Assembly: GCA_011523655.1 (NCBI GenBank) | Contig: WTGH01000041.1 | Span: forward strand, 1-64,000 | Direction of reading: 5' to 3' | Length of the DNA stretch: 64,000 bases | Source of the DNA: Rhodospirillaceae bacterium | GTDB lineage: Bacteria > Pseudomonadota > Alphaproteobacteria > Bin65 | Shown: in pieces, positions 1 through 64,000 of the stretch | How positions within the stretch are numbered: the stretch's first letter is position 1 | Layout of the letters: every line of letters begins with the position of its first letter | Notes under the pieces: generated by a model | The model's database searches: none | What the model saw: the letters and a program-made list of their open reading frames with translations, nothing else | What the model was told of the DNA's origin: nothing | Translations under genes and position numbers: made by a program

Positions 1-357
1 GGCTGCGCCATCGGCGATTTCGGCACCATCGCCTTCTTCCAGTTCACCGGCATCCCCTGGCCGACCCTGGCGATCATGGTCCTCGCGATCGTGAACGGCC
101 TGTTGACCTCCATCGCCCTGGAGACCTTCATCCTCGCCCGCCAGATGGACTTGCGGACGGCCTTCCGCACCGCCATCGGCATGTCCTTCATCTCGATGGT
201 CGCCATGGAGACCATGATGAACGCGGTCGACTGGGCGCTGACCGGCGGTGCCATGCTGACATGGTGGGTCGTGCCGCTCATGCTGGCTGCCGGCTTCGTC
301 ACGCCGCTACCCTACAACTACTGGCGGCTCAAGGCGCTCGGGCGGGCATGTCACTGA
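1..357 (+). CDS. DUF4396-like membrane protein, 5' end truncated by window
   Basis: ORF continues in frame from window start; hydrophobic helices, 'ALETFILARQMDLRTAFRTAIGMSFISMVAMETMMNAVDW'. Confidence 0.6.
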   Translation, partial: GCAIGDFGTIAFFQFTGIPWPTLAIMVLAIVNGLLTSIALETFILARQMDLRTAFRTAIGMSFISMVAMETMMNAVDWALTGGAMLTWWVVPLMLAAGFVTPLPYNYWRLKALGRACH

Positions 358-791
358 AGCAATCCGCGATATTGCTCGTGCTGGCCGGCGCGCTCGTCGC
401 CGGCGGATACTTCCTGTTCGGCGGTTCGGACCGCACGGCGAAAACGGGGGCCGCGTCCGAAGCGGGCGGCGCTCCGATGGTCTCGATAGACCTGCCGAAT
501 ACCCTGTCGGCCGCCGCGCAGGCCGGCAAACGGCTGTTCGACGCGAACTGCATCTCCTGCCACGGGCCGAATGCGGTGGGGCAGGAGGAACTCGGGCCGC
601 CGCTGGTTCACATCGTCTACGAACCCGGCCATCATGGCGACGAATCGTTCCAGCGGGCGGTCGCCGTCGGCGTCCGCGCCCATCACTGGCGGTTCGGCAA
701 CATGGCGCCGGTCGAGGGCTTGAGCCGTGACGACGTCGCCCTGATCGTGGCCTATATCCGGGAACTGCAACGGGCCAACGGCATCAACTGA
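348..791 (+). CDS. membrane-anchored/secreted c-type cytochrome
   Basis: N-terminal hydrophobic segment, haem motif CISCHG, later M in 'RFGNMAPVEGLSRDDVALIVAYIRELQ'. Confidence 0.85.
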   Translation: MSLKQSAILLVLAGALVAGGYFLFGGSDRTAKTGAASEAGGAPMVSIDLPNTLSAAAQAGKRLFDANCISCHGPNAVGQEELGPPLVHIVYEPGHHGDESFQRAVAVGVRAHHWRFGNMAPVEGLSRDDVALIVAYIRELQRANGIN

Positions 792-800
792 AGACGAGCC

Positions 801-1142
801 ATGAAGCCAATCCTGCTGGCCGGCCTGCTGTTCCTGGGCGCGACGACGGCATTCGCGCATTCGAAGCTGAATACGACGGAGCCGGCCGACGGCGCGGTGC
901 TGGCGCAGGCGCCGCCGCACATTGTCCTCACCTTCGCCAAGCGTATCCGTCTGACGCGGGTGCGCATGACCCATGATGCCGGCGATACGGTCGATCTCGA
1001 TCTGGGCGAACAGACAGCGTTCGCGACCCGGTTCGAGCTGCCGCTCAAGGACATGGGCAGCGGCCTTTACCGGATCGAATGGCGCGGTCTCTCGGGCGAC
1101 GGGCATGCCATGCGCAAGACCGTCACCTTCCGGGTGCAATGA
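801..1142 (+). CDS. CopC-domain periplasmic copper protein
   Basis: Signal peptide then 'HSKLNTTEPADGAVLAQAPPHIVLTFAKRI'. Confidence 0.85.
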   Translation: MKPILLAGLLFLGATTAFAHSKLNTTEPADGAVLAQAPPHIVLTFAKRIRLTRVRMTHDAGDTVDLDLGEQTAFATRFELPLKDMGSGLYRIEWRGLSGDGHAMRKTVTFRVQ

Positions 1143-1145
1143 GTC

Positions 1146-2024
1146 GTGCCGGACACCTGGGAACTGGCTTCGACACTGGCGAAGTTCCTGCTCTATCTCG
1201 GCGTGCTGGGAAGCATCGGCCTGGTTCTGGTGCGCATCGTCTTTGCCCGCGAGACCCGCGGGCTGCATGGCGATTCGGTCCGGCGGGCGACCGCGCTTGC
1301 CGCGCTCGCATTGCTGGCCGCCGGCATCGGCTTCGCGCTGAAGGGCGCCGCCATGACCGGCGAGCTATCGGGCATGACCGACCCCGAGATGCTGGGCCTG
1401 CTGTGGCAGACTCCGGCGGGTACGGCGTTCGCTTACCGTGTCGCCGGCCTCGGTTTGGTCCTTGTCGGGCTCCGGCTGGCCGGGATCGGCCTGCCGATCG
1501 CCGCTGCCGGCGGCCTTCTGGCGCTGTGGTCGTTTTCCCGGATCGGGCATGTCTCGGATGCGGGGGCGCTCTGGCTCGAATTCCTGCTTCTGCTGCATCT
1601 CGCCGGCGCCGCCTTCTGGATCGGAATCCTCTCGCCGCTCCGCACGCTTTCCGGGGCCCCCGAAAGCCTTTCGCTCGCGGCCGGGCTGGGGTACCGCTTC
1701 GGTCGCATCGCCGCCATCACGGTGCCGCTGCTGATCGCCGCGGGGATCGTCATGGCATGGCGGCTGCTGGGCAGCGTGGAAGCCTTGCTGGAGACTGGCT
1801 ACGGTCTCACGCTGCTCGCCAAAATCGGAGTCGTCGCCTGTCTGCTCGCAGCCGCGGCGGCCAACAAGCTCCGTTTCGTTCCCGCCATGACGGCGGGCGA
1901 CAGGAGGGCGGCGGTGGCCCTGCGCCGCTCCATCGCCGTCGAGTGGGCCGCGATCTGTCTGGTTCTCCTGGTGACCGCCGCGCTCACCACCCTGCAGGGA
2001 GCGCCGGCGGAGGGTAGCCAATGA
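1146..2024 (+). CDS. CopD-like copper resistance membrane protein
   Basis: Multi-helix ORF directly after CopC, 'HLAGAAFWIGILSPL' motif. Confidence 0.8.
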   Translation: MPDTWELASTLAKFLLYLGVLGSIGLVLVRIVFARETRGLHGDSVRRATALAALALLAAGIGFALKGAAMTGELSGMTDPEMLGLLWQTPAGTAFAYRVAGLGLVLVGLRLAGIGLPIAAAGGLLALWSFSRIGHVSDAGALWLEFLLLLHLAGAAFWIGILSPLRTLSGAPESLSLAAGLGYRFGRIAAITVPLLIAAGIVMAWRLLGSVEALLETGYGLTLLAKIGVVACLLAAAAANKLRFVPAMTAGDRRAAVALRRSIAVEWAAICLVLLVTAALTTLQGAPAEGSQ

Positions 2025-3319
2025 ACCGAAGAAAGTTTCTTGCCTGCTCGGCCGTGGCGGCCCTCCTCCCCAAGACGGCCTGGGCGACTCCGGCATTCCG
2101 GCTGAAAGCCGGGCCCGTTGACGCCCGGATCCTGTCCGGGGGCGAGGGCCTTACCCCGATGCTCGGCTTTAACGGCTCGACTCCCGGGCCTGAACTGCGC
2201 GTGCGGCAGGGGGACCGGGTGCCGGTCGCCTTCGAGAACGGATCGGGCCGACCTTCGGCCATCCACTGGCACGGCATCCATCTCGAAAACGCAATGGACG
2301 GGGTGCCGGAGCTGACCCAGGGGGCAGTCCCGCCGGGAGCGACCTTCCGCTATGCGTTCGACGCGCCTTACGCCGGCACCTACTGGTACCATGCCCACCA
2401 CCGCTCCTGGGAGCAGGTCGCCAGGGGGCTATACGGCCCGCTGATCGTCGAGGAGCCGGACCCGCCCGCCGTCGATCGCGACATCGTTGTCGTGCTCGAC
2501 GACTGGCGGCTGGACGACGCCGGACGGCTGCACGAAAGCTTCGGTAACCGGCACGACTTCTCCCATGCCGGCCGGATGGGCAACGTCGCCCGGGCGCTGT
2601 TCTCACACGACACGATCCGGCGCGGCGACCGCATCCGCCTGCGCCTCATCAATACGGCCACCGCGCGGATGTTCCCGGTGAGGATCGCCGGGGGAACCGG
2701 CAAGGTCGTGGCCCATGACGGGATGCCGCTTGCCGAGCCTGCGCCGCTCGAAGACCTGCTGCTCGCCCCGGCGCAGCGGACCGACGTCATCCTCGACGTT
2801 GCGGAACCGGTGTCGTTCGGCCTTCGGACCCGCGAGGGTCTCTACAGGTTGGGCACCCTCGCCGCCGGCGGATCGAATCCCGCGCCGTTCGATACGCCGA
2901 TCCGGCCCCTGCCGCCGGCCCGGACGCCTGCGCCCGACCGGAACGGGGCGGTCCGCCTCACCCTCGTCATGCAGGGCGGCGCCATGGGCGGGCGGCACGT
3001 CGGCAGCGACTTCTGGGCCTTCAATGACCGCTCGGGCATGCCCGAGGTGCCGTGGCATCGCTTCGCCCGCGGCGAGACGGCTCTGATCACGCTGCGCAAC
3101 GACACCGCGTTTCCGCACGGCATCCACCTGCACGGCCACCATTTCCACGAGGTCCGCGACGACGGCGCCCTCGGCCGCTACCGGGACACGACGCTGGTCG
3201 ATCGGCAGGCGAGCCGCGACATCGTCTGCGTGTTCGACAATCCCGGCAAATGGCTCCTGCACTGCCACACGCTCGGCCACCAGGCGTCCGGCATGAAGAC
3301 ATGGGTGGAGGTGGCATGA
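2021..3319 (+). CDS. multicopper oxidase
   Basis: MNRRKFL leader; HWHGIHL, WYHAHH, HGIHLHGHHFH, LLHCHTLGHQASGM copper motifs; overlaps copD by 4 nt. Confidence 0.93.
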   Translation: MNRRKFLACSAVAALLPKTAWATPAFRLKAGPVDARILSGGEGLTPMLGFNGSTPGPELRVRQGDRVPVAFENGSGRPSAIHWHGIHLENAMDGVPELTQGAVPPGATFRYAFDAPYAGTYWYHAHHRSWEQVARGLYGPLIVEEPDPPAVDRDIVVVLDDWRLDDAGRLHESFGNRHDFSHAGRMGNVARALFSHDTIRRGDRIRLRLINTATARMFPVRIAGGTGKVVAHDGMPLAEPAPLEDLLLAPAQRTDVILDVAEPVSFGLRTREGLYRLGTLAAGGSNPAPFDTPIRPLPPARTPAPDRNGAVRLTLVMQGGAMGGRHVGSDFWAFNDRSGMPEVPWHRFARGETALITLRNDTAFPHGIHLHGHHFHEVRDDGALGRYRDTTLVDRQASRDIVCVFDNPGKWLLHCHTLGHQASGMKTWVEVA

Positions 3320-3417
3320 TGCGCGCCCTACTGCCGGTGCTCCTGCTCCGGCCCGCCCTGGCCCTCGCCGACCACGAGTTCGACGACCGCAACATCGGCA
3401 ACGGGCAGGTCCTGTAA
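3316..3417 (+). pseudogene. truncated c-type cytochrome remnant (signal peptide plus first residues)
   Basis: ATG overlaps MCO stop; MMRALLPVLLLRPALALADHEFDDRNIGNGQVL then TAA where 'Y..nCa.CHG' is expected. Confidence 0.45.
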
Positions 3418-3459
3418 CCGTCCGGATCCTTCTTCCGGCATCTGCAAACGGAGGCACCA

Positions 3460-3894
3460 TTGAGCACATCGACAAGGCTGGCGTCGAAGGAGAGGACAGC
3501 CACCGGCGGTCCCGCCGCGAAACGCAGCCTGTTCGTGCGATACGGAATGCTGGTCTGCTGCATCGCCATGACGCTGCCGATCGCGGGCTACCTGCTGAGC
3601 GGTGGCACGTTCGGCGGTCTGCTCGACAACCTGGCGCTGGCGGTGCCGCTGGTCGCCTGCGTCGGCACGCATTTCGCGCTGCATCGCCTCACCGGCAAGT
3701 CCTGTCACGGCGGGCATGACGAAAGGGATGCGCCGGTGCGCCCGTCCGGGCCCGGCGAAACGCCGGGTGGCGCGTCAACGCACTGGACCGACGTAATCCA
3801 CGGCGACCGGCCCGGCCCCCCGGCCGCGCCGACGAACGCGGCCGTCCGGCCGAATGCGCAATCTCGTGGTTTCGAAAATGGAGCGCAGGAATGA
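3460..3894 (+). CDS. DUF2933-like small membrane protein
   Basis: Two hydrophobic helices then 'FALHRLTGKSCHGGH'. Confidence 0.5.
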   Translation: MSTSTRLASKERTATGGPAAKRSLFVRYGMLVCCIAMTLPIAGYLLSGGTFGGLLDNLALAVPLVACVGTHFALHRLTGKSCHGGHDERDAPVRPSGPGETPGGASTHWTDVIHGDRPGPPAAPTNAAVRPNAQSRGFENGAQE

Positions 3895-4691
3895 ACCGAC
3901 CGCTGAACCCGGTAATTCTGTCGGGCGTCGCCGCGAGAACCATGCGGCACGCCGCCATCGCGATCGCCGCAGCGATTCTCGCCACCACGGTCATGCCGGT
4001 CGGCAGCCGGGCGGAGACGCCCGCCGCCGCGCCGCCCGACAGGGACGCCGTCCGTAAGATCGTCAGGGAATACCTGCTCGAGCATCCCGAAGTCATCGAG
4101 GAAGCCATCCGGATTCTGCAGGCGAGGCAGCAATCCCGGGAACAGGAGCGCGTCCGGGCGGCCATCCGCCGGCACGGCGAGGCATTGCGGGCCCATCCGA
4201 TGTCCCCGGTCTCCGGCAACCCGAACGGAGACGTCACCCTGGTCGAGTTCTTCGACTACCAGTGCGGCTACTGCAAGCGCTCGCTCAAGCCGGTGAAGGA
4301 TCTGCTGGCGACCGACGGGCAGCTTCGCATCGTCTGGAAGGAGTTTCCGATCCTCGGTCCGGCCTCGCGCTTCGCGGCGCGCGCGGCGATGGCTTCCGTC
4401 AAGCAGGGGCGCTATTTCGCGTTCCACGTCGCGCTCATGGGCTCGCGCGGAAAGCTGACGGCAGACAGGGTCATGGCCATTGCCGGCGATGTCGGTCTCG
4501 ACGTGCGGCGCCTGCGCCGCGACATGGAGGATCCGGCGATCGAGGCGTATATCGACGAGACGATCCGCCTGGCCCGGGCCCTCGGAATCAACGGCACGCC
4601 TGCTTTCGTGATCGGCGACACGCTGGTTCCGGGCGCCGTGGGTCTCGCCCGCCTGAGGGAGATCGTCGCCGCGGCCCGGTCCGGCGACTAG
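3891..4691 (+). CDS. DsbA-family thiol:disulfide oxidoreductase
   Basis: 'GDVTLVEFFDYQCGYCKRSLKPVKDLL' CxxC, 'NGTPAFVIGDTLVPGA'. Confidence 0.9.
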   Translation: MNRPLNPVILSGVAARTMRHAAIAIAAAILATTVMPVGSRAETPAAAPPDRDAVRKIVREYLLEHPEVIEEAIRILQARQQSREQERVRAAIRRHGEALRAHPMSPVSGNPNGDVTLVEFFDYQCGYCKRSLKPVKDLLATDGQLRIVWKEFPILGPASRFAARAAMASVKQGRYFAFHVALMGSRGKLTADRVMAIAGDVGLDVRRLRRDMEDPAIEAYIDETIRLARALGINGTPAFVIGDTLVPGAVGLARLREIVAAARSGD

Positions 4692-4882
4692 GGAACAGTT
4701 GCGGCAGCGGCGCAGAGCGGTCGGCTAACGTCTTGTCGTTGCGAACCGGGGACGATTCGGCCCGCGGAAATTCGCCGGGCTGGCTCAGTGAGCCGTCGCC
4801 GTTCCCAGCCGGAACGGCGGTTCAGATAGAAACGGATACGCTGCGGGCTTTTGCACAACGCAAACCAGTATTGAACTCAGAA

Positions 4883-4912
4883 AAAAATAAACTAAGTTTA
4901 TCGGACTAAGTT
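4883..4912 (+). promoter_or_regulatory. candidate operator of the downstream TA module
   Basis: Direct repeat ACTAAGTT (4891..4898, 4905..4912), outer inverted TGAACT...AGTTCA. Confidence 0.35.
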
Positions 4913-4924
4913 CAGAGGCATCGG

Positions 4925-5161
4925 ATGAAAACCGTCAACATGCACGACGCCAAGACCAACCTGTCGCGCCTCGTCGCGGCGGCGGTCGCGGGCGAGCCCT
5001 TCATCATCGCGCGCGCCGGCAAACCGCTGGTCAAGGTCGAGGCGCTGGAGCAGCCGGACGCGCCGGAGAAACAGTTCGGCTTCATGGCCGGAAAGATCAA
5101 GGTGCCAGACGATTTCGACACGATGTTCGAGGACGAGATTGCAGAGATGTTCGGCGCGTGA
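4925..5161 (+). CDS. Phd/YefM-family (prevent-host-death) antitoxin
   Basis: MKTVNMHDAKTNLSRLVAAAVAGEPFIIARAGKPLVKVEAL, overlaps PIN toxin by 4 nt. Confidence 0.9.
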   Translation: MKTVNMHDAKTNLSRLVAAAVAGEPFIIARAGKPLVKVEALEQPDAPEKQFGFMAGKIKVPDDFDTMFEDEIAEMFGA

Positions 5162-5544
5162 GCTTGCTGCTCGACACCCATTTCCTGATCTGGATCGCCG
5201 ACGGCTCGCCTCGTCTGACGCCGGACGTCAGGCAACGGCTCCGGTCCCAGGAGGGCAGTCTTCTGTTCAGTGCGGCGAGTCTCTGGGAAATCGCGATCAA
5301 AAGCCGCCGCGGTCGGGACGATTTCCGGGTCGACGGCGCCGAATTGCGTCAAGGGCTTCTGGCCAGACGCTACGAGGAGCTGCCCGTGACCGGGCTACAC
5401 GCGCTCGAAACCGCCGCCCTGCCGGCAATCCATAGCGATCCGTTCGATCGGCTTCTGATCGCTCAGGCATGGTGCGAGGGGGTCACCCTGCTTACAGCGG
5501 ATTCAAAAGTCGCCCGCTATCCGGGGCCGATCGAACTGATTTGA
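5158..5544 (+). CDS. PIN-domain toxin (VapC-like)
   Basis: LLLDTHFLIWIADGSPRL ... DPFDRLLIAQAWCEGVTLLTAD. Confidence 0.92.
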   Translation: MSLLLDTHFLIWIADGSPRLTPDVRQRLRSQEGSLLFSAASLWEIAIKSRRGRDDFRVDGAELRQGLLARRYEELPVTGLHALETAALPAIHSDPFDRLLIAQAWCEGVTLLTADSKVARYPGPIELI

Positions 5545-5586
5545 GCGCGCCGGCCGTGTGCCGGCGTTGAACCGGCGGTGTTGCCG

Positions 5587-5940
5587 TCAGGCGGTCCCGG
5601 AAAGGCCCTTGCCCGCGAAATACTGTTCGAGCTCGCCTTCCTCGAACATCTCGCGGATGATGTCGCAGCCGCCGACGAATTCGCCTTTGACGTAAAGCTG
5701 CGGGATGGTCGGCCAGTTGCTGTAGGCCTTGATGCCCTCCCTTACCTCCATGTCGTCGAGCACGTTCACGCCTTTGAATTTGACGTTCATGTGCGACAGG
5801 ATCTGGACCACCGCCGCCGAGAAGCCGCACTGGGGAAAGACCGGCGTCCCTTTCATGAACAGGACGACGTCCTGGTCGTCGATCTCGGTCTTGATGCGGT
5901 CGAACACGGGATGGTCGGCGGGAGCGGCGGCCTGGGTCAT
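5587..5940 (-). CDS. grxD: monothiol glutaredoxin, Grx4 family
   Basis: [24 protein letters not shown] ... [19 protein letters not shown]. Confidence 0.94.
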
Positions 5941-6017
5941 GGGATGGTCCTCATCGGAAAGCGTTTGCGCCGGTTTGCGTTTGAAGAGCCCGAACATGGC
6001 AGCCGGTTCCTCCCGGC

Positions 6018-6248
6018 TCAAGGGGCGCTGGTGTTGAGGGCGAGGGCGTGCAGCACGCCGCCCATCCGGCCCTGGAGCGCGGCATAGACCATCTGGTGCT
6101 GCTGCACCCGGGTCTTGCCGGCGAATTCGGAAGAAACGACCTGAGCGGCATAGTGGTCGCCGTCGCCGGCGAGGTCCTGGATGGTCACCTGCGCGTCGGG
6201 CAGGGCCTGCTTGATCAGGGATTCGATCTCGCGTGCGTCCATCGCCAT
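6018..6248 (-). CDS. BolA-family protein
   Basis: [37 protein letters not shown]...HALAL; next to Grx4. Confidence 0.92.
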
Positions 6249-6279
6249 GGGCTGCGGCGCTCCGGCGGTCGTTCGTCGG

Positions 6280-8508
<2,229 letters not shown>

Positions 8509-8565
8509 GCGGCCGGCGTGGGCTTCCTGGAATGGAGTTCCGGTTCTACGTTCCGTCCGCCCATC

Positions 8566-8605
8566 CGTAAACCGCGCGGCGCCGGTCACATCCGCCCCAT
8601 GCGCC
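8566..8605 (+). repeat. 40-bp imperfect direct repeat, copy A
   Basis: CGTAAACCGCGCGGCGCCGGTCACATCCGCCCCATGCGCC; 37/40 identical to 12999..13038. Confidence 0.85.
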
Positions 8606-8655
8606 CATCTTTGGCGCTATGTACGATTTGACATGCTGTCTTATTTAGGGGACAA

Positions 8656-8949
8656 TTGGGTGTGGAAGTCGTCTACACGGAAACTTTCGGGAATTGGCTT
8701 CGCCGGCTTCGCGATCCACGGGCGAAAGCCGCAATAGTCTCCCGGATTGAGCGAATTGAGGACGGCAACTTCGGCGACCGCAAGTCGGTCGGCGGCGGCG
8801 TAAGCGAACTCCGGGTCGACGTCGGAAAAGGCTACCGCGTCTATTACACGATTCGGCGACGGGCGGTGGTCATTCTGCTATGCGGCGGCGACAAGTCGAG
8901 TCAGCAACGCGATGTGCGCCGTGCGCACCGGATCGCCGGTCAACTCTAG
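8656..8949 (+). CDS. RelE/HigB-like addiction module killer protein
   Basis: FGNWLRRLRDPRAKAAIVSRIERIEDGNFGDRKSVGGGVSELRVDVGKGYRVYYTIR. Confidence 0.92.
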   Translation: MGVEVVYTETFGNWLRRLRDPRAKAAIVSRIERIEDGNFGDRKSVGGGVSELRVDVGKGYRVYYTIRRRAVVILLCGGDKSSQQRDVRRAHRIAGQL

Positions 8950-8955
8950 GGAAGC

Positions 8956-9237
8956 ATGATGGAACTCAGGAAATTCGACCCGATCGACTTTCTCGACAGC
9001 GACGAGGCGCTGGTCGAATATCTGAACGTCGCGCTGGAAGAAAACGATCCGAAATACTTCGCCAAGGCGCTCGGCAACGTCGCGCGGGCGAAGGGGATGA
9101 CTTCGGTATCCGAAGCGACCGGGCTGGGCCGGCAAGCGCTCTATCGCTCGCTTTCCGGCGACGGCAATCCGCGCCTCGACACGCTGTTCAAGGTTCTCGA
9201 CATGCTGGATATGCGGCTTGCCGTGACACGGTACTGA
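8956..9237 (+). CDS. addiction module antidote (HigA-like HTH)
   Basis: LGNVARAKGMTSVSEATGLGRQALYRSLSGDGNPRLDTLFKVLDMLDMRL. Confidence 0.92.
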   Translation: MMELRKFDPIDFLDSDEALVEYLNVALEENDPKYFAKALGNVARAKGMTSVSEATGLGRQALYRSLSGDGNPRLDTLFKVLDMLDMRLAVTRY

Positions 9238-9399
9238 CCAGAACGCGGCGCCTCTGATCCTTGAGGCACGTCTGCGAAATGGACCCGGACAAAACGTTCT
9301 CGAAGATTGTTTGAATAGGGTCGGCACATTCATGCCGCCTTCCTTCTCCAGCAGCCAGCCTGAATCTCAACCATGAGACCAAAGGAATTCCTCACGAAT

Positions 9400-9571
9400 C
9401 ACTCAAGGGGAAATGCTCTAGTGGAGCCGGGGGTGTGCCCGATGTGTGTGCGATTTCTCGCTCCGAATACTTAGCTCGCAGGATCGTATACGATCCAACA
9501 AGCGACAGCATTGGTCTGACCCTTCTTTGAAGAAGGTTAAAGGCACATCCCCAACCCCATGCAACCATACG
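9400..9571 (-). ncRNA. candidate DRT3-associated structured ncRNA (boundaries approximate)
   Basis: Minus strand: hairpins CCUUCU-UCAA-AGAAGG, GGAUCGUAUACGAUCC, GCGA-GAAA-UCGC, then unpaired ACACACA, then CGGGCACACCCCCGG. Confidence 0.5.
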
Positions 9572-11574
9572 TTACGCGTAGACAGAACTCAACTCTTTCT
9601 TTTCAATCATATTCAATAGATCAAATTTTTCCCAGCGTACGAACCAAAACATGCTCTCAATCTCATTAACGACCCGCTCCGCAAGAATGTTTGTAATGTT
9701 TCCTAAGTCGTTATGATCCCGCTTCAACACATGCCAGACATCCTTCAGCAGTTTCACACGCATTGCTTTGTCAATGAATGGACAAGCAAGAAGATCCAAC
9801 AGCAAGTGGGTCAATTCTGCATCTTGCGATAATTCGGACGCGGCCAATAATCGCTCCCGCGCGCGCCGAAATACACGGTCCTTTCGAACTTCCAGAGCGC
9901 TATGCCTTCCGCAAATGTACATTATAACCACAATTTGAAAATACCAATCTTCTCCATCTTCCAATTGTGCCAATTCCATCAAGTGCTCCGCCAGTTCTCC
10001 ACCGACACTAAACTCTTGGAGGCTCACCAAAATGTTGAGAAGCTCCACAGGTACAACGGAACTTTGCTTTTGAAGACTAGAAACCGTTGGCGACTCTGCC
10101 AACTGGGTTGTCCATTGAAATACGAACTCCTTAACAATTTCAAATCCCTCACTATCATGTTGTTTTAGGTGCTGACCGGTACGCACGATAGCGTGAGAAA
10201 GCCTCAGCGAAGAAGCGACAGTTGGATGCAGCGTGAAAAAATAAAACCCTATATCTAAAAAAGTAAAATGCATTGTCGGTAGTGCCGCAAATCACATCGG
10301 TCTCCATCAGCCTTTTTCGCCTTCCCATAATCATCAATCAATTCAACTGTTTTGCTACGTATAGCTCCGATAATATAGTTTGCTACAGCGTCATAGCCCA
10401 CACCAGCCCCGAAGCACGCAGCCTTAACCTCCCGCGTAAATGAGCCGAAAAGCGCTTGATGTCTTACTATAGGACGCGGCAGTGTAAGTCCCGCCAAACT
10501 CGCATTGTCCATGGCCTGGATCCATAGTTGTTGAAGACTCTGATTTACATTGTCTATGACAAGAGATTTAGGGGAATAAAAAGGTCTCTCATGCCTTTCA
10601 GTCTTGCTTTCGTTAAAGTGAAGCTTGTAATCCCGCAAAGCAGCCGAGATTTCTTGCTCCACTTTGGAAAGAACGGCCTCCGCGTTTGCAAAAACGTAGT
10701 AATTATCGATATACCTACAGCACTCAAAATCCTTCCCGAGTTTGAGATTAGAAACATTCTCCAACTGTTTGAGTGCCATTACGTCCACTCGAGCAAGGAT
10801 GATCTCTGCAAAGATACGACTGGCCTCTGGGCCGATACAGATTCCACTAGTTTCATTGTAATTTAGTCGCTGCATTGTCACATCGAATTGGTTGCCAAAG
10901 GAATACACACTCTTATAGTCTTTGGCAATTTTCTTGTCTTTAACAGCCCATGTTATTGAGTGCGTATAAATACTGTCAAAACATTTGCTAACATCGAGGG
11001 AGAGCTGGTATTTAAACTTCTTTTCTAGTGTAGTGTGTTCGTTTGACATAAAGAACCGATAAAGCCTATTGTAACGTTCATACGAAAAGTAACTTGCGGG
11101 GTTTCGAAGTAATTGATCGATTTGACTTACGTCGACTGAAGTATGTTTGTATTTATTTTTTTCAGAGAACGCTGACCGAAGATAGAACGATGCTCCTATT
11201 TTTGTCGGCTTTCGTATCGAAAATGGGCTCCTTTGTCCGTACTCGCAAATTAGCTGATCATAGCGTTTGTAGAAACGAGCAAGCTCCACTTATCCGTTTG
11301 GGTGCAAGAGACTCAATGTTCGTATTGCTTCTGTATCTCGTACAATATTGTAACGCCAAGGAATTGTGAATTTTCGAGGCGACAGCACGAGAGCGTTAAT
11401 CAACTTCTTAAGTGTAGTTGACTTTGATTCATACTCCGATAAATTCTTGTAGAATCCATCATTGCTAAAGATTATTGGCACTTCGAATGGAACAGTATCT
11501 GTGAGCAGAGTACGCCAAACGTCAGAGCGGTCCATCCTTATGCGTGCGCTGTTGCGCCTGGCACGCCTAGACAT
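9572..11574 (-). pseudogene. Drt3b-like antiviral reverse transcriptase, interrupted by one in-frame stop and one frameshift
   Basis: Three consecutive ORFs (11574->11290, 11289->10255, 10273->9572) read as one ~667 aa protein; 'YQLSLDVSKCFDSI', 'ETSGICIGPEASRIFAEIIL', 'CCRYIDNYYVF'. Confidence 0.75.
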
Positions 11575-12796
11575 ATTTCCAACACCCAATCAGGCGTTTT
11601 AATTTACTTGGAGAAAAAGCAAATTGAGTCTTCTTTTCAAACCCTCTTTGAAAAGAGAACCGCAGCGGTTCTTGTTTTTGCCCAATTGTGAGTAGTTGTG
11701 ACAAAGGCCGGCCAACTTTTCCGTTATTGCTTAATATAATTTTTGTAAGAAAATCATCCAGCTCAGCGAGAGATGCTGAGGGTAAATCTATAGGGTAATA
11801 AGCATGGTATAGTCCGGCAAGCCGTGTTTGCGATTTTTTATGATCAAAAAAGCGATAATTGCAAGTAATAAGTTTAATACGATCACGCAAATCACTGAAA
11901 TTACCATCCTTGATGTACTGCAGTAATGTGCAAATGATACGCGTTTTTCTCTTTTTTACTTTCGATTCTGCGATGTCCAGAATAACTTTTCTTTGGCTTT
12001 GCTTCTTTTTGATGCGGTAAACGCAAAATTTAAAACCCAAGTAATCGAACTCGTGTTCGACGCTGGAAGTTCGAGTGGCTTGCCCATTAAACGATAATAA
12101 CTTTGTCTTTCGTTTATTCAACCGCAGTCCACAAGGTAAGCTTTGCATCACTTTTTGCTCGAATTCCTGCAATTCATTTTTCGGTCGTGAAATAATTATA
12201 ATATCGTCAACGTATCGCGTGTACAAATGTATTGCCAGATCAGTGCGGTGTATTGTATCAAAAGATTTCATATAAAGTTCGCTTAATTCAGCGCTTATTG
12301 CGAGGCCTCGAGGCAGTCCACTGATGCCTCGAGCTTCACACTGGTCTAGGAAGCTACTAAGAACTGATCTTGTTGCGGGCGCAGTTGCGAGGCGTTGTTT
12401 TATCAAAAATTTAAGATGCGTAAAATCAATTGATTCGTAGAATTGGCTGATATCAAACTTCGCTATGAAAAAAGGCAAATTTTCTTCACATAGCAGTTTA
12501 AGACGATTGATTATCTCAAAACGGTTGCTTTGCTTTGTGTCAGATATTTTACGCAAGTTCTCGGCGGCCTTACGGAGTACTAATTCAGAAGGGATGTCAG
12601 TTAATTGGTAGATAGAGTTTCCAAACAAGTCGTTGGTTCTAAGGGGGAGTGTCCTAAATCCGTTTCTTCCTAAGTGCGTTGCCTCACGAATTCTTGCTGC
12701 GCGAGTATCAGGTGTCTTCAGCGAAGGGTACTTTTTGAAATCGTTCTTGCGCAGATGCCGCGAAAGCGAAGCCGGTCCGAAGGTGGGATCATACAT
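11567..12796 (-). CDS. Drt3a-like antiviral reverse transcriptase
   Basis: RT motifs FFIAKFDISQFYESI, GISGLPRGLAISAELSELYM, YTRYVDDIIIISR, EHEFDYLGFKF; 8-nt overlap with downstream RT start. Confidence 0.85.
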   Translation of the reverse strand: MYDPTFGPASLSRHLRKNDFKKYPSLKTPDTRAARIREATHLGRNGFRTLPLRTNDLFGNSIYQLTDIPSELVLRKAAENLRKISDTKQSNRFEIINRLKLLCEENLPFFIAKFDISQFYESIDFTHLKFLIKQRLATAPATRSVLSSFLDQCEARGISGLPRGLAISAELSELYMKSFDTIHRTDLAIHLYTRYVDDIIIISRPKNELQEFEQKVMQSLPCGLRLNKRKTKLLSFNGQATRTSSVEHEFDYLGFKFCVYRIKKKQSQRKVILDIAESKVKKRKTRIICTLLQYIKDGNFSDLRDRIKLITCNYRFFDHKKSQTRLAGLYHAYYPIDLPSASLAELDDFLTKIILSNNGKVGRPLSQLLTIGQKQEPLRFSFQRGFEKKTQFAFSPSKLKRLIGCWKYV

Positions 12797-12998
12797 GGCG
12801 TGATGTTGAACCAGAATCAGCGAAAGATCAACTGGTGACCAACCCGCACCGGATGGTGCAGTTTCGATGTGTGTGCATTGATGGATACCCGGCGAAGCCA
12901 GCCGTCTGCCGGAGCGTAGCGGAACTGGTCGACCAGCTTGGCGGGACGTTAGCCTCGGAATCTGGCGAACGGTACCTCAGGCTACTCCTCCGTCCTTG

Positions 12999-13038
12999 CG
13001 TAAACCGCGGGGCGCGGGGCACATCCGCCCCATGCGCC
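12999..13038 (+). repeat. 40-bp imperfect direct repeat, copy B
   Basis: CGTAAACCGCGGGGCGCGGGGCACATCCGCCCCATGCGCC; 37/40 identical to 8566..8605. Confidence 0.85.
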
Positions 13039-13081
13039 GGGCAGCCTCGCCAAGCCGGGGTAACGGCGATATAGCAGCGCG

Positions 13082-14446
13082 ATGGCCGCGCCGCCCGAAC
13101 CTTCCCCGCCGTTGTCGCCGCTTGCGCGCCTGCCCTTCTACTACGGCTGGGTCGTGCTGGGCGTCGCCTTTGCGACCATGGCGATCGGCGCCAATGTCCG
13201 GGTCGCCTTCTCGCTGCTCTTTCCGCCGATCCTCGAGGAATACGGCTGGTCGCGCGGCACGACGGCGGCGGTATTCTCGGCCGGTTTCCTGATGTCCCTG
13301 TTTTTTTCGCCGTTCGCCGGCGTGTTGATCGATCGTTACGGCGTCGGCCGGATCGTGGCGGTCGGCGCAATACTCTCCGCCGGCGGACTGGCGCTCTCGA
13401 CCGGCGTCGGGTCGGTGGCGGAACTCGCCGCCACCATGGGCTGCATGACGATCGGCGGCAGCGTCATGTTCGCTTACGTCACCCACAGCTATTTCCTGCC
13501 CTACTGGTTCGTGCGCCGGCGCGGGATGGCGATCGGGCTCGCCTTTACCGGCGTCGGCATCGGCGCGATCCTGCTGTTCCCCTGGCTCCAGGACATCATC
13601 GGCGCCGACGGATGGCGCCGCGCCTGCTATGCCCTGGCGCTGCTGATGGTCGGGCTGGTCCTGCCGCTCAACCTGCTGCTGCAGCGGCGCCATCCGCACG
13701 ATATCGGCCTGGAGCCGGACGGCGACAACCGGCCCGGCCGCGCCCCGCGCAAGCCCGCGGCCGACGCCGTCGTCGATCCGGACTGGGCGCACCGGGAATG
13801 GACCTTCCGGACCGCCGCGCGCACCGGCCGCTTCTGGTGGCTGCATCTCAGCTATATGGCGGGCATGTATGCCTGGTACGCCGTGCTGGTCCACCAGACC
13901 AAGTTCCTGATCGACATCGGCGTATCGGCCGAAACCGCGGCGTTCGCGCTGGGGCTGGTCGGCCTGACCGGCGTGGCGAGCCAGATCGGCATCGGCATGC
14001 TTTCGGACCGGATCGGCCGGGAATGGGGCTGGAGCATAGCCTACACGGGGTTTACCGCCTGCTACGCCATCATGTTGATCCTGCCCCACTATCCGGCGCT
14101 GTGGCTGGTTTACGTCATGGTCGTCATGCAGGGCCTGATCGGCTACGGCGCCTCGGCGGTCTATCCCACGGTGCCGGCCGAGCTGTTCCACAGCCCGAAA
14201 TACGGCCAGATCTTCGGTATCTACGGCGCGACCAGCGGCTTCGGCGCCGCCGTCGGCCCGTGGGCGACCGGCGAGTTGTACGATCTGACGGGAGGCTACG
14301 AGACCGGCTTCGCCGTCGGCGCCGCAGCCGGTGTGCTCTCGATCGGCGCCATGTGGATGGCCGCGCCGCGCAAGGTCCGCCTCGTCGCCGGCCAGGCGAA
14401 GAAGCGTGCCGGGAGGCTGAAGGTGCAGGCGGCGGTCGCGGAATGA
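13082..14446 (+). CDS. MFS transporter
   Basis: LPFYYGWVVLGVAFATMAIGANVRVAFSLLFPPI, 12-helix pattern. Confidence 0.93.
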   Translation: MAAPPEPSPPLSPLARLPFYYGWVVLGVAFATMAIGANVRVAFSLLFPPILEEYGWSRGTTAAVFSAGFLMSLFFSPFAGVLIDRYGVGRIVAVGAILSAGGLALSTGVGSVAELAATMGCMTIGGSVMFAYVTHSYFLPYWFVRRRGMAIGLAFTGVGIGAILLFPWLQDIIGADGWRRACYALALLMVGLVLPLNLLLQRRHPHDIGLEPDGDNRPGRAPRKPAADAVVDPDWAHREWTFRTAARTGRFWWLHLSYMAGMYAWYAVLVHQTKFLIDIGVSAETAAFALGLVGLTGVASQIGIGMLSDRIGREWGWSIAYTGFTACYAIMLILPHYPALWLVYVMVVMQGLIGYGASAVYPTVPAELFHSPKYGQIFGIYGATSGFGAAVGPWATGELYDLTGGYETGFAVGAAAGVLSIGAMWMAAPRKVRLVAGQAKKRAGRLKVQAAVAE

Positions 14447-15825
14447 CCGTCGACGCGAACGAAACGCCGGCCGGGGCCCGCGCCGGCCGGCCCGGCATAT
14501 TGGCCCGACTGCCCTTCTATTACGGCTGGATCGTCGTTGCGGTCGCCTTCGTGACGCTCGGCGTCGGCGTGAACGTGCGGACCGCCTTTTCGCTGCTCTA
14601 TCCGCCGATCCTCGACGAATTCGGCTGGCCACGCGCCGATACCGCGGCAATCTTCTCTGTCGGCTTCGCAACCTCGATGCTGATCACGCCTTTCATCGGT
14701 ATCACAGTCAATCGCCTGGGGCCGGGCGTCGTCATGGCCACGGGCTCGGTCCTGGTCGGCGGCGGCCTCGTCCTCGCCACGTTCGCGGGCGGGCAGAGCC
14801 TGATCTTCCTGAGCCTGGGCTGCGCGGTCGTCGGCGGCGCGATCATTCTCGGCTACACCGGCCACGCCTACCTGATGCCCTTCTGGTTCGTGCGACGGCG
14901 CGGCCTGGCGACCGGCCTGGCCTTTTCCGGCGCCGGGGTCGGCTCGATCCTGCTGTTTCCCTGGTGGCAGGACATCATCCGCGAGGACGGCTGGCGCGAG
15001 GCCTGCCTGACCATGGCGCTGATCCTGTTCGTCCTCGTTTTGCCGCTCAACCTGCTGTTGCAGCGCCGCCGGCCGGAGGATATGGGCCTGCGGCCGGACG
15101 GCGGCAGGGCGGCGCAGACGGCGTCGGGAGAACCGGCCGGCAGCGCTTCGGAAAAATCCGCCGCCGTTTCCGACACGGTGGTGGATGCCGAATGGGCGGC
15201 GCGCGACTGGTCGCTCGGCGAAGCCATGTTGACGGCGCGGTTCTGGTGGCTCGGCCTCGGCCTCTTCTTCGGCATGTATGTCTGGTACGCGGTGCAGGTC
15301 CACCAGACCCAGTATCTCGGCGAGATCGGATTTTCGGCGACCGCCGCAGCCTTCGCGCTCGGGCTGGTCGGCCTGTTCGGCGTCGTCGGCCAGATCGGCA
15401 TGGGCGGGCTGAGCGACCGGATCGGCCGGGAATGGGCGTGGACGCTCTCCACCATCGGATTTGCCGTCTGCTACGCCCTGCTGATCCTGATGCGCGAGAA
15501 CCCGAGCCAGATTTTGCTCTGGCTCATGGTCGCCGGGCAGGGCGCGCTCGGCTACGGCCTGGCGTCCGTCTTCGGCGCGATCCTGGCCGAGGTGTTCCAG
15601 TGCCGCCGCTTCGGCCAGATTTTCGGCGCCTTCGGCATGATCATCTCGCTCGGCGCCGCCTGCGGCCCGTGGCTCACCGGCGAACTCTACGACCGGACGG
15701 GCAGCTACGACCTGGCCTGGTGGGCTGCGCTCGGCGCCTGCGCGCTCTCGATCCTGGGCATGTGGATGGGCGCGCCGCGCAAGGTGCGGCTGGTTTCGGG
15801 GATCGCAAAGCGGCGGGCGGCCTGA
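14443..15825 (+). CDS. MFS transporter (tandem paralogue)
   Basis: LPFYYGWIVVAVAFVTLGVGVNVRTAFSLLYPPI; ATGA overlap with previous gene. Confidence 0.93.
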   Translation: MTVDANETPAGARAGRPGILARLPFYYGWIVVAVAFVTLGVGVNVRTAFSLLYPPILDEFGWPRADTAAIFSVGFATSMLITPFIGITVNRLGPGVVMATGSVLVGGGLVLATFAGGQSLIFLSLGCAVVGGAIILGYTGHAYLMPFWFVRRRGLATGLAFSGAGVGSILLFPWWQDIIREDGWREACLTMALILFVLVLPLNLLLQRRRPEDMGLRPDGGRAAQTASGEPAGSASEKSAAVSDTVVDAEWAARDWSLGEAMLTARFWWLGLGLFFGMYVWYAVQVHQTQYLGEIGFSATAAAFALGLVGLFGVVGQIGMGGLSDRIGREWAWTLSTIGFAVCYALLILMRENPSQILLWLMVAGQGALGYGLASVFGAILAEVFQCRRFGQIFGAFGMIISLGAACGPWLTGELYDRTGSYDLAWWAALGACALSILGMWMGAPRKVRLVSGIAKRRAA

Positions 15826-15834
15826 CGGCCCAGG

Positions 15835-16569
15835 CTAAATTGGCCAGTCGGGGTCCTCGACGCTGAGGAAAGCGCGGTTGAGGGACTCGCTCCATTTCGC
15901 GCTGAGCGCGGAAAAATACGGGTCGTCGGCCTCGAGGCTGGCGCGGTGGCCGATTTCGAACGTATCGGTCCGGTAGAGCAGCACGTCGATCGGCGGCCCG
16001 ACCGACATGTTGGAGCGCATGGTCGAATCGAAGGAGACCAGGGCGCATTTCGCGGCGTCGATCAGCGACGTTTCGGGCCGGATCACCCGGTCGAGGACCG
16101 GCTTGCCGTATTTCACCTCGCCATTCTGGAAATAGGGCGTTTCCGGCGTCGCCTCGACGAAGTTGCCCGGCGTGTAGATCTGATAGAGCCGCGCCCCGTC
16201 GCCCCGGACCTGGCCGGCGAAGATGACCGAGGCGCTGCTGTCCACACCGGCCGTCCGGATCGCCGGCCCGTCGCGGTCCTGGACCTCGCGCATGACGTTT
16301 CCGACGATGCAGGCGGCATCGAACATGGTTCCGGCAGTCATCAGGTCGTGGCCGGCGCCGGTGTCGCCGAACTGGCGCGACAGGATGCTGACGACCGACT
16401 GAGTGACCGAAAGGTTGCCGATCGTCAGCAGCGCGAACATCCGGTCGCCCGGCCGGTCGAAAACGAACATCTTGCGGAAGATCGAGACCAGGTCGACCCC
16501 CGCGTTGGTCCGCGAATCCGAGGCGAGGACGAGGCCCTCGTTCACTTTGATTCCGACGCAATAGGTCAT
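15835..16569 (-). CDS. proteasome-type protease, Anbu/20S-like
   Basis: MTYCVGIKVNEGLVLASDSRTNAGVDLVSIFRKMFVFDRPGDR. Confidence 0.9.
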   Translation of the reverse strand: MTYCVGIKVNEGLVLASDSRTNAGVDLVSIFRKMFVFDRPGDRMFALLTIGNLSVTQSVVSILSRQFGDTGAGHDLMTAGTMFDAACIVGNVMREVQDRDGPAIRTAGVDSSASVIFAGQVRGDGARLYQIYTPGNFVEATPETPYFQNGEVKYGKPVLDRVIRPETSLIDAAKCALVSFDSTMRSNMSVGPPIDVLLYRTDTFEIGHRASLEADDPYFSALSAKWSESLNRAFLSVEDPDWPI

Positions 16570-16726
16570 GTTTTCTCCGGCGCAGTAGCGTGCGGGATAT
16601 GGGATTTGCCAGGCGGAAAGCGAACCGCCCTGTCCGGCGCGTCGCAAGTAACGGCGGAATCCGACGTGCGCTTTACATGCCTCGGCGGACCCTCTAGCGT
16701 TTTTTGAACGACAACGGAGAAACGCC

Positions 16727-17737
16727 ATGAAACGGATGGTTACGGCGCTGGTCGCAGCGGTTCTCGCCGCAGCGATCTCCATGCACGCGCAGGCCGAGCG
16801 GCTCCGCGGGCTGGTGCCCTCGACGGTGACGTCGCCCGACGGCCTTTCGATCGCCGTCATCGAGAGCGGCGAAACGACAGGGCGCCCAGTCCTCTTCGTC
16901 CACGGTTTTTCGCAGAGCGCCGCCGCCTGGCGCCGCCAGATGCTCAGCGATCTCGGCGACAAATACCGGCTGATCGCGTTCGACATGCGCGGCCACGGCT
17001 ATTCTTCCAAGCCCGCCGATCCCAAACACTACATCGACAGCAAGCTGTGGGCCGGCGATATCGCCGCCGTCATCGCCGCCAAAGGTCTCAAGGACGTTGT
17101 CCTCGTCGGCTGGTCCTACGCCGGGCTGCCGCTGCTCGACTATGTGAAGGCGCACGGCCAGGGCAAGCTCTCGGCCCTGGTGTTCGTCGCGACCGGCTAC
17201 AATCTCGATCTCAGGCCGCCGGACAAGGGCGGGCCGGAACTCGTGCTCGGGCCGGGGGTGATCGAGAATACGGGCCCGATGGCGGGCATTCCCGCCGGTC
17301 CGCCGGGCGCCGATCTCGACGGCTGCGGCAAGGCCAAAACCTGCGGTGCCTACGCGCGCCAGCTTGCAGGCACTAAGCGGTTCCTCGACATGGTGCCCGG
17401 CAAGCCGCTGCCCACGGCAGAGGCGGCGGAGGCGCTGGCCTACAACATGCAAACGCCGCCCTATGTCCGGCGCGCCATGGTGATCGACCGCTTCGTCAAG
17501 GGCGGGCCGCTCGACCATTCGCCGACACTCAAGACGATCAAGGTTCCCGTGCTCTTCATCCACGGCAGCAAGGACCGGCACGTCCTGCCGCGCTCGACCG
17601 AGATCATGAAGAACCTGGTCGACGGCGCCGGTGGCAAATCCACCCGCATCATCTACGACGGCATCGGCCACGCGCCCTTCATCGAGGACGCGAAACGCTT
17701 CAACGCCGATCTCAGGAAGTTCCTGTCGGGGTTGTAG
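16727..17737 (+). CDS. secreted alpha/beta hydrolase
   Basis: Signal peptide; PVLFVHGFSQSAAAWRRQM, AFDMRGHGYSSKP, LVGWSYAGLPLLDYV, catalytic GIGHAPF. Confidence 0.9.
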   Translation: MKRMVTALVAAVLAAAISMHAQAERLRGLVPSTVTSPDGLSIAVIESGETTGRPVLFVHGFSQSAAAWRRQMLSDLGDKYRLIAFDMRGHGYSSKPADPKHYIDSKLWAGDIAAVIAAKGLKDVVLVGWSYAGLPLLDYVKAHGQGKLSALVFVATGYNLDLRPPDKGGPELVLGPGVIENTGPMAGIPAGPPGADLDGCGKAKTCGAYARQLAGTKRFLDMVPGKPLPTAEAAEALAYNMQTPPYVRRAMVIDRFVKGGPLDHSPTLKTIKVPVLFIHGSKDRHVLPRSTEIMKNLVDGAGGKSTRIIYDGIGHAPFIEDAKRFNADLRKFLSGL

Positions 17738-17743
17738 GGACAA

Positions 17744-17771
17744 TTCCTCCCCCTCTGCAGAGGGGGAGGAA
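17744..17771. repeat. 28-bp perfect palindromic repeat
   Basis: TTCCTCCCCCTCTGCAGAGGGGGAGGAA. Confidence 0.9.
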
Positions 17772-18003
17772 AGGTGGGGCTGACGCGGAACATCATCCGC
17801 CCGGAATAGGGTCTTTGCGGTTCCTTGCCGACCTTGGCGCAGGTCTCGATATAAACCTCGACCGCCTCCCGGAACGCTGCCCTCAATTCCTCGACGGTGT
17901 CGGCATGGAATCCTATGCCGTCGCGGATTCCGGCAAATCACCCGGTGAACAGACCGTCCTCGTCGTCATAGTCGATACGGGCCGCGTATCCCTCGTACGT
18001 CAT
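17772..18003 (-). pseudogene. HicB-family antitoxin remnant
   Basis: MTYEGYAARIDYDDEDGLFTG*FAGIRDGIGFHADTVEELRAAFREAVEVYIETCAKVGKEPQRPYSGRMMFRV; in-frame TGA at 17938..17940, C-terminus runs into palindrome. Confidence 0.8.
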
Positions 18004-18025
18004 CCGGTTCGTTATGGTGTCAGTC

Positions 18026-18430
18026 CTATTCTTTTGAGAAATCCGGCGGCCAACTGTATCGATCCGTCTTTACCGTTTGATCGTCTGTAAGGGTAATCTC
18101 GACCACCTCGTTGACGGGTTCCTCGCCGGCCAACTCGTCCAGGGCGTGTTCGAACAGGGCCGTCTGGGCCTCCAAGCTCATAAGGCCCGGCGCCGCATTC
18201 AGGCACACAAGACCGGCATGCACATCCTGGCGGCCGACAAGCGGTGTAAAGTCGGTTGTGTTGTTCGTGACCAGCACATAACCATTGTCGACGGCGCGCT
18301 GCACGATGGTCCAGTCCTTCCGGGACATCAGCCCGAGCCAGGTGACGTGCGTCGATTGAGAAAACCCCCGATCCCGTGCAACAGCGACCAGATCGGGACT
18401 CAAGCACTCATCGACCAGGAACTTCACGAA
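18026..18430 (-). CDS. DUF5615-family PIN-like protein (putative toxin)
   Basis: VKFLVDECLSPDLVAVARDRGFSQSTHVTWLGL...GYVLVTNNTTDF; GTG start assumed within ORF 18026..18490. Confidence 0.8.
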   Translation of the reverse strand, partial: FVKFLVDECLSPDLVAVARDRGFSQSTHVTWLGLMSRKDWTIVQRAVDNGYVLVTNNTTDFTPLVGRQDVHAGLVCLNAAPGLMSLEAQTALFEHALDELAGEEPVNEVVEITLTDDQTVKTDRYSWPPDFSKE

Positions 18431-19047
18431 GCCGGAACCGGCTTTTCGAGCTTGATCTCCTTCGATACGCGCGGTTCGGCTTTCCGCCACGCCCGATCCC
18501 GGCGCGGACGGCCACGACGGGGATACGCTCTGGCAAAGATCGCCGAGGCTGCCACCTGACGGTCGTTCAGTGCGGGATAGGCTGCGAGGACTGCCGGAAC
18601 ACCGTCGCCGTTGGCCAGCATTTCGGCAATGTCGTGAACGGCGATCCGGGTGCCCTTGAAACAGGGCGTCCCGCCCAGGACATCCTTGTCCGTCACGACC
18701 ATCTTCTTTGCCGCTTCCAATTTCGCAAGCCCACGCTGAACGTCGCGCTTCATGGGGCGCACATCCACCGAGACAGCTTCTTCCCCGATCGATTTGGCTT
18801 TGGGGTCGTCAAGGAGACGCCAGACCAACCGCCGCCTTCCCTCAAGGGTCAATATCCGGGCCGTTGCATCGGCGAGCTTAAGTCCGACGAGCGCCGTTAC
18901 GGGGACGGTACGCACGCCTTCCCGAATTTTTACCGCGTCACCCAGTAAGCCCGCATCGATGAAACGGTGAACCTGCTTCAACGGGATTTCCGTGACACAG
19001 GCTGCCTCATTCGCGGACAGAGCCGGCCCCTCGTACGATAAACCCAT
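18424..19047 (-). CDS. DUF433-domain protein (putative antitoxin)
   Basis: VLGGTPCFKGTRIAVHDIAEMLANGDGVPAVLAAYPALNDRQVAASAIFARAYPRRGRPR. Confidence 0.85.
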   Translation of the reverse strand: MGLSYEGPALSANEAACVTEIPLKQVHRFIDAGLLGDAVKIREGVRTVPVTALVGLKLADATARILTLEGRRRLVWRLLDDPKAKSIGEEAVSVDVRPMKRDVQRGLAKLEAAKKMVVTDKDVLGGTPCFKGTRIAVHDIAEMLANGDGVPAVLAAYPALNDRQVAASAIFARAYPRRGRPRRDRAWRKAEPRVSKEIKLEKPVPAS

Positions 19048-19190
19048 AATCTTTCCTCTTTTCCGGAAGAGAATATAGATTTCCCGAGCCGGATGCGCCA
19101 GTCCGACAAGTCAAGCCGCGAAGTCCGCGCTCAACCGCCGCTGCGAAACGCCGGTTCAAGGCACCTCGGAGTTCCGGAATTCGGCCCCGC

Positions 19191-20048
19191 CTATGGTTTC
19201 CGTTCCGCCCGCAAGTTTGCGGGATCGTCTTCTCTGAACAGGCGGATTTCGGTGGACATATGCTCCACGCCGCCGCCGGTGCGCACGCCGCGCACCGGGC
19301 AGGCCGTGGCATAGTCGAAGCCGACGGCGACCCGGACATAGGCGTCGGTGGCGCAGACGTCGTTGGCCGGATCGAAGGAGACCCAGCCCAGCCCCTCGAC
19401 CCGGCATTCCGCCCAGGCGTGGCTGGCGCTGAAGGCTTCGCCGCCAGACTCTTCCATAGGGCCGCCGGTCCACAGATAGCCGCTGACATAGCGCGCCGGG
19501 ATGCCCAGCCGGCGCGCCGCGGCGATCAGGATGTGGGCATGGTCCTGGCACACGCCGCGCCGGTTGGCGAAAGCCTCGGCCGCCGTGGTCAGCACGGTCG
19601 TTGCGCCTTCGACATAGGCGACGTCGGCATGGATCGCCGACATCAGGGCATGCAGGCCGTTCAGTGTGTCGGCCCGGCAGGCGGCGCGCCATCCGTCCGC
19701 CCAGGCGGCGAGCGCCTGATCAGCTCTGGCGTAGCCGCTGCTGCGCAGATAGGCGGCTTCGGGCAGCGCATCGGCCGGCGATGGCGGCAGGACCCCTGCG
19801 GTGTCCCGGGTATCGACGGTTCCGGCGACGCAGATTTTCAACATTGCGGCCGGTCGTTCGACGTTGAGCGTGTGGCAGCGGTTGCCGAACATGTCGGTCC
19901 AGGGTGCGAGCGCGCCGGGTGCGGAGATCCGCCAGTCCTCGACCGTCTGGCCCGGCCCGGAGATCGGCGTCAGCCGGAGGCGTTGCGTGCAGCGCTGCGG
20001 CGGCCAGTCGTAGGAATAGGCTGTCGCGCTCTCGATCCGCAGACGCAT
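19191..20048 (-). CDS. transglutaminase-like family protein
   Basis: RRGVCQDHAHILIAAARRLGIPARYVSGYLW, SHAWAECRVEGLGWVSFDPAND. Confidence 0.92.
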   Translation of the reverse strand: MRLRIESATAYSYDWPPQRCTQRLRLTPISGPGQTVEDWRISAPGALAPWTDMFGNRCHTLNVERPAAMLKICVAGTVDTRDTAGVLPPSPADALPEAAYLRSSGYARADQALAAWADGWRAACRADTLNGLHALMSAIHADVAYVEGATTVLTTAAEAFANRRGVCQDHAHILIAAARRLGIPARYVSGYLWTGGPMEESGGEAFSASHAWAECRVEGLGWVSFDPANDVCATDAYVRVAVGFDYATACPVRGVRTGGGVEHMSTEIRLFREDDPANLRAERKP

Positions 20049-20242
20049 GGACGGATTTCCGGCTTGTTCCGACGGTATCGGGTCAGGTTCGCCGTCGCCG
20101 GCGCTGGGCCGGCCGGGTAAAGATCGACCGCCGACAGTTCAATACATCAACTAATCCGCACCGAGGCAAGGCGGCCGCGCGGCATCCCGCGCGCCGGCCC
20201 GTGGCGCTATGCAACCGGACGGCAGGGGGGTAAAACCGCATC

Positions 20243-21733
20243 ATGCTCACCATGCCCGCCCCCGACCGCGCGGTGCTCGACCGGCGCGCGGAGATCGTCG
20301 CTGCCCTGCGCGCCATCGTGCCGGGCGAAGGCGTGATCGACGACGAGACCGGCCGGCGGCCCTACGAGTGCGACGGCCTCACCGCCTATCGCCAGCTGCC
20401 GATGGTCGTCGTGCTGCCGGAAACGGTCGAGCAGGTTTCGGCCGTGCTGCACTATTGCCACACGGAGGGCATCCGCGTCGTGCCGCGCGGGGCGGGGACT
20501 TCGCTTTCGGGCGGCGCGCTGCCGCTCGAGGACGGCGTGCTGCTCGGCCTCGGCAAGTTCAACCGGATCCTCGAGATCGACTACGCCAACCGCTGCGCCG
20601 TCGTGCAGCCCGGCGTCACCAACCTGGCGATCACCCAGGCGGTGCAGCACGACGGTTTCTACTATGCGCCCGATCCGTCGTCCCAGATCGCCTGCACAAT
20701 CGGCGGCAACGTGGCGGAGAATTCCGGCGGCGTGCACTGCCTGAAATACGGCCTGACGACCAACAACGTGCTCGGCGTCCAGATGGCGCTGATGGACGGC
20801 ACGCTGATCCGCCTCGGCGGCAAGCAGCTCGACGCGGCGGGCTACGACCTGCTCGGTCTGACCGTCGGCTCTGAGGGCCTGCTCGGCGTCGTCACCGAAG
20901 TCACGGTGCGGCTGCTCAAGGCGCCGGAGACCATGCGCGCCTTGCTGATCGGCTTTCCGTCGAGCGCCGCTGCCGGGGCGACGGTCGGCGCGATCATCGG
21001 CTCGGGCATCGTGCCGGCCGGGATCGAGATGATGGACCGGCCGGCGATCCACGCCGCGGAGGAATTCGTCCGTGCCGGCTATCCGCTGGATGTCGAGGCG
21101 CTGCTGATCGTCGAACTGGACGGGCCGGCGGCCGAGGTCGACCATCTGATCGAGCGGGTCGACGGGCTGGCGCGCGGGCAGGGCGCGACGGAGATCCGCG
21201 TCAGCCGGACCGAGGAGGAGCGGGTCGCCTTCTGGGCCGGGCGCAAGAACGCCTTCCCGGCGGTCGGCCGTATCTCGCCGGACTATTATTGCATGGACGG
21301 CACGATTCCGCGGGCCCGGCTGCCCGAGGTGCTGGACCGGATGGGCGAAATGTCGGCCCACTACGGCCTGCGCGTCGCCAACGTCTTCCACGCCGGCGAC
21401 GGCAACCTGCATCCGCTGATCCTCTACGACGCCAACGTGCCCGGCGAACTGGAGCGGGCCGAGGAATTCGGCGCCGATATCCTGAAGCTGTGCGTCGAGG
21501 TCGGCGGCGTGCTGACCGGCGAACACGGCGTCGGCGTCGAGAAGCGCGACCTGATGGGCGAGATGTTCAGCGAGGACGATCTCAAGCAGCAGCAGCGCGT
21601 CAAATGCGCCTTCGACCCGGACCAGCTGCTCAACCCCGGCAAGGTCTTCCCGACCCTACACCGCTGCGCCGAACTCGGCCGGGTCCACATCCACCGCGGC
21701 CAGACGCGCTTCCCGGATCTGCCGCGGTTCTGA
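20243..21733 (+). CDS. glcD: glycolate oxidase subunit, FAD-linked
   Basis: VVPRGAGTSLSGGALPLEDGVLLGLGKFNRILEID, GNVAENSGGVHCLKYG, GEHGVGVEKRDLM. Confidence 0.94.
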   Translation: MLTMPAPDRAVLDRRAEIVAALRAIVPGEGVIDDETGRRPYECDGLTAYRQLPMVVVLPETVEQVSAVLHYCHTEGIRVVPRGAGTSLSGGALPLEDGVLLGLGKFNRILEIDYANRCAVVQPGVTNLAITQAVQHDGFYYAPDPSSQIACTIGGNVAENSGGVHCLKYGLTTNNVLGVQMALMDGTLIRLGGKQLDAAGYDLLGLTVGSEGLLGVVTEVTVRLLKAPETMRALLIGFPSSAAAGATVGAIIGSGIVPAGIEMMDRPAIHAAEEFVRAGYPLDVEALLIVELDGPAAEVDHLIERVDGLARGQGATEIRVSRTEEERVAFWAGRKNAFPAVGRISPDYYCMDGTIPRARLPEVLDRMGEMSAHYGLRVANVFHAGDGNLHPLILYDANVPGELERAEEFGADILKLCVEVGGVLTGEHGVGVEKRDLMGEMFSEDDLKQQQRVKCAFDPDQLLNPGKVFPTLHRCAELGRVHIHRGQTRFPDLPRF

Positions 21734-21738
21734 CCTCC

Positions 21739-22950
21739 GTGACCGAGAGCCTCTCGCCCAATTCCCATGACGACATTCTCGAAGCGGTCCGGTGGGCGGT
21801 CGCCGAAGCCGCACCGCTGGAAATTGTCGGGGGCGGGACCAAGCGGGGCTGGGGCAGGCCGCCGGCGACCAACCATGTGCTCGACCTGTCGGCGCTCGCC
21901 GGCATCCGGCTCTACGAACCGGAAGAACTGATCCTTCAGGCCTCGGCCGCGACGCCGCTTGCCGAAGTCGAGGCGCTGCTGGCGGAGAACGGCCAGCAGC
22001 TCGCCTTCGAGCCGCCGGACCTCGGCCCGCTGTTCGGCGGGCCGGCCGGCCGGCAGACGCTCGGCGGCGCGATCGTCGCGAACCTGGCCGGTCCGCGGCG
22101 CATCAAGGCCGGCGCGGCGCGCGATCATTTTCTCGGCTTCGCCGGGGTCAGCGGCCGGGGCGAGACCTTCAAATCCGGCGGCCGGGTGATGAAGAACGTC
22201 ACCGGCTACGACCTGTGCAAGCTGATGGCCGGCTCGTTCGGTACACTGGCCGTGCTGAGCGAAGTGACCGTAAAGGTGCTGCCCGCGGGCGAGAAGACCC
22301 GCACGGTGCTGGTCTACGGCCTCGGCGATGGGCCGGCCGCGGAAGCTATGGCGGCGGCGCTCAACTCGGCTCACGAAGTCTCCGGCGCGGCCCATCTGCC
22401 CGCCGGTATCGCAGCGCAATCGGCGGTCGGCTATGTCAGCGATCCGGGCGCGGCGGCCACGGCAGTCCGGGTCGAGGGACCGGGGCCGTCGGTCGAGCAT
22501 CGCTGCGCCGCCCTGCGCGATCTGCTCGGGGAATGGGGCGCGACCGAGGAACTGCACGGCCGCAACTCCGCCGCCCTGTGGACCGAGGTGCGCGATGTCT
22601 CCTTCTTTGCCAGGGACCAGACGAAAGCGGTCTGGCGCCTGTCCGCCCCGCCGGCCGCGCCGGCCGGATTCCTGAACGGCCTCGCCGAAGACCTCGACGC
22701 GGACTGGTTCGCCGACTGGGGCGGCGGCCTGGTCTGGCTCTCCGCCCCGCCCACCGAAGCCGCCGCGCAGGCGATTCGCGCCGCCGCCGACGGCTGCGAC
22801 GGCCACGCGACCCTGGTGCGCGGGCCGGAGGCGCTGCGCCGCGCGGTTCCGGTGTTTCATCCGCAGCCCGCGCCGGTCGCCGCGCTCAGCGAGCGTTTGC
22901 GCGCGCAGTTCGACCCCAACGGCGTGCTCAATCCCGGCAGGATGGGGTAG
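21739..22950 (+). CDS. glcE: glycolate oxidase FAD-binding subunit
   Basis: GGGTKRGWGRPP...VLDLSALAGI, GRVMKNVTGYDLCKLMAGSFGTLAVLSE. Confidence 0.92.
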   Translation: MTESLSPNSHDDILEAVRWAVAEAAPLEIVGGGTKRGWGRPPATNHVLDLSALAGIRLYEPEELILQASAATPLAEVEALLAENGQQLAFEPPDLGPLFGGPAGRQTLGGAIVANLAGPRRIKAGAARDHFLGFAGVSGRGETFKSGGRVMKNVTGYDLCKLMAGSFGTLAVLSEVTVKVLPAGEKTRTVLVYGLGDGPAAEAMAAALNSAHEVSGAAHLPAGIAAQSAVGYVSDPGAAATAVRVEGPGPSVEHRCAALRDLLGEWGATEELHGRNSAALWTEVRDVSFFARDQTKAVWRLSAPPAAPAGFLNGLAEDLDADWFADWGGGLVWLSAPPTEAAAQAIRAAADGCDGHATLVRGPEALRRAVPVFHPQPAPVAALSERLRAQFDPNGVLNPGRMG

Positions 22951-22954
22951 GGGC

Positions 22955-24244
22955 ATGCAGACCAACTTCACCCTGGCGCAGCTCGCCGACCCGGCCATCG
23001 AGACGGTCAACGGCATCCTGCGCTCCTGCGTCCATTGCGGCTTCTGCACCGCGACCTGCCCGACCTACGTCCTGCTCGGCGACGAACTCGACAGCCCGCG
23101 CGGCCGCATCTACCAGATCAAGAGCTTCCTGGAGGAGGACCGGCCGCCGACCGCCGAAGAGGTCAAGCATATCGACCGTTGCCTCTCGTGCCTGAGCTGC
23201 ATGACGACCTGTCCGGCCTCGGTCCACTACATGCACCTGGTCGATCACGGCCGGGCGCATATCGAGGAGACCTACAAGCGCCCGCTCCTCGACCGGCTGA
23301 CCCGCGCCTTCATCGCGCTGTTACTGCCCCGGCCCGGCCTGTTCCGCTGGATGCTGATCGCCGGCTCGCTGGCCCGGCCGTTCCGGGCGCTGATGCCGCA
23401 GCGGCTGCGGACCATGCTGAACCTGCTGCCGCCGAAACTGCCGGCGCCGGGCTGGGCCGACCGGGCGGCGGTGTTTCGGGCCGAGCATGGGCCGGCCGGA
23501 AAGCGCATCGCCATGCTGGCCGGCTGCGCCCAGCAGGTGCTCGGGCCGCAGGTCAACGAAGCGACGGTGCGCCTGCTCAACCGCCTCGGCGTCGAGGTTG
23601 TCGTCGCCCGGCCGGCCGGCTGCTGCGGCGCGCTGGTGCATCACATGGGCCGCACCGAAGCGAGCCATGCCCAGGCAAAGGCGATGATCGACGCCTGGAT
23701 CGCCGAGGTTGACGGCGCGGGGCTGGACGCCATCGTCGTCAACGCCTCCGGCTGCGGGACGACGGTCAAGGACTACGGCCACATGTTCCGGGACGACCCG
23801 GCCTGGGCCGAGAAGGCGGCCCGGATCTCCGGTCTGGCGCGGGACATTACGGAATTTCTCGCCGGGCTGGACACGAGCGATGTCCGGACGCCGGAGACGG
23901 TGGCCGTGACCTACCATTCCGCCTGTTCGATGCAGCACGGCCAGCAGATCAAGGACCCGCCGCTCGTCCTGCTGCGCAATGCCGGCTTTGCTGTGAGAGA
24001 ACCGGCGGAGGGCCATCTGTGCTGCGGCTCGGCGGGTACCTACAACATGCTGCAAGCCGAGCTCGCCGGCCGGCTCAAGGCGCGCAAGATCGCCACCCTG
24101 AAAGCGACCGCGCCCGACGTCATCGCGACCGGCAATATCGGCTGCACGATGCAGCTTGCCGGCGACGCCGGCGTTCCGGTCGTCCATACGGTCGAACTGC
24201 TCGACTGGGCCGCCGGCGGGCCGAAGCCGGCCGCGATGAACTGA
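22955..24244 (+). CDS. glcF: glycolate oxidase iron-sulfur subunit
   Basis: CVHCGFCTATCPTY, CLSCLSCMTTCPASVHY, GCAQQVLGP, CCGSAGTYN. Confidence 0.94.
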   Translation: MQTNFTLAQLADPAIETVNGILRSCVHCGFCTATCPTYVLLGDELDSPRGRIYQIKSFLEEDRPPTAEEVKHIDRCLSCLSCMTTCPASVHYMHLVDHGRAHIEETYKRPLLDRLTRAFIALLLPRPGLFRWMLIAGSLARPFRALMPQRLRTMLNLLPPKLPAPGWADRAAVFRAEHGPAGKRIAMLAGCAQQVLGPQVNEATVRLLNRLGVEVVVARPAGCCGALVHHMGRTEASHAQAKAMIDAWIAEVDGAGLDAIVVNASGCGTTVKDYGHMFRDDPAWAEKAARISGLARDITEFLAGLDTSDVRTPETVAVTYHSACSMQHGQQIKDPPLVLLRNAGFAVREPAEGHLCCGSAGTYNMLQAELAGRLKARKIATLKATAPDVIATGNIGCTMQLAGDAGVPVVHTVELLDWAAGGPKPAAMN

Positions 24245-24265
24245 AGGTCCCGCCTGCGCCGCCGC

Positions 24266-24610
24266 TCAGGCGCCGTGCGGCGCAAAGAGGATGATGCCGG
24301 CGCCGACCAGAACGACAGAGACGCCGATCAGGTCCCAGCGGTCCGGGGCGACGCCCTCGACGGCCCACAGCCAGAACAGCGACGCGGCGATGTAGACGCC
24401 GCCATAGGCGGCATAGGCGCGCCCCGCCGCCTGCACATGGGTCAGCGTCAGCAGCCAGGCGAACAGCGCCAGCGAGAGCAGGCCGGGCAGGACCCACCAG
24501 ACCGGCTTGTCGAGGCGGAGCCACGCCCAGAACGCAAAGCACCCTGCGATCTCGGCGAGGGCGGCGCCGATATAAACGGCGATCGTCGTCACGCTTTTCC
24601 CGTATCGCAC
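24266..24610 (-). CDS. YnfA/UPF0060 family membrane protein
   Basis: [21 protein letters not shown]...[24 protein letters not shown]. Confidence 0.93.
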
Positions 24611-24994
24611 CGCGCCGGGCCGGCACGCCTTCCGATGGCCGGAGAACCTGTCGTCCGTTTTCGCGTTTTGCCGCTATCGCTGTCAATCGGCCGTCGGTCC
24701 GCCGGTCCCGGATCCGAAAGGGCGGCCCGCACATGCGCGCCGCCGCGGGCGAGGCATCGCCTTCAGGCGCCGCTCGCGTGTCGCCTTGCCGGCGGAGAAC
24801 GGAGGGTCCGCGCCGCTCGCGCCGTCGGCCCTTGCCGCTCCGGCATCCACGGCCGGCATCCACAGAAAGTGTTTGCAGTTGCACGGACCGGTGGGACAAG
24901 GGCGGCCGGCTGTGCTATCGTCGCGGCGTCGGACAGGGTTCGCGGTCTTCGGGCGCCGGGCGATGTCCAGCATTTGAGACCGGAGATTCAATCA

Positions 24995-26650
24995 ATGTCG
25001 ACAAACCGAAATCTCGTCGCCGAAACCGGCATTTTCAAAGGGCTGCACAGCGGCATGGGGCTGGCGGCGAAGGGCATGGTGGTCGCCTTCGTGGTCTTCA
25101 CCGCGCTCAACGTGGAGTTTGCCAACGGGATCTACTCGGCGGTCCGCGGCTGGATCGAGACAGCGCTCAACTGGTACTATGTGATTGCGCTGGTGATCCT
25201 GATGTTCGTGTGCTTCTACCTGATGCTGAGCCGATTCGGAAAGATCAGGCTGGGCGACGACGACAGCCGGCCGGAATTTTCCAGATTCTCCTGGTTTGCA
25301 ATGCTGTTTTCGGCAGGCGTCGGCATCGGCATCCTGTTCTTCGGCATCGCCGAGCCGATGTTCTATTTCGACAACACCCAGCCATGGAAATATCCCAATA
25401 ACCCGTTTGCCGACGTAGCCGGCCATACGGCGATGAACGAGCAGCGAGCGATTGCTGCGATGCGGGTGACCTATTTCCATTGGGGTTTCCACGCCTGGGC
25501 GGTCTATGTGATCGTCGGGCTGTGTCTGGCCTATTTCGGCTTCCGCAAGAAGCTGCCGCTGACCCTGCGCTCGTCGCTGCATCCGATCATCGGCGACCGG
25601 ATCTACGGGCCGATCGGACATGCCGTGGATCTGCTGGCCGTGTTCGGCACGGTGTTCGGCGTTGCGACGTCCCTGGGTCTCGGCGTCACCCAGATGGCGG
25701 CCGGTCTCAATCATCTGTTCGGGCTCGACCCTGGTCTGGTCACGCAGCTTGTCCTGATCGCGGTGATTTCCGTCGTGGCGACCCTGTCGGCGGTATCGGG
25801 TGTCGGCAATGGCATCCGGATAATCTCCGAGTGGAATATCTGGCTGAGCGCGGTGCTGCTGGCCTTCTTCCTGTTCGGCGGGCCGTTCAATTGGCTGATG
25901 GGCTTCTTCATCACGACTCTCGGCGACTATCTGTGGAACGCCATTCCAATGGGCTTCCAGATCTTCAGCGATAAGGGCGCGGCCTCCTGGCAGGGCGGCT
26001 GGACCATTTTCTACTGGGGCTGGTGGATATCCTGGGCGCCCTTCGTCGGCATGTTCATCGCCCGGATCAGCCGGGGCCGGACGATCCGCGAATTCATGCT
26101 CGGCGTGATGTTCGTGCCGACCTCGATCTCGTTCGTGTGGCTGTGCATGTTCGGCGGGACGGCGATGTGGATGGAGTTGAATGCCGCCGGCGGCGTCGGC
26201 ACGGCGGGCATCGCAGACCTGGTGCGCAACTGGGATCTGCCGTCTGCGCTCTACGGCACGATCAGCCAGGTGACGGAGCTTGGCTGGCTCAACTGGGCCA
26301 TGGCGGCGCTCGCCACCATGCTGTTGGCAACCTGGTTCATCACCTCGTCGGATTCGGGAACGCTGGTGATTACGACCATGCTGAGCATGGGCGACGACAA
26401 CCCGCCCCAGCGCTTCCGCATCGTCTGGGGCATGGGCGAGGGCTTCGTCGCTGCCGTCCTGCTGGCGGCAGGCGGCCTGACGGCCCTTCAGACGGCGTCG
26501 ATCGCCGCAGCGCTCCCGGTCAGCGTGATCCTGCTGCTGATGGCATACGGCATCATCAAGTCGCTGCACGAGGATCCGAGCGCGGTCGCCGCGCCGCCTG
26601 AGGACCGTGCGCCCGACGGGACGCGCATGGCCCAGGAACTGCACGCCTGA
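24995..26650 (+). CDS. BCCT-family betaine/carnitine/choline transporter
   Basis: MLFSAGVGIGILFFGIAEPMFYF, FYWGWWISWAPFVGMFIARISRGRTIREF. Confidence 0.94.
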   Translation: MSTNRNLVAETGIFKGLHSGMGLAAKGMVVAFVVFTALNVEFANGIYSAVRGWIETALNWYYVIALVILMFVCFYLMLSRFGKIRLGDDDSRPEFSRFSWFAMLFSAGVGIGILFFGIAEPMFYFDNTQPWKYPNNPFADVAGHTAMNEQRAIAAMRVTYFHWGFHAWAVYVIVGLCLAYFGFRKKLPLTLRSSLHPIIGDRIYGPIGHAVDLLAVFGTVFGVATSLGLGVTQMAAGLNHLFGLDPGLVTQLVLIAVISVVATLSAVSGVGNGIRIISEWNIWLSAVLLAFFLFGGPFNWLMGFFITTLGDYLWNAIPMGFQIFSDKGAASWQGGWTIFYWGWWISWAPFVGMFIARISRGRTIREFMLGVMFVPTSISFVWLCMFGGTAMWMELNAAGGVGTAGIADLVRNWDLPSALYGTISQVTELGWLNWAMAALATMLLATWFITSSDSGTLVITTMLSMGDDNPPQRFRIVWGMGEGFVAAVLLAAGGLTALQTASIAAALPVSVILLLMAYGIIKSLHEDPSAVAAPPEDRAPDGTRMAQELHA

Positions 26651-26758
26651 CCCGGCGGTCCGGCGCGGCAAGAGCGGCGCCGGACCCACCGGCGCTGCTC
26701 CGCCGCCGGGGGCGGGACGTGCCGGGCATCTGTCAATCCGGGCCGGGCTAAGCGGCCG

Positions 26759-28501
26759 ATGCCCCGGGCGGCGGTTGCGGCTCTCCGGATCGTGTCGATC
26801 GCCGCGCTCGGCGTCGTGGCCGGGACGCTGGCGTCCCTGGCCGCGATCGGGTTCGTCGAAACGGTCGCCCTGCTGAATGACTGGCTGCTCGTCTCGCCGC
26901 GCAGCCGCTTCATGGCAGGCGATCCGCTTCTGCTGACGGTTGCCACCATCTGCGTGCCGGCAGCGGGTGGGCTGATCGTCGGCGTGCTGCACCGCTACAT
27001 GCCGGATCGCCGGCCGCACGGGCCGCCGGACATCATCCGCGCCGCCCATCTGCACGACGGCCGGATGCCGGCCCGCGCCGGCTTCCTCAGCGCTCTCACC
27101 AGCCTGGTTTCCCTCGGCTCCGGCGCGTCCGTCGGGCAATACGGTCCGCTCGCGCATCTCGGCGCGACCCTCGGCTCCCTCGCCGCCCGGTTCGACCGGA
27201 ACAGCCGGTGGATGGGTACGGCGGGGGTGGGCTGCGGCGCAGCTGCCGCGATCGCGACGGCGTTCAACGCCCCGATCGCGGGAATCATTTTCGCCCACGA
27301 GGTGATCCTGCGCCACTATTCCCTGCGCACCTTCGCGCCGATCACCGTGGCGGCGACGATCGGTTACGTCGTTGCCAACATCGTCTTCGAGCGCCCGCCG
27401 TTGTTCCAGGTGGAGGCGGTAAGCGTGAAGGCCGCGCCGGAATTCCTCGGTTTCATCCTGATCGGCGCCGTCGGCGCCTTCGTCGCCGTGCTCTATATGC
27501 GCGCGATCCTCTTCGCCGGCCGGGTCGCCCGGTCCCTGCCTCTCGCCGACTGGTCCAAGCCGATGCTGGCGGGCGCGGCCCTGGGCGTGGCCGCGATCTG
27601 GCTGCCCGACATCCTGGGCATCGGCAAGGAGACGCTGCGCTTCGCCGTCATCGATGGCGCCTTCGCCCCGGCAGAACTGGCTGCGCTGCTCGTCGCCAAG
27701 ATCGCTGCGACGGCGCTGTGCATCGGCTTCGGCTTCGCCGGCGGCGTGTTCAGCCCGGCCCTGCTGATCGGCATCCTGTTCGGCGCGCTCGCCGGCGTCG
27801 GCGCCGAACCGCTGCTCGGCGACCTGCGCTCGGACATCGCCATCTATGCGATCTGCGGCATGGTTGCCGTGACCAGCGCGGTCATCGGCGCGCCGCTCAC
27901 CGCGATCCTGATCGTGTTCGAACTGACCCGCAACTACGACCTGGCGACCGCAGCCATGGTCAGCGTCGTCTTCTCGAACCTGGTCTCCTACCGGATTTTC
28001 GGCCGGTCCCTGTTCGACGTGCAGCTCCGGGCCGGGGGCTTCGACCTTGCCTCCGGCCGGGACAGGGCGATCCTCGACCTCCGCCCGATCGACGGCTACC
28101 TCAGCCAGGACTACACGGCCCTGGCGCCGGACACACCGCCTGCCAAGGCGAAATCGCGGCTCGTGGGGGACCGCCGCCACGAGGGCTATGTCGTCGACAC
28201 CGACGGACGTTACCTCGGCACGGTGAAACTCGACGAACTGGTGGCGTGGGAAGATGGCGGCGGCGCGGCGTCCGGCGCTACGGTCGCGCATCTCGCGAAG
28301 CCGGAGGCGTTGATTTTCACGGGGGGAATGTCGATCTGGGCCGCGATGGAGCAGATGGGCGATTTCGTCGGCGAGAGCATCCCGGTTCTCGAGGACGGGG
28401 AAGACGGCCGGATGCTGGGCGTGGTGTTCGAGGCGGCCATCGTCAAGGCGTGGCTGGACACGATGAACGACATGCGCCGGGAGGAGAATGCGGGGGCCTG
28501 A
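26759..28501 (+). CDS. ClC-family chloride channel/transporter with CBS domains
   Basis: GSGASVGQYGPLAHLGA, GVGCGAAAAIATAFNAPIAGIIFAHEVIL, C-terminal CBS-like region. Confidence 0.92.
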   Translation: MPRAAVAALRIVSIAALGVVAGTLASLAAIGFVETVALLNDWLLVSPRSRFMAGDPLLLTVATICVPAAGGLIVGVLHRYMPDRRPHGPPDIIRAAHLHDGRMPARAGFLSALTSLVSLGSGASVGQYGPLAHLGATLGSLAARFDRNSRWMGTAGVGCGAAAAIATAFNAPIAGIIFAHEVILRHYSLRTFAPITVAATIGYVVANIVFERPPLFQVEAVSVKAAPEFLGFILIGAVGAFVAVLYMRAILFAGRVARSLPLADWSKPMLAGAALGVAAIWLPDILGIGKETLRFAVIDGAFAPAELAALLVAKIAATALCIGFGFAGGVFSPALLIGILFGALAGVGAEPLLGDLRSDIAIYAICGMVAVTSAVIGAPLTAILIVFELTRNYDLATAAMVSVVFSNLVSYRIFGRSLFDVQLRAGGFDLASGRDRAILDLRPIDGYLSQDYTALAPDTPPAKAKSRLVGDRRHEGYVVDTDGRYLGTVKLDELVAWEDGGGAASGATVAHLAKPEALIFTGGMSIWAAMEQMGDFVGESIPVLEDGEDGRMLGVVFEAAIVKAWLDTMNDMRREENAGA

Positions 28502-28527
28502 GCGCCCGCCGCCGGCCGGGAGGAGCC

Positions 28528-29679
28528 ATGCCACTGCAACCGATCCGTTTCGCCGCCGCCGGACTCGCGGTCCTCGCGGCCGCCATATGGCTTGCTGTCG
28601 CCGGGCCGGGCGCCGCCGCCGACCGGGCGCTTACGGTCGCGACCTGGGGCGGCGCCTACGAACACAGCCAGAAGAAAGCCTATTTCGAGCCGTTCACCGC
28701 AAAGACGGGCATCCCCATCCGGACCGCGCGCTACAATGGCGGGCTGGCCGAACTCCGCCGGCAGCGCCGCAGCGGCAGCGTCACCTGGGACGTCATCGAC
28801 ATGACGAAGGCCGATAACCGCGCGGCCTGCAAACAGGGGCTGCTGGAGCCGATCGACCATTCGATTCTTCTGCCGGGCATCGACGGCACGCCGGCCCGCC
28901 GGGACTTCGTCGACGGCGCGCTGACGGAGTGCGGGGTGTCGCATATTGTCTATGCGACGGTCATCGCGTACAACCGCAACGCCTTTCCGGGCGAGCGCCC
29001 GAGCCGGATCCGGGACCTGTTCGATATCCGGCGCTTCCCCGGCAAGCGGGCGCTGCAGAAGATTCCCGACGCAAACCTCGAATGGGCGCTGAGGTCCTAC
29101 GGGGTGCCGCGCCAGGAAATCTACCCGTTGCTGAGCACGGAACGCGGCCTCCGGCTCGCCTTCGAGAAGCTCGACAGCATCCGCGACCATACGATCTGGT
29201 GGACCGACGTGGCGCAGCCGGTGGAGCTGCTCGTCTCCGGAAAGGCGGTCATCGCTTCGCAGTATAACGGCCGCCTGTTCGATGCCGCCGCGGTCAGGGG
29301 CCATCCCATCGAAATCGTCTGGGACGCGCAGGTCTCCGAACTGAGCGCCCTGGCGATCCCGAAAGGGACTCCGCGGCTGCGTGATGCCCTGCGTTTCATT
29401 CGGTTCGCAACCGGCACCCGTCCGCTCGCCGACCAGGCGAAGTACATCGCCTACGGCCCGGCCCGCCGGTCGTCGATGAAGCTGGTCTCCCGACACGCCG
29501 GAACCGGCGTGGACATGCGGCCCCACCTGCCGACCGACCCGTCGAACTTCAGCACGGCGATCCTCAAGGATACCGAATGGTATGCCAGCCTCTACGACCG
29601 GATCGTGGCGCGCTTCCGGGCGTGGCTCGCCGGGCACAAGGGGCAGGATCCGGCACGGAAGGGGCAGGGCGGCAGTTGA
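28528..29679 (+). CDS. extracellular solute-binding protein (polyamine ABC type)
   Basis: Signal peptide then LTVATWGGAYEHSQKKAYFEPFTAKTGI. Confidence 0.88.
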   Translation: MPLQPIRFAAAGLAVLAAAIWLAVAGPGAAADRALTVATWGGAYEHSQKKAYFEPFTAKTGIPIRTARYNGGLAELRRQRRSGSVTWDVIDMTKADNRAACKQGLLEPIDHSILLPGIDGTPARRDFVDGALTECGVSHIVYATVIAYNRNAFPGERPSRIRDLFDIRRFPGKRALQKIPDANLEWALRSYGVPRQEIYPLLSTERGLRLAFEKLDSIRDHTIWWTDVAQPVELLVSGKAVIASQYNGRLFDAAAVRGHPIEIVWDAQVSELSALAIPKGTPRLRDALRFIRFATGTRPLADQAKYIAYGPARRSSMKLVSRHAGTGVDMRPHLPTDPSNFSTAILKDTEWYASLYDRIVARFRAWLAGHKGQDPARKGQGGS

Positions 29680-29759
29680 CGTCGGTGCAATCCGCGGCGC
29701 AGGGTCGTCCGTCGCGCCGGTCGGCCGGCGCCGCAAGCGGAACCTGCAGGACCCCGGCC

Positions 29760-30560
29760 ATGCTGGAACTCTATCACTTCTGGGATTCGCCCTGCTGCTT
29801 CAAGGTCCGGCTGGTCCTGGCCGAGAAGGGGCTGGACTGGGCAGAGCGCTATATCGCGACCCACCGCTTCGAGCATTTCCGGCTCGAATACCAGGCGCTC
29901 AACCGCCACAGCAAGATTCCGACGCTGGTCCATGACGGCCGCCCGGTCATCCAGTCCTCCGAGATCGCCCGCTATCTGGACGAGCGGTTCCCCGAACCCC
30001 GGCTCAGGCCCGACGAACCGGCGGCGCGCGCGACCATGCGCGAATGGATCGCCGAAGAGCAGGAATACCTGTTTCCGCTGATCGTCACCCTCAGCTTCAA
30101 TCTGATGATGAAGCTGCGCAGCGTGGGCTTCGGCATGGAACAACTTGAGGAATGGTCGCTGCGCCATCCGGACCAGACGCGGGCGCAGGACTATCTGCAC
30201 CGGGTTTCCGGGCCGCCGGACCGTGCCGCCGTCGACGCGGCCGCGGCCAAATTCCGCTGGCACATGACGCATCTGGAGACTGTGCTGAATGCGGGCGGCG
30301 GCCCGTGGATCTGCGGGCCGGACTATTCGCTGGCCGACATCTGCGTCGCGCCGATCCTCGACCGGGTCGAGTCCCTCGACCTTGCCGGCCTGTGGGCCGA
30401 CCTGCCGGCAGTCGGCGCATGGTTCGGGCGGATGAGGGAGCGGCCGGCCTTCCGGCAGGCCGCACCGCCCTTCGAATACCGCATGTGGGGCCCGCTCAAG
30501 CCGCCGCCCGCCCGCCCGGTCGACCCGAATGCGGCGGGCGATACATTCCCGGCGGCGTGA
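29760..30560 (+). CDS. glutathione S-transferase family protein
   Basis: MLELYHFWDSPCCFKVRLVLAEKGLDW, VIQSSEIARYLDERFP. Confidence 0.92.
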   Translation: MLELYHFWDSPCCFKVRLVLAEKGLDWAERYIATHRFEHFRLEYQALNRHSKIPTLVHDGRPVIQSSEIARYLDERFPEPRLRPDEPAARATMREWIAEEQEYLFPLIVTLSFNLMMKLRSVGFGMEQLEEWSLRHPDQTRAQDYLHRVSGPPDRAAVDAAAAKFRWHMTHLETVLNAGGGPWICGPDYSLADICVAPILDRVESLDLAGLWADLPAVGAWFGRMRERPAFRQAAPPFEYRMWGPLKPPPARPVDPNAAGDTFPAA

Positions 30561-30616
30561 AAGCTTCGGCGGCCGCCGCGGCGGCGATTCCGGCCCCAAC
30601 GCCCGTTGCGCCGGCG

Positions 30617-31354
30617 CTACCTCCGCCGGGCGGCCCGGATTCGCTGCCAGATTTCCGCGATCAGGTCCGCCGCCCGGTTTTGCGCCGCGGGCGAAAGGCG
30701 GAGCCGGGCGGCATCTCTCAACTCCGGCGCCCGGACATATCCCTGTCCGGCGGCCAGGCTGGTCCAGACGAACGCCCGGAAATCGTCCTGCGGGACGCCG
30801 TATCCCCGGAAGTATAACAGGCCCAGATTGTACTGCGCCCGCGCCAGGCCGCGTTCCGCGGCCAGGCGGAACCACCGGGCCGCTTTCGCATTGTCGGCCG
30901 GCACCCCTTTACCCGTGAAATAGGCGAAACCCAGATTGTGCTGGGAGGCCGCATGTCCCTGCGCCGCCGCCTTGCGGAACCATTTCAGCGCTTCGACATC
31001 GTCGGCGGCGATCCCCCGGCCCCGGAAATAGGCGCTGCCCAGATTGTGCTGCGCAACCGCGTGCCCCTGTTTCGCGGCCTTGCGGAACCACTTTACCGCT
31101 TCCGCGTGATCGGCCGGGACACCGAGACCCCTGCCGTACAGGATGCCCAGCGTGTTCTGCCCGTTCGCGTTGCCCCGTTCGGCAAGTACGCGGAAGGCCT
31201 TCAAGGCTTCAGGATAGTCGCCGCGCCGGTAGGCGTCGATGCCGGTCCGGAGGAGATCCTGGCCGGACGCCTGGGCCGCGTGCAGGACAACAACGGCGAC
31301 AAGAAGCACGGAACGAAAATTCACGCTGCGTATCCTGTGGGCGAATCGGAACAT
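30617..31354 (-). CDS. Sel1-repeat (SLR/TPR) protein
   Basis: Repeats 'A.KWFRKAA.QGHA.AQ.NLG.AYF.G.G...D'. Confidence 0.92.
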   Translation of the reverse strand: MFRFAHRIRSVNFRSVLLVAVVVLHAAQASGQDLLRTGIDAYRRGDYPEALKAFRVLAERGNANGQNTLGILYGRGLGVPADHAEAVKWFRKAAKQGHAVAQHNLGSAYFRGRGIAADDVEALKWFRKAAAQGHAASQHNLGFAYFTGKGVPADNAKAARWFRLAAERGLARAQYNLGLLYFRGYGVPQDDFRAFVWTSLAAGQGYVRAPELRDAARLRLSPAAQNRAADLIAEIWQRIRAARRR

Positions 31355-31549
31355 CGCCGCCGGCGTCCGCCAGAACCGGGCTCAACGAAGAATAGACCGG
31401 GCCGGAACCGCATTCTACCGGAGTGCGCGATTGCCCCGGACCGGCTTCGGCGCATGGGGCTTCGCGATTCGGTCTTTTCAAACGCCCGGCATGGGCGTAT
31501 GAGCGCGCCCCGACATTCCGTATGGCCTTAACCTGTGCGAGAATGAGCA

Positions 31550-32755
31550 ATGAACATGCGCGTGTCTCCAACCCCGGATTCCTCCCCCGCCGCCGCGCCT
31601 GCCTGGACCCCCGGGATCGCCGCTGCGGTCGCTGCGCTGGCAGACGATCCGCAGCACCCGACCGGCCTGCCGGCGCCGTTCTATACCGACGATGCGATGC
31701 TGGCCCTGGAGCGCGACACGGTGCTGGCGACCGGCTGGACGGCGCTCGCCTTCGGCGCCGACGTGCCGGAGCCCGGCGACCTGTTCCCGGTCGATCTGGC
31801 CGGCCTGCCGCTGCTGCTGGTGCGGGGCCGCGACGGGGAATTGCGCGTCTTCCACAATGTCTGCCGCCATCGCGGCATGAAGCTGGTGGCGGAGCCGGGC
31901 AACGCCGGCCGGGTCATCAAATGCCCCTATCACGCCTGGTGCTACGGTCTCGACGGCAGCCTGAGCGCCACGCCCCATGTCGGCGGCCCCGGCGTCCACG
32001 AATGCGAGGGCTTCGATACCGGAGATTTCGGCCTCATGCCGGTGCGCAGCGGCGTCTGGCACGATACCGTCTTCGTCAATCTCGACGGCAAGGCGCCGCC
32101 GCTCGCCGAGGTGCTGGCGCCGCTGAAGGAACGCTGGGCGGCGTTCGAGGATGCAACGCTGGTTACAGAGGACGGCTTCGGCTTCGGCTTCGACCTGGCG
32201 ACCAACTGGAAGCTGCCGATCGAGAACTATCTCGAATCCTATCATCTGCCGACCATCCATCCCGGCCTCAACCGCTTCTCGCGCCTGGAGGACCATTACA
32301 ACATCGCCGGGCCGGGCGGCATCGCGGGCCAGGGCTCCACGGTCTGCCGCCCGCCGATGGACGAAGAGGGCCGCCGGCTGCCGACCCTCGACGGGCTGCC
32401 GGACGAATGGCTGGAAAAGGCCGAATATATCGCCGTCTTTCCCAACGTCATGTTCGGTATTCACCGCGACCATCTCTACAGCGTGATCGCGACGCCGGTT
32501 GCGCCGGGCCGCACGACCGAGCGGGCGCGCATCTACTGCTACAGCCCCGACGGCCTGTCCGGCGACCTGAAGGCGCTGCGCCGGCAGACGGTCGAGATCT
32601 GGCGCGGCATCTTCGCCGAAGACGTGATCCCCGTCGAAGGAATGCAGGCCGGCCGCCACTCGGCGGCGTTCGACGGCGGTGCGCTCACCCCGGTGATGGA
32701 CGCGCCGACCCGGCACTATCACGTCTGGCTCGCCCGGGCGCTGACCGGGCACTGA
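31550..32755 (+). CDS. Rieske aromatic ring-hydroxylating oxygenase alpha subunit
   Basis: NVCRHRGMKL...IKCPYHAWCYGLDG Rieske motif; NYLESYHLPTIHPGL Fe site. Confidence 0.93.
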   Translation: MNMRVSPTPDSSPAAAPAWTPGIAAAVAALADDPQHPTGLPAPFYTDDAMLALERDTVLATGWTALAFGADVPEPGDLFPVDLAGLPLLLVRGRDGELRVFHNVCRHRGMKLVAEPGNAGRVIKCPYHAWCYGLDGSLSATPHVGGPGVHECEGFDTGDFGLMPVRSGVWHDTVFVNLDGKAPPLAEVLAPLKERWAAFEDATLVTEDGFGFGFDLATNWKLPIENYLESYHLPTIHPGLNRFSRLEDHYNIAGPGGIAGQGSTVCRPPMDEEGRRLPTLDGLPDEWLEKAEYIAVFPNVMFGIHRDHLYSVIATPVAPGRTTERARIYCYSPDGLSGDLKALRRQTVEIWRGIFAEDVIPVEGMQAGRHSAAFDGGALTPVMDAPTRHYHVWLARALTGH

Positions 32756-32812
32756 CCGCGCGCCGACTGGGCGCCGGCCTCGCTGCCGGGAACGGTGGGG
32801 GTCCCTGAAACG

Positions 32813-32840
32813 CAAAACGGCGGACCGGGGCCCGCCGTTT
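32813..32840 (-). terminator. Rho-independent terminator downstream of rpmJ
   Basis: Minus strand AAACGGCGG...CCGCCGTTTTGC hairpin plus short T-run. Confidence 0.65.
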
Positions 32841-32871
32841 CAACCGTATCCGGGCAGGCGCCCCTGCCGTG

Positions 32872-32997
32872 TCAGCCCTGGCGCGCCTTGAACTTGCGCA
32901 CCGTCTTGCTGATCACATAGATGCGCCCGCGCCGGCGCACGACGCGGCAGTCCTTGTGGCGCTTCTTCAGGGTCTTGACGGAGCTTGCGACTTTCAT
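32872..32997 (-). CDS. rpmJ: 50S ribosomal protein L36
   Basis: [41 protein letters not shown]. Confidence 0.96.
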
Positions 32998-33106
32998 GGG
33001 TCCGGCGCCGGCTGGGGAAATCGATCCGAAGGCGGGCAGATAGGCCGGCGCCGGGCGGCTGTCAACCGCGCGTTCCGGCGCATTCCCGCCCGCATTCGGG
33101 GCAAGC

Positions 33107-33934
33107 TCAGGCAGCGGCCGCCGCGTCCCGCCGCCACACGACCGGGTAGAGGCCGCTGTCCATCGGGTCGCCGTCGCCCAGCGCATCGGTCATCAGAGGC
33201 TTCGCCGTGCCCGGCCTCGTATCGTAACGGGCGTCGTCGCCGGTATAGCGCACCGTGTAGCCGCGCCGGCGCACGTCGCTGCGCAGGTTGCCGCCGGCGC
33301 CGTGGACCGCCATGGCATGGAAGGCGATAACGTCGCCGGGTTCCATGTCCCAGGCGACGATGTCGTAGTTGCCGCGCGCCGCCTCGATATCCGGCATCGT
33401 CTCATAGTCCGGATTGTCGTCGTAGCTGCGGGTCACGGTCTTGCCGAACGGTTCGGGCTGGAACCAGCGGTCCCACAGGTGCGAGCCGCGGACGAATTCC
33501 AGGCGGCCGTTCTCCGCCGTGGTCGGGTCCAGCGCCAGCCAGAAGGACATGACCTGCCGGCCGCGCACCGGCCAGTAGGGCTGGTCGTTGTGCCAGCGGG
33601 TCCGGTTGACCGTCCCCGGCTCCTTCACGAAGAGCTGGTCGTAGAGCAGGTTGATCTTGGATGCGCCGAAGAACTGCGCCGCCAGCTCCGCCAGGCCGCT
33701 CCCGAAGCAGTAAGCGCGGAAATCCGGATCGTTCTGCCAGACGCGCAGATTGCCGTGGAACCGGCCCTCACCCTCGGCCTCGTAGCTGTGGCAGAACGGG
33801 CCGGGGTTCGCGATGTCCCGCTCGATCGCCGCGGCGACCCGCTCACGCCATTCCGGGCCGATGACGCCCTTCAGCAGGACGGCGCCGTCCGCCTCGAACG
33901 CCTCGATCTCCTGCGGGATGGCCCGGTACGGCAC
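33107..33934 (-). CDS. phytanoyl-CoA dioxygenase (PhyH) family protein
   Basis: [59 protein letters not shown]. Confidence 0.9.
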
Positions 33935-33937
33935 GGT

Positions 33938-34225
33938 TTATGCGCCCTCGGCGAGGATCGCGTGCATCTCGGCCGCGCCGGCGCGTTCGATCTTCGCCGC
34001 CTGGTATTCCTGCGATGTCCAGAATTCCCGCGCCCGCTCGACCGAGGGGAAGCGGATGACGACGACCCGGCGGGTCTCTTCAGGCCCCTCGAATGTCTCG
34101 GTTTCGCCGCCGCGCACCAGCCACTCGCCATCGTAGGCGGCGACCGCCGCTGGCGTGAGCGCCGCGTAATTCTTGTATTTCTCCGGATCGGTCACGTTCA
34201 CGAACGCGATGAAAATTCCTGCCAC
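33938..34225 (-). CDS. DUF1330 family protein
   Basis: FVNVTDPEKYKNYAALTPAAVAAYDGEWLVRGGETETFEG...IRFPSVERAREFWTSQEYQ. Confidence 0.9.
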   Translation of the reverse strand: MAGIFIAFVNVTDPEKYKNYAALTPAAVAAYDGEWLVRGGETETFEGPEETRRVVVIRFPSVERAREFWTSQEYQAAKIERAGAAEMHAILAEGA

Positions 34226-34418
34226 GGTATCCTCCTGCAATCCGGCTGCGCTGTCGGTAAGGCAGCCTTCCATACACAACCCGCCGGCGGTTGAGGAGTC
34301 GCCTGTCCCCATGGCCGCCGCCGGGGCCTCCCGCCCTGTTGCCAGTGCGGGCCGGGTAAGGCAGTTTGCCGCCGCATCATCCCCGGACCCTCGACAACGA
34401 CCAGCGGAGAAGACCGCC

Positions 34419-35150
34419 ATGCAGCTCAAGGACAAGGCAGCCATCGTCACCGGCGCGGCATCGGGCTTCGGCGAAGCCATCGCCCGGCGCTATGCCGCGG
34501 AGGGCGCGAACGTCGTCTGCGCCGACCTGAACGACCAGCTCGGCCGCAAGGTCGCCGACGAGATCGGCGGCGCCTATGTCCATGCCGACGTCGCCGACCG
34601 GGACGACGTGAAGGCCATGGTCGGCATGGCGGTCGACCGCTACGGCCGCCTCGACACCATGGTCAACAATGCCGGCATCACCCACGTCAACCGGCCGATG
34701 CTGGAGGTCGGCGAAGAGGAATTCGACCGCATCTTCGCCGTCAACGTGAAGGCGATCTACCTGGCGGCGCTGGAGATCGTGCCGCTGATGCGCGAGCAGG
34801 GCGGCGGCTGCATCATCAACACGGCATCGACCGCCGGCCTGCGCCCGCGGCCGGGGCTCACCTGGTACAACGCCTCGAAGGGCGCGGCGATCACCATGAC
34901 CAAGTCGATGGCGGCGGAACTCGGCCCGGACAATATCCGGGTCAACGCGATCTGCCCGGTCGCCGGCGATACGCCGCTGCTGCCTTCCTTCCTTGGCGCC
35001 AACACCCGCGCGGCCTTCGAGGCGACGGTGCCGCTCGGCCGGCTCTGCACCTCCGAGGATGTCGCCAAGGCCGCCCTGTGGCTGGCCAGCGACGAGGCAA
35101 GCTTCATCACCGGTGTCGCCTTCCCGGTCGACGGCGGACGGGGCGTGTAG
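34419..35150 (+). CDS. short-chain dehydrogenase/reductase
   Basis: AAIVTGAASGFGEAIARRYA, NNAGITH, YNASKGA. Confidence 0.95.
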   Translation: MQLKDKAAIVTGAASGFGEAIARRYAAEGANVVCADLNDQLGRKVADEIGGAYVHADVADRDDVKAMVGMAVDRYGRLDTMVNNAGITHVNRPMLEVGEEEFDRIFAVNVKAIYLAALEIVPLMREQGGGCIINTASTAGLRPRPGLTWYNASKGAAITMTKSMAAELGPDNIRVNAICPVAGDTPLLPSFLGANTRAAFEATVPLGRLCTSEDVAKAALWLASDEASFITGVAFPVDGGRGV

Positions 35151-35153
35151 GCG

Positions 35154-37757
35154 TCAAGCCGCCGCGTCGGCGTCCGGCGCCGGCTTGAGCAGGCTGAAGA
35201 AGGCCGGGAGGGCGATCAGGTAGAGGGCGGCGGCGGAGAGCAGCAGGGTCTGCTGGCCGAACAGTACGTTGACGATCGGCACGGCGACCGCGCCGACGAC
35301 GGAGAAAGTGCCGTTGATCCCCCAGGCCCACAGGAAAAACCGCTCCTTGCCGAGGCGCGAGAGCATCGTCATGCCGGTCGGGAAGGGGAAGCCCATCAGG
35401 AAGGCCGCCGGCGCGATCAGCAGGATGCAGGTGGCGATGCGCAGCGGGTAGGGCCACTGGCCGATCGCGCCGAGCACCGGATCGAACAGCAGGGCGCCCA
35501 GCGCCACCAGCGCCGCGATGCCGAGGAAAATCCGGGGCATGACGCGCCGGCAATCCGCAACGAAACGCCCGCTGGCCAGCGAGCCCAGGCCGGAGAAAAA
35601 CAGCATGCTGGTGATCAGCACAGTCGCCGAAATGGTCGGGTTCGAGAGCGCCACCAGGAACTTGCCGATCAGGCCGACCTCGATGGTGATGTAGCCGGCG
35701 CCGAGGCAGAAGAAGTAGACGAAAATGCCGACCTTGCCGGGCTGGCGCGAAAAGATCGTGCGCCATCCCGCAGCCACCGGAATCATCATCAGGAAGACGC
35801 CGAAGATCGTCGCGATGACCAGAGTCGCCCAGAGCAGCAGATAGCCCCATTCGTCGGACACGGCTTCGAGCTGGTCGAGAAAGTGCGGGATTTCCGGCGC
35901 CTTGATATAGGCGGCGAAATAGGGCCGGTTGTCGGTCAGCGGGCGGGTGTCGAAGACGTATTTTTCCTGCACCTCGGCAAACTCGCCGGCCAGCATGTGG
36001 CTCAGCATCAGCCGGTAGAGATTCTGCCAGGTCGGCGCCGGCCGGTCCGCGTCCCTGCCGTCCGGCGCCCCGTGGCCCCCGGACCCGGCTTCGGCCTTGC
36101 CGACGATGAAATGGGAGGCCCGATAGGTCCGCCAGATGCGTGCGGCGTCCTGCGGATCGAATCGGGACGCACCGGCCGGGCCGCCGGGCGCGTGCAGCAG
36201 TTCCCACGACATGTCCTCCGACCACGCCGTCAGGGCCGCGGTCTCGGACGGGGTAAAGCCGTTCTTCTTGTACAGAACCGTGACGGTCGAGAGATAGGTG
36301 TGGAAGATGAAGAGCCTGTCCCGGGCCCTGTCGCCGTCGAGGCCGCGGGCCGCAGCGGCCACGGTGGCGAACAGCTTGGGCACCGATTTCGGCAGGTCCT
36401 CCTTGTTCCACAGGGTGATCGCGAGCACGCCGTCCGGCTTGAGCGCGCGCATGTAGTCCTGCAGGGTCTCCAGGGTGTAATTGTATTTCTCGACGATGGC
36501 GAAGCCGCCGGCGTGGCTGAGGCCGGTCGAATCGGCGAGGCTCAGGTCGACGACGTCGTAGCGGTCCCGGACCCCGGCGAGATGGAGCCGCCCGTCATAG
36601 GGGACGATCCGGACCTTGGCGTCGTTGAGCGGATTGCCGGTCAGGCGGGTAATCGGCCCGTCGCCGGTCAGCGCCCGGAGCAGCGCCGGATTGCTTTCGG
36701 CAACGGTGAGCGACCTGGCGTCGGCGGCGAGGCCGACGTTCGACGAGATGCCGCCGCCCAGCTGGACCACGAAGACGTCCGGCCGCTTCTTGACGATGTA
36801 GGGCGCGTACATCGGCAGGAATTCGAAATAGGCCTGCTGCGCCCGCGGGATCCGCTTCATCGCCCCGATGGGGCCGTCGGAATCGATGTAGAGCGCCAGA
36901 TAGGCGTTCTTCGGCATCGACTCGAGATTGACCGAGGCGTTGTCGCTCAGCCCCGGCGCAAAATGCAGGTAGGAACTGGCGTAGCCCTCGAGCAGGCCGA
37001 AGGGGGAATAATCGCGGTAGATGCGCTTCGAATCCGGGAACTTGCGGGCGTAGCTGACGCCCTTGAACTGGTTGACCTCGATCCGTGTGTGGCTTGCCGA
37101 GACCCACAGCGCGCCGGCGCCCAGCATGGCGGCGATGGCGAGCGGCACCCAGGCGCGCGCGGCGCCGAACCACACCGTCGCGGCGAGCGCCCACAGGCCG
37201 AAGGGGATCAGCAGGATCCAGTCCGGCGGCACGACATAAAGGCCGGCGAGGAAGACCAGCCCGCACAGGCCGGAGCCGGCGAGGTCGGCGAAGTAGACCT
37301 TCCCGAACACCGCCTGGCCGCGCAGGAATACCAGCCCGAGGAAAAGGGCGCCGGGCAGGAACGGAATGAAATAGACCAGAAACAGATAGAAGAGCCGGAA
37401 CTTCTGCTCCGGGTTGGCGACCAGCTCGATCGGGTTGAAGCCGAGCGACTGGGCGACGGCGTTCGACAGCAGCATGAGCGGTCCGAAAACGATGAGCGCG
37501 CCGGTAATCAGCGGCTCCCAGTATTTCCGGAAGGCCGGCATACTCACGCACATCGCCGCGCTCATCACGCCGAAGCCGAGCATGGCGATCGAGATCACGA
37601 ACGAGCCGAAATGCGACCAGGTTCCGACCGCGAAGACCCGCATGATGCCGATCTGCAGCGCGATGATCGCGCCGGCGATCAGACCGACCGAAACATAGAA
37701 CGACAGGTCGAGCGCGCGGCGCTCCATGCCGGCAGAATTGGCGGAGGAAACTGTCAA
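35154..37757 (-). CDS. large polytopic membrane protein with spermidine synthase-like domain
   Basis: 867 aa, N- and C-terminal hydrophobic helices, central 'VVQLGGGISSNVGLA...VVDLSLADSTGLS' methyltransferase-like fold. Confidence 0.75.
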   Translation of the reverse strand: MTVSSANSAGMERRALDLSFYVSVGLIAGAIIALQIGIMRVFAVGTWSHFGSFVISIAMLGFGVMSAAMCVSMPAFRKYWEPLITGALIVFGPLMLLSNAVAQSLGFNPIELVANPEQKFRLFYLFLVYFIPFLPGALFLGLVFLRGQAVFGKVYFADLAGSGLCGLVFLAGLYVVPPDWILLIPFGLWALAATVWFGAARAWVPLAIAAMLGAGALWVSASHTRIEVNQFKGVSYARKFPDSKRIYRDYSPFGLLEGYASSYLHFAPGLSDNASVNLESMPKNAYLALYIDSDGPIGAMKRIPRAQQAYFEFLPMYAPYIVKKRPDVFVVQLGGGISSNVGLAADARSLTVAESNPALLRALTGDGPITRLTGNPLNDAKVRIVPYDGRLHLAGVRDRYDVVDLSLADSTGLSHAGGFAIVEKYNYTLETLQDYMRALKPDGVLAITLWNKEDLPKSVPKLFATVAAAARGLDGDRARDRLFIFHTYLSTVTVLYKKNGFTPSETAALTAWSEDMSWELLHAPGGPAGASRFDPQDAARIWRTYRASHFIVGKAEAGSGGHGAPDGRDADRPAPTWQNLYRLMLSHMLAGEFAEVQEKYVFDTRPLTDNRPYFAAYIKAPEIPHFLDQLEAVSDEWGYLLLWATLVIATIFGVFLMMIPVAAGWRTIFSRQPGKVGIFVYFFCLGAGYITIEVGLIGKFLVALSNPTISATVLITSMLFFSGLGSLASGRFVADCRRVMPRIFLGIAALVALGALLFDPVLGAIGQWPYPLRIATCILLIAPAAFLMGFPFPTGMTMLSRLGKERFFLWAWGINGTFSVVGAVAVPIVNVLFGQQTLLLSAAALYLIALPAFFSLLKPAPDADAAA

Positions 37758-37825
37758 GGCGCCGGACTTTTCATCGAACCGAAGGCCGAATCCGTGTGGA
37801 CACGAATTGGAAGCGGCCAGCCGGC

Positions 37826-37943
37826 GCGCCCTTCGATACGCCCCGGATTACATCCGGGGCTACTCAGGGTGAGGGAGAGGGTAGGACAGGCCACAAACTC
37901 CCCTCATCCCGAGTAGGCGCGCCAGCGCCGTATCGAGGGGTCG
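37826..37943. repeat. inverted-repeat element (~118 bp)
   Basis: Arms TTCGATACG...CTACTCAGGGTGAG and CTCATCCCGAGTAG...CGTATCGAGGG. Confidence 0.7.
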
Positions 37944-37991
37944 ACCGGCCAAGGAAATCGTGTGTCTGCCCCACGCAAGTCGCAAATCGCC

Positions 37992-38966
37992 CTAGTCCCG
38001 GCCCCAGCGCGAAACGGTCTTGCCGCCCCGATACTTGGTGAGCGCCACGAAGCTCACCTTGCGCTTGCAGCGCTGTTTTTCCGCCCGGCTGCATTGGGCG
38101 GCATAGATATCGTGCCGCTTGATGCGGATGCGGCCGGTCTCGCTTCTTGTCTTGGTCAGCTTGAGCAATGACTGGGCGCCGGGCGGGCCGACCGGGATGA
38201 CCATCACGCCGCCGTCCGCCAGCTGCTTCACCAGCGGCGGCGGGATGTGGTCGATGCCGGCGGTCACGATGATCTTGTCGAAGGGCGCATGCTCCGCCCA
38301 GCCGAAATAGCCGTCGGCGGTCTTCCGCAGGACCCGGGCGAATTCGATATATTTGGCATCGGTCAGCTTGTCGAGGATCCGGTCCGTCGACTCGGAAAGG
38401 GACGGAATGATCTCCACCGAATAGACGTGCGGCGTCAGATAGGTCAGGAGCGCCGCCTGATAGCCGGAGCCGGTACCGATCTCGAGCACCCTGTCGCCGG
38501 GCTGGACATCCAGTTCCGAGGTCATGCGGCCCACGATGTGCGGGCCGGAAATCGTCACGCCGCAGCCGATATCGAGAAAGGTATGGGCGTAGGTCCGCGC
38601 TGCGCTGCCGCTGCGGGAAAACTCTTCGCGCGCGGTCGCCAGGAAGGCGCGCTTCTCCTTGTCCCGCCACAGGTCGAAATTCTCGATCATGGCGAGATAG
38701 CGCTCCCACTTCGCGCGCAGGAAGTCCGGCTTGTCGCCCCGGGCCTTGTGCATGAAGGCGGCGAAGGTCTCGAAATCTTCCAGCGGCGGGCTGAAGCCGG
38801 AATCGGAAGCGCCGCCGGCGCCGGTCGCCGGTTCGCCGGTGACCAGAATCGTGTCGGCAATCCGGGCGCAGCCGGCGGCCTCGGCCGACAAACCGGCCAA
38901 GAGGACCCCGACAATAAAGACAGGGGCGGCAGCCGCCACCCGGATGTGCGGATGCGCAAAACGCAT
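37992..38966 (-). CDS. pcm: protein-L-isoaspartate O-methyltransferase
   Basis: LDVQPGDRVLEIGTGSGYQAALLTYL, VTAGIDHIPPPLVKQLADGGVMVIPVG. Confidence 0.93.
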   Translation of the reverse strand: MRFAHPHIRVAAAAPVFIVGVLLAGLSAEAAGCARIADTILVTGEPATGAGGASDSGFSPPLEDFETFAAFMHKARGDKPDFLRAKWERYLAMIENFDLWRDKEKRAFLATAREEFSRSGSAARTYAHTFLDIGCGVTISGPHIVGRMTSELDVQPGDRVLEIGTGSGYQAALLTYLTPHVYSVEIIPSLSESTDRILDKLTDAKYIEFARVLRKTADGYFGWAEHAPFDKIIVTAGIDHIPPPLVKQLADGGVMVIPVGPPGAQSLLKLTKTRSETGRIRIKRHDIYAAQCSRAEKQRCKRKVSFVALTKYRGGKTVSRWGRD

Positions 38967-39176
38967 GAAACGCCTTTCCCTTGGCGGAAAACCGCAGCTA
39001 CCGACGCCCGATCGGCATCCTGGGGAGACTGAGAATCGGCCTAAAACCGGCAGAAATATGACGCCTCCCCCTGACCCTGTCTATACGCGCCGACGCGGCC
39101 ATTGCTCAACCCGAACGCGGTCAAATACAGGTGAAGGCGGAAATGTCGACCGCGGAAATTGCGAAGCCGTCGGCGC

Positions 39177-40856
<1,680 letters not shown>

Positions 40857-41118
40857 GGTTTCGAAGGTTCGGGGGCGCAGTTCGGTGAAGGCGGCGGGTT
40901 GCGGCGCGAGATAGATCGGAACGGATGCGCAAGGCAGGCGCGGCGATGTCGCGGCGCCCTTCGGCACGGCCATTTTGCGCCGGCGCGCGTTTGTCGATGT
41001 TCGAAAAGGCCGTCTTGAATGGCGCAACCAGGCGGCTTACGCGGTGCGCGATCCGAACAGTTGCCGGTGCGGCGAAGACCGCGTAATTGTCGAGCGGCCG
41101 CACGGGAAAGCCAGGAAA

Positions 41119-42225
41119 ATGACCCTCTACGCAGATTCGCAATATCCGGTGCGAGAAGATCTCGACGCCGTTCATGCCAGACATCTCGATCAGTTGGCAG
41201 ACCCCGGCACCTGGGGTACCGGCGCGCAGCGCCTGGCGGTCGCCAGAGAGGTTCGCCAGGCGTGTTATGACGCGGGTACGCAGGAAGAACCGGAAGACAC
41301 CGGCCCGCTGAGCAACGTCAAACTGCCGGAGGCGGTCTGCGCGACGGTCCGGAAACTGGCTGTCGCGCCCAGGGATTTCGACGAGGATTCCTATGAAGAA
41401 GCCAGGGACGGCGGTCTCAGCGACGAGGAATATGTCGAAATTGTCGGCATCGTATCGCGCCTGACCTGCATGGATGTGTTTGCCCGCGGCATTGGGGTTC
41501 CGCTACGTCCCCTGCCGGCCGCGCGCGACGGCCGTCCGTCCCGGGTCCGCCCCCGGGTCGCCAGGAAGGAAATGGCCTGGGTGCCCACCGTTCCGAACCT
41601 CCCCGAGGGCGGCGAGGAGGCCGCCGAGATGTACGGCGAGGACTATCGGCCCTACATCATCCGGTCGGTCAGTCTGGTGCCGGATGAAGTGCGGCGGCAT
41701 CTTGAACTGGAAGAAGTGCAATACCTTCCAATGAAGAGTATTTTCATCAAGGATTTTCAGCATCATGAGGGGTTCACACGCGCCCAGGTCGAACTGATTG
41801 CGGGCCGGGTATCCGCCCTCAACGAGTGCTTCTACTGAACAGCGGGCCACGCCTGGTTCCTCCGTGAGAGTGGACGCGTAACCGGCCTCACCGTCAATCT
41901 GGCGGCACTGCTCGACCCGGATCAGGACAGCGGGGTGCCCGGCGGCAGGGAAATCCTGGCCTTTGCCGATGCCGTCATCGGACCCGACCGGGCCGCACTG
42001 GACCGGGCGCGGCAGAACCTCGCCGACGCCGTCGGGCCGGTGGCGGTATCGGCGGCGGCGGCCATTGCCGCGACCTTCACCAAGAACGATCGCATGGCCA
42101 ATGGCACCGGCATTCCGTCCGAGCTGAAAATGTTGCGGAATTCCAGGGAGATCCGGGCGGAACTCGGGTTAAATGTCTTCCGGTCGTCGGCGAGCACGTT
42201 CAGGCACTATCCCGACGACAGATAG
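41119..42225 (+). CDS. AhpD/carboxymuconolactone decarboxylase-like protein, candidate selenoprotein (UGA at 41836..41838 read through)
   Basis: RVSALNECFY[UGA]TAGHAWFLRESG; same frame open to 42225 (TAG). Confidence 0.7.
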
Positions 42226-42253
42226 CCGGCCGGCGGAAGGCCGGCGCCGGGTT

Positions 42254-42832
42254 CTACTTCTCGATATAGCCGAGCGTGATCGGGTGCCCCTTTCGCTGTT
42301 CTTCCGCAGCCCCGGTGTGCTTTCCCGAGTTCCAGCCGACGGGGCGCAGCACGCGCTCGGCGAAGTCGATCGACTCCTGGTCGGTGACCGTTGCGATGGT
42401 ATCGTTCCAGCGGTTCAGGAAGCCGCCGACCGCGATCACCGCCAGTATCTCGATGATCTGGTCGTTCGAATAGTGCTTGCGCAGTTCGACGTAGTTCTCC
42501 GGTTCGACGGCGTTTGGCGAAACGCCCGCCGCAAACGCCAGGTCGAGGGCCGCCCGCTCGGCATCCGAAAATTCTGGAGAGGTCTGATAGGTCCAGAGCG
42601 CCTGGATTCTCTCATCCGCGACTCCGAGCTTATGGAGGTGGTAGGAGCCGTGGGACTGGCAATGCAGACATCCGCTTGCCAGGCTCGCGGCCGTGAAGAT
42701 CAGCTGTTTGAGTTCTCCGTCGATGCCGCGGCCCGGAAAGACGAGCCTCAGGAGATCGTTCACCATCTGCCGCAGTTCGGGCCAATGGTGCATCTCGAGC
42801 TGTTGCCGGCTTTCATATCCTGTCGCTGCCAT
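42254..42832 (-). CDS. carboxymuconolactone decarboxylase/AhpD-like protein, CxxC form
   Basis: IFTAASLASGCLHCQSHGSYHLHKLG. Confidence 0.88.
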   Translation of the reverse strand: MAATGYESRQQLEMHHWPELRQMVNDLLRLVFPGRGIDGELKQLIFTAASLASGCLHCQSHGSYHLHKLGVADERIQALWTYQTSPEFSDAERAALDLAFAAGVSPNAVEPENYVELRKHYSNDQIIEILAVIAVGGFLNRWNDTIATVTDQESIDFAERVLRPVGWNSGKHTGAAEEQRKGHPITLGYIEK

Positions 42833-42971
42833 AAGCTTCCTCCCGGGGCCGATCGTCGGCGGTGAAGCCAGTTTCCCGATCGGGTCGTCTATTGCAATAC
42901 GTTCATCGGCTGCAGCGGATCGCCGGCCGGCAGATCGGCGGTGGCTCGCCTCCGGTCGGCATGACGGTCGG

Positions 42972-43856
42972 TCACCTCCGCTTCCAGGCCCGCGGCGTCT
43001 GCCAGGTCCCGACCGCGACGCCGGCCAGGACGGTCAGGGTCGCGGCGATTTTTGTCCAGGTGACCGGCTCGGCAAGGAAAATTGCGCCCCAGGCCACGCC
43101 GACCAGCGGCGAAATATAGTTGTTCATGGCGGCGAAGTTCGGCCCGGTCCGCTTGATCAGCACGAAGAGCAGCAGAATGTTCATCACCGTGCTGAGCACC
43201 GACAGGGCGAGCAGAGCCAGGACGGGGACGAGCGCCGGTTTCGAGGCCAGCGGGTCGCCGATGCCGAAGGATACCGGGAGGAGCAATGCCGCCGCCAGGC
43301 CGAGCGACCAGCCCGCGCTGATGGCCGGGTCGACATTGCCCATGGCCCGCCGGGTAATGATCATCGAAACGGCGAAACAGGCCGCGCCGCCGATCATCAG
43401 CAACTGGCCGGTCAGCGCGCTGTCCAGCCCCCGGAGCGCCGCCGGCCCGAGCAGGATCAGTACGCCGGCGAAGCCGAGCGCCACGCCGGTCAGCTTGCGC
43501 CAGGTGAATTTGTCGTCGGAAAAGAAATGGGCGAGGCCGAGGGTGAACAGCGGCACGGTGGTGATCAGGATCGCGCTGAGACTGGTGTCGATATACTGCT
43601 GGCCGGTATTCATCATGACGAAGGGCATGGCGTTGCCGATCAGCGCGATCGCGAGCAAGGCGAGCCACAGCCGGCGTTCGCTCGGCGGCCGCTTGCCCAT
43701 GAGCCAGGCGACGCCGATCAGGAAGCCGCCGCCCAGCACGGTGCGGCACAGGGCCAGCGTCGCCGGGTCGAAGCCCGGCAGCGCCAGCTTGATGAACAGG
43801 AAGGACGAGCCCCAGACCGTGCCGAGCGTCAGAAGCATGAGATAGTTGACGAACAT
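42972..43856 (-). CDS. DMT/EamA-family transporter
   Basis: LLTLGTVWGSSFLFIKLALPGFDP; ten hydrophobic segments. Confidence 0.92.
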   Translation of the reverse strand: MFVNYLMLLTLGTVWGSSFLFIKLALPGFDPATLALCRTVLGGGFLIGVAWLMGKRPPSERRLWLALLAIALIGNAMPFVMMNTGQQYIDTSLSAILITTVPLFTLGLAHFFSDDKFTWRKLTGVALGFAGVLILLGPAALRGLDSALTGQLLMIGGAACFAVSMIITRRAMGNVDPAISAGWSLGLAAALLLPVSFGIGDPLASKPALVPVLALLALSVLSTVMNILLLFVLIKRTGPNFAAMNNYISPLVGVAWGAIFLAEPVTWTKIAATLTVLAGVAVGTWQTPRAWKRR

Positions 43857-44056
43857 CGGCGGGTTTACGGTCGGGTCGCGGCGTCACGCCTTGGGCCGGG
43901 GCTCCGCAACCTAGTCCGGAACCGGCGTTGGCCGCTCGGCGCGTTGCGCACGCCCGATATGCGCGGCGCGTGGGCCGCTGCGCCCGGCCCGGCAAATCGA
44001 ATTCCTGCCCGGTCTGTGCTACAGTCGGCAGCGCGCCCGGACGGATCCGCCTGCCC

Positions 44057-44374
44057 ATGACCGGCATCGATACCAAGCCCCGCACCGATACGCGATCGGA
44101 GACGCGGAAGAAAACGCAGCGCCCGCGGCTGCACAAGGTCATCCTGCTCAACGACGATTACACGCCGCGCGAATTCGTGGTGCGGGTTCTCAAGGCCGTG
44201 TTCCGGATGAGCGAGGACCAAGCCTACCGGGTCATGATGACCGCCCATACGCGCGATGCCTGCGTCGTCGCCGTCTATACGAAGGATGTCGCCGAGAGCA
44301 AGGCGACCGAAGGCACGGAGGAAGGGCGCAAGGCCGGCCATCCCCTGACCTTCACCACCGAGCCGGAGGAATAG
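44057..44374 (+). CDS. clpS: ATP-dependent Clp protease adaptor
   Basis: LHKVILLNDDYTPREFVVRVLKAVFRMSEDQAYRVMMTAH. Confidence 0.95.
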   Translation: MTGIDTKPRTDTRSETRKKTQRPRLHKVILLNDDYTPREFVVRVLKAVFRMSEDQAYRVMMTAHTRDACVVAVYTKDVAESKATEGTEEGRKAGHPLTFTTEPEE

Positions 44375-44431
44375 GGCACCGACCGAATCCCCTTCTCCAA
44401 GGATTTCCCAGCGAAACAAGCACCGAACGAA

Positions 44432-44556
44432 TCCCCCTCCCCTTGGGGGAGGGGCTAGGGGAGGGGTCGCCTGCCGCCGCGCCGATTCCGCCCTAGGTGC
44501 TGCTGCATTCGCCGCATACCCCTCCCCCTAACCCCCTCTCCCAAGGGGAGGGGGGA
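44432..44556. repeat. inverted G/C-rich palindromic repeat pair
   Basis: CCCCCTCCCCTTGGGGGAGGGGCTAGGGGAGGGGT and ACCCCTCCCCCTAACCCCCTCTCCCAAGGGGAGGGGGG. Confidence 0.85.
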
Positions 44557-44603
44557 CGAGCCTGTGTCCCTGGTTGCCTACGCCGCTCTGCCGGCAGTGC
44601 GCC

Positions 44604-45584
44604 TTACCCTTTCGCTGCGATCGCGTCCGCCATCGTCACGAGGTGTTCGGCCTGGCGGATCGAGGCATAGTCGATCAGCTTGCCGTCGAGGGCCGCGGCG
44701 CCGGCGCCGGCGGCTTCGCTTTCCTTCATGGCCGCGATGATCGCCCGGGCCTTCCCGACTTCGTCGGCCGGCGGCGTGAAGATGTCGTTGGCCAGGCCGA
44801 TCTGGCTCGGATGGATCGCCCATTTGCCGTCGCAGCCCAGCACGGCGGCGCGCTTGGCGTGGGCGGCGAATGCCTCCGCGTCGCGGAAGTCGCCGAACGG
44901 GCCGTCGCACGGCCGCAGCCCGTTGGCCCGCGCGGCAACCACCATGCGGGTGATCTCGTAGTGCCACATGTCGGCCCAGTGGAAATCGCGCCGGCCGCTC
45001 TCGTCCGGATCGGTCAGCACGCCGTAGTCCGGGTTGGCGCCGCCGATCTGCACCGTGCGCATCCGGGTCGAGGCGGCATAGTCCGCGGCGCCGAAATGCA
45101 GGCTCTCGTTGCGCGGGCTGGCGGCGGCGATGTCCGTGATGTTCTGCATGCCGAGCGCAGTCTCAATAATCAGCTCAAAGCCGACCCGCTTTTTCCGCCC
45201 CATCGCCAGCTCGACCTGGGAAACCAGGGCATCGACCGTGTAGACGTCGGCGGCCGTCCCGAGCTTCGGAATCATGATCAGGTCGAGCCGTTCGGAGCAG
45301 TTCTCCAGCAGGTCGACGACGTCGCGATACATGTAGGGCGTATCGAGTCCGTTGATCCGCACCGAAAGCGCCTTGTCGCCCCAGTCGCAGTCGCCGATCG
45401 CCTCGATGACGTTCTGGCGGGCCTCCGGCTTTTTGTCCGGCGCGACCGCATCCTCCAGATCGAGAAAGACGATGTCGGCGTCGCCGGCCGCCGCCTTCTC
45501 GAAAAAGCGCGGGCTGGAGCCCGGAACGGCAAGTTCGCTGCGGTTGAGCCGCGCCGGCGCCGGCGCGATCTGGGTGTGGGACAT
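44604..45584 (-). CDS. HpcH/HpaI aldolase/citrate lyase family (malyl-CoA lyase-like)
   Basis: RSELAVPGSSPRFFEKAAAGDADIVFLDLEDAVAPDKK...KWAIHPSQIGLAN. Confidence 0.93.
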   Translation of the reverse strand: MSHTQIAPAPARLNRSELAVPGSSPRFFEKAAAGDADIVFLDLEDAVAPDKKPEARQNVIEAIGDCDWGDKALSVRINGLDTPYMYRDVVDLLENCSERLDLIMIPKLGTAADVYTVDALVSQVELAMGRKKRVGFELIIETALGMQNITDIAAASPRNESLHFGAADYAASTRMRTVQIGGANPDYGVLTDPDESGRRDFHWADMWHYEITRMVVAARANGLRPCDGPFGDFRDAEAFAAHAKRAAVLGCDGKWAIHPSQIGLANDIFTPPADEVGKARAIIAAMKESEAAGAGAAALDGKLIDYASIRQAEHLVTMADAIAAKG

Positions 45585-45713
45585 GGCGGAGCCTGCTCGA
45601 ACGGGGATGACGCGGCGCACCATAGGAGGCGCGCTCAAGCCTTCGGAATCTCGAAAGTGTCGCGCCGGCCGGCCGCGCCCCAAAGCGGCCGCACCGGTCC
45701 GCGCGATGGACGG

Positions 45714-46631
45714 CTAATCCGCCGGCCGGCCGGCGAGGGGATGGTGGTCCTCGACCAGCCGCCGCAGCCGCTCGTCCAGCACATGGGTATAGATCTGCGT
45801 GGTCGAGATGTCGGCATGGCCGAGCATTTGCTGGACGCTGCGCAGGTCGGCGCCGCGGTTGAGCAGATGGGTCGCGAAGGCATGGCGCAGGACATGGGGC
45901 GACACCCGGGGCGGATCGATTCCCGCCCTGATCGCCAGGTCCTTCAACAGCTGGCCGAAGCGGTGGCGGGTCAGATGGCCCGCTCCGGAGTGCGACGGAA
46001 ACAGGAAACGCGATGCCGCGAGGCGCGGATTCCGGTTGCGGACCTCGACCCAGGCCTGAACCGCTTCCCGCGCCGCCCGGTTCAGCGGCACCAGACGCTC
46101 CTTGCCGCCCTTGCCGCGTACCAGGATCAGGCGCGGGTCGCGGACCGCCGCGGCCAGCGGCAGGCTGACCAGTTCGCTGACCCGCATCCCGGTTGCATAG
46201 AGCAGCTGCATCAGCGCAACCAGGCGGACGCCGTCCGGCCCCGGGCGGTCGCCGGCCGCCTGCAACAGGCCGTCGACCTCCGGCTCGGAGAGGAGCTTCG
46301 GCAGCGGGCGGCCCCGCCTAGGCGCTTCCAGCGTCGCCGTCGGATTGTCGGCGCGCCGGCCTTCGGCGTGCAGAAAGCCGTAGAACTGGCGCATCGCGGA
46401 CAGGCGGCGCGCGGCGGTCCGCGGCGCCATGCCGGACCGGTCGAGCGCCGCCAGATACCCGCTCAGGGCGGCCGGCCCGGCATCGTCGAGGCTCGCCCCT
46501 TCTTCGGCCAGGAAGGCCGCCAGATGCGCAAGGTCGCGCCGATAGGCCTGGACAGTGTTATCCGAGGCGCCGCGCTCGGCGCGCAGCATCTCCTCGAACA
46601 GGTCGGCCGATGGCGGCAGTCCTGCGGTCAC
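45714..46631 (-). CDS. xerD: site-specific tyrosine recombinase
   Basis: LYATGMRVSELVSL, VSPHVLRHAFATHLLNRGADLRSVQQMLGHADISTTQIYTH. Confidence 0.94.
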   Translation of the reverse strand: MTAGLPPSADLFEEMLRAERGASDNTVQAYRRDLAHLAAFLAEEGASLDDAGPAALSGYLAALDRSGMAPRTAARRLSAMRQFYGFLHAEGRRADNPTATLEAPRRGRPLPKLLSEPEVDGLLQAAGDRPGPDGVRLVALMQLLYATGMRVSELVSLPLAAAVRDPRLILVRGKGGKERLVPLNRAAREAVQAWVEVRNRNPRLAASRFLFPSHSGAGHLTRHRFGQLLKDLAIRAGIDPPRVSPHVLRHAFATHLLNRGADLRSVQQMLGHADISTTQIYTHVLDERLRRLVEDHHPLAGRPAD

Positions 46632-46655
46632 CGTGTTCCGGCCCCGGCCGCGGCT

Positions 46656-48434
46656 TCAGAGGTGGCGCGCCAGCGCCGATTCGACGGCGAGCTGGCGCGC
46701 TTCGCGTTCGAGGCCCACGGCGCGCAGGCCGAACACGGCGTCGCGCAGGATCTGGCGCGGCACCCGGCGCAGGGAACGGCCGTTCACAAGGGTGAGGATA
46801 CGCAGGACCGCCAGGCCGCGCCGGCCGTCGGCCGCCGCTTCGAGCAGGGCGGCGTCGCGTTCCGGGCGCGCCTTCCGCGCGGCCTTCCGTTCTTCGGCGG
46901 TTTCGCTGCGCCACGGCCGGGGAATATCCTCCGCGCGCCCGAGACCGTCGAACAGCGCCTTCAGATCGGCAAGATGGACCGCCGCGCTATCGCGGTTCCT
47001 CCAGCGTTTGAACCCGATCCAGGACTTGATCGTTTCCGGGGTTTCCCGGGTCGCCGCCGCCGCCAGCAAGGCCGGCACGGTGATGCGGTGCAGGTCGGCG
47101 GGATTGCGGAACGGCGCCGCCTTGAGGAACCGGTACCAGGCGAAAGCCTCCCGGGTCCGGCCGGTCGCGAAATAGGCCCGCGCAATATGCGCCGCCTGGT
47201 CCTGATAGGCCGGGGACGGGCTGACATCCGCGAGGAACGGCACCGTCAGCCGTGCCGCCAGCATCTCGGCGCCCTCGTCGCCCTTCATCGCAGCGCCCAG
47301 CGCGAGGCGCCACCACGCGGCGAGGATGTGCACACGCCCGGGCGGATCGCCGGCCCCGGCGGCCGCAAGATACAGGTGCGCCCGGGCCCACGGATCGAAA
47401 TCGCGCAGGCGCGTTGCCCTTGCGTCGGCGATTTCCTGCGGCGATGCGCGGACGCCGGCATAGAGCGCGGCCAGCTTGCGATCCGCGGGCGCGCCCCGCG
47501 CCAGGGCGCGCTCCAGCGCGCGGACCCGCATGGTCCAGCGGATTTTCGGATTGTCCGAAAGGGCGATCAGGGCGCCGGTGGACAGGTTTTTCAGGTTCGC
47601 CGATTTGACGCCGACCTTGCGGCTGTGCAGCATCGACAGCGTCAGCGCCAGGGGCTCGACGGGCCGCGCCAGCCATTTCCCGGCCGTGACGGCCATGACC
47701 GTCTGCTCGAAGCGCCGGGGCGGCGGCGCGCCCTGCTCGTGAAGCAGGCGCAGCGCAATTTCCGCCCGTTCGGCGTGACCGCTCAGGATGTGGCAGGCGA
47801 TCCGCGCCTGCTCGATGAAGGGCGCGGTGGCGCCGGGAACGGCGGCGACCGCGGCGCAGGCTTCCTTTGCGTCGCCGGCGAGGAACCGGGCGCGGATCGC
47901 GGGATAGGGCGAGGCCGCCGCAGCCCGCGTCCGGGCCGCCAGCTCGACGGTGTCGCGGACCGCACCCATCCGGATCAGGGCCTTGAGGCGGGCCCGCAAG
48001 AAATCGCTCTGGGGCTTGCCGGCCGGCGCCAGCGCCACGGTCAGCAGAAGCCGGCGTTGCAGCGCATGCAGCACCGGCGACCGGTTCGCAGCCGGCAGCC
48101 GTTCGATCAGGGCCACCACCTCTTCCAGAGCGGCCCCGCGCCACAGGCCGGCGCCGAGGCCGCCGCTCGTATCGCCCAGGGTGCCGCCCGATCCGGCGCC
48201 CGGCGCGCCGAGTTCCTCGACGCGGACTGTCGGCCGGTTCCCGGGCGGGTCTTCCGCACCGGACCGGTCGATTCGCGTCGGTTTGCTGCTGTCCTGCGCG
48301 AGCGACGGTCCGGTCGGGCCGGCAGCGAGACCGAACGCGCCGGCCGCCGTCAGCAACAGTCCCGCCGCGGGTCCGGGCCGCCGGTATCGGGGAAGTGAGG
48401 GTTCGGTCATCGTTCGCGTCAGGGGATAGACCAT
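46656..48434 (-). CDS. conserved hypothetical exported protein
   Basis: Long ORF with signal-like N-terminus, located between xerD and aroK; alternative start probable. Confidence 0.65.
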   Translation of the reverse strand: MVYPLTRTMTEPSLPRYRRPGPAAGLLLTAAGAFGLAAGPTGPSLAQDSSKPTRIDRSGAEDPPGNRPTVRVEELGAPGAGSGGTLGDTSGGLGAGLWRGAALEEVVALIERLPAANRSPVLHALQRRLLLTVALAPAGKPQSDFLRARLKALIRMGAVRDTVELAARTRAAAASPYPAIRARFLAGDAKEACAAVAAVPGATAPFIEQARIACHILSGHAERAEIALRLLHEQGAPPPRRFEQTVMAVTAGKWLARPVEPLALTLSMLHSRKVGVKSANLKNLSTGALIALSDNPKIRWTMRVRALERALARGAPADRKLAALYAGVRASPQEIADARATRLRDFDPWARAHLYLAAAGAGDPPGRVHILAAWWRLALGAAMKGDEGAEMLAARLTVPFLADVSPSPAYQDQAAHIARAYFATGRTREAFAWYRFLKAAPFRNPADLHRITVPALLAAAATRETPETIKSWIGFKRWRNRDSAAVHLADLKALFDGLGRAEDIPRPWRSETAEERKAARKARPERDAALLEAAADGRRGLAVLRILTLVNGRSLRRVPRQILRDAVFGLRAVGLEREARQLAVESALARHL

Positions 48435-48658
48435 CGTCCCGGTGCCGTATGCCCGGCCGTGCCCTTACCGGCATTTCTGCGGCCCGGCAAAAAAGAAAAT
48501 GCTGGCGCCGGGAGGATATCCGACCGACATATTGCGGCGATATTGCGGCGTGGGCAGCCTTTGCCGCACCTTGTGTACCCGCAGGGCGACCGCGCCAATG
48601 TCTTCGCCCGGCATTGCCGGGAAACCGGACGCATCGTAGTTGCAGGACCGCACTGAGC

Positions 48659-49246
48659 ATGACGGCCCACAGCGAAACATCCCGACTCCGCGTCGACAGG
48701 ACGGTTGTCCTCGTCGGCCTGATGGGCGTCGGCAAGTCCGCGGTCGGCCGGCGGTTGGCCAGGCGGCTCGACCTGCCGTTCATCGACGCCGACGCCGAGA
48801 TCGAGGCAGCCGCAGGCAACAGCATCGAGGAGCTTTTCCGGCAGCATGGCGAAGCGGAATTCCGCGCCGGCGAGCGCAGGGTCATCGCCCGGTTGCTCGA
48901 AGGCGAACCGCATGTCCTTGCCACCGGCGGCGGCGCTTTCATGGATCCCGAGACGCGCAGCCTGGTCAGGGCGCGGGGCATATCGATCTGGCTGAACGCC
49001 GATCTGGATACCCTTGTGGAACGGGTGAGCCGCCGCAACAACAGGCCGCTCCTGAAAAACGGCGATGCGCGGCAGACCCTGTCGGACCTGATGGCGATCC
49101 GCAACCCGGTCTATGCGGAGGCGGACATTACCGTCGCCAGCGTCGACCGGCCGCTGGGCGAAATGACGGTCCGGGTGGCCGACGCGCTTCAGGACTGGAT
49201 CGCCGCCCATCCGGAAAGGGCATTGCGGCCGGCGCCGAAGCGATGA
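48659..49246 (+). CDS. aroK: shikimate kinase
   Basis: VVLVGLMGVGKSAVGRRLARRLDLPFIDADAEIE, GGGAFMDPETR. Confidence 0.95.
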   Translation: MTAHSETSRLRVDRTVVLVGLMGVGKSAVGRRLARRLDLPFIDADAEIEAAAGNSIEELFRQHGEAEFRAGERRVIARLLEGEPHVLATGGGAFMDPETRSLVRARGISIWLNADLDTLVERVSRRNNRPLLKNGDARQTLSDLMAIRNPVYAEADITVASVDRPLGEMTVRVADALQDWIAAHPERALRPAPKR

Positions 49247-50394
49247 CGGGATCCGAAACCTCGCCCGGCAATCCCGTGGCGCGCGTCCGGGTCTCCCTCG
49301 CCGAGCGCAGCTACGACATCCTGATCGCCAACGGGCTGCGCCGCCGGTTTGCGGCGGAAATCGCGGCGGCATTGCCCCGGCCGCGCGCCATCGTCGTGAC
49401 CGACGAGACCGTTGCCGGGCACTATCTGGCGCCGCTGGAGGCCGGCCTCGCGGCGGCCGGCGTTTCGGCCGATTCGATCGTCCTTCCGCCCGGCGAGGAG
49501 ACCAAGTCCTTCGCCCATCTGGAGCGGTTGACCGCGCAATGCCTCGATCTCGGCCTGGAGCGGCGCGACACGCTGATCGCGCTGGGCGGCGGCGTGATCG
49601 GCGACCTTGCGGGCTTCGCCGCGGCGATCCTGCTGCGCGGGATCGGCTGCATCCAGCTCCCGACGACGCTGCTCGCCCAGGTCGATTCGTCGGTCGGCGG
49701 CAAGACGGCGATCGACATGCCGGTCGGCAAGAACCTGGTCGGCGCCTTCCACCAGCCGGTGCTCGTGCTGATCGACCCGGAGACGCTGGACACGCTCGAC
49801 CGGCGCCAGCGCCTGGCCGGCTATGCCGAGACCGTCAAATACGGGCTGATCCGCGACCGCGCCTTTTTCGAATGGCTGGAGGCGAATGGCGGCAGGGTGG
49901 TCGACGGCGGCGGTGGCGATGGCGGGAACGGCGCGCGCGTCCGGGCCATCGAGACCGCCTGCACGGCAAAGGCGGACATCGTTGCCCGCGACGAGCGCGA
50001 GGCCGGCGAGCGTGCGCTGCTGAATCTCGGCCACACCTTCGCCCATGCGCTCGAAACGGCGACCGGCTACAGCGACCGCCTGCTGCACGGCGAAGCCGTC
50101 GCCATCGGCATGTGCATGGCCTTCGACCTGTCGGCCGAACTGGGATGGGCCGCCAGGCAGGAGGCCGCGCGGGTCCGGGCCCATCTCGAGTCCGTCGGCC
50201 TGCCGACCGCGCCCGCCGCCGTCGCCGGCCTCGGCCTCACGCCGGCCGCGATGGCCGGCCTGATGCGCAGGGACAAGAAGGTCGCCGACGGCCGGATCGT
50301 CTTCGTCATGGTCCGCGGCATCGGCGAGGCCTTCGTCACCGCCGCGGTCGAAGAGAGCGACCTGGAGACCTATCTCTCGAAGGTACTGGGCTGA
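49243..50394 (+). CDS. aroB: 3-dehydroquinate synthase
   Basis: ALGGGVIGDLAGFAAAILLRGIGCIQLPTTLLAQVDSSVGGKTAID. Confidence 0.96.
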   Translation: MTGSETSPGNPVARVRVSLAERSYDILIANGLRRRFAAEIAAALPRPRAIVVTDETVAGHYLAPLEAGLAAAGVSADSIVLPPGEETKSFAHLERLTAQCLDLGLERRDTLIALGGGVIGDLAGFAAAILLRGIGCIQLPTTLLAQVDSSVGGKTAIDMPVGKNLVGAFHQPVLVLIDPETLDTLDRRQRLAGYAETVKYGLIRDRAFFEWLEANGGRVVDGGGGDGGNGARVRAIETACTAKADIVARDEREAGERALLNLGHTFAHALETATGYSDRLLHGEAVAIGMCMAFDLSAELGWAARQEAARVRAHLESVGLPTAPAAVAGLGLTPAAMAGLMRRDKKVADGRIVFVMVRGIGEAFVTAAVEESDLETYLSKVLG

Positions 50395-50455
50395 CCGGCC
50401 GGCCCCTCCCCGCGGCATCCCGCTGACTCTTCCTGTGGCAGCCCCCATAGCAATC

Positions 50456-51748
50456 ATGGAACTCTTCCTCGATATCCTTCCGATACTCCTGCTGGTGATG
50501 CTCTCGGCCTTCTTCTCCGGGTCCGAGACCGCGATGACGGCGGCCTCCCAGCCCCGGATGCTGGAGCTTGAGCGCCAGGAGGTCGCCGCGGCCGGCATCG
50601 TAAACCGCCTGCGGGCGCGGACCGACCGGCTGATCGGCGCCATCCTGTTCGGCAACAATCTGGTGAACATCCTGGCGTCGGCGCTGGCGACCGGCCTGTT
50701 CATCGGCTGGTTCGGCGCGAATGGCGTGTTCTACGCCACCATCGTCATGACGCTGCTGGTGCTGATCTTCGCCGAGGTGATGCCGAAGGCCTACGCCATC
50801 AACCATGCCGACAGCGCCGCCCTGCGCATCGCGCCGGTGCTGCGCCCCGTGGTGTCTGTGCTGGCGCCGGCGGCGCAGGCGATCCAGCTTGTCGTGGAGG
50901 GAACCTTCCGGCTGTTCGGCGTCCGGTTCGAGAGCACCCTCTCCCCGGCGGCGAGCGAGGAGGAGCTGCGCGGCGCGATCCGGATGCATGCCGCGCTCGA
51001 ACCCGACCCGGAGGTCGACGCCGAGCGCGAAATGCTGGCGAGCATCCTGGATCTCGGCGACGTCGAGGTCGAGGAGATCATGACCCACCGCTCCGGCGTG
51101 GCGATGATCGACGTCGACAAGCCGGCGCCGGAAATCGTCAAGCAGGTGCTGGCGAGCCCCCATACCCGCCTGCCGGTGTACAAGGGCGATCCGGACAACA
51201 TCGTCGGCGTTCTGCACGCCAAGGATCTGCTGCGCGCCGTCCACCGCGCCGGCGGCGACGTCGAGAAACTGAAAATCCGCAAGATCGCCACCGCGCCCTG
51301 GTTCATCCCCGAATCGACGGCGCTGCTCGACCAGCTCCACGCCTTCCGCGAGCGGCGCGAACATTTTGCAACCGTGGTCGACGAATACGGCGCCTTCATG
51401 GGCATCGTGACGCTGGAGGACATCCTGGAAGAGATCGTCGGCGACATCGCCGACGAGCACGACCGGACGGTCGCCGGGGTGCGCGCCGGGCGCGACGGCT
51501 CGCTGGTCGTCAACGGCGACGTGACGATCCGCGACCTCAACCGGGAATACGGTTGGGACCTGCCCGACGAACACGCCGCCACCGTCGCCGGCCTGGTCAT
51601 GCACGAGGCGCGGCGGATCCCCGAAGTGCGCCAGGTCTTCGCCTTCCACGGCTTCCGCTTCGAAATCCTGCGCCGCCGCGGCCACCGCGTCACCTCCATC
51701 CGGGTGGCCCGGCTCGACGACGCCGGGGCGGAGGCCGGCGGCGCCTGA
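50456..51748 (+). CDS. HlyC/CorC (CNNM + CBS) family protein
   Basis: MLSAFFSGSETAMTAASQPRM, EEIMTHRSGVAMID, VVDEYGAFMGIVTLEDILEEIVGDI. Confidence 0.93.
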   Translation: MELFLDILPILLLVMLSAFFSGSETAMTAASQPRMLELERQEVAAAGIVNRLRARTDRLIGAILFGNNLVNILASALATGLFIGWFGANGVFYATIVMTLLVLIFAEVMPKAYAINHADSAALRIAPVLRPVVSVLAPAAQAIQLVVEGTFRLFGVRFESTLSPAASEEELRGAIRMHAALEPDPEVDAEREMLASILDLGDVEVEEIMTHRSGVAMIDVDKPAPEIVKQVLASPHTRLPVYKGDPDNIVGVLHAKDLLRAVHRAGGDVEKLKIRKIATAPWFIPESTALLDQLHAFRERREHFATVVDEYGAFMGIVTLEDILEEIVGDIADEHDRTVAGVRAGRDGSLVVNGDVTIRDLNREYGWDLPDEHAATVAGLVMHEARRIPEVRQVFAFHGFRFEILRRRGHRVTSIRVARLDDAGAEAGGA

Positions 51749-51922
51749 TCCCGGAGGGCGTCCCCAACCTTAGATTTCTCTGCGAGCAGCCGCCCGGAAA
51801 TAATTTGCAGCGGGCAACGCAATCCTGCGTGCCCTTCCATCCTTGCCGCCCTGCACCCCCCATAAGGTGGGCTCCGCCGGGCTGGTCTTTCAACAATATT
51901 TCCTTTTTTTCGATAATATTCC

Positions 51923-51951
51923 TTGACACGGTCGTTTCCGCGCCCTATATC
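51923..51951 (+). promoter_or_regulatory. consensus-like sigma70 promoter
   Basis: TTGACA-17 nt-TATATC. Confidence 0.5.
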
Positions 51952-52387
51952 GGCCCCGTCAACGCCCGAAGTGCGCCTGCCGAGGCCGGCCGACGCCCCC
52001 CGAAAAGAAGCAAACGAAGAATCAAGCGGGGGACCGTGCGGGATCGCTCCGCCTTTCCCGTTTTCCGGCCCGCCGCCGCCGGTCGGCCATCCTGTGTGCC
52101 GCCCCATGCACCACGGGGCCTGACGGCCGGACCCCGTCCGGTTCGACCCTCCGCTTCGGCCGGGCCATCGTGCCCTCGATCCTGCCCGGCGGCGCCGCCC
52201 CCGGTGTCGACCGGCGCTCGCGCCCGGCCGGGAGGCAGGAAAATTTCCTATCTGGATTATTTTCTTGCACTTCCGTACGGCGTCTTTCCAACGATTCCAA
52301 AGGGTTAGGGCTGCCGGACGCACAAAAAAAGTAAAAGAAAAAAATTGAACATTCATTCAAAATCCGGCCGCTTTCCGGCGTCCGTCT

Positions 52388-53686
52388 TCAGCCGCGAACG
52401 TCCCCGGCGCCGGCCAGGGACCGCACCAGCCGCACCAGATCCGCCTGCCGCGAAAGGCCGTGCTTGGCGAACATGTGCTTCACATGCGTGCGGATCGTGC
52501 TTTCCTTGCGGCCGGTCGCCTTGGCGATCTCCTTGACGCTCATGCCCCGGGCCAGCAGAACCGCCACCCGGCTCTCCGTCCGCGTGAGGCCGAGGGCAAC
52601 TGCGGCCGCGGCCGGATCGACACTGGCCCCGCCGGCCGGGTCGACGATCAGGACCAGCGCCGCAACCGGCCACGCCGGGTGGTCCGTCTCCTGCCGGTCC
52701 ACCGGAATCGCATGCAGCACCAGCGGCGGCAGCGCGCCCGGGCGTCTCACGATCGTCAAGCCGCCGGCGCCACGAATTCCGAGCGGCGGCAGGGCGCGGC
52801 CGAGGATTTTCTGGAGACCGTCATTGTTCCGCCGCGCGCGGGCGAACAGGAACCCGTCCTTGTCGAACAGACCGTCGCCGGTCCGCAGCAGATCGCGGGC
52901 GCGGTCGCTCGCCGCCACGATCCGCCCGCGCGCGTCGAGCTGGACGACGCCGAGGCCGCCGGCCTCGAGCAACTCCGTCAGCGTGGCGCCCAGGGCGCCC
53001 GCTCCGGCCAGGGTCTGCCGGACGTGCACGGTCCGGCGGATATGGGGCAGAAGATACCGGACCGCATCGAGCTGCGCGGACGACCAGCCCTCGCCGTCCA
53101 CCGGGTCGTTGACCTGCCACATGATGCGCGAGCCGCCGGGCCCGTCCAGGCGCACGTCGATCCCGTTCCCGGCATGGGCGAAGGTCCGCAGGGCGTTGTA
53201 GGCCTCCGAGGTCTTGCGCTCTTCCTCGGTGTAGAGCTCGGTGACGGGGATCAGCCGGTTGAAGGGGAGGCGCCGCAGGCGGGGCACCCCTTCATCCACG
53301 GGGTGATAGGTCTCCATCCAGAGGCGCTCCAGGTCCCGGCGCCGTTGTCCGCGCAGGCAGGTCCACATCAGGTAGAGCCGGAAGTCCTCGTCCGTGTCCC
53401 CGTCGCCGCACGCCAGGGTGCTGCCATGCGTGCCGAGGGCTTCGTCGATCAGCGCGGCGGCGCCCGACCAGTCGGCAGGGTCGAGGGCCGCCTTGTGCAG
53501 CGCGGCGAGAATGCGCTCGAACGATCCTTCGACGATCATCGGGGCGTCGCCGGCTGCCGGCGCCGTACCGGCCCTGTGCCCGCCGTTCGCGCCGTCGCCG
53601 CACGGCTTCCCCGATTCCGTACTGTCTCTGCGGCTTTTGACATTGCTGCTGCCCGCCCGCAGCCGGAGAACCGCCATGCGCGGCAC
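52388..53686 (-). CDS. LuxR-family HTH transcriptional regulator
   Basis: C-terminal LGLTRTESRVAVLLARGMSVKEIAKATGRKESTIRTHVKHMFAKHGLSRQADLVRLV. Confidence 0.9.
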   Translation of the reverse strand: MPRMAVLRLRAGSSNVKSRRDSTESGKPCGDGANGGHRAGTAPAAGDAPMIVEGSFERILAALHKAALDPADWSGAAALIDEALGTHGSTLACGDGDTDEDFRLYLMWTCLRGQRRRDLERLWMETYHPVDEGVPRLRRLPFNRLIPVTELYTEEERKTSEAYNALRTFAHAGNGIDVRLDGPGGSRIMWQVNDPVDGEGWSSAQLDAVRYLLPHIRRTVHVRQTLAGAGALGATLTELLEAGGLGVVQLDARGRIVAASDRARDLLRTGDGLFDKDGFLFARARRNNDGLQKILGRALPPLGIRGAGGLTIVRRPGALPPLVLHAIPVDRQETDHPAWPVAALVLIVDPAGGASVDPAAAAVALGLTRTESRVAVLLARGMSVKEIAKATGRKESTIRTHVKHMFAKHGLSRQADLVRLVRSLAGAGDVRG

Positions 53687-53939
53687 CGGTTCGGGTATGG
53701 AATCCTAGGCGGTCGCGCGGCATTTGTATCTCCCCAACATTGGGGAGATTGACGGAAAATTCCCACGGTGCCCCGGAAATCCGGGGCAGGATGGCGGGCT
53801 GCGGCGCGTGCAGGCGGCGCCACCGGCCCCGCCGGGCCGCCGGTCGCGACAAACTCTACCGTGACGGCCGGCGGGCCCCTGTCGCACAACGGGCGCACAA
53901 AGGGCGACCTTCCCGCCCGCAATCCTCCGGAGCCCGCCA

Positions 53940-54499
53940 TGCCGCTTTCCGAACCCGCCTCCCGCGAGCTGCTCCATACCCGCGCGATCGAGATGCGCGG
54001 CTATATCCGCGACGACGGGCTGTGGGATATCGAGGGCCATCTCACCGACAACAAGAGCTACGGCTACGACGGCGGCTTCCGTGGCTGGGTCGAGCCGGAG
54101 ACGCCCGTCCACGATATGTGGATCAGGCTGACGGTCGACGACGGTCTCGTCATCCAGGCCTGCGAGGCTGCGACCGATCTCCACCCCTACGCGGTCTGCC
54201 CGGACATCACCCCGTCGTTTGCCGCGCTGGCCGGCATCCGGATCGGCGTCGGCTGGATGCGCGAGGTCCGGCAGCGGGTCGGCGGGCGCAAGGGCTGCAC
54301 CCATCTCGTCGAGATGCTGGCCCAGCTCGGCACCGTGGCCTTCCAGACCCACGTCGCGAAAAGCCGGGTGAAGGGCCGCCGGAAGCCGGATCCGGACAAG
54401 CCCCGGCGCAAGCCGCTCGTGGTCGACACCTGTCACGCCATGGCGAGCGACGGCCCGGTCGTCAGGGAACGCTTCCCGGAATTCTACACCGGCGCCTGA
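53940..54499 (+). CDS. DUF2889 family protein
   Basis: MRGYIRDDGLWDIEGHLTDNKSY...RVGGRKGCTHLVEML. Confidence 0.88.
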
Positions 54500-54725
54500 C
54501 GGCCCGACGCCGCCGAAGCGCATGGCTTTGCTGCCGCGCCGGCTCTACGGCGCCGCGCGGACCGTGGCTTTCCGGAGGACTCCAGGTCGAGCGGTGACGT
54601 GCGAAATTGGGCGGAACTGCACGGTCCGACGGGATGATTCCGTCTATTCCGCAAAATAATTTGTTGAAATATTCAAGATTTTTCAATGAGTTAAATAATT
54701 TTATTCAGACTTTACTCATTTTTGT

Positions 54726-54753
54726 TTGACAACTTTATGAAAACCTGTATAAA
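54726..54753 (+). promoter_or_regulatory. consensus-like sigma70 promoter
   Basis: TTGACA-16 nt-TATAAA in AT-rich intergenic DNA. Confidence 0.55.
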
Positions 54754-54759
54754 TCATCA

Positions 54760-54855
54760 ATCGGGCCTGAATGAACACTCATTCAGTCTCATTAGTTTGG
54801 TGATTTTGTCTATGGACAGATCGCCGTTGGAACCAACGCCCACAGGGCGTTTTTT
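54760..54855 (+). ncRNA. candidate small RNA between promoter and terminator
   Basis: Hairpin CTGAATGA-ACAC-TCATTCAG, CGTTG-GAAC-CAACG; ends in AACGCCC-ACA-GGGCGTTTTTT. Confidence 0.45.
54835..54855 (+). terminator. Rho-independent terminator
   Basis: AACGCCC-ACA-GGGCGTT with T6. Confidence 0.8.
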
Positions 54856-54881
54856 CCGTCACTCCTCATCAGCGACTCCAA

Positions 54882-54908
54882 GGGCGGCCTCACGGCCGCC
54901 CCTTTTTT
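54882..54908 (+). terminator. second Rho-independent terminator
   Basis: GGGCGGCC-TCAC-GGCCGCCC followed by CTTTTTT. Confidence 0.75.
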
Positions 54909-54924
54909 GCCGGAGTCAGAAGCG

Positions 54925-55200
54925 TCAGGCGTCGGGCCGGGCCGGCGCGTCCAGCTTGAGCGCCAGCGCGTGGACCGGCCCGGCCAGCTCCTCCGCCAGC
55001 GCGTCGTAGACCCGGCGCTGCCGTTCGACCCGGCTCAGGCCGTCGAAGGCCGCCGCGATCATGAAAACGCGGAAATGCGTCTCCCCGCCCGGGCGCGCCC
55101 CGACATGGCCCCTGTGCATATGCGATTCGTCGACCACGTCGAGCGCGGCCGGCGCAAAGGTTTCGGCGAGCTTGGCGCGGATCCTCTCGGCGACGCTCAT
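54925..55200 (-). CDS. BolA-family protein
   Basis: MSVAERIRAKLAETFAPAALDVVDESHMHRGHVG...GGETHFRVFMIAAAFDGLSRVERQRRVYDAL. Confidence 0.93.
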   Translation of the reverse strand: MSVAERIRAKLAETFAPAALDVVDESHMHRGHVGARPGGETHFRVFMIAAAFDGLSRVERQRRVYDALAEELAGPVHALALKLDAPARPDA

Positions 55201-55348
55201 CGGCGGATCCTCCGCTTGAGACAAACAGGTTGTGGACGGCGGCACCGCCACAGCGGCACAAGTGGCGCCTGTCCGGCCGCCCGGTCAAGACCTCCCGTTC
55301 GCCCCGTCCATTCACCGCGGCCCGCCCGCCGCTTCCCTGCCCCGTTAT

Positions 55349-56296
55349 ATGACCGACCCTGCTGACGCTCCGCCGGCCGCCTGCCCGGCCCCCCATTCGG
55401 CGGCCGCCGCCTACGGCCTGCTCGGCGTGGTCGTGTGTTTCTGGGGCGTCAACTGGCCGATAATGAAGATCGGCCTGGTCTGGCTGCCGCCCTTCTGGTT
55501 CACCTTCCTGCGTCTCGGGCTGGGCGCAGCGACGCTGTTCATCCTGCTTGCGCTGCTGGGACGCCTCAGGGTCCCGCCGCGCCACGACTGGCCGATGATC
55601 GCGGTCGTCGGGACGATCCAGATCGGACTGTTCATGACCCTGGTTCACTGGGGCCTGCAATTCGTACCGGCGGGCCGCGCCGCCCTGCTGGCCTATACGA
55701 CGCCGATCTGGGTCGTGCCCGGCGCCATCCTGTTTCTCGGCGAACGGCTGACCGCGCTGCGCGCGCTCGGCCTGCTGGCGGGCCTGGCGGGCCTCGCGGT
55801 GCTGTTCAATCCCATGTCCTTCGACTGGTCCGATGTCCGGGTCGTAATCGGCAACGCAATGCTGCTTGCCAGCGCACTGTGCTGGGCGACGGGAATCGTT
55901 GTCGTCAAGCGCCATGTCTGGCGCTGCACGCCGATGGACGCCGTGCCGTGGCAGTTGCTGATCGCCGCGGCGATCGGGCTGGTCATCGCCCTGGCGGCAG
56001 ACAGCGGCGCGGCGATCGAGTGGAATGCCGGCTCCGTTCTGGTCCTGCTCTACAACGGGTCGCTGGCGACGGCGCTCGCGGTCTGGGCCGTCATTTCGAT
56101 AAACCGGGCGCTCCCGGCGGTCACGACCTCGCTTGCCATGCTCGGAGTCCCGGCCGGCGGGCTGCTGCTGAGCGCCCTGATACTGGACGAACCCGTGACC
56201 GTTTCATTGCTGCTCGGCCTCACGCTGATTGCCGGCGGCGTCGCCATCGTCGCCTGGTCAGATCGAAGGGAAACCCTCACCGCGCCCGGGGCCTGA
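55349..56296 (+). CDS. DMT/EamA-family transporter
   Basis: GLLGVVCFWGVNWPIMKIGL-type repeats, ten hydrophobic segments; start approximate. Confidence 0.9.
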   Translation: MTDPADAPPAACPAPHSAAAAYGLLGVVVCFWGVNWPIMKIGLVWLPPFWFTFLRLGLGAATLFILLALLGRLRVPPRHDWPMIAVVGTIQIGLFMTLVHWGLQFVPAGRAALLAYTTPIWVVPGAILFLGERLTALRALGLLAGLAGLAVLFNPMSFDWSDVRVVIGNAMLLASALCWATGIVVVKRHVWRCTPMDAVPWQLLIAAAIGLVIALAADSGAAIEWNAGSVLVLLYNGSLATALAVWAVISINRALPAVTTSLAMLGVPAGGLLLSALILDEPVTVSLLLGLTLIAGGVAIVAWSDRRETLTAPGA

Positions 56297-56363
56297 ACGC
56301 GCCGCCGCCGGGCCGCGGCCTTCCTTTCCTTGTGCCGGGCGAAGCTGCGCGCCATAGTGCAGC

Positions 56364-56975
56364 ATGCGCAAAATCCCGCTCGAAACCTTCGACAATCTCG
56401 GCGAATCGCTCGGTTTGCGGAAACCGGCGCCGGGCAGGATCTGCGATCACCCGACCTGTACCGAGGCCGCCGGGCACCGGGCGCCCAAATCGCCGGCCGC
56501 GCTCGACGACTATTACTGGTTCTGCTTCCCGCACGCCGCCGAATACAACAAGGCGTGGAACTATTACAAAGGCCTGAGCGAGGAGCAGATTGAGCGCGAA
56601 ATCCAGCGCGACACCCTGGGCCGCCGGCCGACCTGGCCGCTCGGAATGCGCGTCGGACGCATGGCGGACGGGTTCGACGCCGTCGACGCCACGCTGGGCG
56701 AAACGGCCGGATTTTTCGGCCCGAACGGCCGGCGCAGGGCGGGATCCGCCGCCGCGCGCCGCGCCCGGGGTACGGCAGAACAGCGCGCGCTCGAGACCTT
56801 GCAGTTGACCGGCGCGGCCGATATGACAGAGGTGAAAGCGCGCTACAAGGCGCTCGCCAAGAAATATCACCCCGACGCGAACGATGGCGACGCGGCCGCG
56901 GAAAACCGGCTGAAGGCCATCAACGAGGCCTATACGGTTCTGAAGAACAGCCTGGGCGCGCCGCGCGGCCGCTGA
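56364..56975 (+). CDS. J-domain (DnaJ) protein
   Basis: Cys/His-rich N-terminus; C-terminal [45 protein letters not shown]. Confidence 0.92.
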
Positions 56976-57028
56976 CGACCGCCCCGCCGCCCCGGCCGGA
57001 GCCGACGCCACAAACGAAAGGCGAAACA

Positions 57029-58045
57029 GTGACCAGCAACCCCGCCAGCACGGCCGACGCCGCGCCGATGAGCGAGATTGTAGTTTCCGATCCGGACATC
57101 AAGGTCGATGTCCGGCAGACCTTCGGACTCGAAATAGACTGGGAAGTGCCGGCGTTCAGCCAGCAGGATTCCCACGTGCCGGACATCGATCCTGCCTACT
57201 ATTTCGATTTCGAAACCACGCTGGCGATCCTCGCCGGCTTCGCCCACAACCGCCGGGTCATGATCCAGGGCTATCACGGCACCGGCAAGTCGACCCATAT
57301 CGAGCAGGTCGCCGCGCGGCTGAACTGGCCGTGCATCCGCATCAACCTGGACAGCCACATCAGCCGGATCGATCTCGTCGGCAAGGATGCCATCGTGTTG
57401 CGCGACGGCAAGCAGATCACGGAGTTCCGCGAAGGCATCCTGCCCTGGGCGATCCAGCGGCCGACCGCCCTGGTGTTCGACGAATACGACGCCGGCCGGC
57501 CGGACGTCATGTTCGTGATCCAGCGCGTGCTGGAGGTCGAGGGCAAGCTGACCCTGCTCGACCAGAGCCGGGTCATCCGCCCGCATCGCTCGTTCCGCCT
57601 GTTCTCGACCGCCAACACGGTCGGCCTCGGCGACACGACCGGCCTGTATCACGGCACCCAGCAGATCAACCAGGGCCAGATGGACCGCTGGTCGATCGTC
57701 GGCACGCTGAACTATCTGGAGCACGAGGCGGAGGTGAAGATCGTCCTCGCCAAGGCGCCGGAATACGACACCAAGGAGGGCCGGGAGAAGATCGGCGCGA
57801 TGGTGGCGGTCGCCGACCTCAGCCGCTCCGGCTTCATGGCGGGCGATATCTCCACCGTGATGTCGCCGCGGACGGTCATCATGTGGGCGCAGAACGCGAC
57901 CATCTTCGGCGACCTGGGCTATGCCTTCCGGGTGACCTTCCTCAACAAGTGCGACGAGGTCGAGCGGCCGACCATCGCGGAATACTACCAGCGCTGCTTC
58001 GGCTCGGAGCTGCCGGAAAGCGCGGTCAAGGCGGGGCTGGCCTAG
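57029..58045 (+). CDS. cobS: cobaltochelatase subunit CobS
   Basis: [53 protein letters not shown]. Confidence 0.96.
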
Positions 58046-58084
58046 ACGGCCGGGACCAATCGATCGGGAAATGGGCCGGGAGCC

Positions 58085-59944
58085 ATGCCGGATCCGAACG
58101 AACCGCTTGACGTTCTGCTCCAGGTCACCGGCGCGGCGATGCGCGCCATTTCGCGCGAGCCGGAGCTCAACGTCACCTTTGCGCAGGATGGGCCGCAGGC
58201 GTCCGGCCATCAGGTGCGCCTGGCGCCGCCGGCGCGCGACCTGAACTATATCGACGTCTCGGAAATGCGCGGCCACAGCGATTCGATCGCCCTGCGGCTG
58301 CGCTATCACGACGAAGAGACCCACATCCGCCGCATGCCGCGCACCGACATGGCGCGGCAGGTCTACGATTGCGTGGAGCGGGCGCGCTGCGAGGCGATCG
58401 GCGCGCGCCGGATGGTCGGCCTGCGCGAGAATCTGGCCGCGGCCCACCAGCAGCGCTGCCGGGAGGAAGGTTTCGACCGGATCACCGAGCGCAGCGAAGA
58501 GGACCTGCCGGAGGTGCTCGGCTATCTGGCGCGCGAGGCCTTCACGGGCCAGGCGCCGCCGCCGGCCGCGCGGACGATGGTCGATCTCGCGCGCGCCTCG
58601 CTGGAGCGGCAGATCGGCCGGAACCTCGACCGGCTCTCGGACCTGGTCGAGGACCAGGACGAGTTCGCCAGGCTGGTCCGCAAGCTGATCAGCGACCTGC
58701 ATCTGGAGGACGACGCCCAGCCGTCCGACCGGGAACAGGACAGCGAGGACGACGACGAGCAGGAACAGGGCGGCGGCGAGAGCGACAGCCAGGGCAGCGA
58801 CGACGGCGACGATTCGGCCGACGCCAGCATTCCGACCGAAGCGATGGAGTCGGACGAGACCGACGACGCCGACGGCACCTCCGACGGCGCCGATGCCGAA
58901 TACATGTCGGACGAGGGCGACGACGAGCCGGCCGGCCCGAGCCAGATTCCGCGCCACGACCACAACATCAACCCGGACGACCGGAACGCCTACCGGGTGT
59001 GGTCGACGGCGCATGACGAGGTCATCGCCGCCGAAGATCTGTGCGATCCGGAGGAACTGGCCCGCCTGCGCCAGAATCTCGATCAGCAGCTCCAGCATCT
59101 CCAGACCGTCATCGCAAAGCTGGCCAACCGGCTGCAGCGCAAGCTGCTCGCCAAGCAGAACCGGTCCTGGGAGTTCGACCTCGAGGAGGGAATCCTGGAT
59201 ACAGCGCGGCTCGACCGGGTTGTCATCAACCCGATGGATCCGCTGTCCTACAAGCAGGAGACCGACATCGAGTTCCGCGACACCATCGTCACCCTGCTGA
59301 TCGACAATTCGGGCTCGATGCGGGGCCGGCCGATCTCGGTCGCCGCGGTCAGCGCCGACATCCTGGCGCGCACCCTGGAGCGCTGCGCGGTCAAGGTGGA
59401 GATTCTCGGCTTCACGACCCGGGCGTGGAAGGGCGGCCAGGCGCGCGAGGCGTGGCTCGCCGCCGGCAAACCGGCCAATCCGGGGCGCCTGAACGATCTG
59501 CGCCACATCGTCTACAAGGCGGCCGACGCGCCGTGGCGGCGGGCGCGCAAGAATCTCGGCCTGATGCTGCGGGAAGGCATCCTCAAGGAGAATATCGACG
59601 GCGAAGCCCTGCTGTGGGCGCACAACCGGATGATCGGCCGGCCCGAGCGGCGCAAGATCCTGATGGTGATTTCCGACGGCGCGCCGGTCGACGATTCCAC
59701 CCTGTCGGTCAATCCCGGCAACTATCTGGAGAAGCATCTGCGCGACACGATCCAGTGGATCGAGGCGATGTCGCCGGTGCAGCTGCTCGCCATCGGCATC
59801 GGGCACGACGTCACCCGTTACTACCGCAGGGCGGTGACGCTGGTGGACGCCGAACAACTCGGCGGCACCATCATGGACGAGCTGACGGCGCTGTTCGATG
59901 AGGATTCGGCGGCGCCGGTACGGACGCGGCGCCGGGCGGCGTAA
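58085..59944 (+). CDS. cobT: cobaltochelatase subunit CobT
   Basis: Acidic central region, C-terminal vWA '[43 protein letters not shown]'. Confidence 0.96.
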
Positions 59945-59945
59945 C

Positions 59946-61301
59946 GTGCCGACCCTGCTGGCCCGCAATGCGCGCGTCCTGGCGGTCATGGACGACGTCG
60001 GGACGGAGATTCCCGACGGCGGCCTGTTCTGCCGCGACGGCGTCATCGAGCAGGTCGGCCCGAGCGCGGCGCTGCCGCAGAGCGCCGACGAAATTATCGA
60101 CCTGAGCGACCATGTCGTCGTTCCCGGCCTGGTCAACACCCACCACCATCTGTGCCAGAACCTGACCCGGGCGGTGCCGGCGGCGCAGAACGCACCCCTG
60201 TTCGGCTGGCTCCAGACCCTCTATCCGATCTGGCAGCGCATGGGGCCGGACCATATCCGGATCTCCGCGCTGGTCGGGCTGGCGGAACTGGCGCTGTCCG
60301 GCTGCACGTCCTCGTCGGACCATCTCTATCTCTTTCCAAACGGTGCGCGGCTCGACGATCAGATCGAAGCGGCGGTCGACCTCGGCTTCCGCTTCCACGC
60401 CACCCGCGGCGCCATGAGCATCGGCGAGAGCGAGGGCGGCCTGCCGCCGGACAGCCTGACCGAGGACGAAGATTTCATCCTGAAGGACAGCATCCGGGTC
60501 ATCGAGAGCTTCCACGACCCGGAGCCGATGGCGATGGTGCGCGTCGCCGTCGCGCCGTGCTCGCCCTTCACCGTGAGCCAGGACCTGATGCGCGAATCGG
60601 CCGTCCTCGCCCGGCAGTACGGCGTGCGCCTGCACACCCATCTGGCGGAGAATGTCGAGGATATCGATTATTCCCTCGAACGCTTCGGCATGCGGCCGGG
60701 GGAGTATATCGAGGATGTCGGCTGGGCCGGCGAGGACGTCTGGCACGCCCATTGCGTCCGGCTCGACGAGAGCGAGACGGCGCTGTTCGCCCGGACCGGC
60801 ACCGGCATCGCCCATTGCCCCGGCTCCAACATGCGCCTCGCCAGCGGGATCGCGCCGCTGCGCGCCTGGCTCGACGCCGGGGTAAAGGTCGGCCTCGGCG
60901 TCGATGGCTCGGCCTCCAACGACGATGCCCATCTGCTGGGCGACGCGCGGCTGGCCATGCTGCTGCAGCGGGTCAAGGGCAACGCCGCCGAACTCACCGC
61001 GCGCGAAGCCCTGCGCGTCGCCACCCGCGGCGGCGCCTCGGTGCTGGGCCGCGACGACATCGGCAGCCTGGAGCCGGGCCGGGCGGCGGATTTCGCGGCC
61101 TACGACCTGAACCAGCCGGCGCTGGCCGGGGCGGACTGGGATCCGCTGGCCGCGCTGGTCTTCTGCCGCCCGCCGCGCGCCGCCTGGACCGTCATCGCCG
61201 GCAAGCCGGTCGTCCGCGAAGGCCGGATCGCCACGGTCGACATGGCCAGGGCGCTCGCCGAACACCGCCGGCTGACGCGGGAGCTGATCGACGGGCGGTG
61301 A
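59946..61301 (+). CDS. amidohydrolase (8-oxoguanine deaminase/chlorohydrolase-like)
   Basis: VVPGLVNTHHHLCQNLTRAVP, HTHLAENVEDIDYS, GLGVDGSASNDDAHLLGDARLAMLL. Confidence 0.92.
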   Translation: MPTLLARNARVLAVMDDVGTEIPDGGLFCRDGVIEQVGPSAALPQSADEIIDLSDHVVVPGLVNTHHHLCQNLTRAVPAAQNAPLFGWLQTLYPIWQRMGPDHIRISALVGLAELALSGCTSSSDHLYLFPNGARLDDQIEAAVDLGFRFHATRGAMSIGESEGGLPPDSLTEDEDFILKDSIRVIESFHDPEPMAMVRVAVAPCSPFTVSQDLMRESAVLARQYGVRLHTHLAENVEDIDYSLERFGMRPGEYIEDVGWAGEDVWHAHCVRLDESETALFARTGTGIAHCPGSNMRLASGIAPLRAWLDAGVKVGLGVDGSASNDDAHLLGDARLAMLLQRVKGNAAELTAREALRVATRGGASVLGRDDIGSLEPGRAADFAAYDLNQPALAGADWDPLAALVFCRPPRAAWTVIAGKPVVREGRIATVDMARALAEHRRLTRELIDGR

Positions 61302-61369
61302 GGGGCCGGCCCCGCAGCCGTCGGCCGCTATGCGCGGAGCACGGCTGCTGCTTCGCCCGGTAATTGGCG

Positions 61370-63169
61370 TCAATTTGCGGTGGTTTCGATTCTCTGCTTC
61401 CAGATCTCGATTGCACGATTTACGCGGTCGGAGCCAGGTTCGAGGTCTTCGAGATGCGCGCTCAGACGGTCGCACAGGGACCCGACGATATCGCGAGCCG
61501 TCCCGGCATCCATGCCCATTGTCACGCCCGCCCGGACAAAGTCGTTGGACGACAACCGGTTCCGCTTGCCCGCCAGCGAGAGCGCCAGACGGTCGTTCTC
61601 AAGGCCTGGAAAGACCCGTGTCGTCACGGCATCGTAGGCCGGCGCAAACCGGACGGACGTGAAATTTTCCGCGCCGTCGGGCGCGACCTTCAGGACGGCC
61701 ATATTCTTCAGGTGAAAATCGCCATCGGCCATGAGCCAGGCGAGCACGGCGCGGCCGAACAGCGCCGCGACGTCCGCTTCGGCGTCGCTCGAAACGCCCC
61801 GCAGCGCCCGCGCCACCTGCTCGATGGAGCCTTCGTATTTTTCGGAAGGCGCGACGCCGCGGACGGACGCCATGTCTTCCATTGCAATCCTCCGACGGTC
61901 GTTGCGATCCCGCCGGATATCGAAGCGCTCGACCAGCAGCGCATCGGGCAGGTCGCCCGGCATCGAGACCGTCGCGTGAGCGGCCGTCTCGATCCCGCAA
62001 GCCCGGGCGGCCGCCAGACATTCCGCTTCGACGAGGGGAAGGTCCTCAAAACCGGCCCCCGGCGACGGCTTGAGAATATGCGTGAAGGCCAGTTCCCCGG
62101 CCGGCCGCAACATGCCGTCATGCGAGAGATTCATCGGCGCCTTGATCTGGACGCCCGACAGGCGCGGTGTCGCCGCCGACGCGAACAATGCGGCTATGCG
62201 GTCTTCCAGCGTCTCGTCGAACGACGGCGCGGGCCCGGCGTAGCCGCCGGCGAAAGCGCCCTCTTTCGTATACGCGTCGAGACGCCCTTCCAGCACGTCC
62301 GCGGGAAGGGCCTGAAGATCGTGTGCGTTCCCGGAGACGATAATATTCGACATGTAGCGCTTTCCGGCGGATATCCGCTCCTGCTCCGACTTCGGCTTCA
62401 ACACGCGCTCAAGCCAGCCTTCCGGCAGCAGGCTTTCAATGAAGGGTGGCAGTCGGCCCGGCGCCCCGGTCCGAACCGGCGTCGGGTTTTCGATGCCGGC
62501 CGGCTCCCAGCGCCAGCCCGATCCGTCATGAGACAGAACGCCGATTTTTTCTCCGTGCCATCCGACATGAAGCGCCGCCCTCGGCGGCGGCACCTCCCGC
62601 AGCGGCGTCGCGATAAACGCCTCCGCGCGCCCCGCCTCCGTTCGCCATCCGTTGGCCTCGGCCAATCGCCAGCACGCGACGATGGCCGCCTTCTCGCCGC
62701 CGGCGGTCTCGACGAGACGCGCGGCGATGTCGGCCTGCATCCCGATCGGCATTGCCGCGCCGGCTTCGTTGCGCCGCCGGAACGATTCCAGATACCGGAA
62801 ACGCAGCGTCGAGCGCCAGACCGTCAGGCCGCCCATCGGGTCGGCGGTTCGAGCGCTCTCCGTTTCGGGAGCGTCGGGCGCGCGCGTCTGGACGATTTCC
62901 AGATTGCGCAGCCGCGTGCGCGCATTGCGTCTGCCGCTCAGGAAGAGACGCCCGTCCGGCGTCGGCGCGAGCCGCTCGGCGCTCGCCCCGCAGAGATAGG
63001 TGTTCGGGTAGAGATAGCCGGCAATCCGGAGCGCGTGATCGAACAGGACGGCGTCGGCGTCGTCCTCTGCTGCGACATAGATGCCCCGCATGATCTGGAC
63101 GAGCCTGCCGGTTTCCACACCATATCGGGCGCGGTGCTTGTCGATGGTCTCGCCGACGAGATGCAGCAT
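61370..63169 (-). CDS. HipA-family kinase/toxin with N-terminal winged-helix-like (AbiEi-like) extension
   Basis: SGVQIKAPM, THILKP, LAWLMADGDFHLKNMAVL, FAPAYDAVTT HipA motifs; N-term 'LVQIMRGIYVAAEDDADAVLFDHALRIAGYLYPNTYLCGASA'. Confidence 0.85.
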   Translation of the reverse strand: MLHLVGETIDKHRARYGVETGRLVQIMRGIYVAAEDDADAVLFDHALRIAGYLYPNTYLCGASAERLAPTPDGRLFLSGRRNARTRLRNLEIVQTRAPDAPETESARTADPMGGLTVWRSTLRFRYLESFRRRNEAGAAMPIGMQADIAARLVETAGGEKAAIVACWRLAEANGWRTEAGRAEAFIATPLREVPPPRAALHVGWHGEKIGVLSHDGSGWRWEPAGIENPTPVRTGAPGRLPPFIESLLPEGWLERVLKPKSEQERISAGKRYMSNIIVSGNAHDLQALPADVLEGRLDAYTKEGAFAGGYAGPAPSFDETLEDRIAALFASAATPRLSGVQIKAPMNLSHDGMLRPAGELAFTHILKPSPGAGFEDLPLVEAECLAAARACGIETAAHATVSMPGDLPDALLVERFDIRRDRNDRRRIAMEDMASVRGVAPSEKYEGSIEQVARALRGVSSDAEADVAALFGRAVLAWLMADGDFHLKNMAVLKVAPDGAENFTSVRFAPAYDAVTTRVFPGLENDRLALSLAGKRNRLSSNDFVRAGVTMGMDAGTARDIVGSLCDRLSAHLEDLEPGSDRVNRAIEIWKQRIETTAN

Positions 63170-63380
63170 TTCCGACTTTCTCGACTTTTAAGATAAAGAA
63201 AGTAGAGTTTTCATCACAATATGTCAAGGAATTACCACTTTTTCGAACTTTACATTCGCGATAGTTGGATTCTATCCGCAAGAATTCGATCATGAGAGAA
63301 GAGTAGGGCCATCCTCGGCGACGCCGGCCCCCGGACCTAAGCTCCCCGGATCGCCGTTGGGGCAGGTCGCTCCCTCCGGG

Positions 63381-63544
63381 GTGGACTGGGGTCCGCCGGC
63401 CGCGCTGGTCCTCTGCCGCCCGCTGCCTGGACCGTTATCGCCGGCAAGCCGGTCGTCCGCGAATCCCGGATCGCCGCGGTCGACTTGGGCCGGGCGCTCG
63501 CCGAACACCGCCGGCTGACGCGGGAGCTGATCGACGGCCGGTAA
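63381..63544 (+). pseudogene. duplicated 3' fragment of the 59946..61301 amidohydrolase
   Basis: Near-identical to 61131..61301 including '...GCTCGCCGAACACCGCCGGCTGACGCGGGAGCTGATCGACGG', with an 8-nt deletion. Confidence 0.92.
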
Positions 63545-64000
63545 ACGATCCGGCACTCAAATTTCGAAAATTCTATCGCTGACCAGGCAGCACGGGTACT
63601 CCCTCCGGCGGCGCGAAGGATCCGGTAGAAAGGAAGGATCGCCGCCCCGGAAATGCCAATAGTGCGATCCCGGATTTGGTCCGGGCGATTTCCGTCACGA
63701 ATTTCCAAGTCATTGTGTCGATCCGGAAAATACGTTCTCAGGAAAACATTGGACCAGAAACGCGAGATCGGTCATCGAACCGAATGCGGAACTTTTCAAT
63801 ATTGAGACAGCTTCCGGCGAAGTTCGGCAATAGATGTTTCATCAGTCCGCGGGATGTTGTTCAGCGCCCGGTTTTGACCCGCGGGGCCACGAGAATGCAA
63901 TAAGATAAATGCCCGTCGGCGATCAACCTGCACACCGGTCAACCCCCCGTCCTCTGTCACCCGATAGCGCGGATCGCGACGCCGTTTGAAGACCGGGTCG

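Follow-up and report, generated by a model that had tools for sequence, protein, structure and literature searches.

A predicted selenocysteine at the second redox position of an AhpD-like protein from a Rhodospirillaceae bacterium

An interrupted frame in a known selenoprotein family

Does the UGA at positions 41836-41838 of this 64,000-nucleotide stretch of DNA (the window) encode selenocysteine (Sec), or does it break the gene in which it lies? It is the single in-frame stop of 41119-42225, a frame that stays open beyond it for 128 further codons, up to the TAG terminator at 42223-42225. On rechecking the letters, we found the frame, the UGA, the NECFY context and the 128-codon open tail to be as described in an earlier annotation made without database searches (the sequence-only reading); the context reads NECFY-U-TAGHAWFLRESGRV. 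Read through, the CDS (41119..42225, + strand) gives a putatively tandem AhpD-like protein of 368 residues including one Sec (U240; 41836..41838, +), from an ATG start with AGGA immediately 5' of it to the TAG stop. Orthologue alignments begin at residue 1, in line with this start. Standard gene calling stops at residue 239, one short of the predicted catalytic Sec, and a table-11 ORF listing gave a 5' piece at 40975-41838 (with an upstream TTG start) and a 3' piece of 96 codons. The locus is a clear example of a shortened gene call that conceals a predicted working enzyme.

The read-through product belongs to NCBIfam NF041238 (AhpD_rel_CFYUT, alkylhydroperoxidase-related (seleno)protein), against which it scored 377.8 bits where the curated cut-off is 175 bits, with residues 11-355 aligned to model positions 1-356 of 357, across the UGA. 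Residues 237-241, CFYUT, form the C-x-Y-U-T motif of the family with the UGA at U. NF041238 is the 'hypothetical protein 1' selenoprotein reported from the Sargasso Sea in 2005 (PMC1088965), the family link being given in PMC13188914. The window gene is thus a member of a selenoprotein family on record since 2005, and its kind is not new. The literature searched yielded no biochemical study of the family and no paper on Defluviicoccus together with selenoproteins. Four NF041238 members are encoded in the genome (on contigs C1, C15, C17, which carries the window gene, and C70), each with one TGA. From the family match across the UGA, the Sec machinery and the conservation of the codon, we infer, in agreement with the Sec candidate of the sequence-only reading, that this UGA is read through as a genuine Sec codon, with a probability of about 0.96.

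The UGA lies in an AhpD-like active site

The C-terminal half forms an AhpD/carboxymuconolactone decarboxylase (CMD) domain with the CxxU motif (41644..42222, +). Pfam CMD (PF02627) matched residues 216-252, across the UGA, at 23.5 bits against a gathering threshold of 23, and PDB matches of this half were 6k40 (E 2e-13), 3c1l and 2oyo, with AhpD itself (1gu9) at E 0.005. The models TIGR00777/TIGR00778 were missed (24.6 versus 27.8 bits for ahpD_dom, 14.6 versus 191.95 for ahpD); because these scores fall under the cut-offs, we call the protein AhpD-like rather than AhpD. AlphaFold2, run with Cys at position 240, returned a pLDDT of 92.4 and a pTM of 0.93, with blocks after the UGA at ~89-97.

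The active-site motif C237-F-Y-U240-T-A-G-H244 (41827..41850, +) is preceded by E225, and none of E225, C237, Y239 and H244 varies among the 55 aligned genes. The spacing E225-x11-C237-x-Y239-U240-x3-H244 equals Glu-x11-Cys-x-Tyr/His-Cys-x3-His, as in the proton relays of Mycobacterium tuberculosis AhpD (Glu118/Cys130/His132/Cys133/His137) and PA0269 (Glu36/Cys48/Tyr50/Cys51/His55) (PMC3141380). The proposal that the UGA sits at the second catalytic Cys of AhpD therefore holds at the level of individual relay residues.

Upstream lies a degenerate AhpD-like repeat at about residues 34-132 (41218..41514, +). Aligning the N-terminal half with the C-terminal half by hhalign gave P 8.8e-5 and a probability of 59.8% and placed the main clade's N-terminal CxxC on the CxxU; this suggests with moderate confidence that an internal duplication produced a tandem AhpD repeat. 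The N-terminal CxxC is present in all 44 sampled main-clade genes and in 0 of the 11 genes of the window clade, which has 100/100 support in the tree. Given this support and the missing CxxC, the window gene is a line of its own rather than a recent duplicate of the paralogue that neighbours the sel genes. The tandem appearance, together with the loss of the N-terminal CxxC in the window subclade, looks like a small new point.

Most likely, the product is an AhpD-like protein that depends on Sec and works as a hydroperoxidase or a disulfide adaptor. C237 and U240 would form a thiol/selenol redox pair in the C-terminal AhpD-fold domain, with E225, Y239 and H244 as the proton relay, and the selenoprotein would either reduce a hydroperoxide or serve peroxide defence as an adaptor for disulfide exchange. 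We regard such peroxide/disulfide chemistry as probable. A Sec protein on this fold could instead perform reductive dehalogenation or other thiol chemistry, as in the debrominase Bmp8, or serve as a sestrin-like sensor: the AhpD-like entries returned by Foldseek include Bmp8 (6ohi/6ohj), Sestrin2, in which AhpD folds are likewise in tandem, was weakly matched over its full length, and the four paralogues suggest substrate diversification. However, the best sequence matches are AhpD and peroxidase-related proteins, every Foldseek E-value was above 0.001, and Sestrin2 gave no close superposition (TM ~0.41, rmsd ~13-15 Å), so that a non-peroxidase function appears unlikely. A tentative scheme is that NF041238 proteins are tandem-AhpD selenoenzymes in which a two-centre redox relay normally joins the CxxC of the N-terminal part to the CxxU of the C-terminal part, and that the window clade has become one-centre, with another electron donor or substrate; we would lean against this scheme at present.

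Genomic neighbourhood

The selenoprotein gene stands alone between an ABC-F ATPase gene and a CMD gene, and no operon partner explains its substrate. The divergent ABC-F ATPase gene (39177-41027, -) is kept beside it at least in the closest orthologous locus. The convergent neighbour (42254..42832, -) encodes a Cys-type CMD/AhpD-like protein (CLHCQSH). It keeps this place next to the selenoprotein gene at each of the 6 orthologous loci, across which it is 93-97% identical. Its relation to NF053654, 'YciW-related (seleno)protein', is weak, at 62 bits against a cut-off of 310. A similar arrangement occurs in a genome of the same family (L044:3136-3678, -), where a CMD gene adjoins a different NF041238 paralogue and runs opposite to it; its product is 37% identical to that of 42254-42832.

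The genome encodes a complete Sec machinery

The sequence-only reading had named a genome lacking the Sec machinery as evidence against Sec. In this genome (4.27 Mb in 70 contigs, 96% complete) the machinery is complete. Profile scores were 547 bits for selA, 405 bits for selB, whose product carries SelB beta-barrel and winged-helix domains, and 268 bits for selD; the tRNA-Sec scored 72 bits and has the anticodon UCA. All four lie inside C15:44914-50560. Weak selB and selD model signals also occurred in control genomes, presumably from EF-Tu and PurM-type relatives, with 2 of 14 passing each cut-off; the matches in the genome itself are far over the cut-offs. One NF041238 paralogue lies beside selD (C15:43658-44722), and selD encodes a fusion with a pyridine-nucleotide oxidoreductase domain ahead of the SelD part (Pyr_redox_2 + AIRS; L079:2310-4604, -, on G000:C15), with tRNA-Sec, selB, selA and the NF041238 paralogue as neighbours. 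We rejected a nested selC-in-selB arrangement (PMC8124441), as the tRNA-Sec lies ~80 nt beyond the end of the selB frame. Further Sec paralogues are found away from the sel cluster (L024, G000:C1:56047-57108; L047, G000:C70:77574-78617).

Across the sample, selA was present in 27 of 27 NF041238-bearing genomes versus 56 of 385 alphaproteobacteria overall, a difference whose Fisher P of 3e-26 is inflated by relatedness, as the genomes are not independent, though many taxonomic families are represented. Decoding of the UGA as another residue, through Trp or Cys recoding or near-cognate read-through, would escape our analysis in one respect, the inserted residue not being visible to computations. 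It is nevertheless very improbable given a tRNA-Sec with a UCA anticodon alongside SelA, SelB and SelD, the limitation of NF041238 to selA-bearing genomes in the sample, the correspondence of the motif to the AhpD CxxC, and a conserved SECIS-like hairpin.

A conserved hairpin follows the UGA

A stem just after the UGA, GCG-GG-CCAC...GUGG-A-CGC, had been put forward as a possible part of a SECIS element. This proposal did not hold up: the stem is the minimum free energy (MFE) structure of a short stretch, with z 0.07 versus shuffles, and across 9 distinct orthologues and close relatives it pairs in 82.9% of cells versus a shuffle mean of 83.2%. A hairpin with the core CUC-CGUGA-GAG fits better as the SECIS candidate. 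This predicted bacterial SECIS hairpin (41856..41875, +) has a 7-bp stem with a bulged U (41871) and a 5-nt loop, CGUGA (41863-41867), in which G is at loop position 2; the loop begins 24 nt after the UGA.

In the window clade, positions 21-40 from the start of the UGA follow G-U-U-C-C-U-C / CGUGA / G-A-G-(U)-G-G-A-C; over 9 distinct sequences, pairing holds in 95% of cells. At the same place the other clade has N-N-G-C-U-C / (C/A)G(U/G)NN / G-A-G-C-N-N, with 94% paired over 27 distinct sequences and outer pairs that vary (CG, UG, AU, GC; UG, UA, CG). RNAalifold recovered the hairpin unaided, and the loop G is invariant. In the C70-type paralogue (L047) the motif reads CYYU and the loop AGGUU.

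Codon use at the hairpin is strongly skewed: CTC is used in 46/47 genes, CGT in 39/47 and AGY in 47/47, although outside this region CGT accounts for ~8% of the Arg codons of these genes. Codon 250 specifies at least six different amino acids across the 47 sequences, yet its third base, which opens the 3' stem arm, is G in every one of them. The top eight of 196 testable codon columns for synonymous conservation (242, 243 and 247-252) lie directly after the UGA. Searching the 4.27 Mb for TGA-N21-CTCMGKNNGAG gave 5 matches, 4 of them the four paralogues; the reversed control gave 0. We judged the fifth (C20:80872) to be chance, its TGATCTCC context being unlike the family and, by eye, an acyl-CoA-synthetase-like coding region.

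The bSECIS model calls for a 3-9 nt loop with G in the first two positions, an upper stem of 4-16 bp, a loop 16-37 nt after the UGA and an MFE of at most -7.5 kcal/mol (PMC13188914). The hairpin agrees in loop size, G position, stem length (7 bp, one bulge) and 24-nt spacing. In isolation (24 nt) it reaches -5.9 kcal/mol, short of the -7.5 limit, and a 39-nt stretch with a second stem reaches -12.1, so that the energy limit is attained only if flanking pairs are counted. The local hairpin of the window sequence showed no excess stability over synonymous recodings, the stem showed no covariation in the window subclade, and in the main clade compensatory changes occur at one pair only. As thermodynamic tests against shuffles and recodings are uninformative for the window sequence, the case for a SECIS element rests on conservation and placement. 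In the mechanism we propose, SelB would bind this hairpin, 24 nt beyond the UGA at 41836, and deliver Sec-tRNA(Sec) to that codon; translation would then run on to the TAG at 42223.

The UGA is conserved and the tail is under selection

Full-length NF041238 members in the order sample had exactly one TGA each (30/30), as did class-wide matches over the cut-off (51/51), and in the codon alignment of family genes the UGA column is TGA in 55 of 55. The class and phylum genome samples contained no Cys form of NF041238 over the cut-off. Five named MAGs, from Defluviicoccus spp. and an alphaproteobacterium, carry orthologues with 85-89% identity across residues 1-367/368; in a congeneric genome (G005) the identity is 97-98%, and the UGA is the same. 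By the Nei-Gojobori method, dN/dS of the window gene against the five 85-89% orthologues was 0.13-0.16 upstream of the UGA and 0.16-0.32 downstream, which argues that the tail is translated and constrained. A tail without homology or selection had also been named as evidence against Sec; we found all 128 codons to be homologous, conserved and under purifying selection. In one genome, two tandem NF041238 genes each have an in-frame UGA and a SECIS-like hairpin (L076; G305:C9:214157-216428).

Although TGC and TGT are one base from TGA, and AhpD relatives of solved structure have Cys at the U240 position, a recent pseudogene of a CxxC protein, arising by the TGC-to-TGA nonsense mutation that the sequence-only reading had kept as its alternative, or by sequencing error, is excluded because all 55 aligned genes, from many families and independent genomes, have TGA, as do three paralogues in the same genome, and because selection continues downstream of the UGA in a genome with the Sec machinery.

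The genome is of the Defluviicoccus type, a group of alphaproteobacteria known from wastewater sludge, and NF041238 is multi-copy in genomes of this group. As the family occurs only in selA-bearing genomes of the sample and has no Cys form over the cut-off, it may be a main reason why these bacteria retain the Sec pathway. Two points are worth keeping: the genome has four Sec paralogues, and the window clade has lost its N-terminal redox motif.

Comparison with known systems

The layout of tandem AhpD folds resembles that of sestrins (Sestrin2, 5dj4), with a weak full-length fold match (the TM and rmsd given above) and without a significant sequence match; the likeness is an analogy only. Relative to M. 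tuberculosis AhpD (1gu9/1knc) and PA0269 (2o4d), the proton-relay residues are at the same spacing, but the window protein has a predicted Sec for the second Cys and apparently two repeats per chain, and sequence similarity is limited to the core helices. The best solved relatives of the C-terminal domain are the TIGR01926 peroxidase-related enzymes (6k40, 3c1l, 2oyo, 2prr), which have Cys and about half the length; the score against TIGR01926 was 43.2 bits, under its cut-off of 81.8. The closest likeness is to NF041238, or 'hypothetical protein 1', in the full-length match over the UGA, the CxxU motif and the position of Sec. Within this family the window gene groups with the 10 sampled genes nearest to it in a clade apart from the rest, in which the N-terminal CxxC is lacking and the candidate SECIS stem has a bulged U.
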